Position numbers and translations under genes: made by a program. Under the pieces are notes generated by a model. It was not told the DNA's origin, did not search any database, and saw only the letters and a program-made list of their open reading frames with translations. Positions 1 to 64,000 of a DNA stretch of 64,000 nucleotides are shown here, one piece after another; positions within the stretch are counted from its first letter, which is position 1, and every line of letters starts with the position of its first letter. Source of the stretch: Bacillota bacterium (GTDB lineage: Bacteria > Bacillota > Limnochordia > Darwinibacteriales > Darwinibacteriaceae); contig DUPN01000100.1 in assembly GCA_012838305.1 (NCBI GenBank), positions 94,489-158,488 of the forward strand, written 5' to 3'.

Positions 1-81
1 CAGCGTAGCCCCAACTTCCAAATGGTCATCGATGATATTTACGCCATCGGCCACGGCAGACTCATTGGCCGCCCCCGTTAG
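1..81 (+). CDS. C-terminal fragment of a gene truncated at the window edge (reads ...QRSPNFQMVIDDIYAIGHGRLIGRPR*); possibly glutamate mutase epsilon subunit
   Basis: Open frame from base 1 to TAG at 79-81, 3 nt upstream of the next ATG. Identity inferred only from context (methylaspartate ammonia-lyase downstream). Confidence 0.45.
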   Translation, partial: QRSPNFQMVIDDIYAIGHGRLIGRPR

Positions 82-84
82 GAG

Positions 85-1449
85 ATGAGAAATGTGAACG
101 AACTGAGAATTCTATCGCCCACTGCCATCTTAGGCTACGGTTTTCCCCTAGCCTCATTTCAGGCCGGTCTCGACCGAGATCCCCATGCGATCGCGGTGGA
201 TGCTGGCTCAACCGATCCGGGACCCTATTATCTCGGATCCGGACAGTCCTTTACCCAGCGCTCCGCAGTGAAAAGGGACCTGCGCTACCTAATTGAAGCC
301 GCTTTGGAGAGGAAGATACCCCTGATCATCGGCACCGCCGGCGGCAGCGGGGCCAAAGCCCATGTGGATTGGAATTTAGCCATCATACAGGAAATTCTGA
401 AGGAGCTCAAGCTCCAGGCCAACTTGGCCGTCATTTACAGCGACATCGATCGGGAGTTCCTTCTGCAGGAGCTGAAAAAAGGTAGGGTCGAACCTCTAGG
501 TCCAGTCGACCAGTTGACGGAGGAGGACATCTTGGCCGCGACAAATCTAGTAGCGCAAATGGGTTTAGAGCCCATTATGGAGGCTTTGGAGCGGGGAGCG
601 CAGATCATTTTGGCAGGCCGGGCCTATGATCCCACAGTCTTTGCGGCCCTGCCTGTTTTGAAGGGTTATGATCCTGCCCTAGCGCTGCACATGGGGAAGA
701 TTCTCGAATGCGCGGCCATTGCAGCCAGCCCAGGAAGCGGCAGTGACTGCCTGATAGGATACTTAGACGCAGACTCCTTTATCTTAGAGGCCCTTAATCC
801 GGCAAGGGAATGCACCAGTTTGTCTGTGGCCGCCCATACACTGTATGAAAAGAGTAACCCCTATGTCTTACCAGGTCCCGGAGGAGCCCTCGATCTCCAC
901 GCAACCACCTTTGAACAGCTGCCCCAGGGCCGAGTGCGGGTGACCGGGACCAAGTTCGTGCCCACAGAGAATTATGCTCTCAAACTAGAGGGTGCGCGCC
1001 TCATTGGTTACCGTACCATTAGCATTGCAGGAGTGCGTGATCCCATCATGATTAGGCAAATCGATGAGGTGATCGCGTCCGTCAAGGAGCGGGTTGCCGA
1101 CAATTTCCAGGATCTTAGGGAATACCAGCTGCATGTACACTGCTACGGCAAGAACGGAGTGATGGGCCTGCTTGAACCCCATCCGGAAGCAGCCCATGAA
1201 CTGGGTCTGGTGATTGAAGCCGTGGCCAAAACCCAGGAGATTGCGGACACCATCTGCAGCTTCGCCCGTTCCACCATGCTCCACTTCGGCTATCCGGGCC
1301 GCAAGTCTACCGCGGGTAACCTCGCTTTCCCTTACTCGCCCTCGGATGTGTCTGCAGGTGCGGTTTACACCTTCAATGTGTACCACCTCCTGGAGGTGGA
1401 TGATCCAAAACGCCTGTTTCCAATCAAGATGGGGAGGAGTGAGCTATGA
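85..1449 (+). CDS. Acyclic terpene utilization AtuA-like (DUF1446) family protein
   Basis: 454 aa ORF with DUF1446-like features (IIGTAGGSGAKAHVDW, IILAGRAYDPTVFAALP); overlaps the next ORF by 4 nt. Confidence 0.75.
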   Translation: MRNVNELRILSPTAILGYGFPLASFQAGLDRDPHAIAVDAGSTDPGPYYLGSGQSFTQRSAVKRDLRYLIEAALERKIPLIIGTAGGSGAKAHVDWNLAIIQEILKELKLQANLAVIYSDIDREFLLQELKKGRVEPLGPVDQLTEEDILAATNLVAQMGLEPIMEALERGAQIILAGRAYDPTVFAALPVLKGYDPALALHMGKILECAAIAASPGSGSDCLIGYLDADSFILEALNPARECTSLSVAAHTLYEKSNPYVLPGPGGALDLHATTFEQLPQGRVRVTGTKFVPTENYALKLEGARLIGYRTISIAGVRDPIMIRQIDEVIASVKERVADNFQDLREYQLHVHCYGKNGVMGLLEPHPEAAHELGLVIEAVAKTQEIADTICSFARSTMLHFGYPGRKSTAGNLAFPYSPSDVSAGAVYTFNVYHLLEVDDPKRLFPIKMGRSEL

Positions 1450-1748
1450 GATATGTGAAAGACGTGGCCTTGGTCGTCCGAAGCAAGAATGCGGGTCCCT
1501 ATGAGCTAACCTTTGATCTGATGTTCCCTAATGCAGAAGTATTTGAGGAGGTTAGGCACAGCATTACCAAGGAGAAGATCGCCGCATTGTACAAGATTGA
1601 GGAAAGTCAAGTGTTGTCCATCATCCATTTTGCCCCTGCTCATGCAGTGAAAATTACGATTATACGTCCTCGCCCTTCCGGCGATTTGGGGGAAACGGAT
1701 GTCTATGGAGCGCAACAACACACACCACTATTTGAGCTAACATATTAA
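1446..1748 (+). CDS. DUF4387 / AtuA small-subunit-like protein
   Basis: 100 aa ORF translationally coupled to DUF1446; sequence and pairing typical of DUF4387. Confidence 0.7.
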   Translation: MRYVKDVALVVRSKNAGPYELTFDLMFPNAEVFEEVRHSITKEKIAALYKIEESQVLSIIHFAPAHAVKITIIRPRPSGDLGETDVYGAQQHTPLFELTY

Positions 1749-1756
1749 GGGAGTGT

Positions 1757-3010
1757 ATGGGTTTGCAAATTAAAGATGTTGTATTATCAAAAGGGCTTAC
1801 AGGCTTTTATTTTGATGATCAAAAGGCGATACGCCAGGGAAATTATGTGGTCAACGGTTTAAGCTATGACGGACCGCCTCTCACGCCAGGCTTTGTCAAC
1901 ATTCGTCAGGCGGGAGAAAGCGTTTCTGTGCAATTGCTGCTCTCCAATGGCCAGGTAGCCTACGGAGATTGCGCCGCGGTACAGTACTCAGGGGCAGGGG
2001 GACGGGATCCCTTGTTCTTAGCAGATGAATATATCCCCCTGATGGAAAAGTATGTTATTCCTGTTCTGATCGGTAAGGACCTTTCGTCCTTTAGGACGCT
2101 GGCTGAAGAAATCGACCAAATCACCGATGACCATGGAAAGCCCTTGCACACAGCCATCCGCTATGGAGTGACACAGGCGATTTTGGACGGGGTGGCCCGG
2201 GCCCGCAGTTTGACCATGGCTGAAGTAATTGTGGATGAATATGGATTGGAGCTCGTGCCTGAGCCCGTGTTGATTTTTGCCCAAACAGGCGATGACCGCA
2301 AGGTCAATGCTGACCGAATGATCATTAAACACGTGGACGTGTTGCCGCATGGCCTCTTTAATAATGTGCATAAACTGGGCAAAAACGGCGAACATCTAGC
2401 CGATTACCTAGTCTGGCTGAAAGCTAGAGTGCAAGAGCTTAAGGTGGAAGAGGATTATCTGCCAGACTTCCATGTTGATGTGTACGGCACCATCGGAGAA
2501 GCCTTTGACAATGATGTGCCCAAAATCGGTGCCTACGTCAAGGGTCTAGCCGAACTGGCGGCCCCCCATGCCCTGGCCATTGAAGGGCCCGTTGACTGCA
2601 ACTCGAAAGAAGAGCAGATCAAGCTGATGGCCGAGTTGAGGGCCTATGTGGATCAGCGAGATATTCCGGTGCGCTTTGTGGCCGACGAGTGGTGCAATAC
2701 CTTGGGGGATATCAAGGAGTTTACCGATGCAAAAGCGGGACACATGATTCAGATTAAGGCTCCTGACCTGGGGGGAATCAATAACACGGTTGAGGCGGTG
2801 CTCTATTGTCAATCCAAGGGCATGATTCCCTATCTTGGCGGCACATGTAACGAGACGGAGCGTTCGGCCCAAGTGACAGTCCAGTTAGCCGTGGCCACAA
2901 GACCCCGGCAGATCCTGTCCAAACCCGGCATGGGCGTTGACGAAGGCTTGTCCATTTGTACCAATGAGATGAACCGTGTTGTCGCTTTGTTGAAGAGAAA
3001 ACAAAGGTAG
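1757..3010 (+). CDS. mal: Methylaspartate ammonia-lyase
   Basis: GLTGFYFDDQ, GDCAAVQYSGAGGRDPLFLA, FHVDVYGTIG, VADEWCNT, GGTCNETERSA, KPGMGVDEG match the MAL family as I recall it. Confidence 0.93.
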   Translation: MGLQIKDVVLSKGLTGFYFDDQKAIRQGNYVVNGLSYDGPPLTPGFVNIRQAGESVSVQLLLSNGQVAYGDCAAVQYSGAGGRDPLFLADEYIPLMEKYVIPVLIGKDLSSFRTLAEEIDQITDDHGKPLHTAIRYGVTQAILDGVARARSLTMAEVIVDEYGLELVPEPVLIFAQTGDDRKVNADRMIIKHVDVLPHGLFNNVHKLGKNGEHLADYLVWLKARVQELKVEEDYLPDFHVDVYGTIGEAFDNDVPKIGAYVKGLAELAAPHALAIEGPVDCNSKEEQIKLMAELRAYVDQRDIPVRFVADEWCNTLGDIKEFTDAKAGHMIQIKAPDLGGINNTVEAVLYCQSKGMIPYLGGTCNETERSAQVTVQLAVATRPRQILSKPGMGVDEGLSICTNEMNRVVALLKRKQR

Positions 3011-3013
3011 GGG

Positions 3014-3862
3014 ATGAATTTGAGGGTTATTCAGTACGCAGACATTGTGGCCCAGATCAAGGAGCTTTGTCTGGATGCCAACTGTAATCTGCCGGAGGAT
3101 GTCTGGGAGGCCCTGGTCAAAGCCCAGGCGGATGAAGCATCGCCCTTGGGGCAGAATGTCCTCGAGACGATCCTGCAAAACGCCCAAATTGCCAAGGAAA
3201 AACGGATGCCTCTATGTCAAGATACAGGTATGGTCGTCGTCTTTGCCGAGGTGGGCCAGGATGTGCATATCCAAGGCGGCCTACTCAGCGAGGCGGTAGA
3301 TGAAGGAGTTCGACAGGCCTACAAAGAAGGATACTTCCGCATGAGTGTGGTCAAAGATCCCCTGGAGAGAGCCAACACCAAGGATAACACACCGGCCGTC
3401 CTCCATGTTTCCCTGGTAGCGGGAGATCAGCTGCGGCTGATCGTGGCGCCCAAGGGGTTCGGCAGCGAGAACATGTCTGCTTTGAAAATGCTGAAACCCG
3501 CAGAAGGCGTCCAAGGAATCAAGGATTTTGTGGTCAAGACAGTCAGTGAGGCCGGGGGTAATCCCTGTCCGCCCATTGTGATTGGCGTGGGAATTGGCGG
3601 CACTGTGGAGAAAGCAGCGCTCTTGGCCAAAAGGGCTGTGTTAAGGGAAATTGGTTCCACAAATCCCAAGCCGCATTTGGCCGAACTCGAAGCTGAGCTC
3701 CTGGAATTGGTCAACTTGACAGGAGTGGGGCCGCAGGGCTTTGGCGGAACCCAAACTGCTCTCGCCTTGTTTGTCGAAACCTATCCAACGCATATCGCTG
3801 GACTACCTGTGGCCGTTAACATCAACTGCCACGTAGCACGCCATGTGGAGGCGACACTGTAA
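3014..3862 (+). CDS. Class I fumarase/tartrate dehydratase/mesaconase-type hydro-lyase, alpha subunit
   Basis: MPLCQDTGMVVVFAEVGQDV, GFGSENMSALKML, GIGGTVEKAALLAKRA; typical FumA N-terminal domain. Confidence 0.88.
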   Translation: MNLRVIQYADIVAQIKELCLDANCNLPEDVWEALVKAQADEASPLGQNVLETILQNAQIAKEKRMPLCQDTGMVVVFAEVGQDVHIQGGLLSEAVDEGVRQAYKEGYFRMSVVKDPLERANTKDNTPAVLHVSLVAGDQLRLIVAPKGFGSENMSALKMLKPAEGVQGIKDFVVKTVSEAGGNPCPPIVIGVGIGGTVEKAALLAKRAVLREIGSTNPKPHLAELEAELLELVNLTGVGPQGFGGTQTALALFVETYPTHIAGLPVAVNINCHVARHVEATL

Positions 3863-4728
3863 TGTACTATACGACGCTGGTCAAAGCATCATACTATGCT
3901 CCCAGGGGCAAGCATCGCCTGATGCACCTGGGCATGTTGATTGCCCAGCGCTATTTGCGTGCCGAGGATCGCTTGATTGGAGTTGTGGGTGATGCGGGCG
4001 CGGGCAAGTCCCTGATCATCCGCGGCATGTTTCCTGGATTGGTTCTAACCAACGATGATGACGGCGTCAATGTCCGCCCTTTGCCAGTAATGGAGGACGC
4101 GGAAAACGAGTACTTCAAAACGCACACCTATCACCTGGATGTCCGTTTTGAGATGGCCTTCTCCCAGCTTTGGGAATTGGCTGATGCGGTCAAAAAAGCG
4201 GTGTCAGCGGGTCATCGCGTGGTGGTGGAGCACTTTGAACTCTTGTATCCCTTGCTCAACCTCAATGCAGAAATTCTGATCGGAATCGGCGAAGAAGTGG
4301 TGGTTACCATTCCCACTCTCTTTGGCCCCTTTCCGGCAGAGATAGCCGAAGAGGCTTACCAATCCTTAATCTACCGCAAGATGGCTCACAGTGCCGAAGA
4401 CCTGACAAGCATCGTCTTTGAGCAGATGGGTTTTGAGCCCCCGACCATCCACGGTGACGTCCGGCGCGGCTTTGTGGTTGAATTTGCCCGCAAACCAGAG
4501 ATAGACCTCTCTGAGGTGGAGAGGCGTGTGCTCGACTACATCGCCCAGGATCTACCGATCAGTGTCTTCAATGATCACGCCATTGTGATCGGCCAAGAGA
4601 AATTGTCCTGCTCGGGGCCGAGGATTCACATGTCGTCCACAGGTAAGATTGAGAGATTTCGCCTTGATAAGAGTTTTCACTATTCGCCCATCACCAAGAC
4701 CTTTCTCCTAGCTGGTCGGGTGGGTTAA
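3862..4728 (+). CDS. P-loop NTPase-like protein, possibly the alanyl-tRNA synthetase second-additional-domain-like family
   Basis: 288 aa; Walker A-like GVVGDAGAGKS; TAATG coupling with the upstream gene. Confidence 0.6.
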   Translation: MYYTTLVKASYYAPRGKHRLMHLGMLIAQRYLRAEDRLIGVVGDAGAGKSLIIRGMFPGLVLTNDDDGVNVRPLPVMEDAENEYFKTHTYHLDVRFEMAFSQLWELADAVKKAVSAGHRVVVEHFELLYPLLNLNAEILIGIGEEVVVTIPTLFGPFPAEIAEEAYQSLIYRKMAHSAEDLTSIVFEQMGFEPPTIHGDVRRGFVVEFARKPEIDLSEVERRVLDYIAQDLPISVFNDHAIVIGQEKLSCSGPRIHMSSTGKIERFRLDKSFHYSPITKTFLLAGRVG

Positions 4729-4744
4729 GGGGGAGACGTGCCGT

Positions 4745-5497
4745 ATGATCCGGATTTTCCATTTGGACAGCGACCCTTTCTTTCGTCAAGAAACTGAGGA
4801 GTACTTCCATCGTGTCCGCAATGTTCACTACCGAGGCAGCGATCAGGCGGCCGATCTGCTCCGGGCCTTTCGAGTGGACAGGCCTGATTGCGTTCTGCTG
4901 GATATGGATCTGAAGCCAGAAGGGGGCCTGCCTGTTCTGAAAGGCATTCGGGATCGATTCTCCCGTGAAGAGGTAAGAGTGATCGTCTTGTCCCTTGAGG
5001 AAGGGAGCGAAGCAGCCCTAACCAGGACCATTGAACTGGGAGCAGACTATTTTCTACAGCGCCCGGTGGACATGGTCATCCTAGAAAAGCGTGTTCGTCA
5101 GATGGTCACCTTCCGGCGCAGGCAGGGGAAGGAGATCACGTCGCGGCAGTTCCAGGAGATCTGTACACACTATTTTGGGCGAATGGGGATACCGCCCCAT
5201 TTTAAGGGATATCGCTACCTGATGGAAGGCATTTGGCTGGGATCGCTCCACCCCGCCTGGCTCAATTCCGTCACTCAAAACCTGTATCCAGCCATCGGCC
5301 AGCGTTTTGGCGTGAGCGGAATTCAGGTGGAACGGGCCATGCGCTATGCCCTCGATGTAACCTGGGAGAAAGGCAATGTAGATCAACTGTACGAGTTCTT
5401 CCCCTATGTGAGCGAACAGAAGGGAAAACCCACAAATTCCTGGTTCATCGCCAAAATGGTTGATTTGGTGGCTTTAGATGGCGGCCAGAATGGCTAA
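4745..5497 (+). CDS. spo0A: Sporulation response regulator Spo0A
   Basis: Receiver domain with LLDMDL and C-terminal Spo0A-like GIPPHFKGYRYLMEGI...LYPAIGQRFGVSGIQVERAMRYALDVTWEKGN...GKPTNSWFIAKMVD. Confidence 0.88.
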   Translation: MIRIFHLDSDPFFRQETEEYFHRVRNVHYRGSDQAADLLRAFRVDRPDCVLLDMDLKPEGGLPVLKGIRDRFSREEVRVIVLSLEEGSEAALTRTIELGADYFLQRPVDMVILEKRVRQMVTFRRRQGKEITSRQFQEICTHYFGRMGIPPHFKGYRYLMEGIWLGSLHPAWLNSVTQNLYPAIGQRFGVSGIQVERAMRYALDVTWEKGNVDQLYEFFPYVSEQKGKPTNSWFIAKMVDLVALDGGQNG

Positions 5498-5523
5498 ATC
5501 CACAGCTCGATACGCATACTAGA

Positions 5524-5549
5524 AGAGACGGTAGACCCGTCTCTTTTTT
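5524..5549 (+). terminator. Intrinsic terminator after spo0A
   Basis: AGAGACGG-tagac-CCGTCTCT followed by T-run. Confidence 0.85.
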
Positions 5550-5570
5550 GCTTGGACTGGGGGTCTTGGT

Positions 5571-6686
5571 ATGCAAGGCAGAGTGCGGCTGGGGAAACGG
5601 ACCAAGGAGTTGGCCACAGTACTTAAGCCCCGGGAAATCGCGGTGATCTCCCACGAAGACCTTGATACGGTGGGAGCTGCAGGACTGATTGAGGCCGGTG
5701 TGCTAGCAGTGATTAACGCCCGTTCTTCTCTAACCTGCCGCTATCCTAACTTGGGTCCGCAAATGCTCCGGGATCAGCAGATCCCCCTTTTGGATAATGT
5801 AGGGGAGGGGATCTTCGATCTCCTTCAGGATCAGGATCTAGTGGAGATTCAAGGACGCAAAGTACTGTTCCAAGGCAAAGTGATCGCCGTGGGTACCCTT
5901 GTTACCGACCATGTGATCAAGGAGCGGCACCGTTTGGCCGAACGGAACCTGCCCCGGGAGCTCGATCGTTTCGTCACCAACACCTTAGACTACGCCCTGC
6001 GGGAAAAGGATCTGTTCTTGGGGGATATCCCCTTTCCACGGATCAAAAGAGAGCTGAGGGGCAAGACAGTGATTGTTGTGGTGCGAGGTATCGGTTACCG
6101 GGAAGACCTCAAGGTACTGGGACCCTTTATTCAAGAAGCCAAGCCCATCATGCTGGGAGTGGATGGAGGGGCCGATGCCCTGCTTGCCTCAGGTTACAGA
6201 CCGCACATTATCGTTGGAGATATGGACAGTGTGAGTGATCGGGCCCTTCGCTCAGGGGCACAGCTCATCGCCCACGCCTATGCAGACGGTCAGTGTCCAG
6301 GCCAGGAGCGCCTAGTCCGCCTGGGGGTGCCCTACGATCTGGTGCCTGCACCGGGAACGAGCGAAGATTTAGCGCTGCTCCTCGCCCATGACCAGGGAGC
6401 AGATCTGATCGTGCTGGTGGGCTCCCATTCGAATATGATTGACTTTTTGGAAAAGGGACGGCCCGGAATGGCCTCCACCTTTCTAACCCGTCTGAAAATC
6501 GGACCCATCCTCCTGGATGCCAAAAAAGTGAGCGAGCTGTATCGTCCAAGCACGCCCCTGAAGGCTTTACCTGTGGTCTTGGCCGCACTCATTCCCATTT
6601 TGCTCTTCGTAGCCCTGGCCTCACCATGGCGCCATTATCTCCGGCTTTTGTGGCTGCAATTACGTCTCATTGCGGGGTGGCTGTAG
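5571..6686 (+). CDS. steA: SteA-like protein (thiamin pyrophosphokinase-like fold, C-terminal TM)
   Basis: MLGVDGGADALLASGYRPHIIVGDMDSVSDRAL; C-terminal hydrophobic segment; followed by SteB-like protein. Confidence 0.8.
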   Translation: MQGRVRLGKRTKELATVLKPREIAVISHEDLDTVGAAGLIEAGVLAVINARSSLTCRYPNLGPQMLRDQQIPLLDNVGEGIFDLLQDQDLVEIQGRKVLFQGKVIAVGTLVTDHVIKERHRLAERNLPRELDRFVTNTLDYALREKDLFLGDIPFPRIKRELRGKTVIVVVRGIGYREDLKVLGPFIQEAKPIMLGVDGGADALLASGYRPHIIVGDMDSVSDRALRSGAQLIAHAYADGQCPGQERLVRLGVPYDLVPAPGTSEDLALLLAHDQGADLIVLVGSHSNMIDFLEKGRPGMASTFLTRLKIGPILLDAKKVSELYRPSTPLKALPVVLAALIPILLFVALASPWRHYLRLLWLQLRLIAGWL

Positions 6687-7331
6687 TTGAACTTCGGTTT
6701 CCGTTACCATGTTGCTTCGTTGATGGCCGTTTTTTTTAGCCTCATTTTGGGTATCCTAATTGGCGGTGCCCTGTCTGTGGATCACAGTATCGTAGATGAG
6801 CAGGCGTCACTCATCGCAGAACTGGAGGAACGCTTTCAGGAACTCCATGCCAGTTTTGCTCTGGTTCAAGGAGAACTGGATCGATCGAACTTGGCCTGGA
6901 GCCAGCTCCTGGACGTGATCTCCCAGGACAGTTTGGGCCAGCATACCATCGTCTTTGTACATGATCATGAGGAGGACCCCGCCTCCCTGCACACACTGCT
7001 TCTGGCGGCGGGAGCGGACGTGAAGAGTATTAGGCCTGAGCACCTAGATGAAATCACGCCCAATTCCGATCATGTTTTCGTCTTTCCCTTAGCCCAGGGG
7101 GAGCTCCCTCCCGCAGTGGCCGAAGCCATCGATACCTTGGCCTTGGCCGGGGCCAACTTGTCCTTTATCTGGGGTAAACAGGGAGGCCCGGATCGAAGTG
7201 TGCTCCCCCCCAGCCTGCAGGTGGACAATATTGACACCGCGGGGGGCAAAGCAGCCTTCATTTTAGGCTTAGCCACGGGAAGCCAGGGGTACTTTGGCAG
7301 TCAAGGGGAAGCCCAGAGGCTTCTGCCGTGA
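6687..7331 (+). CDS. Copper transporter/MctB-SteB family protein
   Basis: TTG start; MNFGFRYHVASLMAVFFSLILGILIGGAL followed by coiled-coil, typical of the MctB/SteB family. Confidence 0.75.
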   Translation: MNFGFRYHVASLMAVFFSLILGILIGGALSVDHSIVDEQASLIAELEERFQELHASFALVQGELDRSNLAWSQLLDVISQDSLGQHTIVFVHDHEEDPASLHTLLLAAGADVKSIRPEHLDEITPNSDHVFVFPLAQGELPPAVAEAIDTLALAGANLSFIWGKQGGPDRSVLPPSLQVDNIDTAGGKAAFILGLATGSQGYFGSQGEAQRLLP

Positions 7332-8014
7332 AGGTCGCGGCCCTGATCCCCGCCTTTAATGAGGAAGACCGGATCGGCCAGACCCTAGCCGCGGTGGCCG
7401 CCCTGGAGGGGATCCACGAGATCTTGGTGATTGACGATGGTTCCACTGATCATACTCGCTCTGCGGCGCAATGCAAAGCAAGAGTGCTGCGGCTGGACAG
7501 AAACCAGGGTAAGGGGGCGGCGCTCAACCATGGCCTGCGCAATGTCGTGGCCGATGTCTATCTCTTTTTGGACGCCGATCTCGGATCCACGGCCGCCTTA
7601 GCTTATGAACTGGTGCGTCCGATCTTGCGCGATCAGGCCGATATGACCATTGCCCGTTTTGATACAGAACAAAGTGCCCAGCAGGGCAAAATGGGATTTG
7701 GGACTGTGCGCAAAATAGCCAGCTTCGGCGTAAGATGCTTGACAGGCAGAAACGTGTCCAGCCCTTTATCGGGGCAAAGGGCGCTCAAGGCTGTTGTTTT
7801 GGAGACAGTTGGGGACTTGTTTGAAGGTTTTGGTGTGGAGGTAGCCCTTACAGTTGGAGCTTTGCACAATGGCTTTCGAATCGTGGAGGTGCCCCTGGCC
7901 ATGCAGCACCGGGCCTATGGACGTGGACTGAGGGGCCTTAGACACCGAGCCCACCAAGGACTGCAAGTCCTGCGTGCTTTGTGGCAGTGCTACAGGAGGG
8001 GGTGGCATCTGTGA
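7328..8014 (+). CDS. Family 2 glycosyltransferase
   Basis: VAALIPAFNEEDRIGQTL, EILVIDDGSTDHT, FLDADLGS; GTG start overlapping upstream stop. Confidence 0.88.
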   Translation: MKVAALIPAFNEEDRIGQTLAAVAALEGIHEILVIDDGSTDHTRSAAQCKARVLRLDRNQGKGAALNHGLRNVVADVYLFLDADLGSTAALAYELVRPILRDQADMTIARFDTEQSAQQGKMGFGTVRKIASFGVRCLTGRNVSSPLSGQRALKAVVLETVGDLFEGFGVEVALTVGALHNGFRIVEVPLAMQHRAYGRGLRGLRHRAHQGLQVLRALWQCYRRGWHL

Positions 8015-8778
8015 TTTTCTGGGTGTTTTGCGGCCTTCTATCCTGCGGGGCGGTTCCTTTCCTTTTGCCCATTTTCAGCAAACATCGGACAAGAAACTAT
8101 CTGGGGGAAGAGGTTCCCTCCAGCCTGGGTTACGCCTTCCTCCTCCCGGCAGCCCTGATGATGGCGGCCCGGGGGAAAACCTACGAATACGCCGCCTTGT
8201 TCGCCTTGGCTCTTTCATTCTTCGCCCTTTTGGGCGCCATCGATGATGTCTATGGAGATAGGAGCATCAAGGGGTTTGGCGGGCACCTCGGGCAAAGACG
8301 GTCAACGGGTGCCATCAAGGCATGGGGAGGCGCGGCGGCCGCTTTAGCGATTTCCGCGCAACTGGGCTCCTCCGGCGTGGAGCTGGTGGTCAACGGGGCC
8401 ATCATCGCCCTTTTCGCCAATCTCCTCAACCTCTTGGACGTAAGGCCAGGGCGGGCCGGGAAAGTGTTTTTGCTCTTAGCCTTGATCCTTCTTGTCCTCA
8501 GGCCCCAGATCCTAGCACCCCTTCTCGGTCTGATTTGGGCTGTGGCCGGCTATCTTCCCTGGGATCTGAGGCGAGTTGTGCTCATGGGTGATGTGGGTTC
8601 CAACCCCTTGGGGGCCGCACTGGGTCTAGGTTTTGTGCTGGCTTTTCCTGCTCTGCCTTTCAAGATTGCCTTGGCCCTGCTCCTACTGGGTCTCAATCTG
8701 CTCTCGGAGCGGATCTCGTTCTCCAAGGTGATTGAATCGAATCGTTTTTTTCATTTTCTTGATCAGCTGGGGCGCTGA
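8011..8778 (+). CDS. MraY/WecA-like prenyl-phosphate glycosyltransferase family membrane protein
   Basis: Multi-TM; LLGAIDDVYGDRSIKGFGGH, LFANLLNLLDVRPGRA, LMGDVGSNPLGAALG. Start placed at GTG 8011 (GTGA overlap) rather than ORF-track 7981. Confidence 0.78.
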   Translation: MIFWVFCGLLSCGAVPFLLPIFSKHRTRNYLGEEVPSSLGYAFLLPAALMMAARGKTYEYAALFALALSFFALLGAIDDVYGDRSIKGFGGHLGQRRSTGAIKAWGGAAAALAISAQLGSSGVELVVNGAIIALFANLLNLLDVRPGRAGKVFLLLALILLVLRPQILAPLLGLIWAVAGYLPWDLRRVVLMGDVGSNPLGAALGLGFVLAFPALPFKIALALLLLGLNLLSERISFSKVIESNRFFHFLDQLGR

Positions 8779-8836
8779 AGGAAAAACCGTCTTGACGTGG
8801 AATATCAAGTCAGGATGTCAAATCGGGGGAGGAACA

Positions 8837-9451
8837 ATGCGAAACATACTACTGGTCCTAGGGGCGCTGCTGCTGTTTTTTTCCATTGGCAGAGCCAGCT
8901 CCTACCCAAGCTACACGGTCCGGCCAGGGGACACACTCTATGAGATATCTCTGCAATATGGCATCTCCTGGAAGGAACTGGCCAGCCTCAACAAGATCAA
9001 AGACCCCACAACACTGCAGGTAGGTACCCACTTGCGGTTGCCTGCCCATGCTGTACCTAAGACAGCCCGTTCGGAAGAACCTATTGTAGAGCTGACGGCC
9101 AAGGAAAAGGACCTCCTGGTTCGTTTAGTTGCCGCTGAAGCCCGGGGCGAAGGGTTGGAAGGGCAAATTGCGGTGGCGGCCGTAATCTTCAACAGAGTGC
9201 AGAGCAGTCGATTTCCTCATACGGTCTGGGATGTGATCCACCAGCCGGGGCAGTTCACTCCCATTCAAAACGGCACCCTGCCCAAAAGCGCGGGAAACAC
9301 TTGCCTGGAAGCGGTGGAAAGAGCGTTGTATGGCGAGGATCCCACGGGCGGCGCCCTGTTCTTCTACAATCCCTCCACAACCGCGGCCGCCGACTATTGG
9401 GCGACAAAACCAGTGATCAAGAGGATCGGGAATCATAACTTCACCCTCTAG
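8837..9451 (+). CDS. sleB: Spore cortex-lytic enzyme SleB-like cell wall hydrolase with LysM domain
   Basis: Signal peptide, LysM (YTVRPGDTLYEISLQYGISWKELASLN), hydrolase_2 (LVAAEARGEGLEGQIAVAAVIFNRV). ATG 8837 with SD ggggagg. Confidence 0.88.
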   Translation: MRNILLVLGALLLFFSIGRASSYPSYTVRPGDTLYEISLQYGISWKELASLNKIKDPTTLQVGTHLRLPAHAVPKTARSEEPIVELTAKEKDLLVRLVAAEARGEGLEGQIAVAAVIFNRVQSSRFPHTVWDVIHQPGQFTPIQNGTLPKSAGNTCLEAVERALYGEDPTGGALFFYNPSTTAAADYWATKPVIKRIGNHNFTL

Positions 9452-9478
9452 GTAATAGAATTACCGAGAGGTGATCTT

Positions 9479-10255
9479 ATGCGTGTTTTCGTGATAAGGC
9501 TAAAACGGTGGTACCTTATTGTACTGCTGCTTTTAGCCTTTGTGAGCTTAGTGCCGCAGCTACGCGAACCACTGATTCTGTCGGTCACATCCAGAGGTCG
9601 CTTGGTGCCCATCTACGCTGTTAAGACCCGGGAAAAGCGCTTGGCCATTTCCTTCGATGCCACCTGGGGTACGGAACTGACCGATGAGATCCTGGCCATT
9701 TTGGACAGCCATGGAATCAAGACGACCTTTTTCCTGGCGGGATACTGGGTCGATAAGCATCCCGATTACGTCGCAAAGATAGCGGGGCAGGGCCATGAGA
9801 TTGGCAATCACAGCTATTCCCATCCCCACATGAATACCCTCAGTGAGCAAGGGATCCACTATGAGTTGCAGAAAAACGCGGACCTGATCCGGGACCTCAC
9901 GGGACAGAAGACAAGCTTGTTCCGCCCCCCTTTTGGGGAGTATAACAACCAGGTCATCTCGATAGCAGGCTCCCTAGGATACCATACCATTCAATGGTCC
10001 GTGGATTCTCTGGACTGGAAGAACCTAACGAGCAGCCAAATCTATGATCGGGTCATGGATCAAGTGCAACCGGGTTCCATCGTCCTTTTCCATAACGCCG
10101 CCCCAGGTACCCCTGGGGCTATTCGCCGATTAATCCCAGATTTGCTGGCTAAGGGCTATGAGATCGTCCCCATTTCCGCGCTGCTGCACCAGGGGGATTT
10201 CTATATCGACCATGCTGGAATCCAGCATCCAGGAAAAGGGGGTCGCTCCGGGTGA
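9479..10255 (+). CDS. Polysaccharide deacetylase (NodB domain)
   Basis: ISFDATWGTELTDEIL, GHEIGNHSYSHPHMNTLS, LFRPPFGEYN. Confidence 0.9.
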   Translation: MRVFVIRLKRWYLIVLLLLAFVSLVPQLREPLILSVTSRGRLVPIYAVKTREKRLAISFDATWGTELTDEILAILDSHGIKTTFFLAGYWVDKHPDYVAKIAGQGHEIGNHSYSHPHMNTLSEQGIHYELQKNADLIRDLTGQKTSLFRPPFGEYNNQVISIAGSLGYHTIQWSVDSLDWKNLTSSQIYDRVMDQVQPGSIVLFHNAAPGTPGAIRRLIPDLLAKGYEIVPISALLHQGDFYIDHAGIQHPGKGGRSG

Positions 10256-11220
10256 TCATTACCAAACGGACACTGTTCTTGTTTGCCGCCCTGATCCTCC
10301 TTGTGGCCCTGGCCCTTGCGGCCCCTGGTTTGTATGACAAAGCGCTGCGCACTTTGCATGGTGTTAAGGCGGGAGTGACACTAGAGGGACAGCTGGTGGA
10401 AGGTCTCCTGAAGCAGGAACTCTATGATGTGGTGGCCAGTCTGGCGGAAAGCTCCTACGTGGAAGCAAGCAATGCCAGCTGCAACTGGCAGACAGGGGAA
10501 ATCACACCCGAGGTGGTGGGGCAGGTGGTGGATGTCCAGGGAACGGTGGATGCACTCTTAGCCGCACCGGCCGAGACATCTGTGGAGTTGGTGACCGTCC
10601 TGGTTCTGCCTTCGATCACCTCCGCACATTTCGAGCCCATCTACAGGGGACCCACCAGCGAACCAAGGGTTGCCCTGATGGTCAATGTAGACTGGGGTGA
10701 TGAGTATATCCCAGGAATGCTCGATGTCTTTCGCCATTATGGTGTCAGTGCCACCTGGTTTCCCACCGGCCGCTGGACCCAAACCTCTCGGGATCTGGCT
10801 CGAACCATTTCCCAGGCGGGCCACGAAATAGGTAATCATGGGGGTTGGCACGGTGAGGCCAGCAAAATGAGCCGTAGCGAAACCGCCAGGCTCATTCAAG
10901 AAGGGGAGGACCTGATCTTAGAGGCCACGGGACAACGTCCCACAGTGTTCGCACCTCCCTCGGGTGACTTCAACCAGCAGACCGTTTCGGTAGCCGCTGA
11001 ACTGGGTTACAAGACGGTCCTGTGGACGGTGGATACGGTGGATTGGCAAAGACCGGCCCCCACCGTGATTATTGATCGGGTCATTGGCAAGGTCAAAAAT
11101 GGGGCCTTAGTATTAATGCACCCCACTAAACCCACCCTAGAGGCCCTGCCTGTCATCTTGGACCACTTAGCCAATATGGGGTACCAATGCGTGACCGTGA
11201 CAGAACTTCTCGCCGATTAG
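10252..11220 (+). CDS. Polysaccharide deacetylase (NodB domain), second paralogue
   Basis: LMVNVDWGDEYIPGML, GHEIGNHGGWH, VFAPPSGDFN; GTG start overlapping preceding stop. Confidence 0.85.
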   Translation: MIITKRTLFLFAALILLVALALAAPGLYDKALRTLHGVKAGVTLEGQLVEGLLKQELYDVVASLAESSYVEASNASCNWQTGEITPEVVGQVVDVQGTVDALLAAPAETSVELVTVLVLPSITSAHFEPIYRGPTSEPRVALMVNVDWGDEYIPGMLDVFRHYGVSATWFPTGRWTQTSRDLARTISQAGHEIGNHGGWHGEASKMSRSETARLIQEGEDLILEATGQRPTVFAPPSGDFNQQTVSVAAELGYKTVLWTVDTVDWQRPAPTVIIDRVIGKVKNGALVLMHPTKPTLEALPVILDHLANMGYQCVTVTELLAD

Positions 11221-11224
11221 CAGC

Positions 11225-12433
11225 CTAAAGCCGCGCCCAGATCTGGTCGTCTTCTTGTCCCAGATTGAAAAGGGCCAGTCCGCCGAGGCGAAACTCCTCG
11301 GCCAAGTCCATCTTATACTGCAGGCTGTAGCGATTCTCAAACCACACTTCGCCTCCGTTATAGGTGAAGAAGGGCAGTTTAGACGCGGTATCCCATTTGA
11401 CCCTGGCACCCTCTTGGGCGGCTAATTCCAGAACTTCCTGGTGCGAGAGGGATCGGGGCAGGCCGCTCCTTGGCCAATGAATCCCCCCTGTGGACAGGCC
11501 CAAAATCAGGGTCTCAGGTGCCACGCTCGCGGTAATCTCCTGGAGCATCGCCTCCACTTCAGCGGTGGAGGCACCGGAGCCAGGCTGCCCCGGTAGTGGA
11601 TCTGGAGACGTTTTCAAGACGAGATAATCCACGGCCTCTCCAGCTGCCCCGTAGTCAATGCTTGCATCCCAGGGGAGGGCTGCCATGGATTTCTTTCCCT
11701 CCTGACGCAGGTTATCTGCGAGATTGTTCAGAAATCCAAAGAGCGCATTCTGCTCCCTTCCGGGCAGGTAGGCCAGGTCAAGCAAGACACCTTTGAGCCC
11801 CCATTCGTCCACAAGATCTAAGATTTGAGCCAGTGTATCCTGCTGTAGATGCTCCAGTTCCAAGAGGTAGGAAGGCTCGACGGCAAGTCGAATATGGGCG
11901 TAGGTATCCATCTCTCGGTTACCCGCCAAGTAGAGAGTGCGTCCCATTTCCTCGTGATCGAAGCTGGCCGAGAGTTTTCCGTAGCGATCCAGCTCCCAGC
12001 CGAGGGCACTAAGTCCCGTCAGCTTGGCCCCATTCTCCAGGAGACTTTCATAGGCAAGGAGGCCTCCTGGGAAAAACCCCAGAACAATCTGATCCCCACC
12101 GGTTTCCACGCTCTCCTGGACAATCACAGCATAATCTGGAACCCAGCCTTCCACGCCCGTTCTCGGCCGAATCTTGTACCAGTTCTCGATGTGATCGAGG
12201 ACCGTTACTTTGGCCTCTCTGGTCACGGTGCCCAGAGCCTGGGCCTCCAGGGATGGACTGCGGCGCAGCGTGATACGATCGACCGCAACAACTCCGCTGC
12301 GTCCCAATACCGCGTAGGATTGCTGTCCGAGGGGAGGATCCAGGGATTCAATGGGTTGTCCCTGACCACCGCCTAAGAGACTGGATAAATAAAGGAAAAT
12401 AGATAAGATGCTCACCAGGATACCTTGATTCAT
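11225..12433 (-). CDS. SH3-domain plus glycoside hydrolase family 18-like protein (spore germination YaaH-like)
   Basis: N-terminal signal, SH3_3-like region (TLRRSPSLEAQALGTVTREAKVTVLDHIENWYKIRP), GH18-like barrel (LKGVLLDLAYLPG, FTYNGGEVWFENRYSLQYKMDLAEEFRLGGLALFNLGQED). Confidence 0.75.
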   Translation of the reverse strand: MNQGILVSILSIFLYLSSLLGGGQGQPIESLDPPLGQQSYAVLGRSGVVAVDRITLRRSPSLEAQALGTVTREAKVTVLDHIENWYKIRPRTGVEGWVPDYAVIVQESVETGGDQIVLGFFPGGLLAYESLLENGAKLTGLSALGWELDRYGKLSASFDHEEMGRTLYLAGNREMDTYAHIRLAVEPSYLLELEHLQQDTLAQILDLVDEWGLKGVLLDLAYLPGREQNALFGFLNNLADNLRQEGKKSMAALPWDASIDYGAAGEAVDYLVLKTSPDPLPGQPGSGASTAEVEAMLQEITASVAPETLILGLSTGGIHWPRSGLPRSLSHQEVLELAAQEGARVKWDTASKLPFFTYNGGEVWFENRYSLQYKMDLAEEFRLGGLALFNLGQEDDQIWARL

Positions 12434-12544
12434 AGGGATCCCCCCTTTCTGCTTTGCTAAATCTATGGTATCATATTCATATTGAAAATTCAGTGGAAAG
12501 AAAAGTACGATTTGGCTCTCGTGCCCAGCGTACTGGAGGTTGGA

Positions 12545-13801
12545 ATGTACCAGCGAACGGTTTTACCCAATGGTATCCGCATTATCACAGAATATTTGCC
12601 CTATCTGCGTTCTGTCGCCTTAGGAGCCTGGTTTGAGGTGGGCAGCCGCCATGAAGAGCCCCAGGAGTGGGGCATTTCCCATTTTATTGAGCATATGGTT
12701 TTTAAGGGCAATCAAAAATACTCGGCCCGGGACATTGCTGAGGTCATGGACCAGCGGGGAGGGTATCTGAATGCCTTCACGGGAAAAGAGCAAACCTGCT
12801 ACTATTTCCGGGTCCTGGACGAGCACTATGATCTTGCCGCAGACCTTTTGGAGCAGATGCTGCTCAACTCTCTGTTTGCACCTGAAGATGTTTTGAAGGA
12901 GAGAAATGTGGTCCTGGAGGAACTCAGCATGTACGAGGACTCCCCGGAGGAGCTGGTTCACGACTTATTCTTTGCCGCTTTGTGGCCCCAGGACCCCTTA
13001 GGTCGGCCCATTATTGGGTCCACCTCCAGTATCCATGCTTTTTCGCCAGAGATGATCAAAGAGTACATGACCCGACACTATACATCCCAGCGCTTAGTGA
13101 TTGCCGCCGCGGGAAACATCAGCCACGAGAGGGTTGTGGAAACCTTCGCAGCCGCCTTCGATTCTCTAGGCCAGGCCGCCAGTCCCCCTGTGAGCGAAGC
13201 TCACTGCCAAAGAGGGCATGGATCGTTTAGAGACAAAGACACCGAACAGATCCATCTTTGTCTAGGGGGCCCCGCTCTGAGCCGCCACGATCCCAGGCGG
13301 TACGCTTTAAGCCTTCTCGATACCATGCTGGGCGGGGGTGTCAGTTCCCTTCTCTTCCAAGGTCTCAGGGAAGAACGGGGCTTGGTGTACAATACCTACT
13401 CCTTCAACTCCCTCTATGATGATACCGGTGCCTATGGTGTCTATGCGGGTTTTGGCCCCCAACACTGGAGTCAGGTTTGGAATGTGCTCTATGAGCTCTT
13501 TGAGGGTATCCCAACCAGCATTACCCGGGAGATGCTCTCCAGGGCCAAGAGCCAGGTCAAGGGCAGTCTGGTTCTGTCCTTGGAAAGCACGGGAAGTCGT
13601 ATGACCCGGCTCGCCAAGGGAGAGATGGACGAGGGCAGCATCGTTACCCCTGAAGAAGCCATGGAACGCATTGAAAGGGTGGATCATGGGGAGATCGTTC
13701 AGCTGGCGCAGGAGATCTACGATCCCCGGGCCTGGAGTTGGGTAGCATTAGGACCAAGAGACCTAGTTAAGGAGGAATTGCCATGTCAACAGATATGCTG
13801 A
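12545..13801 (+). CDS. M16 family zinc metallopeptidase (YmxG/MlpA-like)
   Basis: HFIEHMVFKG (HxxEH), LNAFTGKEQTCYYFRVL. Start set at ATG 12545 (MYQRTVLPNG). Confidence 0.92.
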   Translation: MYQRTVLPNGIRIITEYLPYLRSVALGAWFEVGSRHEEPQEWGISHFIEHMVFKGNQKYSARDIAEVMDQRGGYLNAFTGKEQTCYYFRVLDEHYDLAADLLEQMLLNSLFAPEDVLKERNVVLEELSMYEDSPEELVHDLFFAALWPQDPLGRPIIGSTSSIHAFSPEMIKEYMTRHYTSQRLVIAAAGNISHERVVETFAAAFDSLGQAASPPVSEAHCQRGHGSFRDKDTEQIHLCLGGPALSRHDPRRYALSLLDTMLGGGVSSLLFQGLREERGLVYNTYSFNSLYDDTGAYGVYAGFGPQHWSQVWNVLYELFEGIPTSITREMLSRAKSQVKGSLVLSLESTGSRMTRLAKGEMDEGSIVTPEEAMERIERVDHGEIVQLAQEIYDPRAWSWVALGPRDLVKEELPCQQIC

Positions 13802-14151
13802 AGGAGATTTTTCGCCTCCAAGAGCAGTTTGACCGCGCCGTCGCAGAGCACAGGAACCTAGAGTACAGGCGGGACGTTTGGATCCAAATGGAAGTCTTGG
13901 CCATCATCTCTGAGTTGAGTGAGATTCTCGATGAAGTTAACTTCAAATGGTGGAAAGACCCCAAGGCCATTGATGATGAACGGCTCAAGGAAGAGATCGT
14001 GGATGTGCTGCACTTCTTTGTATCCATGTGCCTCAAGGCTGGAATCGGGCCTGAAGAGCTATACCAAGCCTATATCCGCAAGAACCAGGAAAACTTCGCG
14101 CGCCAGAAGGGGGAAACGGAGCGCGAGGGCTATGCTTGGAAAAAACAGTAA
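13783..14151 (+). CDS. dUTPase / MazG-like all-alpha NTP pyrophosphatase
   Basis: LAIISELSEILDEVNFKWWKD...LKEEIVDVLHFFVSMCLKAG; typical of the dimeric dUTPase superfamily. Confidence 0.8.
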   Translation: MSTDMLKEIFRLQEQFDRAVAEHRNLEYRRDVWIQMEVLAIISELSEILDEVNFKWWKDPKAIDDERLKEEIVDVLHFFVSMCLKAGIGPEELYQAYIRKNQENFARQKGETEREGYAWKKQ

Positions 14152-14164
14152 TCTATGGTATACT
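14136..14164 (+). promoter_or_regulatory. Sigma-A type promoter TTGGAA-N17-TATACT
   Basis: -35 at 14136-14141, -10 at 14159-14164, overlapping the end of the dUTPase-like gene. Confidence 0.6.
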
Positions 14165-14170
14165 GGAGTC

Positions 14171-14236
14171 ACTCCGCGCCCAGGGAGATGTCCAAAGGAG
14201 ATGTTCTTTTTTGTACATGCGCGGAGTCTTTTTTTT
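14171..14236 (+). terminator. Terminator-like hairpin overlapping start region of next ORF (possible attenuator or short RNA)
   Basis: ACTCCGCGC (14171-14179) / GCGCGGAGT (14219-14227) followed by c and 8 T. Confidence 0.65.
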
Positions 14237-15446
14237 GATTCTTTCCTTGACCATCGCCCTCCCTGTCCACGCCCTAAGTCTAAGCGGTGAGCTCCAAGGC
14301 GCCCTCGGTACCGATCAAGTACGTTCATCACTTGATCTCGATCTCCGCAAGGAATTAGACTGGTGCCAAGTCAAGTGGGGCTGGCATGCTGCCTTTACAC
14401 CGTCTCAACCCCTGCAAACCCAAACCAGATGGCAGCTGGATTTTCCCCTAGGACGACACCTTAAACTCATCTTCCGTCACAACCTCAATCATTCCACCTC
14501 GCAAGACTCCTTTCGCTTCATCAACAAGACGAATTTCCGCCCCGATAGCTATTGCGCCCACCTGCAAACAGACCAGCTCCAGCTCGGTCTGCTTCGGAAC
14601 GTACACCATCAGGAGAGCGATGTGGTGAATGCCGCCTTTGTGCAAAGCGTTTTGGAGCTAGGGCCCCTGGACCTACGCGGACTAAGCCTCCATTATACCG
14701 GGCAGACAAGGAGTGGGAACGCCCAAGTGATTGAAGGGTCGGCTCGATTCGGCGTCTTTCAGGGTCTCTTCGCCCTAGGCTGGCAGACAGACTTCAAGGG
14801 CGAAGAAAGTCAGGCCCGGCTCTTGGAATTTCGCTGCCAGACTCCAAGTTTCAGCGCCAAGGCCTCGGCTCAAGCTATCGATCCCGGTTTTCTCAGCCCA
14901 CTCTCCAAGACCAATCTGTTCACTCCCAACCGCTATGGTTGGCAGGCGGAACTCGGGGCCCACGGCCACGGGCTGGAGTTTGGACTGAGCGTCAGGCGGC
15001 ACAGCAACCGTGATCAGAGTAAGGACTACAACCAACTGGCCTTGGAGCTGCAAGCCAAGAACAAGCAGGCGGCACTGGAGTGGAGGATCGAACCTACTAC
15101 AGCCCTGATTCTTCGTTATGCTCTCGCCGACATCCTCTTCCAGCTTGACCCGTTCAACAGCACAGTGCGCTCCGACTTCCAGCTAGGGAAGGGCACAATC
15201 AGCTTGCGCCTCGACGGCCAGCGGGGCATCCTGCGTCTGCAGTGGACGCTTCCTGGCCGGCTCCAGTGGCGTCTGATCGGTAAATACGACCTGTGGGAAC
15301 AGCGTTCCCATTGCTCTCTACTGACGAAGTATACGGGTGAAAACAGCCACATTCAACTGGAAGTTGGACAGTATGATCGGGGAAATATGGGTGCTGGTTT
15401 TGCCAATCCTGCGAGCTTCTGCATATCATGGGGGTGGAAGTTCTAG
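14217..15446 (+). CDS. Secreted/exported beta-rich protein, possible outer-membrane beta-barrel
   Basis: Signal peptide (MRGVFFLILSLTIALPVHA), long alternating-residue beta pattern, C-terminus ...SFCISWGWKF. Alternative TTG starts at 14211 or 14235. Confidence 0.6.
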   Translation: MRGVFFLILSLTIALPVHALSLSGELQGALGTDQVRSSLDLDLRKELDWCQVKWGWHAAFTPSQPLQTQTRWQLDFPLGRHLKLIFRHNLNHSTSQDSFRFINKTNFRPDSYCAHLQTDQLQLGLLRNVHHQESDVVNAAFVQSVLELGPLDLRGLSLHYTGQTRSGNAQVIEGSARFGVFQGLFALGWQTDFKGEESQARLLEFRCQTPSFSAKASAQAIDPGFLSPLSKTNLFTPNRYGWQAELGAHGHGLEFGLSVRRHSNRDQSKDYNQLALELQAKNKQAALEWRIEPTTALILRYALADILFQLDPFNSTVRSDFQLGKGTISLRLDGQRGILRLQWTLPGRLQWRLIGKYDLWEQRSHCSLLTKYTGENSHIQLEVGQYDRGNMGAGFANPASFCISWGWKF

Positions 15447-15485
15447 TGGTATTCCAGGCCACATATGCTAAGCAGAGGTGAGGGT

Positions 15486-15785
15486 ATGCGCTATTCAGAG
15501 CTATCCGGCAAGGAGATCATCTGCATCGACGAGGGTATTCGACTCGGCGTAGTGGAACATACCGATCTCGTGATTAACTTAAGTACGGGCGAAGTCGAAT
15601 CCATCGTGATTCCTTACGGCCATCGCTGGTTTCGACCGAGACTGATCGTGGTGCCTTGGCGGGGCATCAAAAAGATTGGACGGGACCTGATGATTGTGGA
15701 TCTGACTACCGCCAAAGACTACGCCGAGGTGATGAGGAAAATCGAGGAAAGGCCCAGGCGGAATAAGCCCCCTTTTTTTGGGTAA
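15486..15785 (+). CDS. PRC-barrel sporulation protein YlmC/YmxH family
   Basis: MRYSELSGKEIICIDEGIRLGVVEHTDLVINLSTGEVESIVIP. Confidence 0.85.
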   Translation: MRYSELSGKEIICIDEGIRLGVVEHTDLVINLSTGEVESIVIPYGHRWFRPRLIVVPWRGIKKIGRDLMIVDLTTAKDYAEVMRKIEERPRRNKPPFFG

Positions 15786-15818
15786 GCTACTCTCAAGAAA
15801 TGAAAGGGGGAATTCTTT

Positions 15819-16337
15819 TTGTCAACTGTCATTGGTGTTTTTCGTGATATCAGTACGGCAGAAAGCGCAGTGAAGGCTCTGCGAAATAAGGGGTTCACCG
15901 ATAACGAAATCTCGATTGTGGCGAAGGACAGCAAGGGTAAGGGAGCCGGAAAGTCCGGCGATATGGAAGCCGGCTCTGACTTCGGCGGCACCGACTCCAT
16001 TGCTGATGGAACCACATGGGGAGGAGCTTTAGGAGGAGTTGCCGGTCTCTTGGCCGGGGTTGGAGCGCTGGCCATTCCGGGCATTGGCCCCATCGTGGCC
16101 GCAGGTCCCCTCGCGGGAGTGCTATCGGGTGCCGTGACCGGGGGCGTAGCCGGTGGCTTAATCGATCTGGGTATTCCAGAGGAAAGGGGACGCCAGTACG
16201 AGCAGGACCTCAAGCAGGGCGGCATTCTTGCTGTCATTGAGACCAGCGAGGATAAGGTCAATGATGCCAGTTCAATCCTCCGGCAAAATGGAGCTAAAGA
16301 TGTGGAATCCCATGGCGGAGGGGAGAGTACAAACTAA
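15819..16337 (+). CDS. General stress protein 17M-like (YflT/DUF1269-like) glycine-rich protein
   Basis: STVIGVFRDISTAESAVKALRNKGFTDNEISIVAKDS followed by Gly-rich hydrophobic helix; TTG start. Confidence 0.7.
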   Translation: MSTVIGVFRDISTAESAVKALRNKGFTDNEISIVAKDSKGKGAGKSGDMEAGSDFGGTDSIADGTTWGGALGGVAGLLAGVGALAIPGIGPIVAAGPLAGVLSGAVTGGVAGGLIDLGIPEERGRQYEQDLKQGGILAVIETSEDKVNDASSILRQNGAKDVESHGGGESTN

Positions 16338-16345
16338 GTCGTTCG

Positions 16346-16372
16346 GAGGCTGCCACAGGGCAGCCTCTTTTC
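16346..16372 (+). terminator. Intrinsic terminator
   Basis: GAGGCTGCC-acag-GGCAGCCTC-TTTTCTT. Confidence 0.88.
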
Positions 16373-16444
16373 TTGTTCTCACCTTGGCAGGAATGTTTGG
16401 GCTTCGTAGCGAATGGACAGGAATGGCTACGAGGAGGGAAGACC

Positions 16445-17155
16445 ATGCGAGTTCTGGTGAATGGTGCAGCGGGGAAAATGGGTGCGGAAGTGTGCCGAGC
16501 GGTGCATGATGCTCCTGATCTGCAATTAGTCGGAGGTGTGGATCCAAAGGGGAGGAGCCCTTTTGCAGGCGTTCCAGTCTATGCTAATCTCCACGACGCC
16601 CTGGAGATGGCCGCGGTCGATGTGGTGGTTGATTTTACCACTCCTGCGGCTGTAAGAAGCAGTATGGAAATTTGTCTGGGCAAGAACATTCCCATGGTGA
16701 TTGGAACAACAGGTTTTCACCACAACGAACTTGGGGAATGGCAGGTGCGGGCACTGCAAGAGAACTGGCGGGCGATTATTGCCCCGAATTTCGCCATTGG
16801 AGCAGTTCTGATGATGAAGTACGCCCGGGAAGCGGTGGCTTTTTTTGATCAGGCGGAAATTATCGAGTATCATCATGCCCAAAAACTCGACGCTCCCTCA
16901 GGAACAGCCGCTCGTACCCGAATACTTATGCAGGAAGTCCACCAAAGGGAGATACCCATCCATAGCGTACGCCTGCCGGGTCTAGTGGCCCACCAAGAGG
17001 TGATCCTGGGATTGCCGGGCCAAACTCTCACCATCCGCCATGATTCCAATCATCGTGAAAGCTTTATGCCAGGCGTTTTGCTCGCTATCCGCCAGATCCC
17101 CAAGATCAAAGGGGTCGTGGTCGGACTAGAACACATTCTTTTCACCGACATATAG
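16445..17155 (+). CDS. dapB: 4-hydroxy-tetrahydrodipicolinate reductase
   Basis: VLVNGAAGKMGAEVC, VVVDFTTPAAV, IGTTGF, APNFAIGAVLMMKYA, EIIEYHHAQKLDAPSGTA. Start at ATG 16445. Confidence 0.95.
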   Translation: MRVLVNGAAGKMGAEVCRAVHDAPDLQLVGGVDPKGRSPFAGVPVYANLHDALEMAAVDVVVDFTTPAAVRSSMEICLGKNIPMVIGTTGFHHNELGEWQVRALQENWRAIIAPNFAIGAVLMMKYAREAVAFFDQAEIIEYHHAQKLDAPSGTAARTRILMQEVHQREIPIHSVRLPGLVAHQEVILGLPGQTLTIRHDSNHRESFMPGVLLAIRQIPKIKGVVVGLEHILFTDI

Positions 17156-17157
17156 TA
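17131..17157 (+). promoter_or_regulatory. Candidate mother-cell sigma-K promoter AC-N16-CATATAGTA upstream of dpaA
   Basis: AC at 17131-17132, 16 nt, CATATAGTA at 17149-17157; fits the AC-N16/17-CATANNNTA consensus. Confidence 0.6.
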
Positions 17158-17189
17158 CTATGAGTGCGTGTTGGTGAGGAGGGTTTGTT

Positions 17190-18104
17190 GTGACCAGTCA
17201 ACTTGCTGAGCAACCCATTGCTATGCTCGGATGTGATGCAAGGGAAGTTGGACTGGCTGAAGCATTACTTGATCTAGGCGCAGATTTGCATCTCGTGGGC
17301 TTTCCCCAGGACGGATCCCTAAAACGCGCCTTGCACTTTGGGGATCCCGAAGCAGCTGTCTTGGGTACAAAGGCTGTGATCGCTCCTATGAGTAATACCG
17401 ATGACACGGGATGGATTCGGGCCCGCATGGATCTTCAGGAAACGGCCATTAACTTAGCGGAAGTAATCCCCTTGATGCCCTGCCAGACTCCGCTTCTAAT
17501 TGGTGTAGCTAAGCCTGTGATTCGCGGATTGGCCACCCAGTACCGCTTGCGCCTGATAGAAATGGCGGAGATCAATGAGATCGCGATCCTAAATTCCATA
17601 CCCACAGCTGAAGGCGCCATCTATGTTGCCATGGAGCACACCAAGATGACAATTCATGGGGCTCGCATTTTGGTGCTGGGTTTGGGTCGATGCGGAACAA
17701 CCTTGGCCCAAAGCCTTGTCGCTTTAGGGGCCCATGTTACGGTGGCCGCCCGTTCCAGCGAGGATCTAGCCAGGGCGGTGGCCCAGCATTGCCAGCCGCT
17801 TGCCTTGGGATCACTGAAGTCCCGGACGGATTTTGAGATACTGTTCAATACGATCCCCGCCATGGTTCTGCCACGTTCCTATCTGAGGCTGCTCGATCCG
17901 GACACAGTGATTATAGATATCGCCGCCGGCCCGGGAGGTACCGATTTTTCTGCAGCCCAGGAACTTGGGATCTGCGCCATCCATGCCCTTTCCCTTCCTG
18001 GGAAAGTGGCACCGAAGACGGCAGCCGACATTCTCATCCAAACGATTCCTCACCTACTTGCAGGACTGCTAGGAGAGGAGCATTATGATGACTATGAGCG
18101 GTAA
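17190..18104 (+). CDS. dpaA: Dipicolinate synthase subunit A
   Basis: GTG start; PMSNTDDTGWIR, IHGARILVLGLGRCGTTLAQSLVALGAHVTVAARSS; followed by dpaB/asd/dapG/dapA. Confidence 0.92.
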   Translation: MTSQLAEQPIAMLGCDAREVGLAEALLDLGADLHLVGFPQDGSLKRALHFGDPEAAVLGTKAVIAPMSNTDDTGWIRARMDLQETAINLAEVIPLMPCQTPLLIGVAKPVIRGLATQYRLRLIEMAEINEIAILNSIPTAEGAIYVAMEHTKMTIHGARILVLGLGRCGTTLAQSLVALGAHVTVAARSSEDLARAVAQHCQPLALGSLKSRTDFEILFNTIPAMVLPRSYLRLLDPDTVIIDIAAGPGGTDFSAAQELGICAIHALSLPGKVAPKTAADILIQTIPHLLAGLLGEEHYDDYER

Positions 18105-18690
18105 GAACATCGGGTTTGCCGTAACGGGCAGTCATTGCACCTATCAGGAAATTTGGCCCCAGGTGAGCAGGCTGAGAGAAGCGGGGGCTGAGGTTTATCC
18201 CATTGTGTCCAGCGCGGTAGCGGAGTCCACTACACGATTTGGTGCCGGGCCGGAGATTGTGGCCCACTTTGCGGAGTTGACCGGGCGATCGGTGATCGCC
18301 ACCATCGTGGAGGCTGAACCCCTCGGACCTTCCAAAGTTCTCGATTGCCTCATCGTTGCCCCTTGTACGGGAAATACCCTGGCGAAGCTAGCCAATGCCA
18401 TAACCGATACCGCGGTTTTAATGGCAGCAAAGACGCAGCTAAGAAATGGAAGGCCCTTGGTATTGGCCATTTCCACCAATGATGCCCTCGGGCTCAATGC
18501 CAAGAACCTTGGCCTACTCTTGAATGTGGAGAACGTGTTTTTTGTACCCTTCGGCCAAGATAATCCCAAGGAGAAACCACGATCCTTGGTGGCCGATATG
18601 GAGCTTGTGTTGCCAACAATCGAAAAGGCACTTTTAGGCATGCAGTTGCAGCCTATATTGGTTGAACGTACAATGCGGTCAGTACGATAA
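18085..18690 (+). CDS. dpaB: Dipicolinate synthase subunit B
   Basis: Flavoprotein family; IGFAVTGSHCTYQEIWPQVSRLREAGAEVYPIVS, LIVAPCTGNTLAKLANAITDTAVLMAAKT. Confidence 0.93.
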   Translation: MMTMSGKNIGFAVTGSHCTYQEIWPQVSRLREAGAEVYPIVSSAVAESTTRFGAGPEIVAHFAELTGRSVIATIVEAEPLGPSKVLDCLIVAPCTGNTLAKLANAITDTAVLMAAKTQLRNGRPLVLAISTNDALGLNAKNLGLLLNVENVFFVPFGQDNPKEKPRSLVADMELVLPTIEKALLGMQLQPILVERTMRSVR

Positions 18691-18706
18691 TGTGAGGAGC
18701 GGTTGT

Positions 18707-19750
18707 ATGAGCGGTTTACATGTGGCAATTTTGGGAGCTACAGGCATGGTTGGTCAAGAACTCTTGGATATTCTAGTCGAGAGGCAATTTCCCATCAAGA
18801 ACCTGACCCTTTTATCCTCGGCCCGATCAGCAGGGAGCAGGGTATTGGTCGGCGGCAAAGAATACGCCGTACAGGAAGTATCGGCCCAGGCGTTTCAGGG
18901 AGTGGATCTGGCCTTCTTTGCAGCGGGCGGCCAGGTGAGCCAAGAATGGGTTAAACCTGCGGTTGAAGCAGGCGCTGTAGTCATCGATAATACCAGTGCA
19001 TTTCGTTTACGGGACGATGTTCCTTTGATTGTGCCTGAGATCAATGGGGAAGAATTCCTCCAGCATCAAGGTATTATCTCCAATCCTAACTGTTCTACTA
19101 TCATCATGGCCATTGTCTTGAAGCCCATTTTGGAGCGGGCCGGGATCCGGCGTATTGTCGTTTCAACCTACCAGGCCGTATCCGGTGCAGGGGGCCGGGG
19201 AATGGATGAGCTGCGACGTCAAACCGAGGACTATGTGGCCGGACGGGAGCTCGAGGCGTCCATCCTGCCAGTGGCTGGCGAAAAAAAGCACTATCCCATC
19301 GCCTTTAACGCCATTCCCCAGATCGACGTCTTTGACGAGGACGGTTATACCAAGGAAGAGTGGAAGATGGTCCGGGAAACCCAGAAACTCTTTAAGGATC
19401 CCCAACTTCGCATTTCTCCCACCACCATCCGCATTCCAGTCATGCGCTCCCATAGTGAGAGCATAAATATAGAAACAATATCTCCCCTTTCGCCCGAGGA
19501 ATGCAGGGCCCTGCTGAGACAGGCACCTGGGGTTAAAGTCATCGATGATGTGGAGGTACAAGAGTATCCCATGCCCCTATTCACCTCAGGTCAAGACCCC
19601 GTTTTCGTAGGACGGATCAGGCGCGATCCGACCGTAGAAAACGGACTGAATCTGTGGGTTGTGGGCGATCAGATTCGCAAAGGAGCTGCCTTAAACGCCG
19701 TGCAGATTGCTGAGCATGGACTGCAAATCGGTGCCTTTAGTAAGAGGTGA
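18707..19750 (+). CDS. asd: Aspartate-semialdehyde dehydrogenase
   Basis: VAILGATGMVGQELL, SNPNCSTIIM, STYQAVSGAG, RIPVMRSHSE. Start at ATG 18707. Confidence 0.95.
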   Translation: MSGLHVAILGATGMVGQELLDILVERQFPIKNLTLLSSARSAGSRVLVGGKEYAVQEVSAQAFQGVDLAFFAAGGQVSQEWVKPAVEAGAVVIDNTSAFRLRDDVPLIVPEINGEEFLQHQGIISNPNCSTIIMAIVLKPILERAGIRRIVVSTYQAVSGAGGRGMDELRRQTEDYVAGRELEASILPVAGEKKHYPIAFNAIPQIDVFDEDGYTKEEWKMVRETQKLFKDPQLRISPTTIRIPVMRSHSESINIETISPLSPEECRALLRQAPGVKVIDDVEVQEYPMPLFTSGQDPVFVGRIRRDPTVENGLNLWVVGDQIRKGAALNAVQIAEHGLQIGAFSKR

Positions 19751-19754
19751 GAGT

Positions 19755-20984
19755 ATGAGGATCGTAGTGCAGAAGTTCGGGGGTAGTTCTCTTTCCTCCG
19801 CCGCCATGCGCAGAGAAGCTATGTTGCGAGTTCGGGAGGCGGTGCAAGAAGGTCTGATGCCCGTTGTGGTGGTTTCCGCCATGGGACGTTTGGGAGATGC
19901 CTATGCCACAGACACGCTCCTGAAGTTGATGCAGGAAACCAACCCGGCGGCGGAGGGCGCCAATTTGGATTTGCTGCTCTCCTGCGGAGAGATTATTTCC
20001 GCCGCTATCTTTGCGGAGGGATTAAGCCAGATGGGCCTGGCGGCCCAGGCCCTTACAGGCTGGCAATGCGGGATAACCACCGACGATGTCCACCAGGGTG
20101 CCAGGGTGAAACGTGTCCAGGTAGGGAGACTGCTGGAGTGTGTGGATGCTGGTATCATTCCGATCGTGGCAGGCTTTCAAGGAGTTAGCGAGAAAGGTGC
20201 TGTAACCACACTCGGGCGGGGGGGAAGCGATACAACAGCGGCAGTCTTGGGTGTAGTGCTTAAGGCCGAAAGAGTGGAGATTTTCACCGATGTAGATGGA
20301 ATCAAGACGGCCGATCCCAGCCTGATCCCAGATGCCCCCACCCTGCAGGCTCTGTCGTATCGCGAAGTAGTTGAAATGGGCCATATGGGAGCTAAGGTGC
20401 TCCATCCTCGAGCTGCGGAGATTACCATGGAGGAAGGGATTCCCCTGCAGATCCGATCGGTGGTCCAATCCAAGGGTGGAACCACCATTGGGCGCAGCGC
20501 CAAGTCTAGGGCGGCCTTCGCTGGAGGAGAAGTTACGGACCGAGTTGTCACAGGCATCGCCCATCTCGGGAAACGGGCGCAGGTTCGAATTGAGGGCAGC
20601 GACTTTCATCGCTCCAATCTGGGCACCCAAGTCTTTCATCTCCTAGCCGAGGCCGGAGTAAGCGTGGATCTGATTCATTTCTCCCCGGAACGGATCGCTT
20701 TTGTGATCGACCAGGCCAAGGTAAATACTGCGCGAACTGTCTTGAGCCCTTTAGGATTACATGTTAAGATCAAGGTAGGTTTTGCCAAGGTATCTGTGGT
20801 CGGAGCAGGTATGCATGGTGTTCCAGGGGTCATGGCCCGGGTAGTAGGTGCTTTAGAGGCCGACGGAATCCCTATCTACCAGACCACGGACTCCCATGCC
20901 AATATTTCCTGCCTCGTACTGGAAGAACACATGTCAAGGGCTGTCCGGGCCTTGTATAAGGAATTTCAACTCGATCGCATTTGA
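19755..20984 (+). CDS. dapG: Aspartate kinase (DapG-type)
   Basis: [48 protein letters not shown]-terminal ACT domains. Confidence 0.93.
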
Positions 20985-20995
20985 GGAGGTACATC

Positions 20996-21877
20996 ATGAA
21001 GTCAGGTCAACTCTTTACCGCCATGATCACACCTATGAACAAGGATCAGTCGGTAAATTATGGAGCAGCTGTGGAACTTGCACGGCGTCTAGCCGAGAAT
21101 GGTTCAGACGGGGTGGTATTATCAGGCACCACGGGGGAAAGCCCCACCTTAAGTTTTGAGGAGAAAGTGAAGTTATTCTCCGAAGTGACCGATGCCCTAG
21201 GTGGTCAGGTCGAAATTATCGCTGGAACCGGATCCAACTCAACCGACGACAGCATTGCCTTGACCAAGGCTGCAGAGAACTCTGGTGTTGACGGGATCAT
21301 GCTGGTTGCACCTTATTATAACAAACCGTCCCAAGAAGGCCTATACGAGCATTTCAAAGCGATAGCGCTCCAAACTTCACTGCCCGTCATGATTTACAAT
21401 GTACCGGGACGGACCAGCGTCAATATTTTACCCGAGACCGTTGCTCGTCTCGCCAAAATCGATAATATCGTGGCCATCAAAGAGGCCAGCGGCAGCCTAG
21501 AACAAGTGAGTGTGCTTAAGACCTTGGTGCCCGACGACTTTCTAATCTACTCCGGAGACGATGCCCTGACCTTGCCCATCTTGTCCGTGGGCGGTGCGGG
21601 AGTGGTCAGCGTAGTATCCCACCTGGTCGGGCGTGAAATCAAGGCCATGATTTCGGCGTTTTGTGCAGGCAAGACCCAAGAAGCTCTGGAAACCCATTTG
21701 CAGCTGATGCCCTTGTTTAAGGCCATGTTTTTAACCACAAATCCGGTACCGGTCAAACGAGCCCTGGAATTTGTGGGATTTGAGACAGGTCCCGTGCGCC
21801 TGCCCCTGGCTGATCTGACCGAAGCAGAAGCAGCCACCATCAAGGGTGTCTTGGCGAAAATGGGCCTAGGCTCTTAA
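20996..21877 (+). CDS. dapA: 4-hydroxy-tetrahydrodipicolinate synthase
   Basis: [49 protein letters not shown]. Start at ATG 20996. Confidence 0.96.
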
Positions 21878-21898
21878 GATAAGCGACGACTCTTTTAG

Positions 21899-21942
21899 CC
21901 CCCTACCTGGGAAAATCCACCAGGAGGGGGTTGTTTCTTTTT
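21899..21942 (+). terminator. Intrinsic terminator after dapA
   Basis: CCCCCTaCCTGG / CCAGGAGGGGG then TTGTTTCTTTTT. Confidence 0.8.
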
Positions 21943-21948
21943 GCTCAT

Positions 21949-21977
21949 TTGATTATTTGCCCTACACTGTGTATAAT
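21949..21977 (+). promoter_or_regulatory. Sigma-A promoter TTGATT-N17-TATAAT upstream of RNase J
   Basis: -35 at 21949-21954, -10 at 21972-21977; leader of about 110 nt with hairpin AACCACC...GGTGGTT. Confidence 0.75.
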
Positions 21978-22092
21978 ATAAGAACGCATGACTTGTTCGG
22001 TTTAGTACGATGCAAACCACCCATGGGCGACGGTGGTTATTCTTGATGCTTAATCAAAGAAGTCATAATTAACTGGAGGTGTTTCAAACTGC

Positions 22093-23757
22093 ATGACTGA
22101 TAAAAAAAACATACGTATCCTGCCCTTAGGCGGTCTTGGCGAGATCGGCAAAAACATGACGGTGATGGAGATCGGTGGAGATCTCGCCGTTGTAGATGCC
22201 GGTGTGATGTTTCCGGAAGACGATATGCCAGGTGTGGACTTGGTGATCCCGGATATCACCTACTTGGTGGAGAACGCCAAACGCGTCAAGGGTATCTTTT
22301 TGACCCATGGGCATGAAGATCACATCGGGGGCGTTCCCTATGTCCTGCGTCAACTGAACGTGCCTGTGTACGGCACCAAGCTCACCTTAGCTCTCCTGCG
22401 CGTTAAGCTGATCGAACACGGTCTGGAAAAGAGTACAGACCTGCGGGAAATCAAGGCGGGTGACAGAATTCAGACAGGTGCTATCGACGTGGAGTTCATC
22501 CATGTCAATCATTCCATCGCCGATGTGGTGGCTTTGGCCTTTCACACGCCCCTCGGCGCCATTGTCCACTGCAGCGATTTTAAATTCGATCAGACCCCCT
22601 ATGATGGCAAGGTGGCGGATCTGCACACCTTTGCCAAACTTGGGCAGCAAGGGGTTCTCTGCCTGCTTTCTGATTCCACCAATGCGGAGCGTCCAGGGTA
22701 TACGGCCTCGGAAGTGTCCGTGGGGGAGACTTTCCGCAATCTATTTGGCAAAGCGGAGGGGCGAATTCTAGTGGCCACCTTTTCCTCCAATGTCCACCGT
22801 GTCCAGCAGATTTTCGATGCAGCCGCCCGAGAAGGGCGCTACGTCCATGTCACAGGACGCAGCATGATTCGGGTGGTGGAGGTTGCCCGAGAAATAGGCT
22901 ATTTGAACATTCCCCAGGGCATCTTAGTTGACTTGGACAAATTGGATCAGCTGCCCAGGGAGAAGACTGTGATCATTACCACAGGCAGCCAAGGGGAGCC
23001 CATGGCGGCCCTGAGCCGCATGGCCATGTCCGAACACAACCGCATCAAAATCAGCAGCGGTGACACCGTCATTCTCTCCGCCACGCCCATTCCAGGCAAT
23101 GAGAAGGCGGTGGGTCGAATCATCAATCAATTGTTCAAGGAAGGCGCGAACGTGATTTACGAGCCCCATTTGGGCGTTCACACCTCTGGGCATGCTCAGC
23201 AAGAGGAACTTAAGCTCCTTTTGAATCTATGCAAGCCGCGCTATTTCATCCCCATCCATGGTGAGCATCGCATGCTCCTAAAACATGCGGAACTGGCTGA
23301 ATCCACCGGGGTTCCCAAGGAGAATATCGTGATCAGCGAGATTGGGTTACCGGTGCAGTTCAACGCAGATGGTGTCCGCGTTCGGGACCGGGTGACCTCC
23401 GGCCAAGTCTTCGTGGATGGTCTAGGCGTGGGAGATGTGGGTAATATTGTGCTCAGAGATCGGCGCCAGCTCTCAACCGACGGCATTTTGATTGTGGTGT
23501 TGACCATGAGCCGTCAATCGGGTAAGGTGCTAGCCGGCCCTGATGTTGTCTCCCGGGGATTTGTCTATGTCCGGGAATCGGAAGCCCTGATGGACGAGGC
23601 CCGTCTCCGGGCTAAAGAAGCGGTGGAGGCGTGTCTGACACAAGATTCCTGGGATTGGGGTGCTCTGAAGGGAGCGGTTCGTGACAGCCTCAACCGTTAC
23701 TTGTGGGAAAGAACAAAGCGTCGTCCCATGATCCTCCCCATAATCATGGAAATCTAG
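22093..23757 (+). CDS. rnj: Ribonuclease J
   Basis: LPLGGLGEIGKNM, FLTHGHEDHIGGVPYVL, HCSDFKFDQTP, ITTGSQGEPMAALSRM, HTSGHAQQEELKLLL, PIHGEHRML. Confidence 0.96.
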   Translation: MTDKKNIRILPLGGLGEIGKNMTVMEIGGDLAVVDAGVMFPEDDMPGVDLVIPDITYLVENAKRVKGIFLTHGHEDHIGGVPYVLRQLNVPVYGTKLTLALLRVKLIEHGLEKSTDLREIKAGDRIQTGAIDVEFIHVNHSIADVVALAFHTPLGAIVHCSDFKFDQTPYDGKVADLHTFAKLGQQGVLCLLSDSTNAERPGYTASEVSVGETFRNLFGKAEGRILVATFSSNVHRVQQIFDAAAREGRYVHVTGRSMIRVVEVAREIGYLNIPQGILVDLDKLDQLPREKTVIITTGSQGEPMAALSRMAMSEHNRIKISSGDTVILSATPIPGNEKAVGRIINQLFKEGANVIYEPHLGVHTSGHAQQEELKLLLNLCKPRYFIPIHGEHRMLLKHAELAESTGVPKENIVISEIGLPVQFNADGVRVRDRVTSGQVFVDGLGVGDVGNIVLRDRRQLSTDGILIVVLTMSRQSGKVLAGPDVVSRGFVYVRESEALMDEARLRAKEAVEACLTQDSWDWGALKGAVRDSLNRYLWERTKRRPMILPIIMEI

Positions 23758-23773
23758 GGCTCTAGGTTTAAGT

Positions 23774-23821
23774 CCCCTCTTTTCTTACCATACTAGTAGG
23801 TAGGAGAGGAGGGGGTTTTTT
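23774..23821 (+). terminator. Terminator-like hairpin containing the SD of the next gene
   Basis: 16-bp stem CCCCTCTTTTCTTACC / GGTAGGAGAGGAGGGG (three G-U pairs), loop atactagta, then T-run merging into TTG start. Confidence 0.8.
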
Positions 23822-24551
23822 GTTGGAGCAATATCAACCTGCAACCGACGACGAGGCGGCGTCCCCTGATCAGAATTCGCTGCAAACCCTGAAAGAGCTG
23901 GGCCAGGTCACCACACCCGAAGCCCCAGAACCGCAGGAGATTCAACCATTCCATTGCCTGAATATTATCGGGCAAATCGAAGGCCACATGGTTTTGCCCC
24001 CACGCAATAAGACAACCAAGTACGAACACGTGATACCGCAGCTGGTGGCCATCGAGCAAAACCCCAAGATCGAAGGTTTGCTCATTGTCCTCAATACCGT
24101 GGGAGGGGATATCGAAGCCGGCCTGGCCATTGCGGAAATGTTGAAGACCATGAAAACCCCAACCGTCTCATTGGTGCTCGGAGGCGGTCATTCCATTGGT
24201 GCTCCCATTGCAGTCGCTGCAGACTACTCCATTATTTCGGAAACAGCCACCATGACCATTCATCCCATTCGCCTCAGCGGGTTGGTGATCGGGGTGCCGC
24301 AGACCTATGAATACCTGGACAAAATGCAGGATAGAGTGATTCGCTTCATCGTACAACACTCCAATGTCAAGCTGGAGGTGCTGCGCGATATGATGTTTCG
24401 TACCGGCGAGTTGGTTCGAGATGTGGGTACCGTGCTCGTTGGACAAGAAGCGGTACAGGTAGGGCTGATCAACGAAGTGGGCGGTTTGGGCTTGGCTCTG
24501 AGCCGACTCTCACATCTAGCCCTCCAGCAGAGAAACGGAGGTATCCAATGA
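23820..24551 (+). CDS. tepA: Translocation-enhancing protein TepA / ClpP-like serine protease
   Basis: [74 protein letters not shown] start. Confidence 0.92.
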
Positions 24552-24769
24552 TGGTCCTCTACACCGTCGTGCCTCTGGAAGATGTGATGGAGGGCATAGA
24601 GGAAGATCCAGCAGCCACCATGGAGCTGAGCATGGGAGGCTTAACCCTGGAGGTGGAGACGCTCGGGGGCTTTCGGGCCAAGGTTGTCCGGGTGCTCAGC
24701 ACAGACCCTGCGCACTTTCTACGACCCCATTCTCAGCCAGGAGCCATAATTCGAATGGATACATTCTAA
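24548..24769 (+). CDS. YlzJ-like protein
   Basis: 73 aa, [16 protein letters not shown], coupled to tepA as in Bacillus. Confidence 0.78.
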
Positions 24770-24776
24770 AGCGAAG

Positions 24777-24815
24777 AAGATTCTCATAGGGTCAGATATG
24801 AGAATCTTTCCTTTT
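24777..24815 (+). terminator. Terminator-like hairpin containing start codon of next gene
   Basis: Perfect 12-bp stem AAGATTCTCATA / TATGAGAATCTT, loop gggtcaga, then TCCTTTTAT; ATG 24798 lies in the 3' arm. Confidence 0.75.
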
Positions 24816-25742
24816 ATAGCAGGTTTTTCCTTAGGAATCGCCGTTTTTCTACTGGGCCTGAACTTGCTCGGTCAGACCCTCACCAGCGTTTTGGGTTTTC
24901 GTTTGCGCGCCCTTCTGCAGCGCTTTACGGCAAACAAGGTCAGCTGCCTTCTAACAGGCATCCTCAGCACCACCCTGGTCCAAAGCAGCAGCGCCGTGAA
25001 CTCCACGATGGTGGTCTTAGTGGACAGTGAAGTGCTCAGTCTGCGCCAAGCCTTCGCCGTCATGCTGGGAGCCAATATTGGCACCACACTCACGGTGCAG
25101 ATCATGGCCCTGCCTGTGGAAAAGACGGCCTTCCCCTTGATCATCCTGGGGCTGTTCCTGTTCTATGCGGCCAAAAGGCCCGCGCGAGGGAGCGCTGTGT
25201 TCAGTCTAGGCGCGGTCTTCTTTGGACTTAGCTTCACCACCAAGATCCTAGCACCCATTTTGGGCACCGCCAAGATTCAGGAGATTGTGGTGCAACTCGC
25301 GGGAACTCCTCTGCGGGCCTGTATCCTAGGTGCCCTTTTGACTGCTCTGGTTCACTCTAGCAGCGCGGTAACTGGCCTGGTGGCAAGTCTAGTCGGCCAA
25401 GGCTCCCTCGCCCTGCCATCTGCGGTGGGATTGGCCCTGGGCAGCAATGTGGGTACTGTGCTCACAACCATTCTGGCGAGTGCAGGACGGAGCCGTGCCA
25501 GCCGCGCCACGGCCCTAGCCGAGCTCCTTTTTAACCTCGGAGGTGTACTGCTAACCTTGCCTGTCTACCCCTTCTTTTTGCACCTGATTCGCCTTCTTTC
25601 TCGTCATCCCAGTCGCCAAGTAGCCCATGCCCACACCATCTTCAATCTGCTTACGGCCTTGATCACCATGCCCCTCTTGGAATATCTAGCTCGCCTAGCT
25701 TGGGTGTGGGCAGGAATCCTGGGAGGAACCAAGAATAACTAG
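24798..25742 (+). CDS. Na/Pi cotransporter family protein
   Basis: Two inverted QSSSA/HSSSA motif repeats (TTLVQSSSAVNSTMVVL, ALVHSSSAVTGLVASL). Confidence 0.88.
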   Translation: MRIFPFIAGFSLGIAVFLLGLNLLGQTLTSVLGFRLRALLQRFTANKVSCLLTGILSTTLVQSSSAVNSTMVVLVDSEVLSLRQAFAVMLGANIGTTLTVQIMALPVEKTAFPLIILGLFLFYAAKRPARGSAVFSLGAVFFGLSFTTKILAPILGTAKIQEIVVQLAGTPLRACILGALLTALVHSSSAVTGLVASLVGQGSLALPSAVGLALGSNVGTVLTTILASAGRSRASRATALAELLFNLGGVLLTLPVYPFFLHLIRLLSRHPSRQVAHAHTIFNLLTALITMPLLEYLARLAWVWAGILGGTKNN

Positions 25743-25765
25743 GCATACTGGGGAGGAGTGAAGAT

Positions 25766-26587
25766 GTGACCACAGTTCAGGCCATCGTTTTAGGGATTAT
25801 CCAGGGTCTTACAGAGTTTCTGCCAGTGAGTTCATCGGGGCATCTCGTTTTGTTCTCGCAGCTCTTTGCAGTGGAACAATCGTCCCTTGTCTTCGAAGTT
25901 ATGGTCCATGTGGGTACCTTGTTCGCGGTTCTAGTGGCGCTCCGCACTGAAGTGCTGGTCCTGCTCACCTCCGTTTTGAAGCTGGTGCGCTCCCCCAAGA
26001 AAACAAGACAGCTCCTCAGGGAGGATCCAGGCTGCCGAATCCTCTTGGCGATTGTGGTAGGTACCCTGCCCGCTGTGGTTGCGGCCCTTTTGTTGAAAGA
26101 CCTCATTGAGACCTTGTTCACGAGTACACTTTTGGTGGGACTGATGCTGGTTGTGACTGGTACCATCTTGTACTGGACCGAGCGTTACAAGGTGCAGAAA
26201 CGAGGGATGCAGGCCATCTCGGCCCGGGACGCTCTAGTGATCGGACTCGGTCAGGCCCTGGCCATCGTTCCTGGACTTTCCCGCTCGGGAACCACCATCG
26301 CCATGGGCTTATTCCGAGGTCTGGATCGAGACAGTTCTGCCCGTTTCTCCTTTTTGCTGGCCATTCCAGCCATTTTGGGAGCTTTGGTCTTTTCCCTCGA
26401 TGATCTGCTGCAGGGAACGGCGAACCTGGGGTGGGGACCTCTCGGGGCCGGTTTCCTGGCTGCAGGGCTCACCGGATATGTGGCCATTCGCTTTTTGTTG
26501 GATTTGGTAAAAAAAGGACGCTTAATTTGGTTCTCCTATTATACTTGGCTGGTGGGAGCTTTGATTTTGGTAATGCAACTGGCTTAG
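25766..26587 (+). CDS. uppP: Undecaprenyl-diphosphatase
   Basis: GIIQGLTEFLPVSSSGHLVL, PGLSRSGTTIAMGL; GTG start. Confidence 0.95.
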   Translation: MTTVQAIVLGIIQGLTEFLPVSSSGHLVLFSQLFAVEQSSLVFEVMVHVGTLFAVLVALRTEVLVLLTSVLKLVRSPKKTRQLLREDPGCRILLAIVVGTLPAVVAALLLKDLIETLFTSTLLVGLMLVVTGTILYWTERYKVQKRGMQAISARDALVIGLGQALAIVPGLSRSGTTIAMGLFRGLDRDSSARFSFLLAIPAILGALVFSLDDLLQGTANLGWGPLGAGFLAAGLTGYVAIRFLLDLVKKGRLIWFSYYTWLVGALILVMQLA

Positions 26588-26623
26588 AATCATGGCAGGA
26601 AAACGAATGATAAGGTGGAAATA

Positions 26624-27304
26624 ATGAGTATTCGTAAGAATTTGCAGGATGTACAAGCTCGCATCAAGAAAGCGGCCGAAAAAAGCGGTCGCAGCGAGTC
26701 TGACGTGCAGCTGCTTGGCGTGACCAAGTATGCATCGGACAGAGAAGTCCAGGAATTAGTTTGTCTCGGCGTAACGCAGTTGGGGGAAAGCCGGATCCAG
26801 GATGCCAAAAAGCGCCTACAGCTTTTTCCCAACGTGAAATGGCACTTTATCGGACGACTACAGACAAACAAAGTGCGTTATTGTGAACACTTTTCCTTAA
26901 TCCATTCCCTCGACCGGTGGAACCTAGCCGAAGTGCTGCAGCGCAGAGCAAGCCAGTGGGGTAGGGTCCAGGATGTCCTGATTCAAGTCAATGTTTCGGG
27001 AGAAGGCAGCAAGACGGGCTTGGCCCCGAGGGAGATCAAAGACTTCGCCGAAAAGGTCCTTGGGGAATGTCCGAATTTGCGTGTGCGGGGTCTCATGACC
27101 ATGGCACCCTTCGTGGAGCCCGAAGAAACACGGACGTTTTTCCGGGAGACCCGTTTGACCTACGAAGGGCTGCAAGAGGAACTTGGGGTGTCTTGGGACA
27201 TTTTGTCCATGGGTATGACGAATGACTTTGAAGTAGCAATCGAAGAGGGAGCCACATTGGTGCGGATTGGTTCGGCACTGTTCTCGAAGGGGGATTCAGC
27301 ATGA
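26624..27304 (+). CDS. yggS: YggS family PLP homeostasis protein
   Basis: LLGVTKYASDREVQELV, LGESRIQDA, WHFIGRLQTNKVRY, GLMTMAPFVEPEETR, LSMGMTNDFEVAIEEGATLVRIGSALF. Confidence 0.95.
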   Translation: MSIRKNLQDVQARIKKAAEKSGRSESDVQLLGVTKYASDREVQELVCLGVTQLGESRIQDAKKRLQLFPNVKWHFIGRLQTNKVRYCEHFSLIHSLDRWNLAEVLQRRASQWGRVQDVLIQVNVSGEGSKTGLAPREIKDFAEKVLGECPNLRVRGLMTMAPFVEPEETRTFFRETRLTYEGLQEELGVSWDILSMGMTNDFEVAIEEGATLVRIGSALFSKGDSA

Positions 27305-27780
27305 GCGATTTTGTCCACAAACTGAAGGTTTTTTTAGGCGTCACCGAGGAGTATGAAGAAGAACGGCCATTTGAACGAATCCAAGAGAAAGCTGAAGAGG
27401 ACATCCGCCCTTTAAGGCGGGAGCGCGGCAAAAAGCAGCCAGCCAAGCAGCAAGTTCAAGGCAAACCTGCTCTGATTGGCATCTCCGGCGGCCAGATTGT
27501 GCAGGCTAAGATGGTCATCTTAGAGCCACGGGCGTATGAAGAGGTTAAGGAGTATGTTGGACACCTCAAAGCCCGCAGGTCCTTGATTCTGCGCCTCCAT
27601 TTGGTGGACAAACGCGAAGCCCAGCGAATTGTGGATTTCATGAGCGGCACAACCTATGCCCTGGAAGGTAATATGCGGAAACTGGGCGATACGATCTTCT
27701 GCTTTACACCAGCCTCCGTCGCCATCGAGGGAGACTTGGAATCGGATTTTTTTGAGATGATTCGGAAGGAAAGCGAGTGA
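27301..27780 (+). CDS. sepF: Cell division protein SepF
   Basis: VILEPRAYEEVKEYVGHLKARRSLILRL...QRIVDFMSGTTYALEGNMRKLGDTIFCFTPASVAIEGD. Confidence 0.93.
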   Translation: MSDFVHKLKVFLGVTEEYEEERPFERIQEKAEEDIRPLRRERGKKQPAKQQVQGKPALIGISGGQIVQAKMVILEPRAYEEVKEYVGHLKARRSLILRLHLVDKREAQRIVDFMSGTTYALEGNMRKLGDTIFCFTPASVAIEGDLESDFFEMIRKESE

Positions 27781-27787
27781 TTCACAG

Positions 27788-28054
27788 GTGCGGATTATTG
27801 CCGTGGCGGATCTCCTTTTTGAACTCTATACTTGGATTCTTGTGGCCCGATTTCTGCTGACCTGGATCCCGAGTGTGGACTACTCCCATCCCGTCGTCCG
27901 ATTTATCCATCGGGCCACCGATGTTGTGGTGCGTCCCTTCCGGGGGATTCTGCCTCCCATGGGTGCCATTGATTTTTCTCCGCTGTTGATGTTTCTTGTG
28001 CTGCGGATGGCCTATTCTCTGTTGAGAAGACTCCTGTTTGTGTTTGCCTTCTAG
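27788..28054 (+). CDS. YggT family membrane protein
   Basis: ILVARFLLTWIPSVDYSHPVVRFIHRATDVVVRPFRGILPPMGAIDFSPLL. Confidence 0.92.
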   Translation: MRIIAVADLLFELYTWILVARFLLTWIPSVDYSHPVVRFIHRATDVVVRPFRGILPPMGAIDFSPLLMFLVLRMAYSLLRRLLFVFAF

Positions 28055-28081
28055 GAGCATGGTTTGGTCTGTTAGGAAGGA

Positions 28082-28876
28082 TTGAGAGCGTTGAAGTATG
28101 AAGAGCTGCTAGGGCATTTACGGGGCGAAGCAGAGCAGAGCTTAGGACGTCATATTCTGGACTTAGCCCGCCAGTCGTGGAACACCAATCGCCCCCAGAT
28201 CACGGATTTTTACGATCCCTACGAGCGGCAAGTGGCGCAGAGTGTCCTAGGCAGCGTTCCCGAAGTGGCCCTCTTGTACCAAGGGGGGTACAAAAAGGCC
28301 GAACGGGCCCGTTTCGTCCTTTATCCCCAATTCTATCTGACCGAAACCATTCCATCGTCGATCAGGGTCTTGGAGGCCAAGGGCAACTTTACCTTTCAGA
28401 CGGTAAAACACGGCGATTACCTGGGCTCCATTTTAGGCCTGGGCCTCAAACGGGGGAAAATAGGGGACATCTTGGTCCTAGACCATGGCTGCCAGGCCAT
28501 TGTCGCCGCCGAAGCGGCAGACTATATCTTGAGTCAATGGACCCAAGTGCACAAGGTTCCCATTTCAGTCAGGGAGATTGATGAACAGCAATTGGCCGTA
28601 GAGCCAGAGCGTATCAAGGAAATCCGAGCTACAGTAGCTTCTTTACGCCTAGATGCAGTCGCGGCTGAGGGCTACGGGACCTCTCGTTCCAAAATAGTCC
28701 GGGAGATTAAAGGTGAAAGGCTGAAACTTAACTGGAAACCCGTCATCAATCCCTCCCTCAGCATTTCCCAAGGAGATGTCCTCTCCATGCGAGGACGGGG
28801 ACGCGTTGTTGTTTCAGAAGTGGGTGGCACAACCAGAAAGGGCCGAATCAATATTGTGTTGCATCGGTATTTTTAG
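28082..28876 (+). CDS. YlmH family RNA-binding (S4 domain) protein
   Basis: GSILGLGLKRGKIGDILV, S4 region LRLDAVAAEGYGTSRSKIVREIKGERLKLNWKPV; conserved position between yggT and divIVA. Confidence 0.88.
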   Translation: MRALKYEELLGHLRGEAEQSLGRHILDLARQSWNTNRPQITDFYDPYERQVAQSVLGSVPEVALLYQGGYKKAERARFVLYPQFYLTETIPSSIRVLEAKGNFTFQTVKHGDYLGSILGLGLKRGKIGDILVLDHGCQAIVAAEAADYILSQWTQVHKVPISVREIDEQQLAVEPERIKEIRATVASLRLDAVAAEGYGTSRSKIVREIKGERLKLNWKPVINPSLSISQGDVLSMRGRGRVVVSEVGGTTRKGRINIVLHRYF

Positions 28877-28879
28877 GAG

Positions 28880-29419
28880 GTGGCAGGCGTGTTAAAGCCA
28901 ATGGACATTCATAACATGGAGTTCAAACGGACATTCAAAGGCTATGACCCTGACGAGGTGGATGAGTTTCTGGCAACCATTGTGATCAAGTATGAGTCCA
29001 TGTATCAAGAAAACCGGAGACTACAGGGTGAGATTAAGGCCCTGCGGGAGGAACTCGAAGGAAAAGGCGGCAATGAACAGGACATCTACGATCTAATCTC
29101 CCTGACCAAACAGACCGTGCAGGAAGTGAAAGCGATATCGAGGATCGAAGCGGACAATGTGGTTAATGTGGCCCAGTCCGAGGCGGAGCGGATCCTTGTT
29201 GAGGCCCGCCTCAAAGCCCAGCATCTGTTGGCCGATGCCGAAGAACGCTTAGAACGGACCGAGAGGGCCGAGCGCCAGCTCCGGGAAAAGGTGCGCCTGA
29301 CGATGGAAGCCATCTGGAATAGTCTGACCGATGCCGAAGAGGCCCCTGGCGCCACCCGACCGTATCGTGATCTGGCCTCGTCCACCAGCGAGGAGGGGCA
29401 GGGAGAAGGGGAAGAATAA
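28880..29419 (+). CDS. divIVA: DivIVA domain cell-division protein
   Basis: LKPMDIHNMEFKRTFKGYDPDEVDEFLATI followed by coiled-coil; start may be GTG 28889. Confidence 0.92.
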   Translation: MAGVLKPMDIHNMEFKRTFKGYDPDEVDEFLATIVIKYESMYQENRRLQGEIKALREELEGKGGNEQDIYDLISLTKQTVQEVKAISRIEADNVVNVAQSEAERILVEARLKAQHLLADAEERLERTERAERQLREKVRLTMEAIWNSLTDAEEAPGATRPYRDLASSTSEEGQGEGEE

Positions 29420-29423
29420 CGGT

Positions 29424-29452
29424 TTGACATTAGGTTTGAGCTTCGATATAAT
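29424..29452 (+). promoter_or_regulatory. Consensus sigma-A promoter TTGACA-N17-TATAAT for ileS leader
   Basis: Perfect hexamers with 17-nt spacer. Confidence 0.92.
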
Positions 29453-29458
29453 GGCGGT

Positions 29459-29697
29459 AATACGAAAAAACGATGAACGGGAGAGTACTCACTGGCTTTG
29501 GTTTCAGAGAGTCCGGTTAGGTGCAAGCGGATACCAAAAAAAGTGAAGGAAGATCACCCTGGAGTTGCTGGCTGAAAAAGAAAAGTAGGCTACGTCGGTG
29601 GTACCGTTACAACCATAGAGTGAAGACAGTCTTACTATGTCTTAACTAGGGTGGTACCGCGGTTTCCTCGTCCCTTTTTGGGGCGAGTTTTTTTGTA
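29459..29697 (+). ncRNA. T-box riboswitch leader of ileS
   Basis: Conserved T-box AGGGTGGTACCGCGG at 29648-29662; terminator CTCGTCCC-ttttt-GGGGCGAG-T7 at 29667-29694; candidate Ile specifier ATC at 29553-29555 (tentative). Confidence 0.93.
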
Positions 29698-29714
29698 TTT
29701 GAGGAGGTATTCAA

Positions 29715-32495
29715 GTGGAAAAAGGATCCATGTACCAACACACCCTGCAGCTGCCGCAGACAGAGTTTCCCATGCGGGGCAATCTGCCCAAAAGGGAACC
29801 TTCTATGCTGGAAAAATGGCAAAAAGAAGATTATTACGGGCAGCTACAGGCTCTAGGCCAAGCCCAGGACCGTCCCGTCTACATTTTGCATGACGGCCCT
29901 CCCTATGCCAATGGCAACATCCATATCGGCACAGCCCTCAATAAGATTCTGAAAGACATTGTGATGCGCTCCCGCAGCCTAGGAGGGTGCCATGTGCCCT
30001 ATGTCCCCGGTTGGGATACCCACGGGCTCCCCATTGAGCTGCATGTTGTGCGATCGCTAGGTGCCGCCAGGGAAGGTATGGATGCGGCTGAGTTTCGCAG
30101 GCATTGCCAAGAGTATGCCCTGGGACAAGTTGACAACCAGCGGGAGCAGTTCCAGCGCCTCGGTGTCTGGGGCGACTGGTCGGAGCCCTATTTGACGCTG
30201 AAACCGGAGTATGAAGGCATTCAAATCCGCATCTTTGGCGAAATGATGAAAAAGGGCTATGTGTACAAAGCCCTTAAGCCGGTGTACTGGTGTTCCGACT
30301 GCCAGACCGCCTTGGCTGAGGCCGAGATCGAGTATGATGATCACCGCTCGCCCAGTATCTACGTGCGTTTCCCTGTGGCAGACGCCAAGGGGATTCTACC
30401 TGAAGAGGATACCTTCTTTGTGATCTGGACCACCACACCCTGGACCATCCCGGCGAATTTAGCCATCGCTCTGCACCCGTATTTCGACTATGTCCTTGTT
30501 CAGACCGATCAGGGCAAGTTGGTCGTAGCCAAGGAATTGGCCCAAGGCGTGCTGGAGGAGCTTGGCCTTCAATCCCAGGGGATCCTGGCAGAGTTTAAGG
30601 GTTCCGAACTGGAGGGTATCGTCTGTAAACATCCCCTGATGGATCGCGATTCCCTGGTGATTTTAGGTGATCACGTCACGCTAGAAGCTGGAACCGGATG
30701 TGTGCACACCGCTCCCGGCCATGGCCACGAAGACTATGTGGTGGGTCTAGAGTATGGATTGCCCATCCTTTCCCCCGTAGACGGTCAAGGGCGCTTTACG
30801 AAAGAAGCAGGGCCCTATGCGGGTTTGACCTTAGATGAAGGAAACCGAGCCGTGGTGAAGGATCTCAACGCGGCAGGAGCCCTGCTCAAGCTGGACTTTG
30901 TGGAGCATTCCTATCCCCACTGCTGGCGCTGCAAAGACCCGGTGATCTACCGCTCCACGGACCAATGGTTTGTTTCCATTGATCAGTTTCGTCAAAACAT
31001 GCTCCAGGCCATCGACGAAGTAGAGTGGATTCCCAGCTGGGGCATTGATCGCATCCGGGGCATGGTGGCCGATCGCGCCGACTGGTGTATTTCCAGGCAA
31101 AGGATCTGGGGTGTACCCATCCCTGTATTTTACTGTTCCTGCGGCGAAACCATTGCCTCCCAAGAAACGATCGATCATGTCGCCCAGGTCTTCTCGGAGG
31201 AAGGTTCCAATGCCTGGTTTGAACGGCCGGTGCAGGAACTTCTGCCGCCGGGATATGTGTGTCCATTCTGCGGTGGACAGAGTTTCACCAAGGAAACCGA
31301 TACAATGGATGTCTGGTTTGACTCGGGCATCTCCCATCAGGCTGTGCTCACGACCCGGGAGGGTCTTTCCTGGCCTTGCGATCTCTATTTGGAAGGAAGC
31401 GACCAGCACCGCGGCTGGTTCCAGTCCTCATTGTCCACTTCTGTGGCGACCAAAGGCCAGGCTCCCTACAAAGCGGTGCTCACCCATGGCATGGTGGTGG
31501 ACGGAGAGGGCAAAAAGATGTCCAAGTCCCTGGGGAATGTAGTGGGACCCGAGGAAGTCTGGAACCAATATGGAGCCGACGTTCTCCGTCTGTGGGTCGC
31601 CTCTTCGGAGTTTCGAGGCGATGTGCGCATCTCCGCTGACATCCTGAAACAGCTGTCCGACGCCTACCGGCGCATTCGCAATACGGCCCGTTTCATGCTG
31701 GGCAATCTCCATGATTTTGATCCTGATCAGCACAGTGTGCCCTATGAGCAGCTGGAGGAGCTCGATCGCTGGGCTTTGATGCAGCTGGCCAAGCTGAGTA
31801 AGAGAATGCGAACCGCCTATGCCAAGTATGATCTGCACATTGCCTATCACGCAGCACACAAGTTTGCATCCGTTGACTTGGGAGGCTTTTACCTTGATGT
31901 ACTCAAGGACCGCTTGTATTGCGACAAGGCCGATGATCCTCGGAGGCGTTCGGCCCAGACGGCCCTCTTGATCATTTTGAAGGAATTCACCCAGCTCCTG
32001 GCGCCAATTTTGGTCTTTACCGCCGAAGAGATCTGGGGGCACCTGCCCCAAGCGCTGTGCACAGAGAAGAGCGTACACTTTACCACCTGGGACCAGCTGC
32101 CTGAAAGCTATTGGGATCCTGCCTTGGATCAGCGCTGGGAAGCCTTTTTAGATATCCGCCGCGTTGTGGCCAAAGGACTGGAGATAGCTCGGGTGGAGAA
32201 GACCATCGGTGCCGCCAATGAGGCCAGATTGGTGATCTACGCGGACGAACAGCATACCGAAGTCCTGCAGTCCCTGAGCAAAGACTTGCGTCTGCTCTTC
32301 ATCGTCTCCGAGGTCGATCTGCGGCCCTATGGAGAAAAGCAGCAAGCACTCTATGGTGAGGAAGGAATCGCTGTGGATGTGACCCGAGCCAGTGGCGACC
32401 GCTGCGAACGCTGCTGGAAGTACTTTCTCGAAATGAGCGATGATCCAGAACATTCCCAGATCTGCCAGCGTTGCCTAGACGCCATTCAGTCCTAG
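29715..32495 (+). CDS. ileS: Isoleucyl-tRNA synthetase
   Basis: DGPPYANGNIHIGTALNKILKD, PGWDTHGLPIE, GSDQHRGWFQSSL, KMSKSLGNVV; C-terminal CERCWKY zinc finger. Confidence 0.98.
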   Translation: MEKGSMYQHTLQLPQTEFPMRGNLPKREPSMLEKWQKEDYYGQLQALGQAQDRPVYILHDGPPYANGNIHIGTALNKILKDIVMRSRSLGGCHVPYVPGWDTHGLPIELHVVRSLGAAREGMDAAEFRRHCQEYALGQVDNQREQFQRLGVWGDWSEPYLTLKPEYEGIQIRIFGEMMKKGYVYKALKPVYWCSDCQTALAEAEIEYDDHRSPSIYVRFPVADAKGILPEEDTFFVIWTTTPWTIPANLAIALHPYFDYVLVQTDQGKLVVAKELAQGVLEELGLQSQGILAEFKGSELEGIVCKHPLMDRDSLVILGDHVTLEAGTGCVHTAPGHGHEDYVVGLEYGLPILSPVDGQGRFTKEAGPYAGLTLDEGNRAVVKDLNAAGALLKLDFVEHSYPHCWRCKDPVIYRSTDQWFVSIDQFRQNMLQAIDEVEWIPSWGIDRIRGMVADRADWCISRQRIWGVPIPVFYCSCGETIASQETIDHVAQVFSEEGSNAWFERPVQELLPPGYVCPFCGGQSFTKETDTMDVWFDSGISHQAVLTTREGLSWPCDLYLEGSDQHRGWFQSSLSTSVATKGQAPYKAVLTHGMVVDGEGKKMSKSLGNVVGPEEVWNQYGADVLRLWVASSEFRGDVRISADILKQLSDAYRRIRNTARFMLGNLHDFDPDQHSVPYEQLEELDRWALMQLAKLSKRMRTAYAKYDLHIAYHAAHKFASVDLGGFYLDVLKDRLYCDKADDPRRRSAQTALLIILKEFTQLLAPILVFTAEEIWGHLPQALCTEKSVHFTTWDQLPESYWDPALDQRWEAFLDIRRVVAKGLEIARVEKTIGAANEARLVIYADEQHTEVLQSLSKDLRLLFIVSEVDLRPYGEKQQALYGEEGIAVDVTRASGDRCERCWKYFLEMSDDPEHSQICQRCLDAIQS

Positions 32496-32510
32496 AGTGA
32501 AGCCTGCATG

Positions 32511-32541
32511 CCCCCTGCCACCGTATAAGGCAGGGGGTTTT
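32511..32541 (+). terminator. Intrinsic terminator after ileS
   Basis: CCCCCTGCC-accgtataa-GGCAGGGGG-TTTT. Confidence 0.87.
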
Positions 32542-32567
32542 GCATACTCTAAGACAAGAAGGGATGG

Positions 32568-32882
32568 GTGAATGTGGCGGATCGCATTAGCTCCGGCTTG
32601 TTACAAAACCTGGTAATTAGAACGGAAGAGCTGATACAGGCCCTGGAAAAGGCGAGTATTGCCGAGTATATCGAGTTATTCAAAAAACCAAGGCGCATGC
32701 TCTATTTGAGCTTTCTGTCGGGAATCGCCCGTGGTTTTGGTTTGGCCATCGGCTTTACCCTGGTGGGAGCCATCTTTTTGTATGCCCTGGGCACACTCGC
32801 CTCGCTCAATCTCCCTATAGTGGGTGAGTTCATCGCCGAAATCGCCCGCATTGTCCAAAACGAACTGGCTGTACGGCCTTAG
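32568..32882 (+). CDS. DUF5665-like membrane protein
   Basis: FKKPRRMLYLSFLSGIARGFGLAIGFTLVGAIFLYAL; GTG start. Confidence 0.7.
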   Translation: MNVADRISSGLLQNLVIRTEELIQALEKASIAEYIELFKKPRRMLYLSFLSGIARGFGLAIGFTLVGAIFLYALGTLASLNLPIVGEFIAEIARIVQNELAVRP

Positions 32883-32891
32883 GAGGTCAAG

Positions 32892-33422
32892 ATGAAGAAA
32901 CAACGATTGCAGAAACTGCAAACCATGTTGAAAGAGGAACAAGGCGAACTGCAAGAACTTGAGGAAAGGCTCTCGGGCCCCGGCGGCCTGGGAGCATCCA
33001 TGAATGATGCAACCGGTGAGCTCTCGGCCTACGATAACCATCCTGGGGATTATGGATCGGAGATGCATGAGCGCAGTAAGGATTTGGGACTCCTGCAGAT
33101 GACGCGGAAGCAGATTGCAGAGATTGAAGAAGCGCAAGAATCCATCCGGGATGGAAACTACGGGGTCTGCCGCCATTGCGGGCAGGCGATATCCGAAAAA
33201 CGTCTCCTGGCTTTACCTCGCACCCTGTTGTGCGTCAAGTGCCAGCGCCAACAGGAAGACAAAGACACAAACCATCGTCCGGTGGAAGAAGAGCTGCTGG
33301 CGCCCCCCTTTGGCCGCACCTTCACCGACGGTGAAGACAGCGTGATCTTTGATGGAGAAGACGCCTGGGAAGCAGTGGAGCGATATGGGACATCGAGTTC
33401 CGATGGGAACGAGCACCACTAG
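32892..33422 (+). CDS. TraR/DksA zinc-finger (YteA-type) protein
   Basis: ELSAYDNHPGDYGSEMHERSKDLGL, GNYGVCRHCGQAISEKRLLALPRTLLCVKCQ. Confidence 0.9.
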   Translation: MKKQRLQKLQTMLKEEQGELQELEERLSGPGGLGASMNDATGELSAYDNHPGDYGSEMHERSKDLGLLQMTRKQIAEIEEAQESIRDGNYGVCRHCGQAISEKRLLALPRTLLCVKCQRQQEDKDTNHRPVEEELLAPPFGRTFTDGEDSVIFDGEDAWEAVERYGTSSSDGNEHH

Positions 33423-33482
33423 GAGGGAAATCCTTCCCCGCGCAGAACTATGCACAGAGCAGAAGGGAAGGGGCCGTGACCT

Positions 33483-33923
33483 TTGAGGTATACACTTGCA
33501 GCGGGATTGATTCTAGCATCGGATCGCATCTCCAAGTTCTTGGTTATGCGTCATATGACGGAGGGGCAGAGCATCCCCTTACTGCCTCCCCTTTTGTATG
33601 TAACCTATGTGCAAAACAGGGGAGCTGCCTTTGGCTTTCTGCAAGGCCAAACAGTCTTGCTCTCCGCGATCGCCCTCTTGTGTCTGCTCTTCATTTCTAC
33701 CCAATGGAAAAAGATCATGGCCAAGAGCCCCTTTGTACGTTGGGGCGTGGTCATCGCCTTGATGGGAGCCATTGGCAATCTCATTGACCGCTTGCGCTGG
33801 GGTGCTGTCATCGACTTTGTGGACATTCGCATTTTTGTGTTCAATGTGGCTGATACGGCGATCGTAGCTGGAGTAGGCCTGCTTTTTTGGGAGGTTCTGA
33901 TCCATGACCGGAAAGAAGGGTGA
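33483..33923 (+). CDS. lspA: Lipoprotein signal peptidase
   Basis: YVQNRGAAFGFLQGQ, GAIGNLIDRLRWGAVIDFVDI, FNVADTAIVAGVGLL; TTG start. Confidence 0.94.
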   Translation: MRYTLAAGLILASDRISKFLVMRHMTEGQSIPLLPPLLYVTYVQNRGAAFGFLQGQTVLLSAIALLCLLFISTQWKKIMAKSPFVRWGVVIALMGAIGNLIDRLRWGAVIDFVDIRIFVFNVADTAIVAGVGLLFWEVLIHDRKEG

Positions 33924-34824
33924 GTGCTGCCAATTTACGGTAACAGAGGAGCCGGGCTCCCGTCTGGATCTGTGGCTCAGTGAGCGGTTGGATCTGACCC
34001 GATCGCAGTTAAAGCGTTTGATCGATGGGCACAGGATCAAGGTCAACGGCGAGGCTGTTAAAGCAGGCTACCAGGTTAAGCAGGGAGATCAGATTACAGT
34101 GCAGTTCCCAGAAATCAGAAATCCCAGCCTCTCCCCTGAACCCATTCCTCTGGAGATTGTTTACGAAGATGAAGCCCTGGTAGTGATCAACAAGCCCAAG
34201 GGGCTGGTGGTGCATGTCGGTGCAGGCCACTTCCGGGGTACACTGGTCAATGCCCTCCTGGCCCAGGTGGATCAGCTGGCGGAGGGAGCCGGGAAATACC
34301 GTCCGGGCATTGTGCATCGACTGGACAAGGACACCAGCGGTCTCATGCTTGTGGCAAAAACCAACGAGAGCTATGCTTACTTGACAAAACAGCTCCAGGA
34401 CAGGCTGGTAAAACGGGTCTATGTGGCTCTGGTGCAAGGGGTTTTGGCAGATTCTGAAGGGACCATCGATCGGCCCATGGGCCGACACCCCAAGGATCGC
34501 AAGAAGATGGCTGTGGTGCCTACGGGACGCCAGGCGCAAACCCATTTTTCTGTGCAGGAACGGTTCCGTCGGCACTCCCTGCTTAAGTGTTCCCTGGTAA
34601 CGGGGCGGACGCACCAAATTCGAGTGCATTTAGCCAGCATTCACCATCCCATCGTTGGAGATCCGCTCTACGGGCGAAAGAGAGACAACTTAGGGGCAGA
34701 AACGCAAATGCTCCATGCCTACTACTTGGGCCTAAAGCACCCCTCGGGCCGGTTTTTGGAGTTTGAAGCCCGCCCGGATCAGGAGTTTCTACAAATCGTA
34801 GAAAAGGCACGCAAAATTGGTTGA
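33904..34824 (+). CDS. Pseudouridine synthase RluA/RluD family
   Basis: S4 domain (RLDLWLSERLDLTRSQLKRLIDGHRIKVNG), GIVHRLDKDTSGLMLVAKT, GRTHQIRVHLA. Confidence 0.95.
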   Translation: MTGKKGECCQFTVTEEPGSRLDLWLSERLDLTRSQLKRLIDGHRIKVNGEAVKAGYQVKQGDQITVQFPEIRNPSLSPEPIPLEIVYEDEALVVINKPKGLVVHVGAGHFRGTLVNALLAQVDQLAEGAGKYRPGIVHRLDKDTSGLMLVAKTNESYAYLTKQLQDRLVKRVYVALVQGVLADSEGTIDRPMGRHPKDRKKMAVVPTGRQAQTHFSVQERFRRHSLLKCSLVTGRTHQIRVHLASIHHPIVGDPLYGRKRDNLGAETQMLHAYYLGLKHPSGRFLEFEARPDQEFLQIVEKARKIG

Positions 34825-34862
34825 CAAGTCCCTGCTCGTAGTGTACCGTAGTTGAAGAAGAG

Positions 34863-35516
<654 letters not shown>

Positions 35517-35550
35517 TTAAGTCCCGCGAGACTTCAAAGGAGGAAAATTG

Positions 35551-36798
35551 ATGAACGTGAAAGTGGAAAGTGGTAGACAATTGGGTGTAGGAGAGCATGT
35601 GGCTCTTGGTTTTCAACATTTGTTCGCCATGTTTGGTGCTACTGTCTTGGTCCCTCTGTTGACAGGTCTGGACCCGGCGGTAGCCTTATTTACATCTGGT
35701 TCTGGTACACTCATTTTCCAGTTGCTGACCAAGGGCCAGGTCCCAGCTTATCTGGGATCATCCTTCGCCTTTATTGCCCCGATTATTGCTGCCGCCGGGC
35801 AATGGGGACTTCCCTATGCCCTGGGAGGAGGGGTCGCGGTTGGTTTAGTGTACGCCGCGGTGGCCTTACTCATCGCTAAAATCGGGACGAACTGGGTCGA
35901 TCGAGTCTTACCCCCTGTTGTCATCGGCTCTGTGATCATCGTTATTGGTCTGGGCTTAGCCTCCACGGCCGTTGGAATGGCGGGCTTTGTGGACGGCGGT
36001 TCCCTAGCCACCCCTGAGGTGCGGGTAGCCTTGTTTACCTTGTTGGTCACTGTCCTGGGCACCATTTTCTTCAAGGGTTTCCTCGCTGTTGTCCCCATTC
36101 TCATCGGCATTGTGGCCGGATACCTTTTCGCCCTTACCCAGGGAGTGGTAGACTTTGGGCCCGTGCGGGAGGCGGCCTGGATCGGTTTGCCTCAGTTTAT
36201 GGCCCCGAAGTTCAATGCAGCAGCCATCGCCATGATCCTTCCCGTCGCCTTGGTCTCCATCACCGAACACCTAGGGGACGTTCTGGTCATGAGCAAAATC
36301 ACGGGCAAAGACTACTACCGTAAACCTGGTTTGCACCGAACGCTCTTAGGCGATGGTCTAGCGACGTCCTGGGCCGCCCTCTGGGGTGGACCTCCTAATA
36401 CGACCTATGGTGAAAACGTGGGAGTGTTGGCCATCACAGGAGTGCACAATGTTTCCATCGTACGCACCGCAGCCATTTTAGCTGTTGCTCTGTCCTTTAT
36501 CCAGAAAATGGGCGCTCTGATTTCCACCATCCCATCGGCTGTCATGGGCGGCGTCTCCATTGTGCTCTTCGGCGTAATTGCGGCCTCGGGTCTGAGAACC
36601 TTAGTGGAGAGCGGTATTGACTACGGCGATAAGCGCAATTTGGTCATCTCTTCTGTAATTCTCGTCTTGGGCATTGGCAGCGCCGAACTGGGCCTGGGGG
36701 CACTCAAGCTCCAGGGGATGGGTCTAGCTACCGTAGTGGGCATTCTGCTCAACCTTGTTCTTCCCCAAAATGGGACCAGCAAATCCCAAGCAAGTTAA
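35551..36798 (+). CDS. uraA: Uracil permease (UraA/NCS2 family)
   Basis: ALGFQHLFAMFGATVLVPLLTGLDPAVALF, YLGSSFAFIAPI, SITEHLGDVLVMSKITGKD, NTTYGENVGVLAITGV. Confidence 0.94.
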   Translation: MNVKVESGRQLGVGEHVALGFQHLFAMFGATVLVPLLTGLDPAVALFTSGSGTLIFQLLTKGQVPAYLGSSFAFIAPIIAAAGQWGLPYALGGGVAVGLVYAAVALLIAKIGTNWVDRVLPPVVIGSVIIVIGLGLASTAVGMAGFVDGGSLATPEVRVALFTLLVTVLGTIFFKGFLAVVPILIGIVAGYLFALTQGVVDFGPVREAAWIGLPQFMAPKFNAAAIAMILPVALVSITEHLGDVLVMSKITGKDYYRKPGLHRTLLGDGLATSWAALWGGPPNTTYGENVGVLAITGVHNVSIVRTAAILAVALSFIQKMGALISTIPSAVMGGVSIVLFGVIAASGLRTLVESGIDYGDKRNLVISSVILVLGIGSAELGLGALKLQGMGLATVVGILLNLVLPQNGTSKSQAS

Positions 36799-36814
36799 AC
36801 AGAACAAGTAAGGC

Positions 36815-36841
36815 AAAGAGGAGCGCAATGCTCCTCTTTTG
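36815..36841 (+). terminator. Intrinsic terminator after uraA
   Basis: AAAGAGGAGC-gcaat-GCTCCTCTTTT. Confidence 0.88.
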
Positions 36842-36865
36842 TCGTAAACCAGGAAAATGATGGCT

Positions 36866-37007
36866 TGGACAGATCAATCGGCGTCAAATACTGGCACATA
36901 TGGTGTTGATGTTTGGTGACCAAAAGGAAACGAAGGGCGGTCCAGCCATTCATGGGCATAACCTGATCTACGCTTGATCGCTTCCTTTTGGGTCATTGAG
37001 CTGTCCA
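36866..37007 (+). other. Structured intergenic element with nested inverted repeats (three-way-junction-like)
   Basis: P1 TGGACAGATCAAT (36866-36878)/ATTGAGCTGTCCA (36995-37007); P2 CAAATACTGGCAC/GGTGTTGATGTTTG region (36885-36915); P3 GACCAAAAGGAAACGA (36918-36933)/TCGCTTCCTTTTGGGTC (36978-36994). Confidence 0.5.
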
Positions 37008-37008
37008 T
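36874..37008 (-). CDS. Tentative small ORF, 44 aa (MDSSMTQKEAIKRRSGYAHEWLDRPSFPFGHQTSTPYVPVFDAD)
   Basis: ATG complement of 37006-37008, stop complement of 36874-36876; TATAAT on the minus strand at complement(37054-37059). Not in ORF track. Confidence 0.3.
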   Translation of the reverse strand: MDSSMTQKEAIKRRSGYAHEWLDRPSFPFGHQTSTPYVPVFDAD

Positions 37009-37112
37009 CGTTCTGACCTACCCCTACCGGTAGTATGGAAAAGGCTCCGCCAAATTATACGCAAATCAAACGAACTTGCCCGCTCCGCCCAGGATCACAA
37101 AGGCAAAGGTTC

Positions 37113-37141
37113 TTGACATGGGCAGGTAACAGTGGTAATAT
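37113..37141 (+). promoter_or_regulatory. Sigma-A promoter TTGACA-N17-TAATAT for tRNA-Cys
   Basis: Hexamers at 37113-37118 and 37136-37141. Confidence 0.8.
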
Positions 37142-37154
37142 TTTAGGTGCTTGA

Positions 37155-37229
37155 GGCGGCATAGCCAAGTGGTAAGGCAGAGCTCTGCAAAAGCTCCACT
37201 CCCCGGTTCAAATCCGGGTGCCGCCTCCA
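37155..37229 (+). tRNA. tRNA-Cys (anticodon GCA), CCA encoded
   Basis: Acceptor GGCGGCA/TGCCGCC, anticodon stem-loop GAGCT-CTGCAAA-AGCTC, T-arm CCCGGTTCAAATCCGGG, U73 then CCA. Confidence 0.95.
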
Positions 37230-37262
37230 TTGATGCAGTTTAGTGAAGGGGGGAGTCAATTC

Positions 37263-37397
37263 GTGGCTAAAGCAAAGAGAGGTAAGAACATCAAAGAGCC
37301 AGGCTGGAGAGGGACGTGCCCCTCGTGTGGAAAATCCGGGGTGAAACTGCTCTGGGAAAGAGAAAATGTGAAGGTCTGCAAAGCATGCGGAAAATAG
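37263..37397 (+). CDS. Small zinc-ribbon protein, 44 aa (MAKAKRGKNIKEPGWRGTCPSCGKSGVKLLWERENVKVCKACGK)
   Basis: GTG start with SD aagggggga; CPSC...CKAC zinc-ribbon; stop TAG 37395-37397. Missing from ORF track (too short). Confidence 0.75.
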   Translation: MAKAKRGKNIKEPGWRGTCPSCGKSGVKLLWERENVKVCKACGK

Positions 37398-37402
37398 CAA
37401 AA

Positions 37403-37427
37403 CAAACGGCGTGAGCCGTTTTTTGTT
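37403..37427 (+). terminator. Intrinsic terminator after zinc-ribbon gene
   Basis: AAACGGC-gtga-GCCGTTTTTTG. Confidence 0.8.
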
Positions 37428-37440
37428 GCTCGAGATAACG

Positions 37441-37467
37441 AAAACCCGGACATGGTCCGGGTTTCTT
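37441..37467 (-). terminator. Terminator of rpsD (probably bidirectional)
   Basis: AAACCCGGAC-atg-GTCCGGGTTTC. Confidence 0.75.
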
Positions 37468-37468
37468 C

Positions 37469-38071
37469 TTACTTAGAGTAAAACTCAACAATTTCTGCTT
37501 CGTTAATGTCTGGATTCAGTTCATCTCTCCGGGGAAGCCGGATCAATTCTCCCGTCCTAGCGTTCTCATCATAGCTGAGGTATTCAGGCACATTGGGACG
37601 AACTTCCAGGGCATCCTCGACAACCACTAGATTACGGCTCTTCTCTCTCAGCCCAATCACATCGCCAACACTCACTTGGAAGCTGGGGATATCAACTTTC
37701 TTGCCGTTCACTGTGATGTGTCCATGGGTGACAAGCTGTCTAGCGCCAGCCCTGCTCCGGGAAAAGCCGAGGCGAAAGACGAGGTTGTCCAAACGGGATT
37801 CCAAAAGGATCATGAAATTTTCACCGGTAATGCCCGACATTTTCGAGGCCTTTTGGAAGAGGTTCTTAAACTGTTTCTCGCTTAATCCATAAAGGAAACG
37901 CAGCTTTTGTTTTTCCTGTAACTGCAGTCCGTAGTTGCTTTGTTTGCGGCGGCGGTTTTGACCGTGCTGCCCTGGTGGGTAAGGACGTTTGCGCAGTTCT
38001 TTTCCGGTTTCGCTCAGGGAAAACCCTAACCGGCGACTCACTTTCCAGGTTGGTCCTGTATAACGTGACAT
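37469..38071 (-). CDS. rpsD: 30S ribosomal protein S4
   Basis: [37 protein letters not shown]...[40 protein letters not shown]. Start trimmed to MSRYTG. Confidence 0.97.
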
Positions 38072-38229
38072 GTACTTCTCTCCAATCTTAAAGTTGAATC
38101 TAATCTGTTCGTTACCAAAGCAGCCGCGCCTTGTTAAATCTACCTTCATAGGATACCACATTTTCTAGGATTTGCAAGGGTAAATTGTTCTGGGAACACC
38201 TAAACTAAGCAGAAGAGAGGGTGATCACA

Positions 38230-39030
38230 ATGAGAAGCATGTGGAATGGTTCCCTGTCCTTTGGCTTAGTGAACATTCCGGTGAAGATGTATGCAGCCAC
38301 ACAAGGTAAAGACCTTCGTTTTAACCAGCTGCACAGCGTATGCCACACCCCAATTAAGTACGAGAAGGTCTGTCCCCACTGCCAGCGTGCTGTGGTCCCA
38401 GAGGAGATTGTCCGCGGCTACAGCTACGAGCCGGGACGCTACGTGATCATTCAGGATGAGGAGTGGGAGAGTTTTGCGGCCCAGGCAACACGCACCGTGG
38501 ATATTTTGCGCTTTGTGGAGCTGCGGGAAATCGACCCCATCTATTATGAGAAAACCTACTACTTAGAACCTACGGATACCGGGGGTAAAGCCTATCGTTT
38601 GCTGCAGGAGGCTTTGCTGCAGTCGGGCAAGATCGCGGTGGCCGAAATCACAATTCGCTCCAAACCCTCTTTAGCCGTGGTCAGAGTATACCACGAAGTC
38701 TTGGCGCTGGAAACCATTTTCTACCCCGACGAAGTGCGGGATTACACCCACTTAGCCCAGGTTAGGGCTCCCGTTTCCCCGCGAGAATTGGAGGTTGCCC
38801 TGTCTTTGATCGAGACCTTGACCGAGCCCTTTAATCCTGAACACTACAGCGATGAACGCCGCTTAGGGCTGCAGGAACTGATCGAAAAGAAGATCCAGGG
38901 ACAGCAGATTGTCCAGGTCCAGCAGCCTGCGGCCGAAAAGGCCCCGGTGGATCTGTTGGCCGCTCTGCAAGCGTCCATCCAGGCGCAACAGGCTAAGGGC
39001 GCCAAAGCGCCAGGCGGGCTCCGGCATTGA
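38230..39030 (+). CDS. ku: NHEJ protein Ku
   Basis: MRSMWNGSLSFGLVNIPVKMYAAT, FNQLHSVCHTPIKYEKVCPHCQ, KTYYLEPTDTGGKAYRLL. Confidence 0.96.
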   Translation: MRSMWNGSLSFGLVNIPVKMYAATQGKDLRFNQLHSVCHTPIKYEKVCPHCQRAVVPEEIVRGYSYEPGRYVIIQDEEWESFAAQATRTVDILRFVELREIDPIYYEKTYYLEPTDTGGKAYRLLQEALLQSGKIAVAEITIRSKPSLAVVRVYHEVLALETIFYPDEVRDYTHLAQVRAPVSPRELEVALSLIETLTEPFNPEHYSDERRLGLQELIEKKIQGQQIVQVQQPAAEKAPVDLLAALQASIQAQQAKGAKAPGGLRH

Positions 39031-39938
39031 GCACCCGCTCCCTGCGCCCCATGCTGCCTCTCGATCAACCACTGCTCCCAGGGGAGACGCACTTTGTGCA
39101 CGAGGTTAAGTGGGATGGCTACCGGGCTTTGGCCCATCTGGAGAGGGGAGAGGCGGCTTTGATCAGCAGAAATGGACGCAGCCTCAACTCCCGCTTTCCC
39201 GCGCTGGTCAGGTGTCTAGAGGAAAGGAATCTCAGGGCCGTGCTCGATGGGGAAGTGGCCGCGCTCAACCGGGAAGGGCAGGTGGATTTTTCTCTGCTGC
39301 GCACCTCCCATGGGCAACTCGTCTATATTGTCTTTGATCTACTCTATCTTCAGGGTGAGAACCTATGCACCCAGCCTTGGTATAAGCGTCGAGAACGCCT
39401 GGAAGAGCTGATCACAAGCGCGGGGGCGATCCTGATTTCTCCCCTCTTAGCAGGCTCGGCCGCAGACAGCCTTGCCTTGGCCCGGGACAATCGGCTTGAG
39501 GGCATTGTCTCCAAGGATCCCAGCTCGCCCTATCTGCCGGGACAGCGCTCCCCTTTCTGGCGCAAGCAAAGGATCACCCGCAGCCTTGACCTTGTCTTGG
39601 TGGGACTGAGACTTGCTGCCAACAAAGTCCGTTCCATGGCCGTCGCCCTTTATATCGATCCTCAGCAGCTCTACTACCTAGGTAATGTGGGAAGCGGCCT
39701 GGGAGGCAGAGAACTCGATTTTCTCCAGCAGTCCATGGGTCTTTTGCGGATCGACGCTTGCCCTGTGATCAATCCTCCCCCTGCTAGCAAAGGGGATTGG
39801 GCTTGGCTGAGGCCCCATGTGGTGGTGGAAGTGGAGTACTTAGAGCTGACGGCACACAAACGCTTAAGGCATCCTGTTTTTCGGCGCTTCCGCTTTGACA
39901 AAAACCCGCAAGAGTGCATCATGAAGGAGAACACATGA
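39027..39938 (+). CDS. ATP-dependent DNA ligase (LigD ligase domain, stand-alone)
   Basis: HEVKWDGYRALAHLE (KxDG), AVLDGEVAAL, IVFDLLYL, EGIVSKDPSSPYLPGQRSPFWRKQR. Confidence 0.93.
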   Translation: MSTRSLRPMLPLDQPLLPGETHFVHEVKWDGYRALAHLERGEAALISRNGRSLNSRFPALVRCLEERNLRAVLDGEVAALNREGQVDFSLLRTSHGQLVYIVFDLLYLQGENLCTQPWYKRRERLEELITSAGAILISPLLAGSAADSLALARDNRLEGIVSKDPSSPYLPGQRSPFWRKQRITRSLDLVLVGLRLAANKVRSMAVALYIDPQQLYYLGNVGSGLGGRELDFLQQSMGLLRIDACPVINPPPASKGDWAWLRPHVVVEVEYLELTAHKRLRHPVFRRFRFDKNPQECIMKENT

Positions 39939-40828
39939 GACAGATTGTGCAAGTTGAGGGTCATTCCCTGCAAATCTCCAACCTCGATAAGATCCTCTGG
40001 CCGCAAAAGGGTCTGACCAAAGCCCATCTGCTGGATTATCATGCCAGCCTTGCGCCTATAACCATGCGCCACTGGAAAGGCCGCACCCTGACCGTGACGC
40101 GCTATCCCCATGGAGTGGAGGGTGAGTTTTTCTATCAAAAGAATGTTCCGTCTTCAGCTCCCTCTTGGGTGCAGACGTCCAGAATGGAAGCAACAAACTA
40201 TGTGCTGGCCCAAAATTTGGCGACCATAACATGGCTGGCGAATTCCGGAGCCATCGAATTTCATCCTTCAACCTTTCTAGCCTCTAGCCCCAAGGTGCCC
40301 AGCTATGCTATTATTGATCTGGACCCCACAGCTCCCCTGGGCTTTGCCGAGGCCAGGGAGGTAGCCAAGTACTGCCGCGATGTCCTCGCTACGATGGAGC
40401 TTCTTGGCTATCCCAAACTTTCCGGTGCAACGGGGATCCACATTTACATTCCCCTGGAAGGACGCTATGATTTCCAAACCAGCTCCCACTTGGTGAAAGT
40501 GATCGGACAGACCCTAAAGCAGCTCTATCCGGAAAAAGTCACCCTAGAACGCCTGATCAAAAATCGACGCGGAGTTTATGTAGATTATCTGCAGAACCAC
40601 CCGGCCAAAACCATTGTGGGGGTGTACAGCCCTAGGCCAACACCTGAGGCCACTGTGTCCACACCGGTGGAGTGGGGGGATTTGGACTATTATGAACCCA
40701 GGGACTTTACATTGCAGACGGTGCCGCGCTGGGTGCAAGGGAAGGGGGATCTCTTCCAAGACGTCTACAGAAAACCCCAATCCCTGGGGGCCCTGGAACA
40801 CGTACTTTTTTCTGGTCGGAAATCTTGA
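39935..40828 (+). CDS. LigD-type polymerase/primase domain (stand-alone)
   Basis: LQISNLDKILWPQKGLTKAHLLDYH, RYPHGVEGEFFYQKNVP, AIIDLDPTAPLGFAEA, SGATGIHIYIPLEGRY, NRRGVYVDYLQNHPAKTIVGVYSPRP. Confidence 0.94.
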   Translation: MRQIVQVEGHSLQISNLDKILWPQKGLTKAHLLDYHASLAPITMRHWKGRTLTVTRYPHGVEGEFFYQKNVPSSAPSWVQTSRMEATNYVLAQNLATITWLANSGAIEFHPSTFLASSPKVPSYAIIDLDPTAPLGFAEAREVAKYCRDVLATMELLGYPKLSGATGIHIYIPLEGRYDFQTSSHLVKVIGQTLKQLYPEKVTLERLIKNRRGVYVDYLQNHPAKTIVGVYSPRPTPEATVSTPVEWGDLDYYEPRDFTLQTVPRWVQGKGDLFQDVYRKPQSLGALEHVLFSGRKS

Positions 40829-40853
40829 CGGCTGCAAAATACTATGTTATACT
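40825..40853 (+). promoter_or_regulatory. Sigma-A promoter TTGACG-N17-TATACT for infC operon
   Basis: Hexamers at 40825-40830 and 40848-40853. Confidence 0.85.
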
Positions 40854-40859
40854 TCAGAC

Positions 40860-40993
40860 GTTAAGCAGAAGCCACCGCTTCTCACCTTGTAACTCAGTGT
40901 TTTCAAGGTTAAACCCTGATTGCAGTATCTGCCTATGGCAGATCGCTTTGGTATGTTTGGGTAGAACGGGTGGCGGATGCCATCCGTTTTTTG
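40860..40993 (+). ncRNA. infC-rpmI-rplT leader with attenuator (L20-leader-like)
   Basis: AGAAGC-cacc-GCTTCT hairpin (40867-40882); terminator ACGGGTGGC-ggat-GCCATCCGT-TTTTT (40966-40992) before infC. Confidence 0.7.
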
Positions 40994-41022
40994 CATTATT
41001 CTTATACTGGAGGGGTGACACC

Positions 41023-41601
41023 ATTAGTAGAGAACTAAGAGTGAATGATTTAATTCGGGCCCGTGAAGTGCGGGTTGTGGATGCTAACGGAGATCAGCTG
41101 GGCATAATGAGTGCGCGTGAAGCTTTAGGTATTGCTGGCGATCGAGGCATGGATCTGGTGGAAGTTGCACCAAATGCCAAACCGCCCGTGTGCCGAATTA
41201 TGGACTACGGCAAGCATCGCTATGAACAAAGCAAGCGCGACAAGGCTGCTAAGAAGAAACAAAAAGTGGTGAACATCAAGGAGATCCGCATGAGTCCCAA
41301 AATTGATGAACACGATTTTGAAGTGAAATTGAAAGCAGCAGAACGGTTCCTAAAGTCCGGTGACAAAGTGAAGGTTACGGTCCGTTTTCGTGGAAGAGAG
41401 ATTGTCCATTCGAATTTAGCACGAACCAAACTGGATTCCCTGGCGACTCAGCTCAAAGAAGTTGCCGTGGTTGAACGTCCGCCTAAACTGGAAGGCCGCC
41501 AAATGATCGCAGTACTAGCCCCTAGAACCGATACGAGTCAAAAAGCGGAGACGACGAAAGCAGCAGCTAGGCAAGGAGATACAGTGGAAGCCAATAATTA
41601 G
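41023..41601 (+). CDS. infC: Translation initiation factor IF-3 (ATT start)
   Basis: ATT AGT AGA GAA CTA AGA ([35 protein letters not shown]) after SD ggaggggtg. Confidence 0.96.
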
Positions 41602-41615
41602 GAGGTGTGTTCAAC

Positions 41616-41816
41616 ATGGCCAAAAAAATGAAGACCCATAGAGGCGCAGCCAAGAGGTTCAAGGTAACTGGAACGGGAAAAGTGATCAAGTTCAGTTCCT
41701 TTAGAAACCATATTCTGGGAAAGAAATCCGCAAAACGCAAACGTCAACTCAGGCATGGACAAGTGGCGAGTAAGGCCGACACGAAACGTGTACGCGAGCT
41801 TCTGCCATACAAATAG
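41616..41816 (+). CDS. rpmI: 50S ribosomal protein L35
   Basis: [26 protein letters not shown]; between infC and rplT. Confidence 0.97.
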
Positions 41817-41839
41817 ACGGTAATTAGGAGGAACAGACA

Positions 41840-42187
41840 ATGTCTAGAGTAAAAGGTGGCAAGGTCACTCGCCAAAGGCGCAAACGAATCCTTAAACTTG
41901 CCAAAGGTTATTATGGTGATAAAAGTAAAAAGTACCGCGTAGCCAATCAGGCTGTGATGAAATCTGGCAACTATGCCTACCGCGATCGCAAAGCGAAGAA
42001 GCGTGATTTCCGTAAACTATGGATTACCCGCATTAACGCAGCTGCACGCATGAATGGCATGTCCTATAGCACCTTCATTTCGGGTCTAAAGAAGAATGGC
42101 GTTGAAGTGAATCGCAAGGTTTTGGCTGATATTGCCGTTCATGATCAATCTGCCTTTGCTGATTTGGTGTCCATCGCCAAACAGTAA
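41840..42187 (+). CDS. rplT: 50S ribosomal protein L20
   Basis: [70 protein letters not shown]. Confidence 0.98.
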
Positions 42188-42250
42188 GCGTGTCTGCAAA
42201 CACTTCCGGGCGGTCATCCTCCCGGTCTTTCTTTTTTAGGGGGGTTGGTC

Positions 42251-43051
42251 ATGGACGCCGGAATCACCAGCAAGAACAACGAACGACTGCGCAGGGCCAA
42301 ACGATTGCAGCGCAAGAAGTACCGGGACCAGCTGGGGATGTTCCTCCTGGAAGGGGTGCGGATAGTGGGCGATGCCCTTGCTACGTCCCTGGTGGACGAG
42401 CTTTTCTTCGGGCCGCGGCTTTATGACACGCCCAGGGGCGCCGAAGTTGTGAAGAGGGCCCAGAACCAAGGGATCCCTGCCCTTAAGTGCAGCGACGAGG
42501 TGCTGGCGGAGCTCACAGAGACAGTCAGCTCCCAGGGAGTGGTAGCTGTGGTCCGAAAACCCTCGTGGCCCCTTTCTTGTTCGGGTTTGATGCTCGTGGC
42601 CGACGGCATCCAGGACCCAGGGAACATGGGCAGCTTGCTGCGTACCGCGGCAGGGGCTGGAGTGCGCGGTCTACTGGTTGTCCAAGGCTCTGTGGATCTG
42701 TACAATCCCAAGGTTGTGCGTTCAAGCATGGGAGCGGTTTTGCACCTGCCCCACTGGTATCTGAGCCGCCAAGACATCCTCCAGCTGGTCAGGGAAAACG
42801 GAAGCACCTTGGCCCTTGCCGACCTGCTGCAGGCGGAGAGCATGTGGGATGTGCGTTTTCCAAACGACGTCGCCCTTGTCGTGGGCAATGAAGCCTGGGG
42901 GATCCATGCAGACTTCCGCAAAGAGGCCCAGCTCCGGGTGGAAATTCCCCTGACAGGAGCGGTGGAGTCCCTTAACGCCTCTGTGGCCGCGGGCATATTG
43001 CTCTATGAGATCCTGCGCCAAAGACGATCAATACGAAACAGCCAAGAGTGA
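42251..43051 (+). CDS. TrmH/SpoU family RNA 2'-O-methyltransferase
   Basis: LMLVADGIQDPGNMGSLLRTAAGAGV, VALVVGNEAWGI, VRVEIPLTGAVESLNASVAAGILLYE-like C-terminus. Confidence 0.93.
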   Translation: MDAGITSKNNERLRRAKRLQRKKYRDQLGMFLLEGVRIVGDALATSLVDELFFGPRLYDTPRGAEVVKRAQNQGIPALKCSDEVLAELTETVSSQGVVAVVRKPSWPLSCSGLMLVADGIQDPGNMGSLLRTAAGAGVRGLLVVQGSVDLYNPKVVRSSMGAVLHLPHWYLSRQDILQLVRENGSTLALADLLQAESMWDVRFPNDVALVVGNEAWGIHADFRKEAQLRVEIPLTGAVESLNASVAAGILLYEILRQRRSIRNSQE

Positions 43052-43156
43052 AAAACTTTAGCAGACAACAGGATGGAGAGTGAGAGTTTTTTCTTGACAT
43101 TCCACCTGGACATGGTAGAATAAATGAGTAGAATTATCAATAATGGAGGAGACGCC

Positions 43157-43573
43157 GTGAAGCCTAAAGGTTTTGTCCGACGTACGCGGCAGCGTGAGGC
43201 TATTCTTGCGGTCCTAAAAGGGACAAAATGCCATCCCACCGCAGACTGGGTGTATCAAGAAGTACGTAAAGAGATGCCCCATGTTAGTCTGGGTACCATA
43301 TATCGCAATCTGCGCACGCTCAGTGAGCACGGAGAGATTCAGGAGTTGGCCTTTGGCAGCGCTCATTCCCGTTTTGACGCCAACCCCGATAATCACTATC
43401 ACTTCATCTGTGAAGAATGTGGCACCATCGAGGATTTGGAGATGCCTGCACTGGCTGAGTTGGGTAAAGAAGCCCTGAAGCTTCCAGGCTACGAGGTGCG
43501 GGGACATCGCCTCGAGTTCCATGGAATCTGTCCGCATTGCTCCCACCATCGCTCCGACGATTACGCAAACTGA
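43157..43573 (+). CDS. Fur/PerR family transcriptional regulator
   Basis: RTRQREAILAVLKGTKCHPTADWVYQEVRKEMPHVSLGTIYRNLRTLSEHGEI...NHYHFICEECGTIEDLE...CPHC. GTG start after ggaggagac. Confidence 0.92.
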   Translation: MKPKGFVRRTRQREAILAVLKGTKCHPTADWVYQEVRKEMPHVSLGTIYRNLRTLSEHGEIQELAFGSAHSRFDANPDNHYHFICEECGTIEDLEMPALAELGKEALKLPGYEVRGHRLEFHGICPHCSHHRSDDYAN

Positions 43574-43652
43574 ACAATCAGCCGCGTCAATCTGGGTATC
43601 AGTAGGGTACTCAGATTTTTTTTGCATTTTTTCGTTCTACCATAGACTCCAC

Positions 43653-43700
43653 TTACCACATATAGTATAATTAGATTACTTCACTATCAATTTATAGTAG
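43653..43700 (+). promoter_or_regulatory. Candidate tandem NrdR boxes overlapping RNR promoter
   Basis: ttACCACATATAGTat (43653-43668) and tatCAATTTATAGTag (43685-43700), 32 bp apart; -10 TATAAT at 43666-43671. Confidence 0.55.
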
Positions 43701-43715
43701 TCAAGGAGGAAGGGT

Positions 43716-45923
43716 ATGCTGCTATCAGAAAACGCCAGAACCGTTTTGGAGCGACGCTATCTGGCAAAAGTCGACAATGAAATTGTGGAAACACCTGAGG
43801 ATATGCTCCGGAGGGTGGCTAAGAACATAGCTCAGTTTGAGGATGATCCCCTTTGGGAAGAGCGTTTTTTTGACGTCATGGACAACTCGGAGTTCCTACC
43901 TAACAGCCCCACGCTGATGAATGCGGGCCGTGATTTACAGCAATTATCCGCTTGTTTTGTTCTTCCTGTAGAGGACTCCATGGAAGGCATTTTCGATACC
44001 TTAAGAAACACTGCTCTGATCCAGAAGTCTGGAGGCGGCACGGGGTTTAGTTTTTCGCGCCTGCGACCCAACTCTGATATGGTAAGTTCCACGGGCGGAG
44101 TAGCTAGCGGTCCCGTCTCCTTTATGAAGTGCTACAATGCGGCCACCGATGCCATCAAGCAGGGAGGCACCCGCCGAGGCGCCAATATGGGAATTCTGCG
44201 TGTTGATCATCCCGACATCCTGCAGTTCATCCAATGCAAGGCCAACCCCGATGAAATCACCAACTTCAACTTGTCTGTGGCCATTACCGAGGAGTTCATG
44301 GAAGCGGTGGCCAGAGATGCCATGTATGATCTGATCAATCCTCGTTCCCAGGAAGCGGTAGGTCAGCTTAACGCCAGAGAGGTCTTTGAGCTCATCGTGG
44401 AAATGGCCTGGAAGAACGGGGAGCCGGGGATCGTCTTTCTGGATCGCATGAATCGTTTCAATCCCACACCCCATGTGGGCGAGATTGAAGCTACCAACCC
44501 CTGCGGCGAGCAGCCCCTTCTACCCAATGAAAGCTGTAATCTTGGTTCCATCAACTTAGCGAAAATGGCCAAGAAGGAAGGAGACAGCTGGGTGGTCAAT
44601 TGGGATCGCCTGGCAGAAGTGGTGGAGATCGGGGTCCGTTTCTTGGACAATGTGATCGACGCCAATCTCTATCCCATCCAGGAGATTCAGGATATGACCT
44701 ATGCCAATCGGAAAATTGGCCTTGGTGTGATGGGCTTTTCCGACTTATTGATGCGGCTTGGCATCCCCTATAACAGTGAAGAAGGGGTGGAGTTAGGCCG
44801 GGAGCTGATGCGCTTTATCCAGACCAAAGGTCATGCAGCCTCCTCCAAATTAGGCGAAGAGCGGGGCTCCTTCCCCAATTACGCAGGCAGCATCTTCGAG
44901 CAGACTGGAAAACCCATGCGCAATGCCACGGTCACAACCATTGCCCCCACTGGCACCATCTCCATCATTGCCGGCTGTTCCAGCGGGATTGAACCCGTCT
45001 TTGCCCTGGCCTTCACACGCAATGTGATGGACAATGATCGTCTGATTGAAGTAAATGGGCAATTTGAACAGATCCTCAAAGAGGAGGGGCTCTACTCTCC
45101 TGAGCTCATTTCCCAGGTGGCGCAGAAGGGGAATCTGCAGGGTATTGAAGGGATTCCCGAGGAGCTGCAAAGAGTCTTTGTGACCGCCTATGAAATTACC
45201 CCCGAATGGCACATTCGCATGCAGGCCGCCTTCCAGGAGTTTACGGACAACGCGGTCAGCAAGACCGTCAACTTCCCCCGGGAAGCGACCAAAGAAGACA
45301 TTCGAGACGTCTACCAACTAGCCTATGAACTGGGCTGTAAGGGAGTCACGGTATACCGGGCCGGTTCGAGAGAGGGAGAAGTGCTCACCGTTGGGCACCA
45401 AGAGCAGCGTCAAGAAGAGCCCAAGAGCCGCCCCACACCGCGCAAACGTCCCCGGGTGACAACGGGGCAGACCGTGCGCATCAAGACAGGCTGCGGCACA
45501 CTCTATGTAACCATTAACGCGGACGATGAGGGCATTTGTGAAGTATTCACAACCATTGGTAAGGCCGGGGGCTGTGCCGGAGCGTTCTCCGAAGCCACCG
45601 CCAGACTGATTTCCCTATCCCTGCGGGCCGGCGTCGAACCGATGCAAGTTGTCAAGCAGCTCAAAGGGATTCGCTGTCCCCATCCCATCTGGCAGGACGG
45701 CCAACAAGTCTTGTCCTGTCCCGATGCCATCGCCCTGGTCCTGGAACAGTATCTCCAGAATAACGGCGTAAGAGAGGCCGCAGTTAGCTTGGAGGAGACA
45801 AGCTATTCCAACCCGGGTACCCCCATCTTCGCTGGCAGTCTCTGCCCTGAATGCAGTGGAACCATGGTAGAAGAAAGCGGTTGCGCCACCTGTTTGGAAT
45901 GTGGATTTAGCCGCTGCAGCTAG
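43716..45923 (+). CDS. nrdJ: Vitamin B12-dependent (class II) ribonucleotide reductase
   Basis: [75 protein letters not shown]-like domain and C-terminal Cys-rich tail. Confidence 0.94.
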
Positions 45924-45930
45924 CCTAAAG

Positions 45931-45978
45931 AATAATCTCCTCCCCTCTTTGGAATACTGGACGGGGGAGGAGATTTCC
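45931..45978 (+). terminator. Terminator-like hairpin after nrdJ
   Basis: AATCTCCTCCCC ... GGGGGAGGAGATTTC. Confidence 0.6.
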
Positions 45979-47073
45979 ATGTCCATACGGCGTTTTCTGG
46001 CAGTGATCATCCTGGGGATTGGCCTGTGCTGCACCGGGGCCTGGGCCCATGAAGAGCTGGTGATCAATATTCCCGCTTTCACCCTCTACCTCTACGACCA
46101 GGGAGTACCGATCAAGAGCTATCCCATCAGCATCGGTACTGAACTCAACCCATCGGTACTGGCCGAAACAACCATCATTAACAAGGTGATCGATCCCACC
46201 TACTATCCTCCCCGGGGCGGGGAGCCCATCAGCCCAGGACCGGAAAACCCCGTGGGTACCCGCTGGCTGGGCCTTGGTTTTGTCGGCTATGGCATCCATG
46301 GCACCAACAACCCCCAATCCATCGGCACTCCTGCATCATCCGGCTGTATCCGGATGCAGAATGCAGACATTGAGGAGCTGTTTCCCTTGGTCAAGGTAGG
46401 GACCAAGGTCCAGTTGATCTACCAGACCGTTTTAATCCAGGAGGATCCCCTGCTGCACACCAAGACGATCACGGTCTATCCCGATGTATATGGACAGGGA
46501 GTGACTGCTGCCCAGCTCAGCCAGGAGCTGGCCAGGCTGAACTGGCCCCAGGTTTTCTGGCCGCCCCTGCTCACTTTGCTCAAGAACCCAACCGGTGAAC
46601 CCCATCCTTTGGCCTGGCAGTGGCCGCTCTTCTTCAATGGCCAAGCTACGGATCTTGTAGCCGCGGAATGGAAGGGCGCTTTTTACGTGCCCTATGATCA
46701 GCCCTTTGACCCCCGTAATCCCTTGGCCCTGGCCACGGTGAAGTGGGGGGAGGAATACTACCTGCCGCTCCAGGACTATCTGGAGCTTACGGGTCTGTCC
46801 TACAGCAAAGCCCAAGGAGAACTCCACCTCCATAGTCCAGTGGCCTACTTGGGCGAGAAGTCCTTGGGCAAAGCTATTCTGTTTGAAAATGAACTTCATC
46901 TGTGTCAAAGCGGAGGGTCTTTTAACTTAATCCCCACGAGCATACCCCTGGTACAGCTCTGGGGTGAGAACTATCAACCTGCCTGGACCCTGGTGGGCCA
47001 GGACACTCTAGCACAATTGCGCCTGGAATGGCCTGACGGAAGCCGATCCTTTAGTTCTTGGTCGCATCCCTAA
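45979..47073 (+). CDS. L,D-transpeptidase (YkuD) with copper-amine-oxidase-like C-terminal region
   Basis: Signal peptide; LVINIPAFTLYLYDQGVPIKSYPISIG, GYGIHGTNNPQSIGTPASSGCIRMQNADIEELF. Confidence 0.92.
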   Translation: MSIRRFLAVIILGIGLCCTGAWAHEELVINIPAFTLYLYDQGVPIKSYPISIGTELNPSVLAETTIINKVIDPTYYPPRGGEPISPGPENPVGTRWLGLGFVGYGIHGTNNPQSIGTPASSGCIRMQNADIEELFPLVKVGTKVQLIYQTVLIQEDPLLHTKTITVYPDVYGQGVTAAQLSQELARLNWPQVFWPPLLTLLKNPTGEPHPLAWQWPLFFNGQATDLVAAEWKGAFYVPYDQPFDPRNPLALATVKWGEEYYLPLQDYLELTGLSYSKAQGELHLHSPVAYLGEKSLGKAILFENELHLCQSGGSFNLIPTSIPLVQLWGENYQPAWTLVGQDTLAQLRLEWPDGSRSFSSWSHP

Positions 47074-48220
47074 GCCAATCGCTGGTCAATAGACGCTGGG
47101 CCAATTCCACCTGGGCATATTCCACAAGCTTAGCCCAGTCCTGGCTGAGTGCAGCTTGGACAAGTTCAGGAGCGACCTTCAGATAGTCAGCAGCTTCTTG
47201 GGTCAGTCTTTCCTGCAGCATCATCTGCACGCTGGCCCAGTCCCGTTTGAGCAAAGCATCTGCCTCCCAGGGCGAGACACCTCTCTCCACAAGCTCCTCA
47301 TAGAGCTCATAGCTGACTTCTTCGCCAAGGAGTTCCCAATCACCGGCAATGATGGCATTGATTTGGGCCGGCGTGAGCACATCCACCAAGGCCTGGGTGG
47401 CCTGATTCAGACCCTCTAGGAGGGCCTGGGCTGTGGATTTTTCCTCAAGACGGACCAGGAGCGCCTGCTGCCCCCGGGCCAGGATCAGGGCGTTTTGTCC
47501 CTTTTTCAACTCTTCATCCCGATTAATGGTGTTGCGGGTCAAAGAACCGGGGGAGACGTAGAGTGTTTCATCCAAGAGATCCATCACCAAGGTCTCGTCC
47601 CCTGCAGCCTTTTTCAAGGCAATTTGTCTCCCTTCCACCTCTGCGATCACGCCTTCCACTTCTTCCAGCTGCAGGGCCTGATGGACAATGAAAGCCGCTT
47701 CACTGCGGGTGATCAAGCGATAGGGTTCAAAGCGTCCTGACATATGGGTGGGCAAAAGGCCCAGCCTCTGCAGGAACTCCGCACCCATGAATCCTGGGTA
47801 GTCCAGGGCAAGATCCTTAAAGGAAGGATAGAAGCCCTCGGGAGCCTGGAGATGTTCTCCAAGGCCTAAGAGATTGGCCAAAAGGCTGGCGAATTCACCC
47901 CGGGTTATACCTTCCGGATGGGCCACCAAGAGATCTCCGAGCCAATCTTCTACCTGGTCCCTTTCTTCTGCTGTAAGCTCAAAAACCTGGGTAAGAAGGG
48001 TCAAGGCATCCTCGTGACTGAGGCTGGCAGAGGGCGAAAAGAGATCGCTCCACAGGTCCTCAAAGAGACCCTGCTCCTCCAGGGACAGGATGGCATCTTT
48101 GGCCCAGTTGTAGTCAATATCGCTAAAAGCAGCATGGCCAATGGCACCACATAGAAAAGGGCTGACCAAGAGCACAAGAACAAGAATAAGAGCGTTGAAC
48201 TTTGTGGGTCGCATACGCAT
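47051..48220 (-). CDS. S-layer homology (SLH) domain protein
   Basis: Signal peptide then SLH-like FSDIDYNWAKDAILSLEEQGLFED, ITRGEFASLLANLLGL, RLITRSEAAFIVHQAL. Confidence 0.75.
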   Translation of the reverse strand: MRMRPTKFNALILVLVLLVSPFLCGAIGHAAFSDIDYNWAKDAILSLEEQGLFEDLWSDLFSPSASLSHEDALTLLTQVFELTAEERDQVEDWLGDLLVAHPEGITRGEFASLLANLLGLGEHLQAPEGFYPSFKDLALDYPGFMGAEFLQRLGLLPTHMSGRFEPYRLITRSEAAFIVHQALQLEEVEGVIAEVEGRQIALKKAAGDETLVMDLLDETLYVSPGSLTRNTINRDEELKKGQNALILARGQQALLVRLEEKSTAQALLEGLNQATQALVDVLTPAQINAIIAGDWELLGEEVSYELYEELVERGVSPWEADALLKRDWASVQMMLQERLTQEAADYLKVAPELVQAALSQDWAKLVEYAQVELAQRLLTSDWLRDATKN

Positions 48221-48379
48221 ACTCCTTTTTCTAAACTAAATCTATCTTACACCCCTTGATTCACCAAAGACAAGCTCAGCCCTCTATGTAATAGTAGGTA
48301 GATGGGGGCTCTTTACCCAACTCAGGCAGGTTTTTACAGAGCGGCGTGGAATAGACAAGGAAGAAATGGGGGATCTTCT

Positions 48380-50938
48380 GTGGGAAAACGTCTGTTTCTC
48401 CTTGATGGAAACAGCTTGATCAATCGAGCATTCTACGCCCTGCCGCCCCTGACCAATCAGGAGGGTCAGCCCACCAATGCCATCTATGGTCTCACAAACA
48501 TGCTCTTTCGCTTAAAAGAGGATTATGCTCCAGACCAGATCTTGGTCACCTTCGATGTATCGGGCCCCACCTTCCGCCACATGCAGTATGAGGAGTACAA
48601 GGCCAATCGCAAGGGAATGCCCGATGAGTTGCGCGCCCAGATTCCCGTGATGAAAGATCTCCTGGACAAACTGGGAATTGGCCGCCTGGAACTGATGGGC
48701 TATGAGGCCGATGACCTGCTGGGAACGGTGAGCCGGCAAGGGGAAGCCGAGGACTACCAAGTCTATATCGTCACAGGGGATCGCGATACCTTTCAGCTGA
48801 TCTCACCGCAGACGAAAGTGCTCTTCACAAAACGCGGCATCACAGAAACAGAGCTTGTGGATGAGGCCGCCCTGCGCCAAAACTATGGAGTGACACCGGA
48901 GCAAGTGGTGGATCTCAAGGGCTTAATGGGTGACAGTTCCGACAACATTCCCGGAGTGCCCAGCGTAGGGCAAAAAACGGCCCTTAAGCTGTTACAAAGC
49001 TATGGTTCCATCGAAGGGGTTTACGCCCATATCGAGGAGATTAAGGGCAAACTCCGCGATAGGCTGGTGGAGTATGAACGACAGGCCTTCCTCAGCAGAG
49101 AACTGGCCACCATCCGGTGCGACGCACCGGTGCAAGTCAACCTAGCCGAAGTGGGGGAGATGGACCATGAGGCGGTGCGAGACGCATTCGAGCGGCTGGG
49201 ATTTCGTACCCTCCTTGACCGTCTGGGGGTCAGACCCCCTACCGGCCTGGAGATTGTGCTCCAAGATGACTGGGCCAGCTTCAAGAGGGAACTGGACAGG
49301 GCGAACAGGGTCTACATGCACTGCACAGAGGATCGCCAGACGCTCTATTGCTTAATCAAAGACACAGTCTGGGCCTTTGCAGGCCGTCACCTCAAGGATA
49401 AGCTAGGCGCGCTGAGGGAGGGGCTTTCGGGCCAAGAGCTCTATGCCACAAATGGTAAGGAGATCCTGCATCTGCTGGGAGCGGAGGGCTCGGATCTGGT
49501 GTCCTTCGATCTGGAGCTGGCCTTGTACTGTCTGGATCCCGAACGGAGATGGGATCTGGCGGCCATCTGCGCCCGCTTTGGACAACCCCAAACCAACCTG
49601 TCCCCCAAGGAGCCGACCTATCCCGGAGCATATCTCAAGGTCTTTCAAGGGGTAGCAGACCAGGTGAAAGAGGAGCTCACCACAGACGATCTGTGGTCTC
49701 TGTACGCCAAACTGGAGCTTCCCCTGCTGACAGTATTGGCCCAGATGGAAGCCTATGGCATTTTGCTTGATCCCCACAAGATCGCAAGCATCTCCGGGGA
49801 GTTGGCAGAGACATTAGAAAAGCTGACAAGGGCGATCCATGGGGAGGCCGGGGAAGCGTTCAACATCAATTCCCCTAAACAGCTGGGAGCTATTCTCTTT
49901 GACAAACTGGGCCTTCCTGTCCTGAAGCGGACCAAGACAGGCCCCTCCACCAGCGCCGAGGTTTTAGAAGAGTTGAGCGATCACCCCATCGTCGCCAGCG
50001 TGCTGGAGTACCGGCAAGTGGCCAAACTGAAATCCACTTATACGGATTCCCTGGCCGAGTTGATTCACCCGGAAACCAAGCGGATCCATACCACCTTTAA
50101 TCAAACGGTGACCGCCACAGGACGCCTCTCCAGCACCCACCCGAACTTACAGAATATTCCTGTACGCAGCCTAGAGGGGCGCCGGATTCGAGAAGCCTTT
50201 GTGGCCCCCCCAGGATACCTGCTCTTAAGTGCGGACTACTCCCAGATTGAGCTGCGCCTCTTGGCCCATCTCTCAGGGGATCCCGTTCTTTTGGAGGCCT
50301 TCCGCAGTGGACTGGATATTCATGCCCAAACCGCGGCCGAAGTCTTTGGCCTCTCCTTAGAGGAGGTCACCCCTGAACAGCGTAATGCGGCCAAAGCTAT
50401 CAATTTTGGCATCATCTACGGCATCTCCAGCTTTGGCCTGGCCAAGGGCATTAATCTCACCCGGGCTGAAGCGCAAAGCTACATCGACTCCTACTTCCTC
50501 CGCTACCCTTTGGTCAAGTCCTACCTCGATGGTCTAGTGGAGCTTGGCCGCCGCCAGGGCTATGTGACCACCTTAGCGAAGCGGAGACGCTATTTGCCAA
50601 ATTTGAAGAGCCGCAACTTCGCTCTGAGAAATTTTGCCGCCCGTACCGCCATGAATACACCAATTCAAGGCAGTGCCGCTGATCTGATCAAGCTGGCCAT
50701 GCTCAAGGTCCATGGAGCCCTAAAGGAGTCAGGTCTGAAGAGTAGACTGTTACTCCAAGTCCATGACGAACTTGTTTTGGAGGTTCCCCAGGACGAGCTG
50801 CCCTTAGCCGCTCAGCTAGTAAAAGAAGAAATGGAAGAGGTTTATCCCCTGGATGTGCCCCTAAAGGTGGGCGTCTCCTACGGACCGAACTGGAGTGACA
50901 CAAGACCCTTCCCCTTTGAGGAGCAAACCAATGCCTGA
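48380..50938 (+). CDS. polA: DNA polymerase I
   Basis: LFLLDGNSLINRAFYALPPL, DKLGIGRLELMGYEADDLLGT, LSADYSQIELRLLAHLSGD, AAKAINFGIIYGIS, LLLQVHDELVLEVP. GTG 48380 preferred start. Confidence 0.96.
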   Translation: MGKRLFLLDGNSLINRAFYALPPLTNQEGQPTNAIYGLTNMLFRLKEDYAPDQILVTFDVSGPTFRHMQYEEYKANRKGMPDELRAQIPVMKDLLDKLGIGRLELMGYEADDLLGTVSRQGEAEDYQVYIVTGDRDTFQLISPQTKVLFTKRGITETELVDEAALRQNYGVTPEQVVDLKGLMGDSSDNIPGVPSVGQKTALKLLQSYGSIEGVYAHIEEIKGKLRDRLVEYERQAFLSRELATIRCDAPVQVNLAEVGEMDHEAVRDAFERLGFRTLLDRLGVRPPTGLEIVLQDDWASFKRELDRANRVYMHCTEDRQTLYCLIKDTVWAFAGRHLKDKLGALREGLSGQELYATNGKEILHLLGAEGSDLVSFDLELALYCLDPERRWDLAAICARFGQPQTNLSPKEPTYPGAYLKVFQGVADQVKEELTTDDLWSLYAKLELPLLTVLAQMEAYGILLDPHKIASISGELAETLEKLTRAIHGEAGEAFNINSPKQLGAILFDKLGLPVLKRTKTGPSTSAEVLEELSDHPIVASVLEYRQVAKLKSTYTDSLAELIHPETKRIHTTFNQTVTATGRLSSTHPNLQNIPVRSLEGRRIREAFVAPPGYLLLSADYSQIELRLLAHLSGDPVLLEAFRSGLDIHAQTAAEVFGLSLEEVTPEQRNAAKAINFGIIYGISSFGLAKGINLTRAEAQSYIDSYFLRYPLVKSYLDGLVELGRRQGYVTTLAKRRRYLPNLKSRNFALRNFAARTAMNTPIQGSAADLIKLAMLKVHGALKESGLKSRLLLQVHDELVLEVPQDELPLAAQLVKEEMEEVYPLDVPLKVGVSYGPNWSDTRPFPFEEQTNA

Positions 50939-51761
50939 ACTGCCCGAAGTAGAAACAGTACGACGCAGTCTCCTGCCGGTGATTCTGCATAAGACCATTG
51001 AAACGGTGGAACTACGGTATGAACGGATTTTGCAGCATTGTTCGCCCCAGGTCTTCCAAGAGAAACTGATGGGAAATCGCTTCCTTGACCTTGTGCGGCG
51101 GGGGAAGTATTTGATTTTCTCTTTAGAGGACGAGTTGGAACTGGTGGCACACCTGCGGATGACAGGGCGCTTGATCTTCTATTCCGATTGCAGTATTCCC
51201 ATGGCGAAGCACACCTCGGTCGTCTTTGGCTTTGGCTCCGAGGGTGCTTTACGTTTTGAAGACGTGCGCAAATTTGGCACCCTGGACCTGGTGAAAAGGG
51301 GGGAGTATGACCAGATTAAGGGACTCAAGAGCCTTGGGGTCGAACCCCTGTCCCCCAACTTTACCCAGGCCTCCCTGCAAGCTCTGACCGCAAAAAGCAC
51401 GGCCAAGATCAAAGCTCTGCTCCTCGATCAAAGAAAAATCGCAGGGCTGGGGAATATTTACGCCGACGAAAGTCTTTTCTTGGCTGGGCTGCACCCGGAA
51501 CGGCCCGCAGGCTCCCTCAGCGATCACGAGCTGAGCAGGCTCCACGGAGCGATTGTCCAAGTTCTCCAGGATGCCATCGGGAACCAAGGGACAACCCTCC
51601 GGGACTACCGCACAGGCTATGGCCAGGAAGGATCCTTCCAAAATAAACTGCAGATTTACGGTAAAAAAGGGGGGAAATGCCCCCGCTGTGGAGTACACTT
51701 AGAGCATAGGAAAGTTGCAGGCCGCACAAGCCATTTTTGTCCGTCCTGCCAGAGGGAGTAG
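50931..51761 (+). CDS. mutM: Formamidopyrimidine-DNA glycosylase
   Basis: MPELPEVETVRRSL, LLLDQRKIAGLGNIYADESLF, C-terminal zinc finger CPRCG...CPSCQ. Confidence 0.96.
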   Translation: MPELPEVETVRRSLLPVILHKTIETVELRYERILQHCSPQVFQEKLMGNRFLDLVRRGKYLIFSLEDELELVAHLRMTGRLIFYSDCSIPMAKHTSVVFGFGSEGALRFEDVRKFGTLDLVKRGEYDQIKGLKSLGVEPLSPNFTQASLQALTAKSTAKIKALLLDQRKIAGLGNIYADESLFLAGLHPERPAGSLSDHELSRLHGAIVQVLQDAIGNQGTTLRDYRTGYGQEGSFQNKLQIYGKKGGKCPRCGVHLEHRKVAGRTSHFCPSCQRE

Positions 51762-51767
51762 TGCCCG

Positions 51768-52361
51768 ATGATTGGAATTACTGGTGGAATTGCCAGTGGA
51801 AAGAGCGCGGTATCCGAGCGCTTAAGGCATTTGGGAGCCGTTGTGCTCGATGCCGACCGCTTGGCTCGGGAGGTGGTCAAACCGCTCACGCCTGGCTGGG
51901 TGATGGTGAAGCAAGCGTTTCCCGAAGTGATCCAGGAGGACTTGGAAATTGACCGCAAACGGCTGGGACAAATCGTTTTCGCCCAGACCGCAAAGCGCCA
52001 GCTTCTGGAAAGCATCATCCACCCTCAGGTACTAGAAGAGCTTTTGCGCCAAGCCAAGCACGAAGAACAAGGCGGAAGGACTGTTTTCGCCGAGGTACCC
52101 CTGCTCTATGAAGTAGGCTGGGAACAGTATATGGAAGAGGTTTGGGTCGTATACATCCCCCAGGAGCTTCAGCTGAAGCGGCTGATTAGCAGAGCCCGTC
52201 TGTCCGAAGCAGACGCCTTGCAGCGCATAGCCAGCCAGATGCCGCTGGAGGAAAAGAAGCAGCGGGCGAAAAAAGTAATTGATAACAGCGGCTCCCTGGC
52301 TGAAACCTTCCGGCAGGTGGACGCTCTCTGGCAGGAGCTCAGCTCTGCCTTTCCAAGTTGA
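51768..52361 (+). CDS. coaE: Dephospho-CoA kinase
   Basis: IGITGGIASGKSAVSERLRHLGAVVLDADRLAREV, VFAEVPLLYEVGWE. Confidence 0.95.
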   Translation: MIGITGGIASGKSAVSERLRHLGAVVLDADRLAREVVKPLTPGWVMVKQAFPEVIQEDLEIDRKRLGQIVFAQTAKRQLLESIIHPQVLEELLRQAKHEEQGGRTVFAEVPLLYEVGWEQYMEEVWVVYIPQELQLKRLISRARLSEADALQRIASQMPLEEKKQRAKKVIDNSGSLAETFRQVDALWQELSSAFPS

Positions 52362-52370
52362 TCAGGGGGA

Positions 52371-52916
52371 ATGACCTTGCGGCGTCTTTCGTTTTTTGCA
52401 CTTTTATTCGTCCTTGTCCTTATTTTCTTACTGTTACCCAGTATCCTGCGCATCGTTTTTCCCCTCCACTACCCAGAACTGATTGCCGAGTTCGCGGAAA
52501 CCTTTGACCTTGACGGGGCTCTGGTGGGCGCGGTGATTCAGGTCGAGAGCAATTTTCGCCCCGATGCCATCTCCCGCAAGGGGGCCATCGGACTGATGCA
52601 GATTATGCCTGAAACCGCAGCCTGGCTCGGGGAGCAGAGGGGACAAACCATCACCAAAGACGATCTCTTTGACCCCAAGATTAATGTGGAAGTGGGAACC
52701 CTCTACTTGAAATACCTTCTGGACCGCTTTCCCACAGATTACGCGGCCCTGGCCGCCTACAATGCGGGACCAACCAATGCCCGGCGCTGGCTGGAGGACA
52801 ATCTCTGGGACGGGTCCTATGAGCGCACAGGTCAGATCCCCTTTGAGGAGACCCGCTCGTATGTGCGCAAAGTGATCATGATGCGCCGTTTGTACCAACT
52901 TTTGTATCAATCCTGA
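52371..52916 (+). CDS. Lytic transglycosylase (SLT domain)
   Basis: VIQVESNFRPDAISRKGAIGLMQIMPETAAWLG, GTLYLKYLLDRF, ALAAYNAGPTNARRWL. Confidence 0.94.
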   Translation: MTLRRLSFFALLFVLVLIFLLLPSILRIVFPLHYPELIAEFAETFDLDGALVGAVIQVESNFRPDAISRKGAIGLMQIMPETAAWLGEQRGQTITKDDLFDPKINVEVGTLYLKYLLDRFPTDYAALAAYNAGPTNARRWLEDNLWDGSYERTGQIPFEETRSYVRKVIMMRRLYQLLYQS

Positions 52917-52952
52917 TCGTAACGGTTGAAGCATGGAGAGGAGCAAGCAGCT

Positions 52953-53987
52953 ATGGTGAAGCAGATTGGAAGAGTACAGGATGTGGAGATGTTTTGGCCC
53001 AAACAGCCCAGGCTCTTTTCCGCCACCCACGAAGAGATTCGCAGCGGTCTAACCACAGATATTTACTTTGTCAAAACCAAGGAAATCCTAGATAAAATGC
53101 ACAGAGATGACACCCATGTTGTGGCCGAGATTTTCCCTAGGCGAGCAGGTATCTTCGCTGGGCTGCCCGAGGCCAAGGTGCTCTTGGATGGTCTGGGCCT
53201 GGAAGTGTGGAGCCTGCCGGAGGGAGCCCCCTTTGCAGCGAAGGATGTGGTCATGCGGATCCACGGGCGCTACATAAACTTCGGCATCTTCGAAACAGCC
53301 ATCTTGGGAATCCTGGCCAGTTCCAGCGGCTGGGCTACAGCAGCCCGCATCGCCAAAAATGCCGCGGATGGTAGGCCAGTCCTCTGCTTTGGAGCCCGAC
53401 ATGTGCATCCAGCGGTAGCTCCCGTAATGGAGCGGGCGGCCATTGTGGGGGGAGCGGACGGAGCCTCCTGCATTCTAGGAGCAAAACTGGCCGGGCTGGA
53501 ACCCTCAGGAACGGTGCCCCATGCCTTATTTCTGATTGTGGGAGACACCCTGGAAGCGGCCCAGGCCTACCACGCCTTTATGCCCCCAGGATCGGTCCGC
53601 TCGATGCTCGTGGATACCTTCAAGGACGAAGTGGAAGAGAGTTTGCGACTAGCCCGATCGCCCGGCACAGGTCTGGAGTCGGTCCGCCTGGACACCCCCA
53701 GTGAACGGGGTGGGGTCACCCCCGGACTGATCAGGGAACTGAGGGCCAAACTCGATCTGGCGGGACATCAGGGGATCAAGATCTTTGTGAGCGGAGGTTT
53801 GGATCCCGATCGCATTCAGCTTCTATCGGAAGCGGGAGCCGATGCCTTTGGAGTCGGCAGCTATATTTCCAGTGCAGCCGCGATCGATATGACCATGGAT
53901 ATTAAGGAAGTAAATGGAGAGGCCGTAGCCAAGCGGGGCCGAATTCCAGGCTTAAGCTCAGCCCCTCGCCTGGAGCGGATTCTGTAA
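52953..53987 (+). CDS. Nicotinate phosphoribosyltransferase-like protein
   Basis: FSATHEEIRSGLTTDIYFVKTKEIL, FGARHVHPAVAPVMERAAIVGGADGASCILGAKLAG, IKIFVSGGLDPDRIQLL. Confidence 0.85.
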   Translation: MVKQIGRVQDVEMFWPKQPRLFSATHEEIRSGLTTDIYFVKTKEILDKMHRDDTHVVAEIFPRRAGIFAGLPEAKVLLDGLGLEVWSLPEGAPFAAKDVVMRIHGRYINFGIFETAILGILASSSGWATAARIAKNAADGRPVLCFGARHVHPAVAPVMERAAIVGGADGASCILGAKLAGLEPSGTVPHALFLIVGDTLEAAQAYHAFMPPGSVRSMLVDTFKDEVEESLRLARSPGTGLESVRLDTPSERGGVTPGLIRELRAKLDLAGHQGIKIFVSGGLDPDRIQLLSEAGADAFGVGSYISSAAAIDMTMDIKEVNGEAVAKRGRIPGLSSAPRLERIL

Positions 53988-54000
53988 AGGGGTCTGGAAT

Positions 54001-54642
54001 ATGGAACAGTCAATCAAAGCCCGAGTGATTGCCTTGGCCCAAGAGGATCCCTTCCTAACGGTCAAGAATCTGGCGAAGGAGGCCGGGACCACAACCCCCT
54101 ATGTACGGACCATCCTCTCCGAAGCCGGACTCTCCCTGAATGAAATGCGCCGTCTCTATGCCCGGCGTCTGGAGCAGAGTGCGGGCGCAGTCAAGTCCGC
54201 AGCTGGGATTGAAGAGGTCCAGGCCGAACTGACCATTACCACGATCGAGGGAGACAAAACCGCGGTCAGAGAGTGGGCGGAGCAAACGCTCTTTCTGGCC
54301 AGTCGAGTGGAGAGGCGCCAGTCTCTCACGAGCTTCGTGCAGCTGATCACCCCCCATAGGCTGACGGTGGAGACCGCGGTGAAAAACATGCGGGATCTGC
54401 TGCCCCCCGCATGCCGGAAAGGCGCCAGGATCGCCCGGCAAGAGGCCCAGGTTCTGCCGGCCCCAAAAAGGCTTGACCCTAACTTGGACTGGCCCCCAGC
54501 GAGTCAGGTGCTCAAGCTGACCACTCTCTTGACCTGTGATCAGGAGCCCTTGGCCCTGGAGGTCAAATGGCTGGCTTTAGACGGTTTAGTGCTAACTTGG
54601 TCACATTTGGAGCCGGAAGTCGTGATCCAAGTGGGTAGTTAA
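54001..54642 (+). CDS. HTH-containing putative transcriptional regulator
   Basis: N-terminal HTH-like LTVKNLAKEAGTTTPYVRTILSEAGLSLNEMRRLYA; C-terminal region loosely UTRA/chorismate-lyase-like (inference). Confidence 0.5.
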   Translation: MEQSIKARVIALAQEDPFLTVKNLAKEAGTTTPYVRTILSEAGLSLNEMRRLYARRLEQSAGAVKSAAGIEEVQAELTITTIEGDKTAVREWAEQTLFLASRVERRQSLTSFVQLITPHRLTVETAVKNMRDLLPPACRKGARIARQEAQVLPAPKRLDPNLDWPPASQVLKLTTLLTCDQEPLALEVKWLALDGLVLTWSHLEPEVVIQVGS

Positions 54643-54707
54643 TACAAATCTCGTGGATTCTTCCAGCCTTTTTTTGCAGGAGATTCTACGGTTGTGGCGA
54701 ACAATGG

Positions 54708-54742
54708 TATGAAATCGCAAGGACACACCTTGTGATTTCATA
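54708..54742 (+). promoter_or_regulatory. 15-bp inverted repeat upstream of oppD-like gene
   Basis: TATGAAATCGCAAGG-acaca-CCTTGTGATTTCATA (one G-T pair), no T-run. Confidence 0.5.
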
Positions 54743-54795
54743 TTGGCAGCACCGCCCGCAGGGAAGCTGGCGGGGAAGAAGAGAGGGAGGGTATC

Positions 54796-55806
54796 ATGAC
54801 ACAGAAATTGTTGTCAGTTAGAGACCTCAAAACGTATTTTTATACCGATGACGGAGTGATTCCCGCCGTTGACGGTATTAGCTTTGATCTGCACAAGGGA
54901 GGGACCATCGGCATCGTCGGTGAATCAGGCTGCGGCAAGAGCGTAACCTCCCTATCCATTATGCGCCTAATCCCCAATCCGCCGGGGAAGATCGAGGGCG
55001 GTACAATCGAATTCGAAGGCCAAAATCTCCTGCAGCTCTCGGAGGCCGAGATGCGCCATATTCGTGGCAACGAGATCTCCATGATTTTCCAAGAGCCCAT
55101 GACCTCGCTCAATCCCGTCTTTACCGTGGGCAACCAAATCTCCGAAGCCATTATTCTCCATCAGAATTTGGACAAAGCGGCTGCACGGGAAAAGGCCATT
55201 GAAATGCTCCGGCTGGTGGGAATCCCCTCGCCAGAGCAGCGGGTGGATGAGTATCCGCATCAAATGAGCGGTGGAATGCGTCAAAGGGTCATGATTGCCA
55301 TGGCCTTATCCTGTAATCCTAAGTTACTAATTGCTGACGAACCCACAACGGCCCTTGACGTAACGATTCAGGCCCAAATTCTTGACCTCATGGCCGCCTT
55401 GAGAGAAGACCTCGGAACCGCGATTATGATGATCACCCATGACCTTGGCGTCATTGCCGAGGTGGTGGAAAAGGTGGTCGTTATGTATACGGGCAAAATC
55501 GTGGAGGCCGCGGACACCTATTCAATTTTTAAAGAGCCTCAGCATCCTTACACTATTGGTTTGTTAGCATCCATCCCTCGATTGGACGGCGATGGTTCCA
55601 GACTGCAGGCGATCCCCGGTTCTGTGCCTATTCCAGGCAGTTTCCCTGAGGGCTGCGGTTTCCATCCCCGCTGCGCCTTTGCCACGGATCTATGTGTGGC
55701 CAAAGAGCCCCCATCCTTTGAGGTGGCACCAAACCACTACGTAGCTTGCTGGAGAGTGGTGGACTTCAACGAGTCGGCCGATGTGAACCAGAAGGAGGTG
55801 GGCTAG
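54796..55806 (+). CDS. Oligopeptide/dipeptide ABC transporter ATP-binding protein (DppD/OppD)
   Basis: [55 protein letters not shown]-terminal [11 protein letters not shown]. Confidence 0.95.
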
Positions 55807-55809
55807 AAA

Positions 55810-56823
55810 ATGGCTGAAGCTGTAAGACAAGACGTATTGCTGAGCGTCAAAAACTTAGTCAAGCACTTTCCCATTCGCCAAGGTATTATCTTCTCCAAGC
55901 AAATCGGGGCAGTACAGGCGGTGGATGATATTACCTTTGATATCCAAAAGGGAGAAACCCTCGGTCTGGTAGGTGAGAGCGGATGCGGAAAGACAACGGC
56001 TGGCCGCTGCATTCTGCGCCTGATTGAACCTACATCAGGTCAGGTCATCTTTGACGGCAAGGACGTTCCCAGCCTGTCCAAGGAGGAACTGCGCGAGCTG
56101 CGCAAAGAAATGCAGATCATTTTCCAGGATCCCTACGGTTCCTTAAACCCCCGCATGACGGTGGGCGACATTATTGGCGAACCTCTGCACATTCACAAGC
56201 TGGCCAAGGGTGCAGAGAAGGAAAAGCGAGTGCGGGAGATTCTGGAGGTCGTAGGCTTAAGCGCTTTCCATGCTCGACGCTTCCCCCATGAGTTCTCCGG
56301 CGGCCAAAGACAGAGAATTGGAATTGCCAGGGCCCTTGCTGTGGATCCACGTTTGATCATCTGTGACGAACCCGTTTCGGCTCTGGACGTCTCCATTCAA
56401 GCCCAGGTCATCAACTTGCTCCAGGATTTGCAGACAGAGTTTGATCTGACCTACCTGTTTATTGCCCATGACCTCAGTGTGGTCAAGCACATTTCGGACC
56501 GGGTGGCCGTAATGTACCTGGGCAAGATTGTGGAACTCACAGACAAGACGGAATTGTATAGAAACCCGAAACATCCCTATACGCAGGCGCTGCTCTCCGC
56601 AATTCCGGAAGCGGATCCTACAATTAAGAAAGAGCGCATTATTCTCAAGGGCGATGTGCCTAGCCCCATCAATCCACCCCAGGGATGTCGTTTCCACACC
56701 CGCTGTCCCAAGGTGATGGATATTTGCCGATCCGTGGAACCGGAGTTTGTGGATTCGGGCCATGGTCACTTTGTTGCCTGCCACCTGGTTCCAGCGGCCC
56801 AAGGCGCGCAGAAGATGGCATAA
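55810..56823 (+). CDS. Oligopeptide/dipeptide ABC transporter ATP-binding protein (DppF/OppF)
   Basis: [61 protein letters not shown]. Confidence 0.95.
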
Positions 56824-56837
56824 GCTACGGGATTTGC

Positions 56838-56866
56838 TTGCCTTAGCGAAAACTTTGTGCTATGCT
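56838..56866 (+). promoter_or_regulatory. Sigma-A promoter TTGCCT-N17-TATGCT
   Basis: -35 at 56838-56843, -10 at 56861-56866. Confidence 0.65.
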
Positions 56867-56908
56867 AGAGGCAAAGAGAATAGTACCCGTGAGGACAACA
56901 GAAATGAG

Positions 56909-56958
56909 AAGTCCGACCGATGGGGGATCTTTGTGATCCCCTGCGGCGGACTTTTTTT
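56909..56958 (+). terminator. Leader terminator/attenuator upstream of glpA-like operon
   Basis: AAGTCCG ... GGGGATC-tttgt-GATCCCC ... CGGACTT-TTTTT, between promoter and ATG 56996. Confidence 0.75.
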
Positions 56959-56995
56959 ATTGGAAAAAGCGGGACAAAAGCGAGGAGGAGTGTTT

Positions 56996-58471
56996 ATGGG
57001 ACGAAGGTACAAAGAGACCATCCCTGTGCAAGTGGCCATTGTGGGCGGGGGGATCGTAGGCACCGCGGTGGTCAGGGAGCTGAGCCGCTACAAGCTTGAT
57101 CTACTGCTGATCGAGGCCGAGCCCGAAGTAGGCTGGGGTTCTACCAAGGCGAACAGCGGGATCGTTCATGGAGGATTTCACGAAGAACCTGGCACCCTCA
57201 AGGCCAAGTACTGTCTGCCCGGTAATCAAATGTACCCCGAGCTTTGCCGGGATCTGGATGTCTGTTTTGAGCAAAACGGAATTCTGATGGTAGCCCGCAC
57301 CGCAGAGGAAATGGACACGGTTAGGACCTATTTCAGGCGGGGGACAGAGCGCGGAGTCAACCTGCGCCTCTTAAGCCGAGACGAGGTCTTGGCCCAGGAA
57401 CCCAATCTGGACCCAGGAATTGCAGGCGCGCTTTTCGCCCCTGAAGGCGGCTCTGTGATGCCCTTTGAACTGGCAGCCGCCCTGATGGAAAACGCGGTGC
57501 AAAACGGGGCAAGATATCTTGTCAACGCCAAGGTCCAGAATGCTTGGAGTGAGGCAGGCAAGAAGTTCCTGGAGACGGAGGAACATCGGATTCAAGCGGA
57601 CTATGTGATCAACGCGGCGGGCCTTTTTGCCGACGACCTGGCGCGCATGTTCGGTGACGACTACTTCACCATTCACCCCCGCAAAGGGGAAGAATACATC
57701 TTTGACCTCTCCGTCAAAGACGTGGTCAAATCCACTATTTTTCCTGTGCCTGGACCGATCAGCAAAGGCATCTTGGTCATTCCCACCGCTGCGGGAAACC
57801 TGATGATGGGACCCACAGGGGACAACATCCTGGAGAAAGAGGATCTAGCTACGTCCCAGTATGGCTTTGAACGGGTCTTTGCAGGAGCCAAGAGTCTCGT
57901 TCCCTCCCTTGACCCCAGGAAAATTATCGCCCAGTTTGCGGGAGTTAGAGCTGCCAGCAATCGGGGGGACTTTATCGTTGAGCTTTCTCCCAATGTTCCC
58001 GGCCTGCTGCATCTAGCAGGGATCGAATCACCGGGGCTAACTGCGGCGCCGGCCATTGCCGCTGATGTACCGAGACTCTTGGGCGAAGCAGGCCTCGAGC
58101 TGGATTTGAAGGAAGACTTTGATCCCAGACGCCGGCCGGTAATCCGCTTTAACCTCCTGTCCCGGGAGGAGCAGGATGCTCTGGTCAAGGAAGATCCAAG
58201 CTACGGCCGGATCATCTGCCGTTGTGAAACGATCACGGAAGGGGAGATTGTCGACGCCGTGCAGCGGGGAGCCCGCACCCTTGATGGGATTAAGTTCAGG
58301 ACCAGGGCTGGTGCAGGGCGCTGCCAGGGAGGTTTTTGCCAGCCCCTGATCACCGAGATCATCAGCCGTGAACTGAACATCCCGGTAACAAAGGTAACCA
58401 AGCGCGGCCCAGGGAGCGAACAGGTGCGCTATAAAGTAAAAGAGTTGTACGAGAGCGAGGTGCAGGCATGA
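56996..58471 (+). CDS. FAD-dependent glycerol-3-phosphate dehydrogenase-like oxidoreductase with BFD-like [2Fe-2S] domain (GlpA-like)
   Basis: VAIVGGGIVGTAVVRELSRYKLDLLLIEAE, STKANSGIVHGGFH; C-terminal ICRCETITEGEIVDAV...GRCQGGFC. Start at ATG 56996. Confidence 0.9.
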   Translation: MGRRYKETIPVQVAIVGGGIVGTAVVRELSRYKLDLLLIEAEPEVGWGSTKANSGIVHGGFHEEPGTLKAKYCLPGNQMYPELCRDLDVCFEQNGILMVARTAEEMDTVRTYFRRGTERGVNLRLLSRDEVLAQEPNLDPGIAGALFAPEGGSVMPFELAAALMENAVQNGARYLVNAKVQNAWSEAGKKFLETEEHRIQADYVINAAGLFADDLARMFGDDYFTIHPRKGEEYIFDLSVKDVVKSTIFPVPGPISKGILVIPTAAGNLMMGPTGDNILEKEDLATSQYGFERVFAGAKSLVPSLDPRKIIAQFAGVRAASNRGDFIVELSPNVPGLLHLAGIESPGLTAAPAIAADVPRLLGEAGLELDLKEDFDPRRRPVIRFNLLSREEQDALVKEDPSYGRIICRCETITEGEIVDAVQRGARTLDGIKFRTRAGAGRCQGGFCQPLITEIISRELNIPVTKVTKRGPGSEQVRYKVKELYESEVQA

Positions 58472-59721
58472 GACAGCTTCAAGTTGATGTGGCAGTAATT
58501 GGCGGAGGCCCGGCTGGCCTGGCAGCAGCTCTGGCCGCCCGCTCGGCAGGGGCCGAAAAGGTCTTGATTCTGGAACGAAACACCGAATTAGGCGGCATCC
58601 TGCAGCAGTGCATCCATCACGGCTTTGGACTCCATCGCTTTAAGGAAGAACTGACGGGACCCGAATACGCCCAGCGCTTTATGGATCAAGTCAAAGCAAC
58701 CGATATAGAGGTACTTCTGGAAACCATGGTGCTGGAAGTAACGGCCGATCGCAAAATCTATGCCGTCAACACCAAGATGGGCATGGTGGAGATCCAGGCC
58801 AAGTCCATCGTCCTGGCCATGGGCTGCCGGGAGCGAACCAGGGGAGCCCTGCGCATCCCCGGCAGACGCCCGGCAGGTGTTTACTCCGCCGGGACCGCCC
58901 AGCGGTATGTGAACATTGACGGATATGTGCCGGGCAAACGAGCCGTAATCCTAGGCTCTGGTGACATTGGCCTGATCATGGCCCGCCGCTTCACCTTGGA
59001 AGGTGCCAAGGTGGAGGCAGTGGTCGAGGTGATGCCCTATGCAGCGGGACTGACCCGCAATGTAGTGCAGTGCCTGGAAGACTTTGATATTCCCCTCCAT
59101 CTAGAGTCCACCGTGATTGCGATCCACGGTGACAAGCGGATTGAAGCGGTGACTATTGCCAAAGTGGATTCGTCCTGGAACCCCATTGCTGGCACGGAAC
59201 AGAAGATCGCCTGTGACACCCTGCTCCTCTCGGTGGGCCTCGTTCCAGAAAACGAGCTGTCGAGCCAGGCAGGCGTGGCCATCGATCCCGTTACCAATGG
59301 GCCGATTGTAAATCACTGGATGATGACCAATATTCCCGGCATCTTCGCCTGCGGCAATGTACTCCATGTGCACGATTTGGTGGATAATGTCTCCAGGGAA
59401 GCGGAGCATGCCGGCATGTATGCAGGCCGTTTTGCCCTGGGAACCATGGAGGAAGCACCGCGACGGATTAAGGTTCAGGCCGGGGAGAACATCCGCTATG
59501 TGGTGCCCCATGAGGTGTCCACCACAGAGCCTGTGGAGTTTTTCCTGCGGGTGCAGCGCCCCGAGGACAATGTGGCCCTGGATGTGGGAGGACTGCGCAA
59601 GATCCGTAAACAGAGCGTCCGTCCCAGTGAGATGCTGGATGTCAAGCTCACTCCTGAGCAGCTGCAGAGTCTGGAAGGGGATACCCTGGTCATGCAGATT
59701 GTATCGCAGAAGGAGGCGTAA
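58468..59721 (+). CDS. NAD(P)/FAD-dependent oxidoreductase
   Basis: VAVIGGGPAGLAAALAARSAGAEKVLILERN, AVILGSGDIGLIMARRF, GIFACGNVLHVHDLVDNVSREAEHAG. Confidence 0.92.
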   Translation: MRQLQVDVAVIGGGPAGLAAALAARSAGAEKVLILERNTELGGILQQCIHHGFGLHRFKEELTGPEYAQRFMDQVKATDIEVLLETMVLEVTADRKIYAVNTKMGMVEIQAKSIVLAMGCRERTRGALRIPGRRPAGVYSAGTAQRYVNIDGYVPGKRAVILGSGDIGLIMARRFTLEGAKVEAVVEVMPYAAGLTRNVVQCLEDFDIPLHLESTVIAIHGDKRIEAVTIAKVDSSWNPIAGTEQKIACDTLLLSVGLVPENELSSQAGVAIDPVTNGPIVNHWMMTNIPGIFACGNVLHVHDLVDNVSREAEHAGMYAGRFALGTMEEAPRRIKVQAGENIRYVVPHEVSTTEPVEFFLRVQRPEDNVALDVGGLRKIRKQSVRPSEMLDVKLTPEQLQSLEGDTLVMQIVSQKEA

Positions 59722-59724
59722 GCC

Positions 59725-60081
59725 ATGCTGAAACAGATTACTTGTACCGTTTGTCCCCTCAGCTGTAACGTGTCGCTCCAGCTCGGGGAGAATGGGGAGA
59801 TTCTCTCCCTGACAGGAAATCGCTGCAACCGGGGCAAGGTCTATGCCGTCAAAGAGCATGAAAACCCCGAGCGAACCCTGACCACCATCGTCAAGGTTCA
59901 AGGCGGCCTCCATCCCGTACTGCCTGTCCGCACCAATCAGCCCATTCCCAAGGATAAGCTTAGGGACGGTATGCTAGCGGCAGCAAAGGTTCAGGCCCAG
60001 GCCCCCGTCACCATGGGTGATGTGATTGTGCGAAACTTCCTAGGTCTCGGTGTCGATCTAGTGGCCTCACGAGACATCTAA
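59725..60081 (+). CDS. DUF1667 domain protein
   Basis: ITCTVCPLSCNVSLQLGENGEILSLTGNRCNRGKVYAVKEHENPERTLTTIVKV; third gene of the conserved glpA-like trio. Confidence 0.9.
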   Translation: MLKQITCTVCPLSCNVSLQLGENGEILSLTGNRCNRGKVYAVKEHENPERTLTTIVKVQGGLHPVLPVRTNQPIPKDKLRDGMLAAAKVQAQAPVTMGDVIVRNFLGLGVDLVASRDI

Positions 60082-60090
60082 ACTTAAGCT

Positions 60091-60121
60091 AAGGGTCCCT
60101 CCCAGGGGCCCTTCTTTTTTT
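60091..60121 (+). terminator. Intrinsic terminator
   Basis: AAGGGTCCC-tccca-GGGGCCCTT-CTTTTTTT. Confidence 0.85.
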
Positions 60122-60171
60122 ACAAATATTTCCAGATGCCGGCAGGCAAGTCCTGGAAGTCCTGGAACCCG

Positions 60172-60200
60172 TTTACAGCAGGCCTAAGATATGGTAGAAT
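60172..60200 (+). promoter_or_regulatory. Sigma-A promoter TTTACA-N17-TAGAAT for SCIFF operon
   Basis: Hexamers at 60172-60177 and 60195-60200, SD gaggggg, ATG 60227. Confidence 0.75.
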
Positions 60201-60226
60201 AACGGTCAGAAGAGGGGGAAGTTGTT

Positions 60227-60370
60227 ATGAAAAAGAAACACATCAAAACGCTCAGCGGTATGGCCCTGAAGGATACCTTGAAAACCGGCGGCTGCGGAGA
60301 GTGCCAGACATCCTGCCAATCCGCCTGTAAGACGTCCTGCACCGTAGGCAATCAAGCCTGCGAGCAGTAG
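60227..60370 (+). CDS. scfA: SCIFF (six-cysteine) RiPP precursor peptide
   Basis: MKKKHIKTLSGMALKDTLKTGGCGECQTSCQSACKTSCTVGNQACEQ, 47 aa, six Cys; missing from ORF track. Confidence 0.97.
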   Translation: MKKKHIKTLSGMALKDTLKTGGCGECQTSCQSACKTSCTVGNQACEQ

Positions 60371-60381
60371 GAGGTAGACGA

Positions 60382-61764
60382 TTGCTTGACAAGTCCTGTG
60401 TCCATACCTTCACCCAGGGCGGCCTGCATCTTGCGGTGGACGGTAATTCCGGCGCAGTACATGTACTTGATGACCAGGCCCTAGCCCTGATTACCCAGAT
60501 AAGGCAAGATCACAGCCTGCAAACTCGGGACGATTTGGCCCAGTTCATCCAGGACCATCCCCACCTAAACGAGGTGGCCTCGGAGATTTTGGATCTGGTC
60601 CAGGAGGGCCTGCTTTTCAGCACCGATCTAACCGAAACTCCGCCGCGGCCAAAGACGGTGGTGAAGGCCCTCTGCCTCAATGTAGCCCATGACTGTAATT
60701 TGCGCTGTGACTACTGCTTTGCCTCCACAGGCGATTTCCAGGGCGCAAGGGAACTGATGCCCTTGCATGTCGCCCAGGGAGCGGTGGACTTTTTGATCCA
60801 GGCCTCTGAACACCGCAGGCAGCTGGAGATCGACTTTTTCGGAGGAGAGCCCCTGCTCAATTGGGAGGTTGTGCACAAGACGGTTACCTACGCCAAGAAA
60901 CAGGGGGAGAAGGCCGGAAAATCCTTCCGTTTCACGATTACTACCAATGGTTTAGGCCTGAACCCTGAGATTGAGGCCTTTATCAACGAGCACATGTACA
61001 ATGTGGTTCTGAGTATCGATGGGCGCAGAGAGATCAACGATGGCATGCGCCGCACAGTCTCAGGGCGAGGTTCGGTCTATGATCTGATTGTCCCCAAATT
61101 CCAGCGCCTGGTCCAAAACAGACAGGGAAAAAGCTACTATGTGCGGGGGACATACACCGCGGCCAATCTCGATTTCGCAAACGATGTGGCCCATTTGCAC
61201 GACCTTGGTTTTACCGAGATCTCCATGGAGCCGGTTGTGGCCGATCCAAATGAGGCATATGCCCTGCAGGTAGCGGATCTGCCGCGCATCTTCGAGGAAT
61301 ACGAACGCTTAGCCGATCTCGTGCTCACACGGAGGAGGCAAGGAGAGGCCCTCAACTTTTTCCACTTCAATGTGGAGCTCACCAAGGGTCCCTGCCTGTA
61401 TAAGCGTTTGACCAGCTGCGGTGCGGGCTATGAGTATTTGGCCGTTTCACCCCGGGGTGAACTCTTTCCCTGCCATCAATTTGTCGGTCAGAAGGACTAT
61501 CTGCTGGGAACAGTGCCAAGCGGGCTGACCAATCAGGAACTGTCCGCACAATTTAAGGATGCCCATGTACTGAACAAACCGCAGTGCAGAACCTGCTGGG
61601 CCAAGTACTTTTGCAGCGGAGGCTGCGAAAAAATTTATTTGGAATTTGCAGGAAAACCACGAACACTCGACGAAATATCCTGCGGTATACAAAAAAAGCG
61701 CCTGGAATGCTCCTTTTTCCTGCAAGCTGCCGCCCAATTCGCAACCAGCAGCGAAGCCATCTAG
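60382..61764 (+). CDS. scfB: SCIFF thioether maturase, radical SAM/SPASM protein
   Basis: CNLRCDYCFASTGDF, FFGGEPLLNW, SPASM Cys pattern (CGAGYEYLAVSPRGELFPCHQF...CRTCWAKYFCSGGC); TTG start 12 nt after SCIFF. Confidence 0.96.
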   Translation: MLDKSCVHTFTQGGLHLAVDGNSGAVHVLDDQALALITQIRQDHSLQTRDDLAQFIQDHPHLNEVASEILDLVQEGLLFSTDLTETPPRPKTVVKALCLNVAHDCNLRCDYCFASTGDFQGARELMPLHVAQGAVDFLIQASEHRRQLEIDFFGGEPLLNWEVVHKTVTYAKKQGEKAGKSFRFTITTNGLGLNPEIEAFINEHMYNVVLSIDGRREINDGMRRTVSGRGSVYDLIVPKFQRLVQNRQGKSYYVRGTYTAANLDFANDVAHLHDLGFTEISMEPVVADPNEAYALQVADLPRIFEEYERLADLVLTRRRQGEALNFFHFNVELTKGPCLYKRLTSCGAGYEYLAVSPRGELFPCHQFVGQKDYLLGTVPSGLTNQELSAQFKDAHVLNKPQCRTCWAKYFCSGGCEKIYLEFAGKPRTLDEISCGIQKKRLECSFFLQAAAQFATSSEAI

Positions 61765-61872
61765 CAGGGTTCAACAGTGGACAAGGTCCTTTCTGACCCA
61801 CGATACCACTGGAATTATGTAGTTATCTGTTGAATTTTGCCAGAACGTTGTTAGAGAGGTGGAGAATCCCAA

Positions 61873-63561
61873 TTGCGCCGACGCCTTGGTGATACGCTCT
61901 TAGATCAAGGATTACTTACAGAAGAAGAATTGGCCACAGCTCTCGAAGAACAATTACGAACAGGAGAACGTCTAGGGAGAACCTTAGTGCGCCTGGCGCT
62001 CCTTAGCGAGAGCGAAGTGGCTGACGCCCTCAGCAAACATTTGGGAATCAAGCGGGTTGATTTCTCCGAGCTTTATCTGTCAGCAGAGGTAGTCGATCTT
62101 GTTCCTGCTACCTTTATCATGACCAGGCATGTTTTACCCCTTGAGGTCCAAAACGGATCCCTCCTGGTGGCCATGGTAGACCCCTTGGACATAACAGTAA
62201 TTGATGACTTGCAGCGCCTCACGGGGAAGATGGTCCAGCCCGTGGTAGCAACGGAAGAAGAGATCATTGACGCCTTTCAGAGGACCCGTAACATTAGCCA
62301 GAGCGCCCGAGAACTGATTTCCCGTTACAAGGAAGAAGAGGCAGTAGCCCAGGAAATGGACCGGCTGGAATACCTGGGGGACGCTCCCGGAGTGAAGCTG
62401 GCCAATCTCATCCTGGAACAAGCCATTAAGCAAAAAGCCAGCGACGTGCACTTCGAGCCCCATGAACGGGGGATGCGGGTGCGCTATCGTATTGATGGAC
62501 TCCTGCGCAGTATTACAGAGATTCCCAGGCACCTGAGGAACGATGTGAATTCCCGGGTGAAGATTATGGCGGGAATGGATATCACAGAGCGCCGTAAGCC
62601 GCAGGACGGCCGCATCCAGATGACCGCCGACCGTGTGGAGGTGGACATGCGAGTTTCCTCCCTGCCCACGGTGCATGGGGAGAAGATCGTAGCCAGGATT
62701 TTGCAGAAATCCAGTAGTTTAGTGAAGCTGGAGGATTTTGGGTTTTCCCCTTTGGATCAACGGAGAATCCGCCGCATGCTCCAATTAAACCAGGGCTTAC
62801 TCTTGGTAACAGGCCCCACAGGAAGTGGAAAGTCCACGACGCTGTTTTCCTTCTTGAACAGCTTGAACTCTCCGGAAAAGAATATCGTGACGGTAGAGGA
62901 TCCCGTCGAGTACCGCTTAGACGGGGTTAACCATGTGCAGGTTAATCCCAAGGTGGGACTCACCTTCGCCACGGGCCTGCGCACCGTACTGAGGCAGGAT
63001 CCGGATGTCATTATGGTGGGGGAGATCCGGGACGAAGAGACGGGCGAGATCGCGGTCCGTTCTGCTTTAACAGGGCATCTGGTCCTGTCCACCTTGCACA
63101 CCAACAGTGCCGTGGCCACCATCTCCCGCCTTTTGAATATGAATATGGAATCCTATATCCTCAGTTCCACCATCATTGGCATTGTGGCCCAGCGCCTGGT
63201 GCGGACGATCTGCCCAGACTGCAAGGAGCCCGTTGAACTGACGGATCCTGTCATGCTCCGCTATATCGAGTCCCTAGGGATCGAGGTCCCCAAAACGGTC
63301 TATCGAGGAGCAGGCTGCCCCATCTGCAAAAACACCGGTTACCGGGGTCGCACGGCCGTCGCTGAGGTTTTGGTGTTCAACAAAGAAATGCGCGATGCGG
63401 TGGAGCGAAGTGCGAGTGAGGCCGAACTGTGGGACATCGCCCTGCGTGCGGGGATGAAGACCTTACAAAGGGCAGCCATCGACAAGCTGATCGAGGGAGT
63501 CACGACCCCGGAGGAGATCATTCGCACCGTCTACAGTGTGGACATGGAGGAGGACGAATAG
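61873..63561 (+). CDS. pilB: Type IV pilus/type II secretion ATPase (GspE/PilB)
   Basis: LLVTGPTGSGKSTTLFSFLNSLN, VTVEDPVEYRLDGVNHVQVNPKVGLTFATGLRTVLRQDPDVIMVGEIRDEETGEIA, CPDCKEP...GCPICKNTGYRGR. Confidence 0.97.
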   Translation: MRRRLGDTLLDQGLLTEEELATALEEQLRTGERLGRTLVRLALLSESEVADALSKHLGIKRVDFSELYLSAEVVDLVPATFIMTRHVLPLEVQNGSLLVAMVDPLDITVIDDLQRLTGKMVQPVVATEEEIIDAFQRTRNISQSARELISRYKEEEAVAQEMDRLEYLGDAPGVKLANLILEQAIKQKASDVHFEPHERGMRVRYRIDGLLRSITEIPRHLRNDVNSRVKIMAGMDITERRKPQDGRIQMTADRVEVDMRVSSLPTVHGEKIVARILQKSSSLVKLEDFGFSPLDQRRIRRMLQLNQGLLLVTGPTGSGKSTTLFSFLNSLNSPEKNIVTVEDPVEYRLDGVNHVQVNPKVGLTFATGLRTVLRQDPDVIMVGEIRDEETGEIAVRSALTGHLVLSTLHTNSAVATISRLLNMNMESYILSSTIIGIVAQRLVRTICPDCKEPVELTDPVMLRYIESLGIEVPKTVYRGAGCPICKNTGYRGRTAVAEVLVFNKEMRDAVERSASEAELWDIALRAGMKTLQRAAIDKLIEGVTTPEEIIRTVYSVDMEEDE

Positions 63562-64000
63562 TGGCAACCAGTGACGTCTTTCGGAACTTGGTGGAGATCG
63601 CCATGGAGAAGAAGGCCTCCGATCTGCACCTAACCGCAGGTCTACCCCCAATCCTCCGCATCTATGGCACCATCAGGCCCATTGAAGGCTTCGACAAGTT
63701 CACGCCGGACCAAATTGCCTCCGTGATCAAGCCGATTATGACGGAGGAGCAGTTTAGGCGGGTCGAGAGCGAGGGAGAAGTGGATTTTTCCTATGGTCTG
63801 CTGGGCATTGGCCGCTTCCGCTGTAATGTCTCCAAACAGCGCGGTTCGTTGACCCTGGCCATGCGGGTGATCAGTGCAGAGATTAAGCCCCTGGAAGAAC
63901 TGGGCCTGCCGAAAATCCTCCACGAACTCGCCCATTTGAGAGACGGATTAGTCTTAGTAACCGGTCCTACCGGAAGTGGAAAGTCCACCACCTTAGCCTC
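63561..64000 (+). CDS. pilT: Twitching motility ATPase PilT, N-terminal part (truncated by window end)
   Basis: GTG start overlapping pilB stop; MATSDVFRNLVEIAMEKKASDLHLTAGLPPILRIYG...GLVLVTGPTGSGKSTTLA. Not in ORF track. Confidence 0.95.
   Translation, partial: MATSDVFRNLVEIAMEKKASDLHLTAGLPPILRIYGTIRPIEGFDKFTPDQIASVIKPIMTEEQFRRVESEGEVDFSYGLLGIGRFRCNVSKQRGSLTLAMRVISAEIKPLEELGLPKILHELAHLRDGLVLVTGPTGSGKSTTLA

Follow-up and report, generated by a model that had tools for sequence, protein, structure and literature searches.

The intergenic region downstream of the uraA-type permease gene probably harbors a stand-alone gene on the minus strand for a structured non-coding RNA (ncRNA) of the forespore, which would act in trans through its fold. 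The region lies in the 64,000-nt stretch of DNA that was analysed (the window; GCA_012838305.1, contig DUPN01000100.1, positions 94,489-158,488, forward strand), to which all coordinates refer; the window genome is designated G000. The original prediction had proposed a possible new structured RNA of 142 nt (36866-37007), and in its core this proposal stood, as covarying homologues exist and no Rfam match was obtained, but the strand, limits and topology had to be revised. On either strand, the folding of the 142 nt surpasses that of each of 200 dinucleotide-shuffled versions (z -3.9 for the plus and -3.3 for the minus strand). The limits given were too short, the element extending over about 36815-37024 and the promoter-like element to 37060 (Table 1). 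The 5' end of the ncRNA (~37024) was deduced from promoter spacing and the 3' end (36815) from the hairpin that follows uraA.

Table 1. Positions of the predicted ncRNA gene, its structural elements and its neighbors in the window.
Feature	Position	Strand	Remarks
uraA-type permease gene	35548..36798	+	convergent neighbor of the ncRNA; Pfam Xan_ur_permease, E 2e-100
tRNA-Cys (GCA)	37155..37229	+	divergent neighbor in the window genome; not constant among relatives
Hairpin, uraA terminator (+) and probably ncRNA 3' end (-)	36815..36839	both	
Predicted ncRNA gene, ~210 nt	36815..37024	-	conserved block downstream of uraA in 27 genomes; deduced ends
-35-like box GTATA	37056..37060	-	G-N-A-T-A invariant in alignment A1
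-10-like box CATACTA	37031..37037	-	C-A-N-N-N-T-A conserved at N17-18 spacing
H0 outer stem, 5' strand	36995..37007	-	double changes in 5 of 6 counted pairs
H0 outer stem, 3' strand	36866..36878	-	pairs with 36995..37007
H1 inner stem, 5' strand	36978..36991	-	double changes in 6 of 7 counted pairs
H1 inner stem, 3' strand	36920..36933	-	pairs with 36978..36991
pk1, 5' strand	36957..36972	-	in the former 44-nt loop; double changes in 10 of 13 counted pairs
pk1, 3' strand	36843..36857	-	just before the hairpin; pairs with 36957..36972
pk2, 5' strand	37013..37024	-	strand-neutral duplexes in 21 family members; topology search
pk2, 3' strand	36935..36945	-	in the former 44-nt loop; pairs with 37013..37024
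Possible side hairpin region (H3)	36885..36915	-	length variable; pairs as first drawn unsupported

Several other features of the neighborhood were recorded. Between tRNA-Cys and rpsD, a 47-aa zinc-ribbon-like protein without a confident family is encoded (37254-37397, plus strand). An NHEJ operon, in which Ku, an ATP-dependent DNA ligase and a LigD-type primase-polymerase are encoded by separate consecutive genes (38221-40828, plus strand), is located 1.2 kb from the ncRNA; in B. subtilis, ku-ligD is under sigma-G control. The window also contains a T-box leader at 29464-29678 on the plus strand (128.7 bits).

Relatives were sought with the DNA of the element and with the UraA protein, and the region downstream of uraA was then inspected. 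A homologue was present directly downstream of the uraA terminator in 22 of the 23 family genomes, and that of the remaining one (G021) was recovered by covariance model. The element, which had been considered an orphan, thus occurs in all 23 family genomes examined (including G021 and G015), so that this description is wrong. It is also found in five genomes from two further families within the same order (G025 of family f4; G027, G034, G035 and G036 of f3), whose members are almost wholly different in sequence from those of the Darwinibacteriaceae and have kept the position after uraA. The locus is fixed downstream of uraA in 26-27 genomes; its uraA side is constant and the opposite neighbor differs between genomes. 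The conserved block reaches from the terminator hairpin to the GTATA on the minus strand, and open reading frames conserved among the members were not found within it, two members having none at all. Among the relatives, those with names are MAGs of Bacillota from anaerobic digesters and 'Peptococcaceae bacterium 1109'. No such RNA was seen at uraA in G026 and G028 (f5), where tRNA-Cys follows uraA almost at once, nor in G024 of the same order, which yet possesses sigG, nor downstream of uraA in 18 genomes from elsewhere in the class. A covariance model (R1), made from most of the family and consisting of the nested stems only, recognised 19 family genomes, each with one strong match, but neither the g5 and g6 members nor those of the other families; the g5 and g6 members were missed in their own family because the sequence diverges so fast.

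In the relatives, both pairs of arms described originally exhibit compensatory changes, and the pairing itself was confirmed for 12 of 13 positions in the outer stem (H0) and 13 of 14 in the inner stem (H1). The 44-nt loop (36934-36977) is not free as had been assumed: parts of it pair with the regions upstream and downstream (pk2 and pk1), and these pairings are conserved in relatives. In place of a three-way junction with an open loop, the predicted fold is a double pseudoknot, and an RNA with four helices and two crossing pseudoknots is well supported by the comparison of sequences. Scored as strand-neutral pairing in each sequence, all four helices are kept through many sequence changes. 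In the window genome pk1 is formed by 36962-36972 with 36843-36853 and is longer in relatives; pk2, with 77% paired on alignment A1, is weaker than the other three helices. The third hairpin, as drawn on the plus strand (H3), did not stand out in an unsupervised scan of all A1 column pairs without any structure supplied, in which H1, H0 and both parts of pk1 ranked top; the region may contain some fold.

When the structure was counted on A1, 85.4% of the cells were paired, compared to 72.4% after shuffling and at most 48% after sliding. Double changes occurred in 23 of 30 pairs, with 107 double-change cells versus 31 in shuffled alignments, and none of 500 shuffles reached any of the five measures. 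As such shuffles leave shared ancestry in place, each of 27 sequences was also searched alone, without alignment, for four stems in the order A-B-C-D-A'-C'-B'-D' and compared to 200 shuffles of its own. All shuffles were exceeded by 22 sequences, and the remaining five were reached by 1-8 of 200. The most distant members have long helices of wholly different sequence, as illustrated by H0 of G025 (AGTTCTTTAAA/TTTAAAGAACT) and of G027 (AATACTGTAA/TTACAGTATT). RNAalifold returned weak folds on the family alignment, which we attribute to misalignment and the pseudoknots.

That the RNA is encoded on the minus strand is well supported by the sequence comparison. The original argument from G-U pairs, as read on the plus strand, did not stand: the wobble-type cells in the conserved helices correspond to G-U on the minus strand in 71 cases and on the plus strand in 23, a ratio whose binomial value is not to be taken literally as the sequences are related. 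Within the genus of the window genome, the counts were 40 versus 4. In the topology search with exact stems, the mean over all sequences was 83.1 with minus-strand and 76.7 with plus-strand wobbles; five sequences (G008, G009, G017, G019 and G022) scored higher with plus-strand wobbles, with exact stems only. The mismatch in the inner stem becomes a G-U pair when read on the minus strand. Folding energy of the homologues did not discriminate between the strands (mean z -1.9 for plus and -2.2 for minus). The orientation of promoter-like element and hairpin is consistent with the minus strand as well.

The best-conserved positions of the locus form the motif GNATA-N17/18-CANNNTA at the minus-strand 5' end. 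On A1, 7 of the 16 invariant columns fall into its two boxes, and mean conservation was 0.89 for the boxes, 0.70 for paired columns and 0.51 for the spacer; by eye, the -10 box differs in a single base in G015 and in G036. The start expected from promoter spacing, at ~37024, is where the 5' strand of pk2 begins, and the 3' strand of pk1 stops just before the hairpin, so that separately derived ends and structure coincide. The T-run after the hairpin is strong on the plus strand and short on the minus strand.

Promoters of the forespore sigma factors sigma-G and sigma-F share a two-box layout, which for sigma-G approximates GNATR-N18-CATNNTA. This pattern had a single match in the 64-kb window, at the ncRNA locus, with 0.48 expected. 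The variant GYATA-N18-CATNNTA matched nine times genome-wide versus five times for the reversed control. In G000 it occurs 19 nt before a gene that encodes an M23 protein and occupies the place of spoIIQ near mbl, and it recurs at +19 with a different spacer in G005 and G003; a further match shortly precedes a gene for a Tlp-like SASP (E 3e-5 and 8e-4, below the curated cut-offs). A sigma-G promoter consensus has been described, without the letters being printed (PMC3789822). sigG scored above the cut-off in each of the 23 family genomes, and G000 contains SASP genes. Upstream of its alpha/beta SASP genes the strict pattern is absent, and for this reason we only infer that the RNA belongs to the forespore regulon. 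The promoter is presumably used by a forespore sigma factor, most likely sigma-G and possibly sigma-F. In families f5 and f2, no sigG over cut-off was found (G026 and G028 of f5, G030, G023), and sporulation has apparently been lost there within the order.

Among the other genes behind the GYATA motif is one for a two-repeat protein of 271-279 aa in G000, G005 and G003 (L091, L153 and L136, ~1501), which we take to resemble an FMN-binding-domain protein and which is possibly a further forespore gene. The motif also precedes a gene with a good ribosome-binding site for a 68-aa protein (L084, ~1501-1760; G000 C49:68621), which lies just downstream of a YqeH-like GTPase gene; the 68-aa protein had no match in Pfam or NCBIfam.

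To our knowledge, few structured ncRNAs have been tied to endospore formation, and none of them has a settled molecular role. A search of the window and 17 homologous loci against Rfam 15 yielded no match at the gathering score and no meaningful weak match, in agreement with the earlier statement that the element fits no recognised RNA family. 6S RNA, which has the size class and the stand-alone ncRNA status in common with the new RNA, is a rod without pseudoknots; its sole match (RF00013) in the window genome is on contig C101 (86 bits) and not at the ncRNA locus. The raiA motif/ModT RNA (RF03072) comprises about 210 nt, has two pseudoknots and is linked to sporulation (PMC11706538, PMC11751092). 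The new RNA resembles it in length and number of pseudoknots and, as proposed here, in the sporulation link. However, raiA/ModT is strongly conserved in sequence, has comFC/raiA as neighbors instead of uraA and tRNA-Cys or another gene, and differs in pairing topology; the best score of its model in the genome was 18.3 bits, on another contig, with a threshold of 101.3 bits. Bvs196/S547, a Bacillus forespore sRNA of 294 nt between hinT and ecsA (PMC9147052), is likewise a stand-alone intergenic ncRNA with a sigma-F/sigma-G type promoter, a stable fold and a position conserved among relatives. Unlike the new RNA, it has stems conserved in sequence and variable loops, no pseudoknots have been described for it, and it belongs to a different lineage (PMC9147052). 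CsfG, also from Bacillus, is a forespore ncRNA under sigma-F and sigma-G for which, as cited in PMC9147052, the target is not known (Marchais et al., 2011); the likeness concerns this description. With a raiA score of 18 bits elsewhere, 6S RNA elsewhere and no match in Rfam, we regard the predicted RNA as a new family, unusual in architecture but functionally of a known kind, as judged against Rfam 15, raiA/ModT and 6S.

According to our proposal, RNA polymerase with the forespore sigma factor would start at ~37024 and stop at the hairpin common to the convergent uraA, resulting in an RNA of ~210 nt. This transcript would fold into the stem-loop H0-H1 with a side hairpin, and its apical strands would pair with the 5' end (pk2) and the 3' end (pk1), the strand order thereby tying both ends of the RNA into one compact fold. 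Most likely, the RNA would act in trans in the developing spore by its shape, as a stable, protein-bound molecule, and not via a conserved antisense seed; a role as a protein-bound scaffold or decoy instead of a base-pairing regulator is a guess. The same RNA might instead be a regulator that pairs in trans, similar to Bvs196 and other sRNAs, its short exposed stretches binding forespore mRNAs and its fold serving mainly stability. This is well conceivable, if not what we expect, as pairing with mRNAs is the presumed mode of action of most known sporulation sRNAs for which a mechanism has been proposed (PMC9147052). Conservation in the family reaches 90% or more at about a dozen unpaired positions, but they are thinly scattered and mostly adjoin helices, which argues, not conclusively, against a conserved antisense seed, and no obvious unpaired stretch is shared with the members from other families.

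Transcription of the minus-strand RNA by the housekeeping sigma factor appears improbable. GTATAWT does resemble the sigma-A -10 box (TATAAT), and GTATAAT would then be an ordinary -10 box without specificity for sporulation; but a TTGACA-like -35 box is missing at the proper distance, this reading would not account for the invariant CANNNTA located 17-18 nt downstream, and it would place the start ahead of the structured part. Moreover, in several relatives the stop codon of the neighboring gene lies immediately before GTATA, and the two-box spacing is nevertheless kept. A cis-acting element, as had also been suggested, either in the 3' UTR of uraA on the plus strand or in that of an upstream minus-strand gene, is very unlikely given the element's own promoter-like sequence, its 3' hairpin, its convergence on uraA and the variable upstream neighbor. 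The constant position directly after uraA and the somewhat better folding of the plus strand of the 142 nt would fit such an element, but the uraA terminator comes before it, the wobble bias favors the minus strand, and the window genome has no minus-strand gene immediately upstream. Despite the long inverted arms, we see practically no chance that the element is a DNA-level repeat, a MITE or a recombination element: it is single-copy in its own genome and has one strong model match per genome in the family; the locus is fixed in 26 genomes, phage and plasmid records gave no match in the DNA similarity search, and the compensatory changes and strand-biased wobble pairs argue against it as well. 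Covarying homologues, no Rfam match and a single copy together leave the idea of a structured RNA standing.

The locus also illustrates how RNA genes can escape catalogues when their sequence diverges fast, while topology, promoter and position persist. It is a tentative and rather unlikely idea that the RNA represents a new sporulation RNA class whose function resides in the three-dimensional fold with almost no fixed sequence, as the core of a spore-specific RNP or as a ribozyme, and which would be ancestral to the spore-formers of the order and lost with sporulation. The predicted RNA is compact, occurs in every family genome and has a promoter of the forespore type as well as a defined topology, which makes it a tangible object for structural and functional studies.
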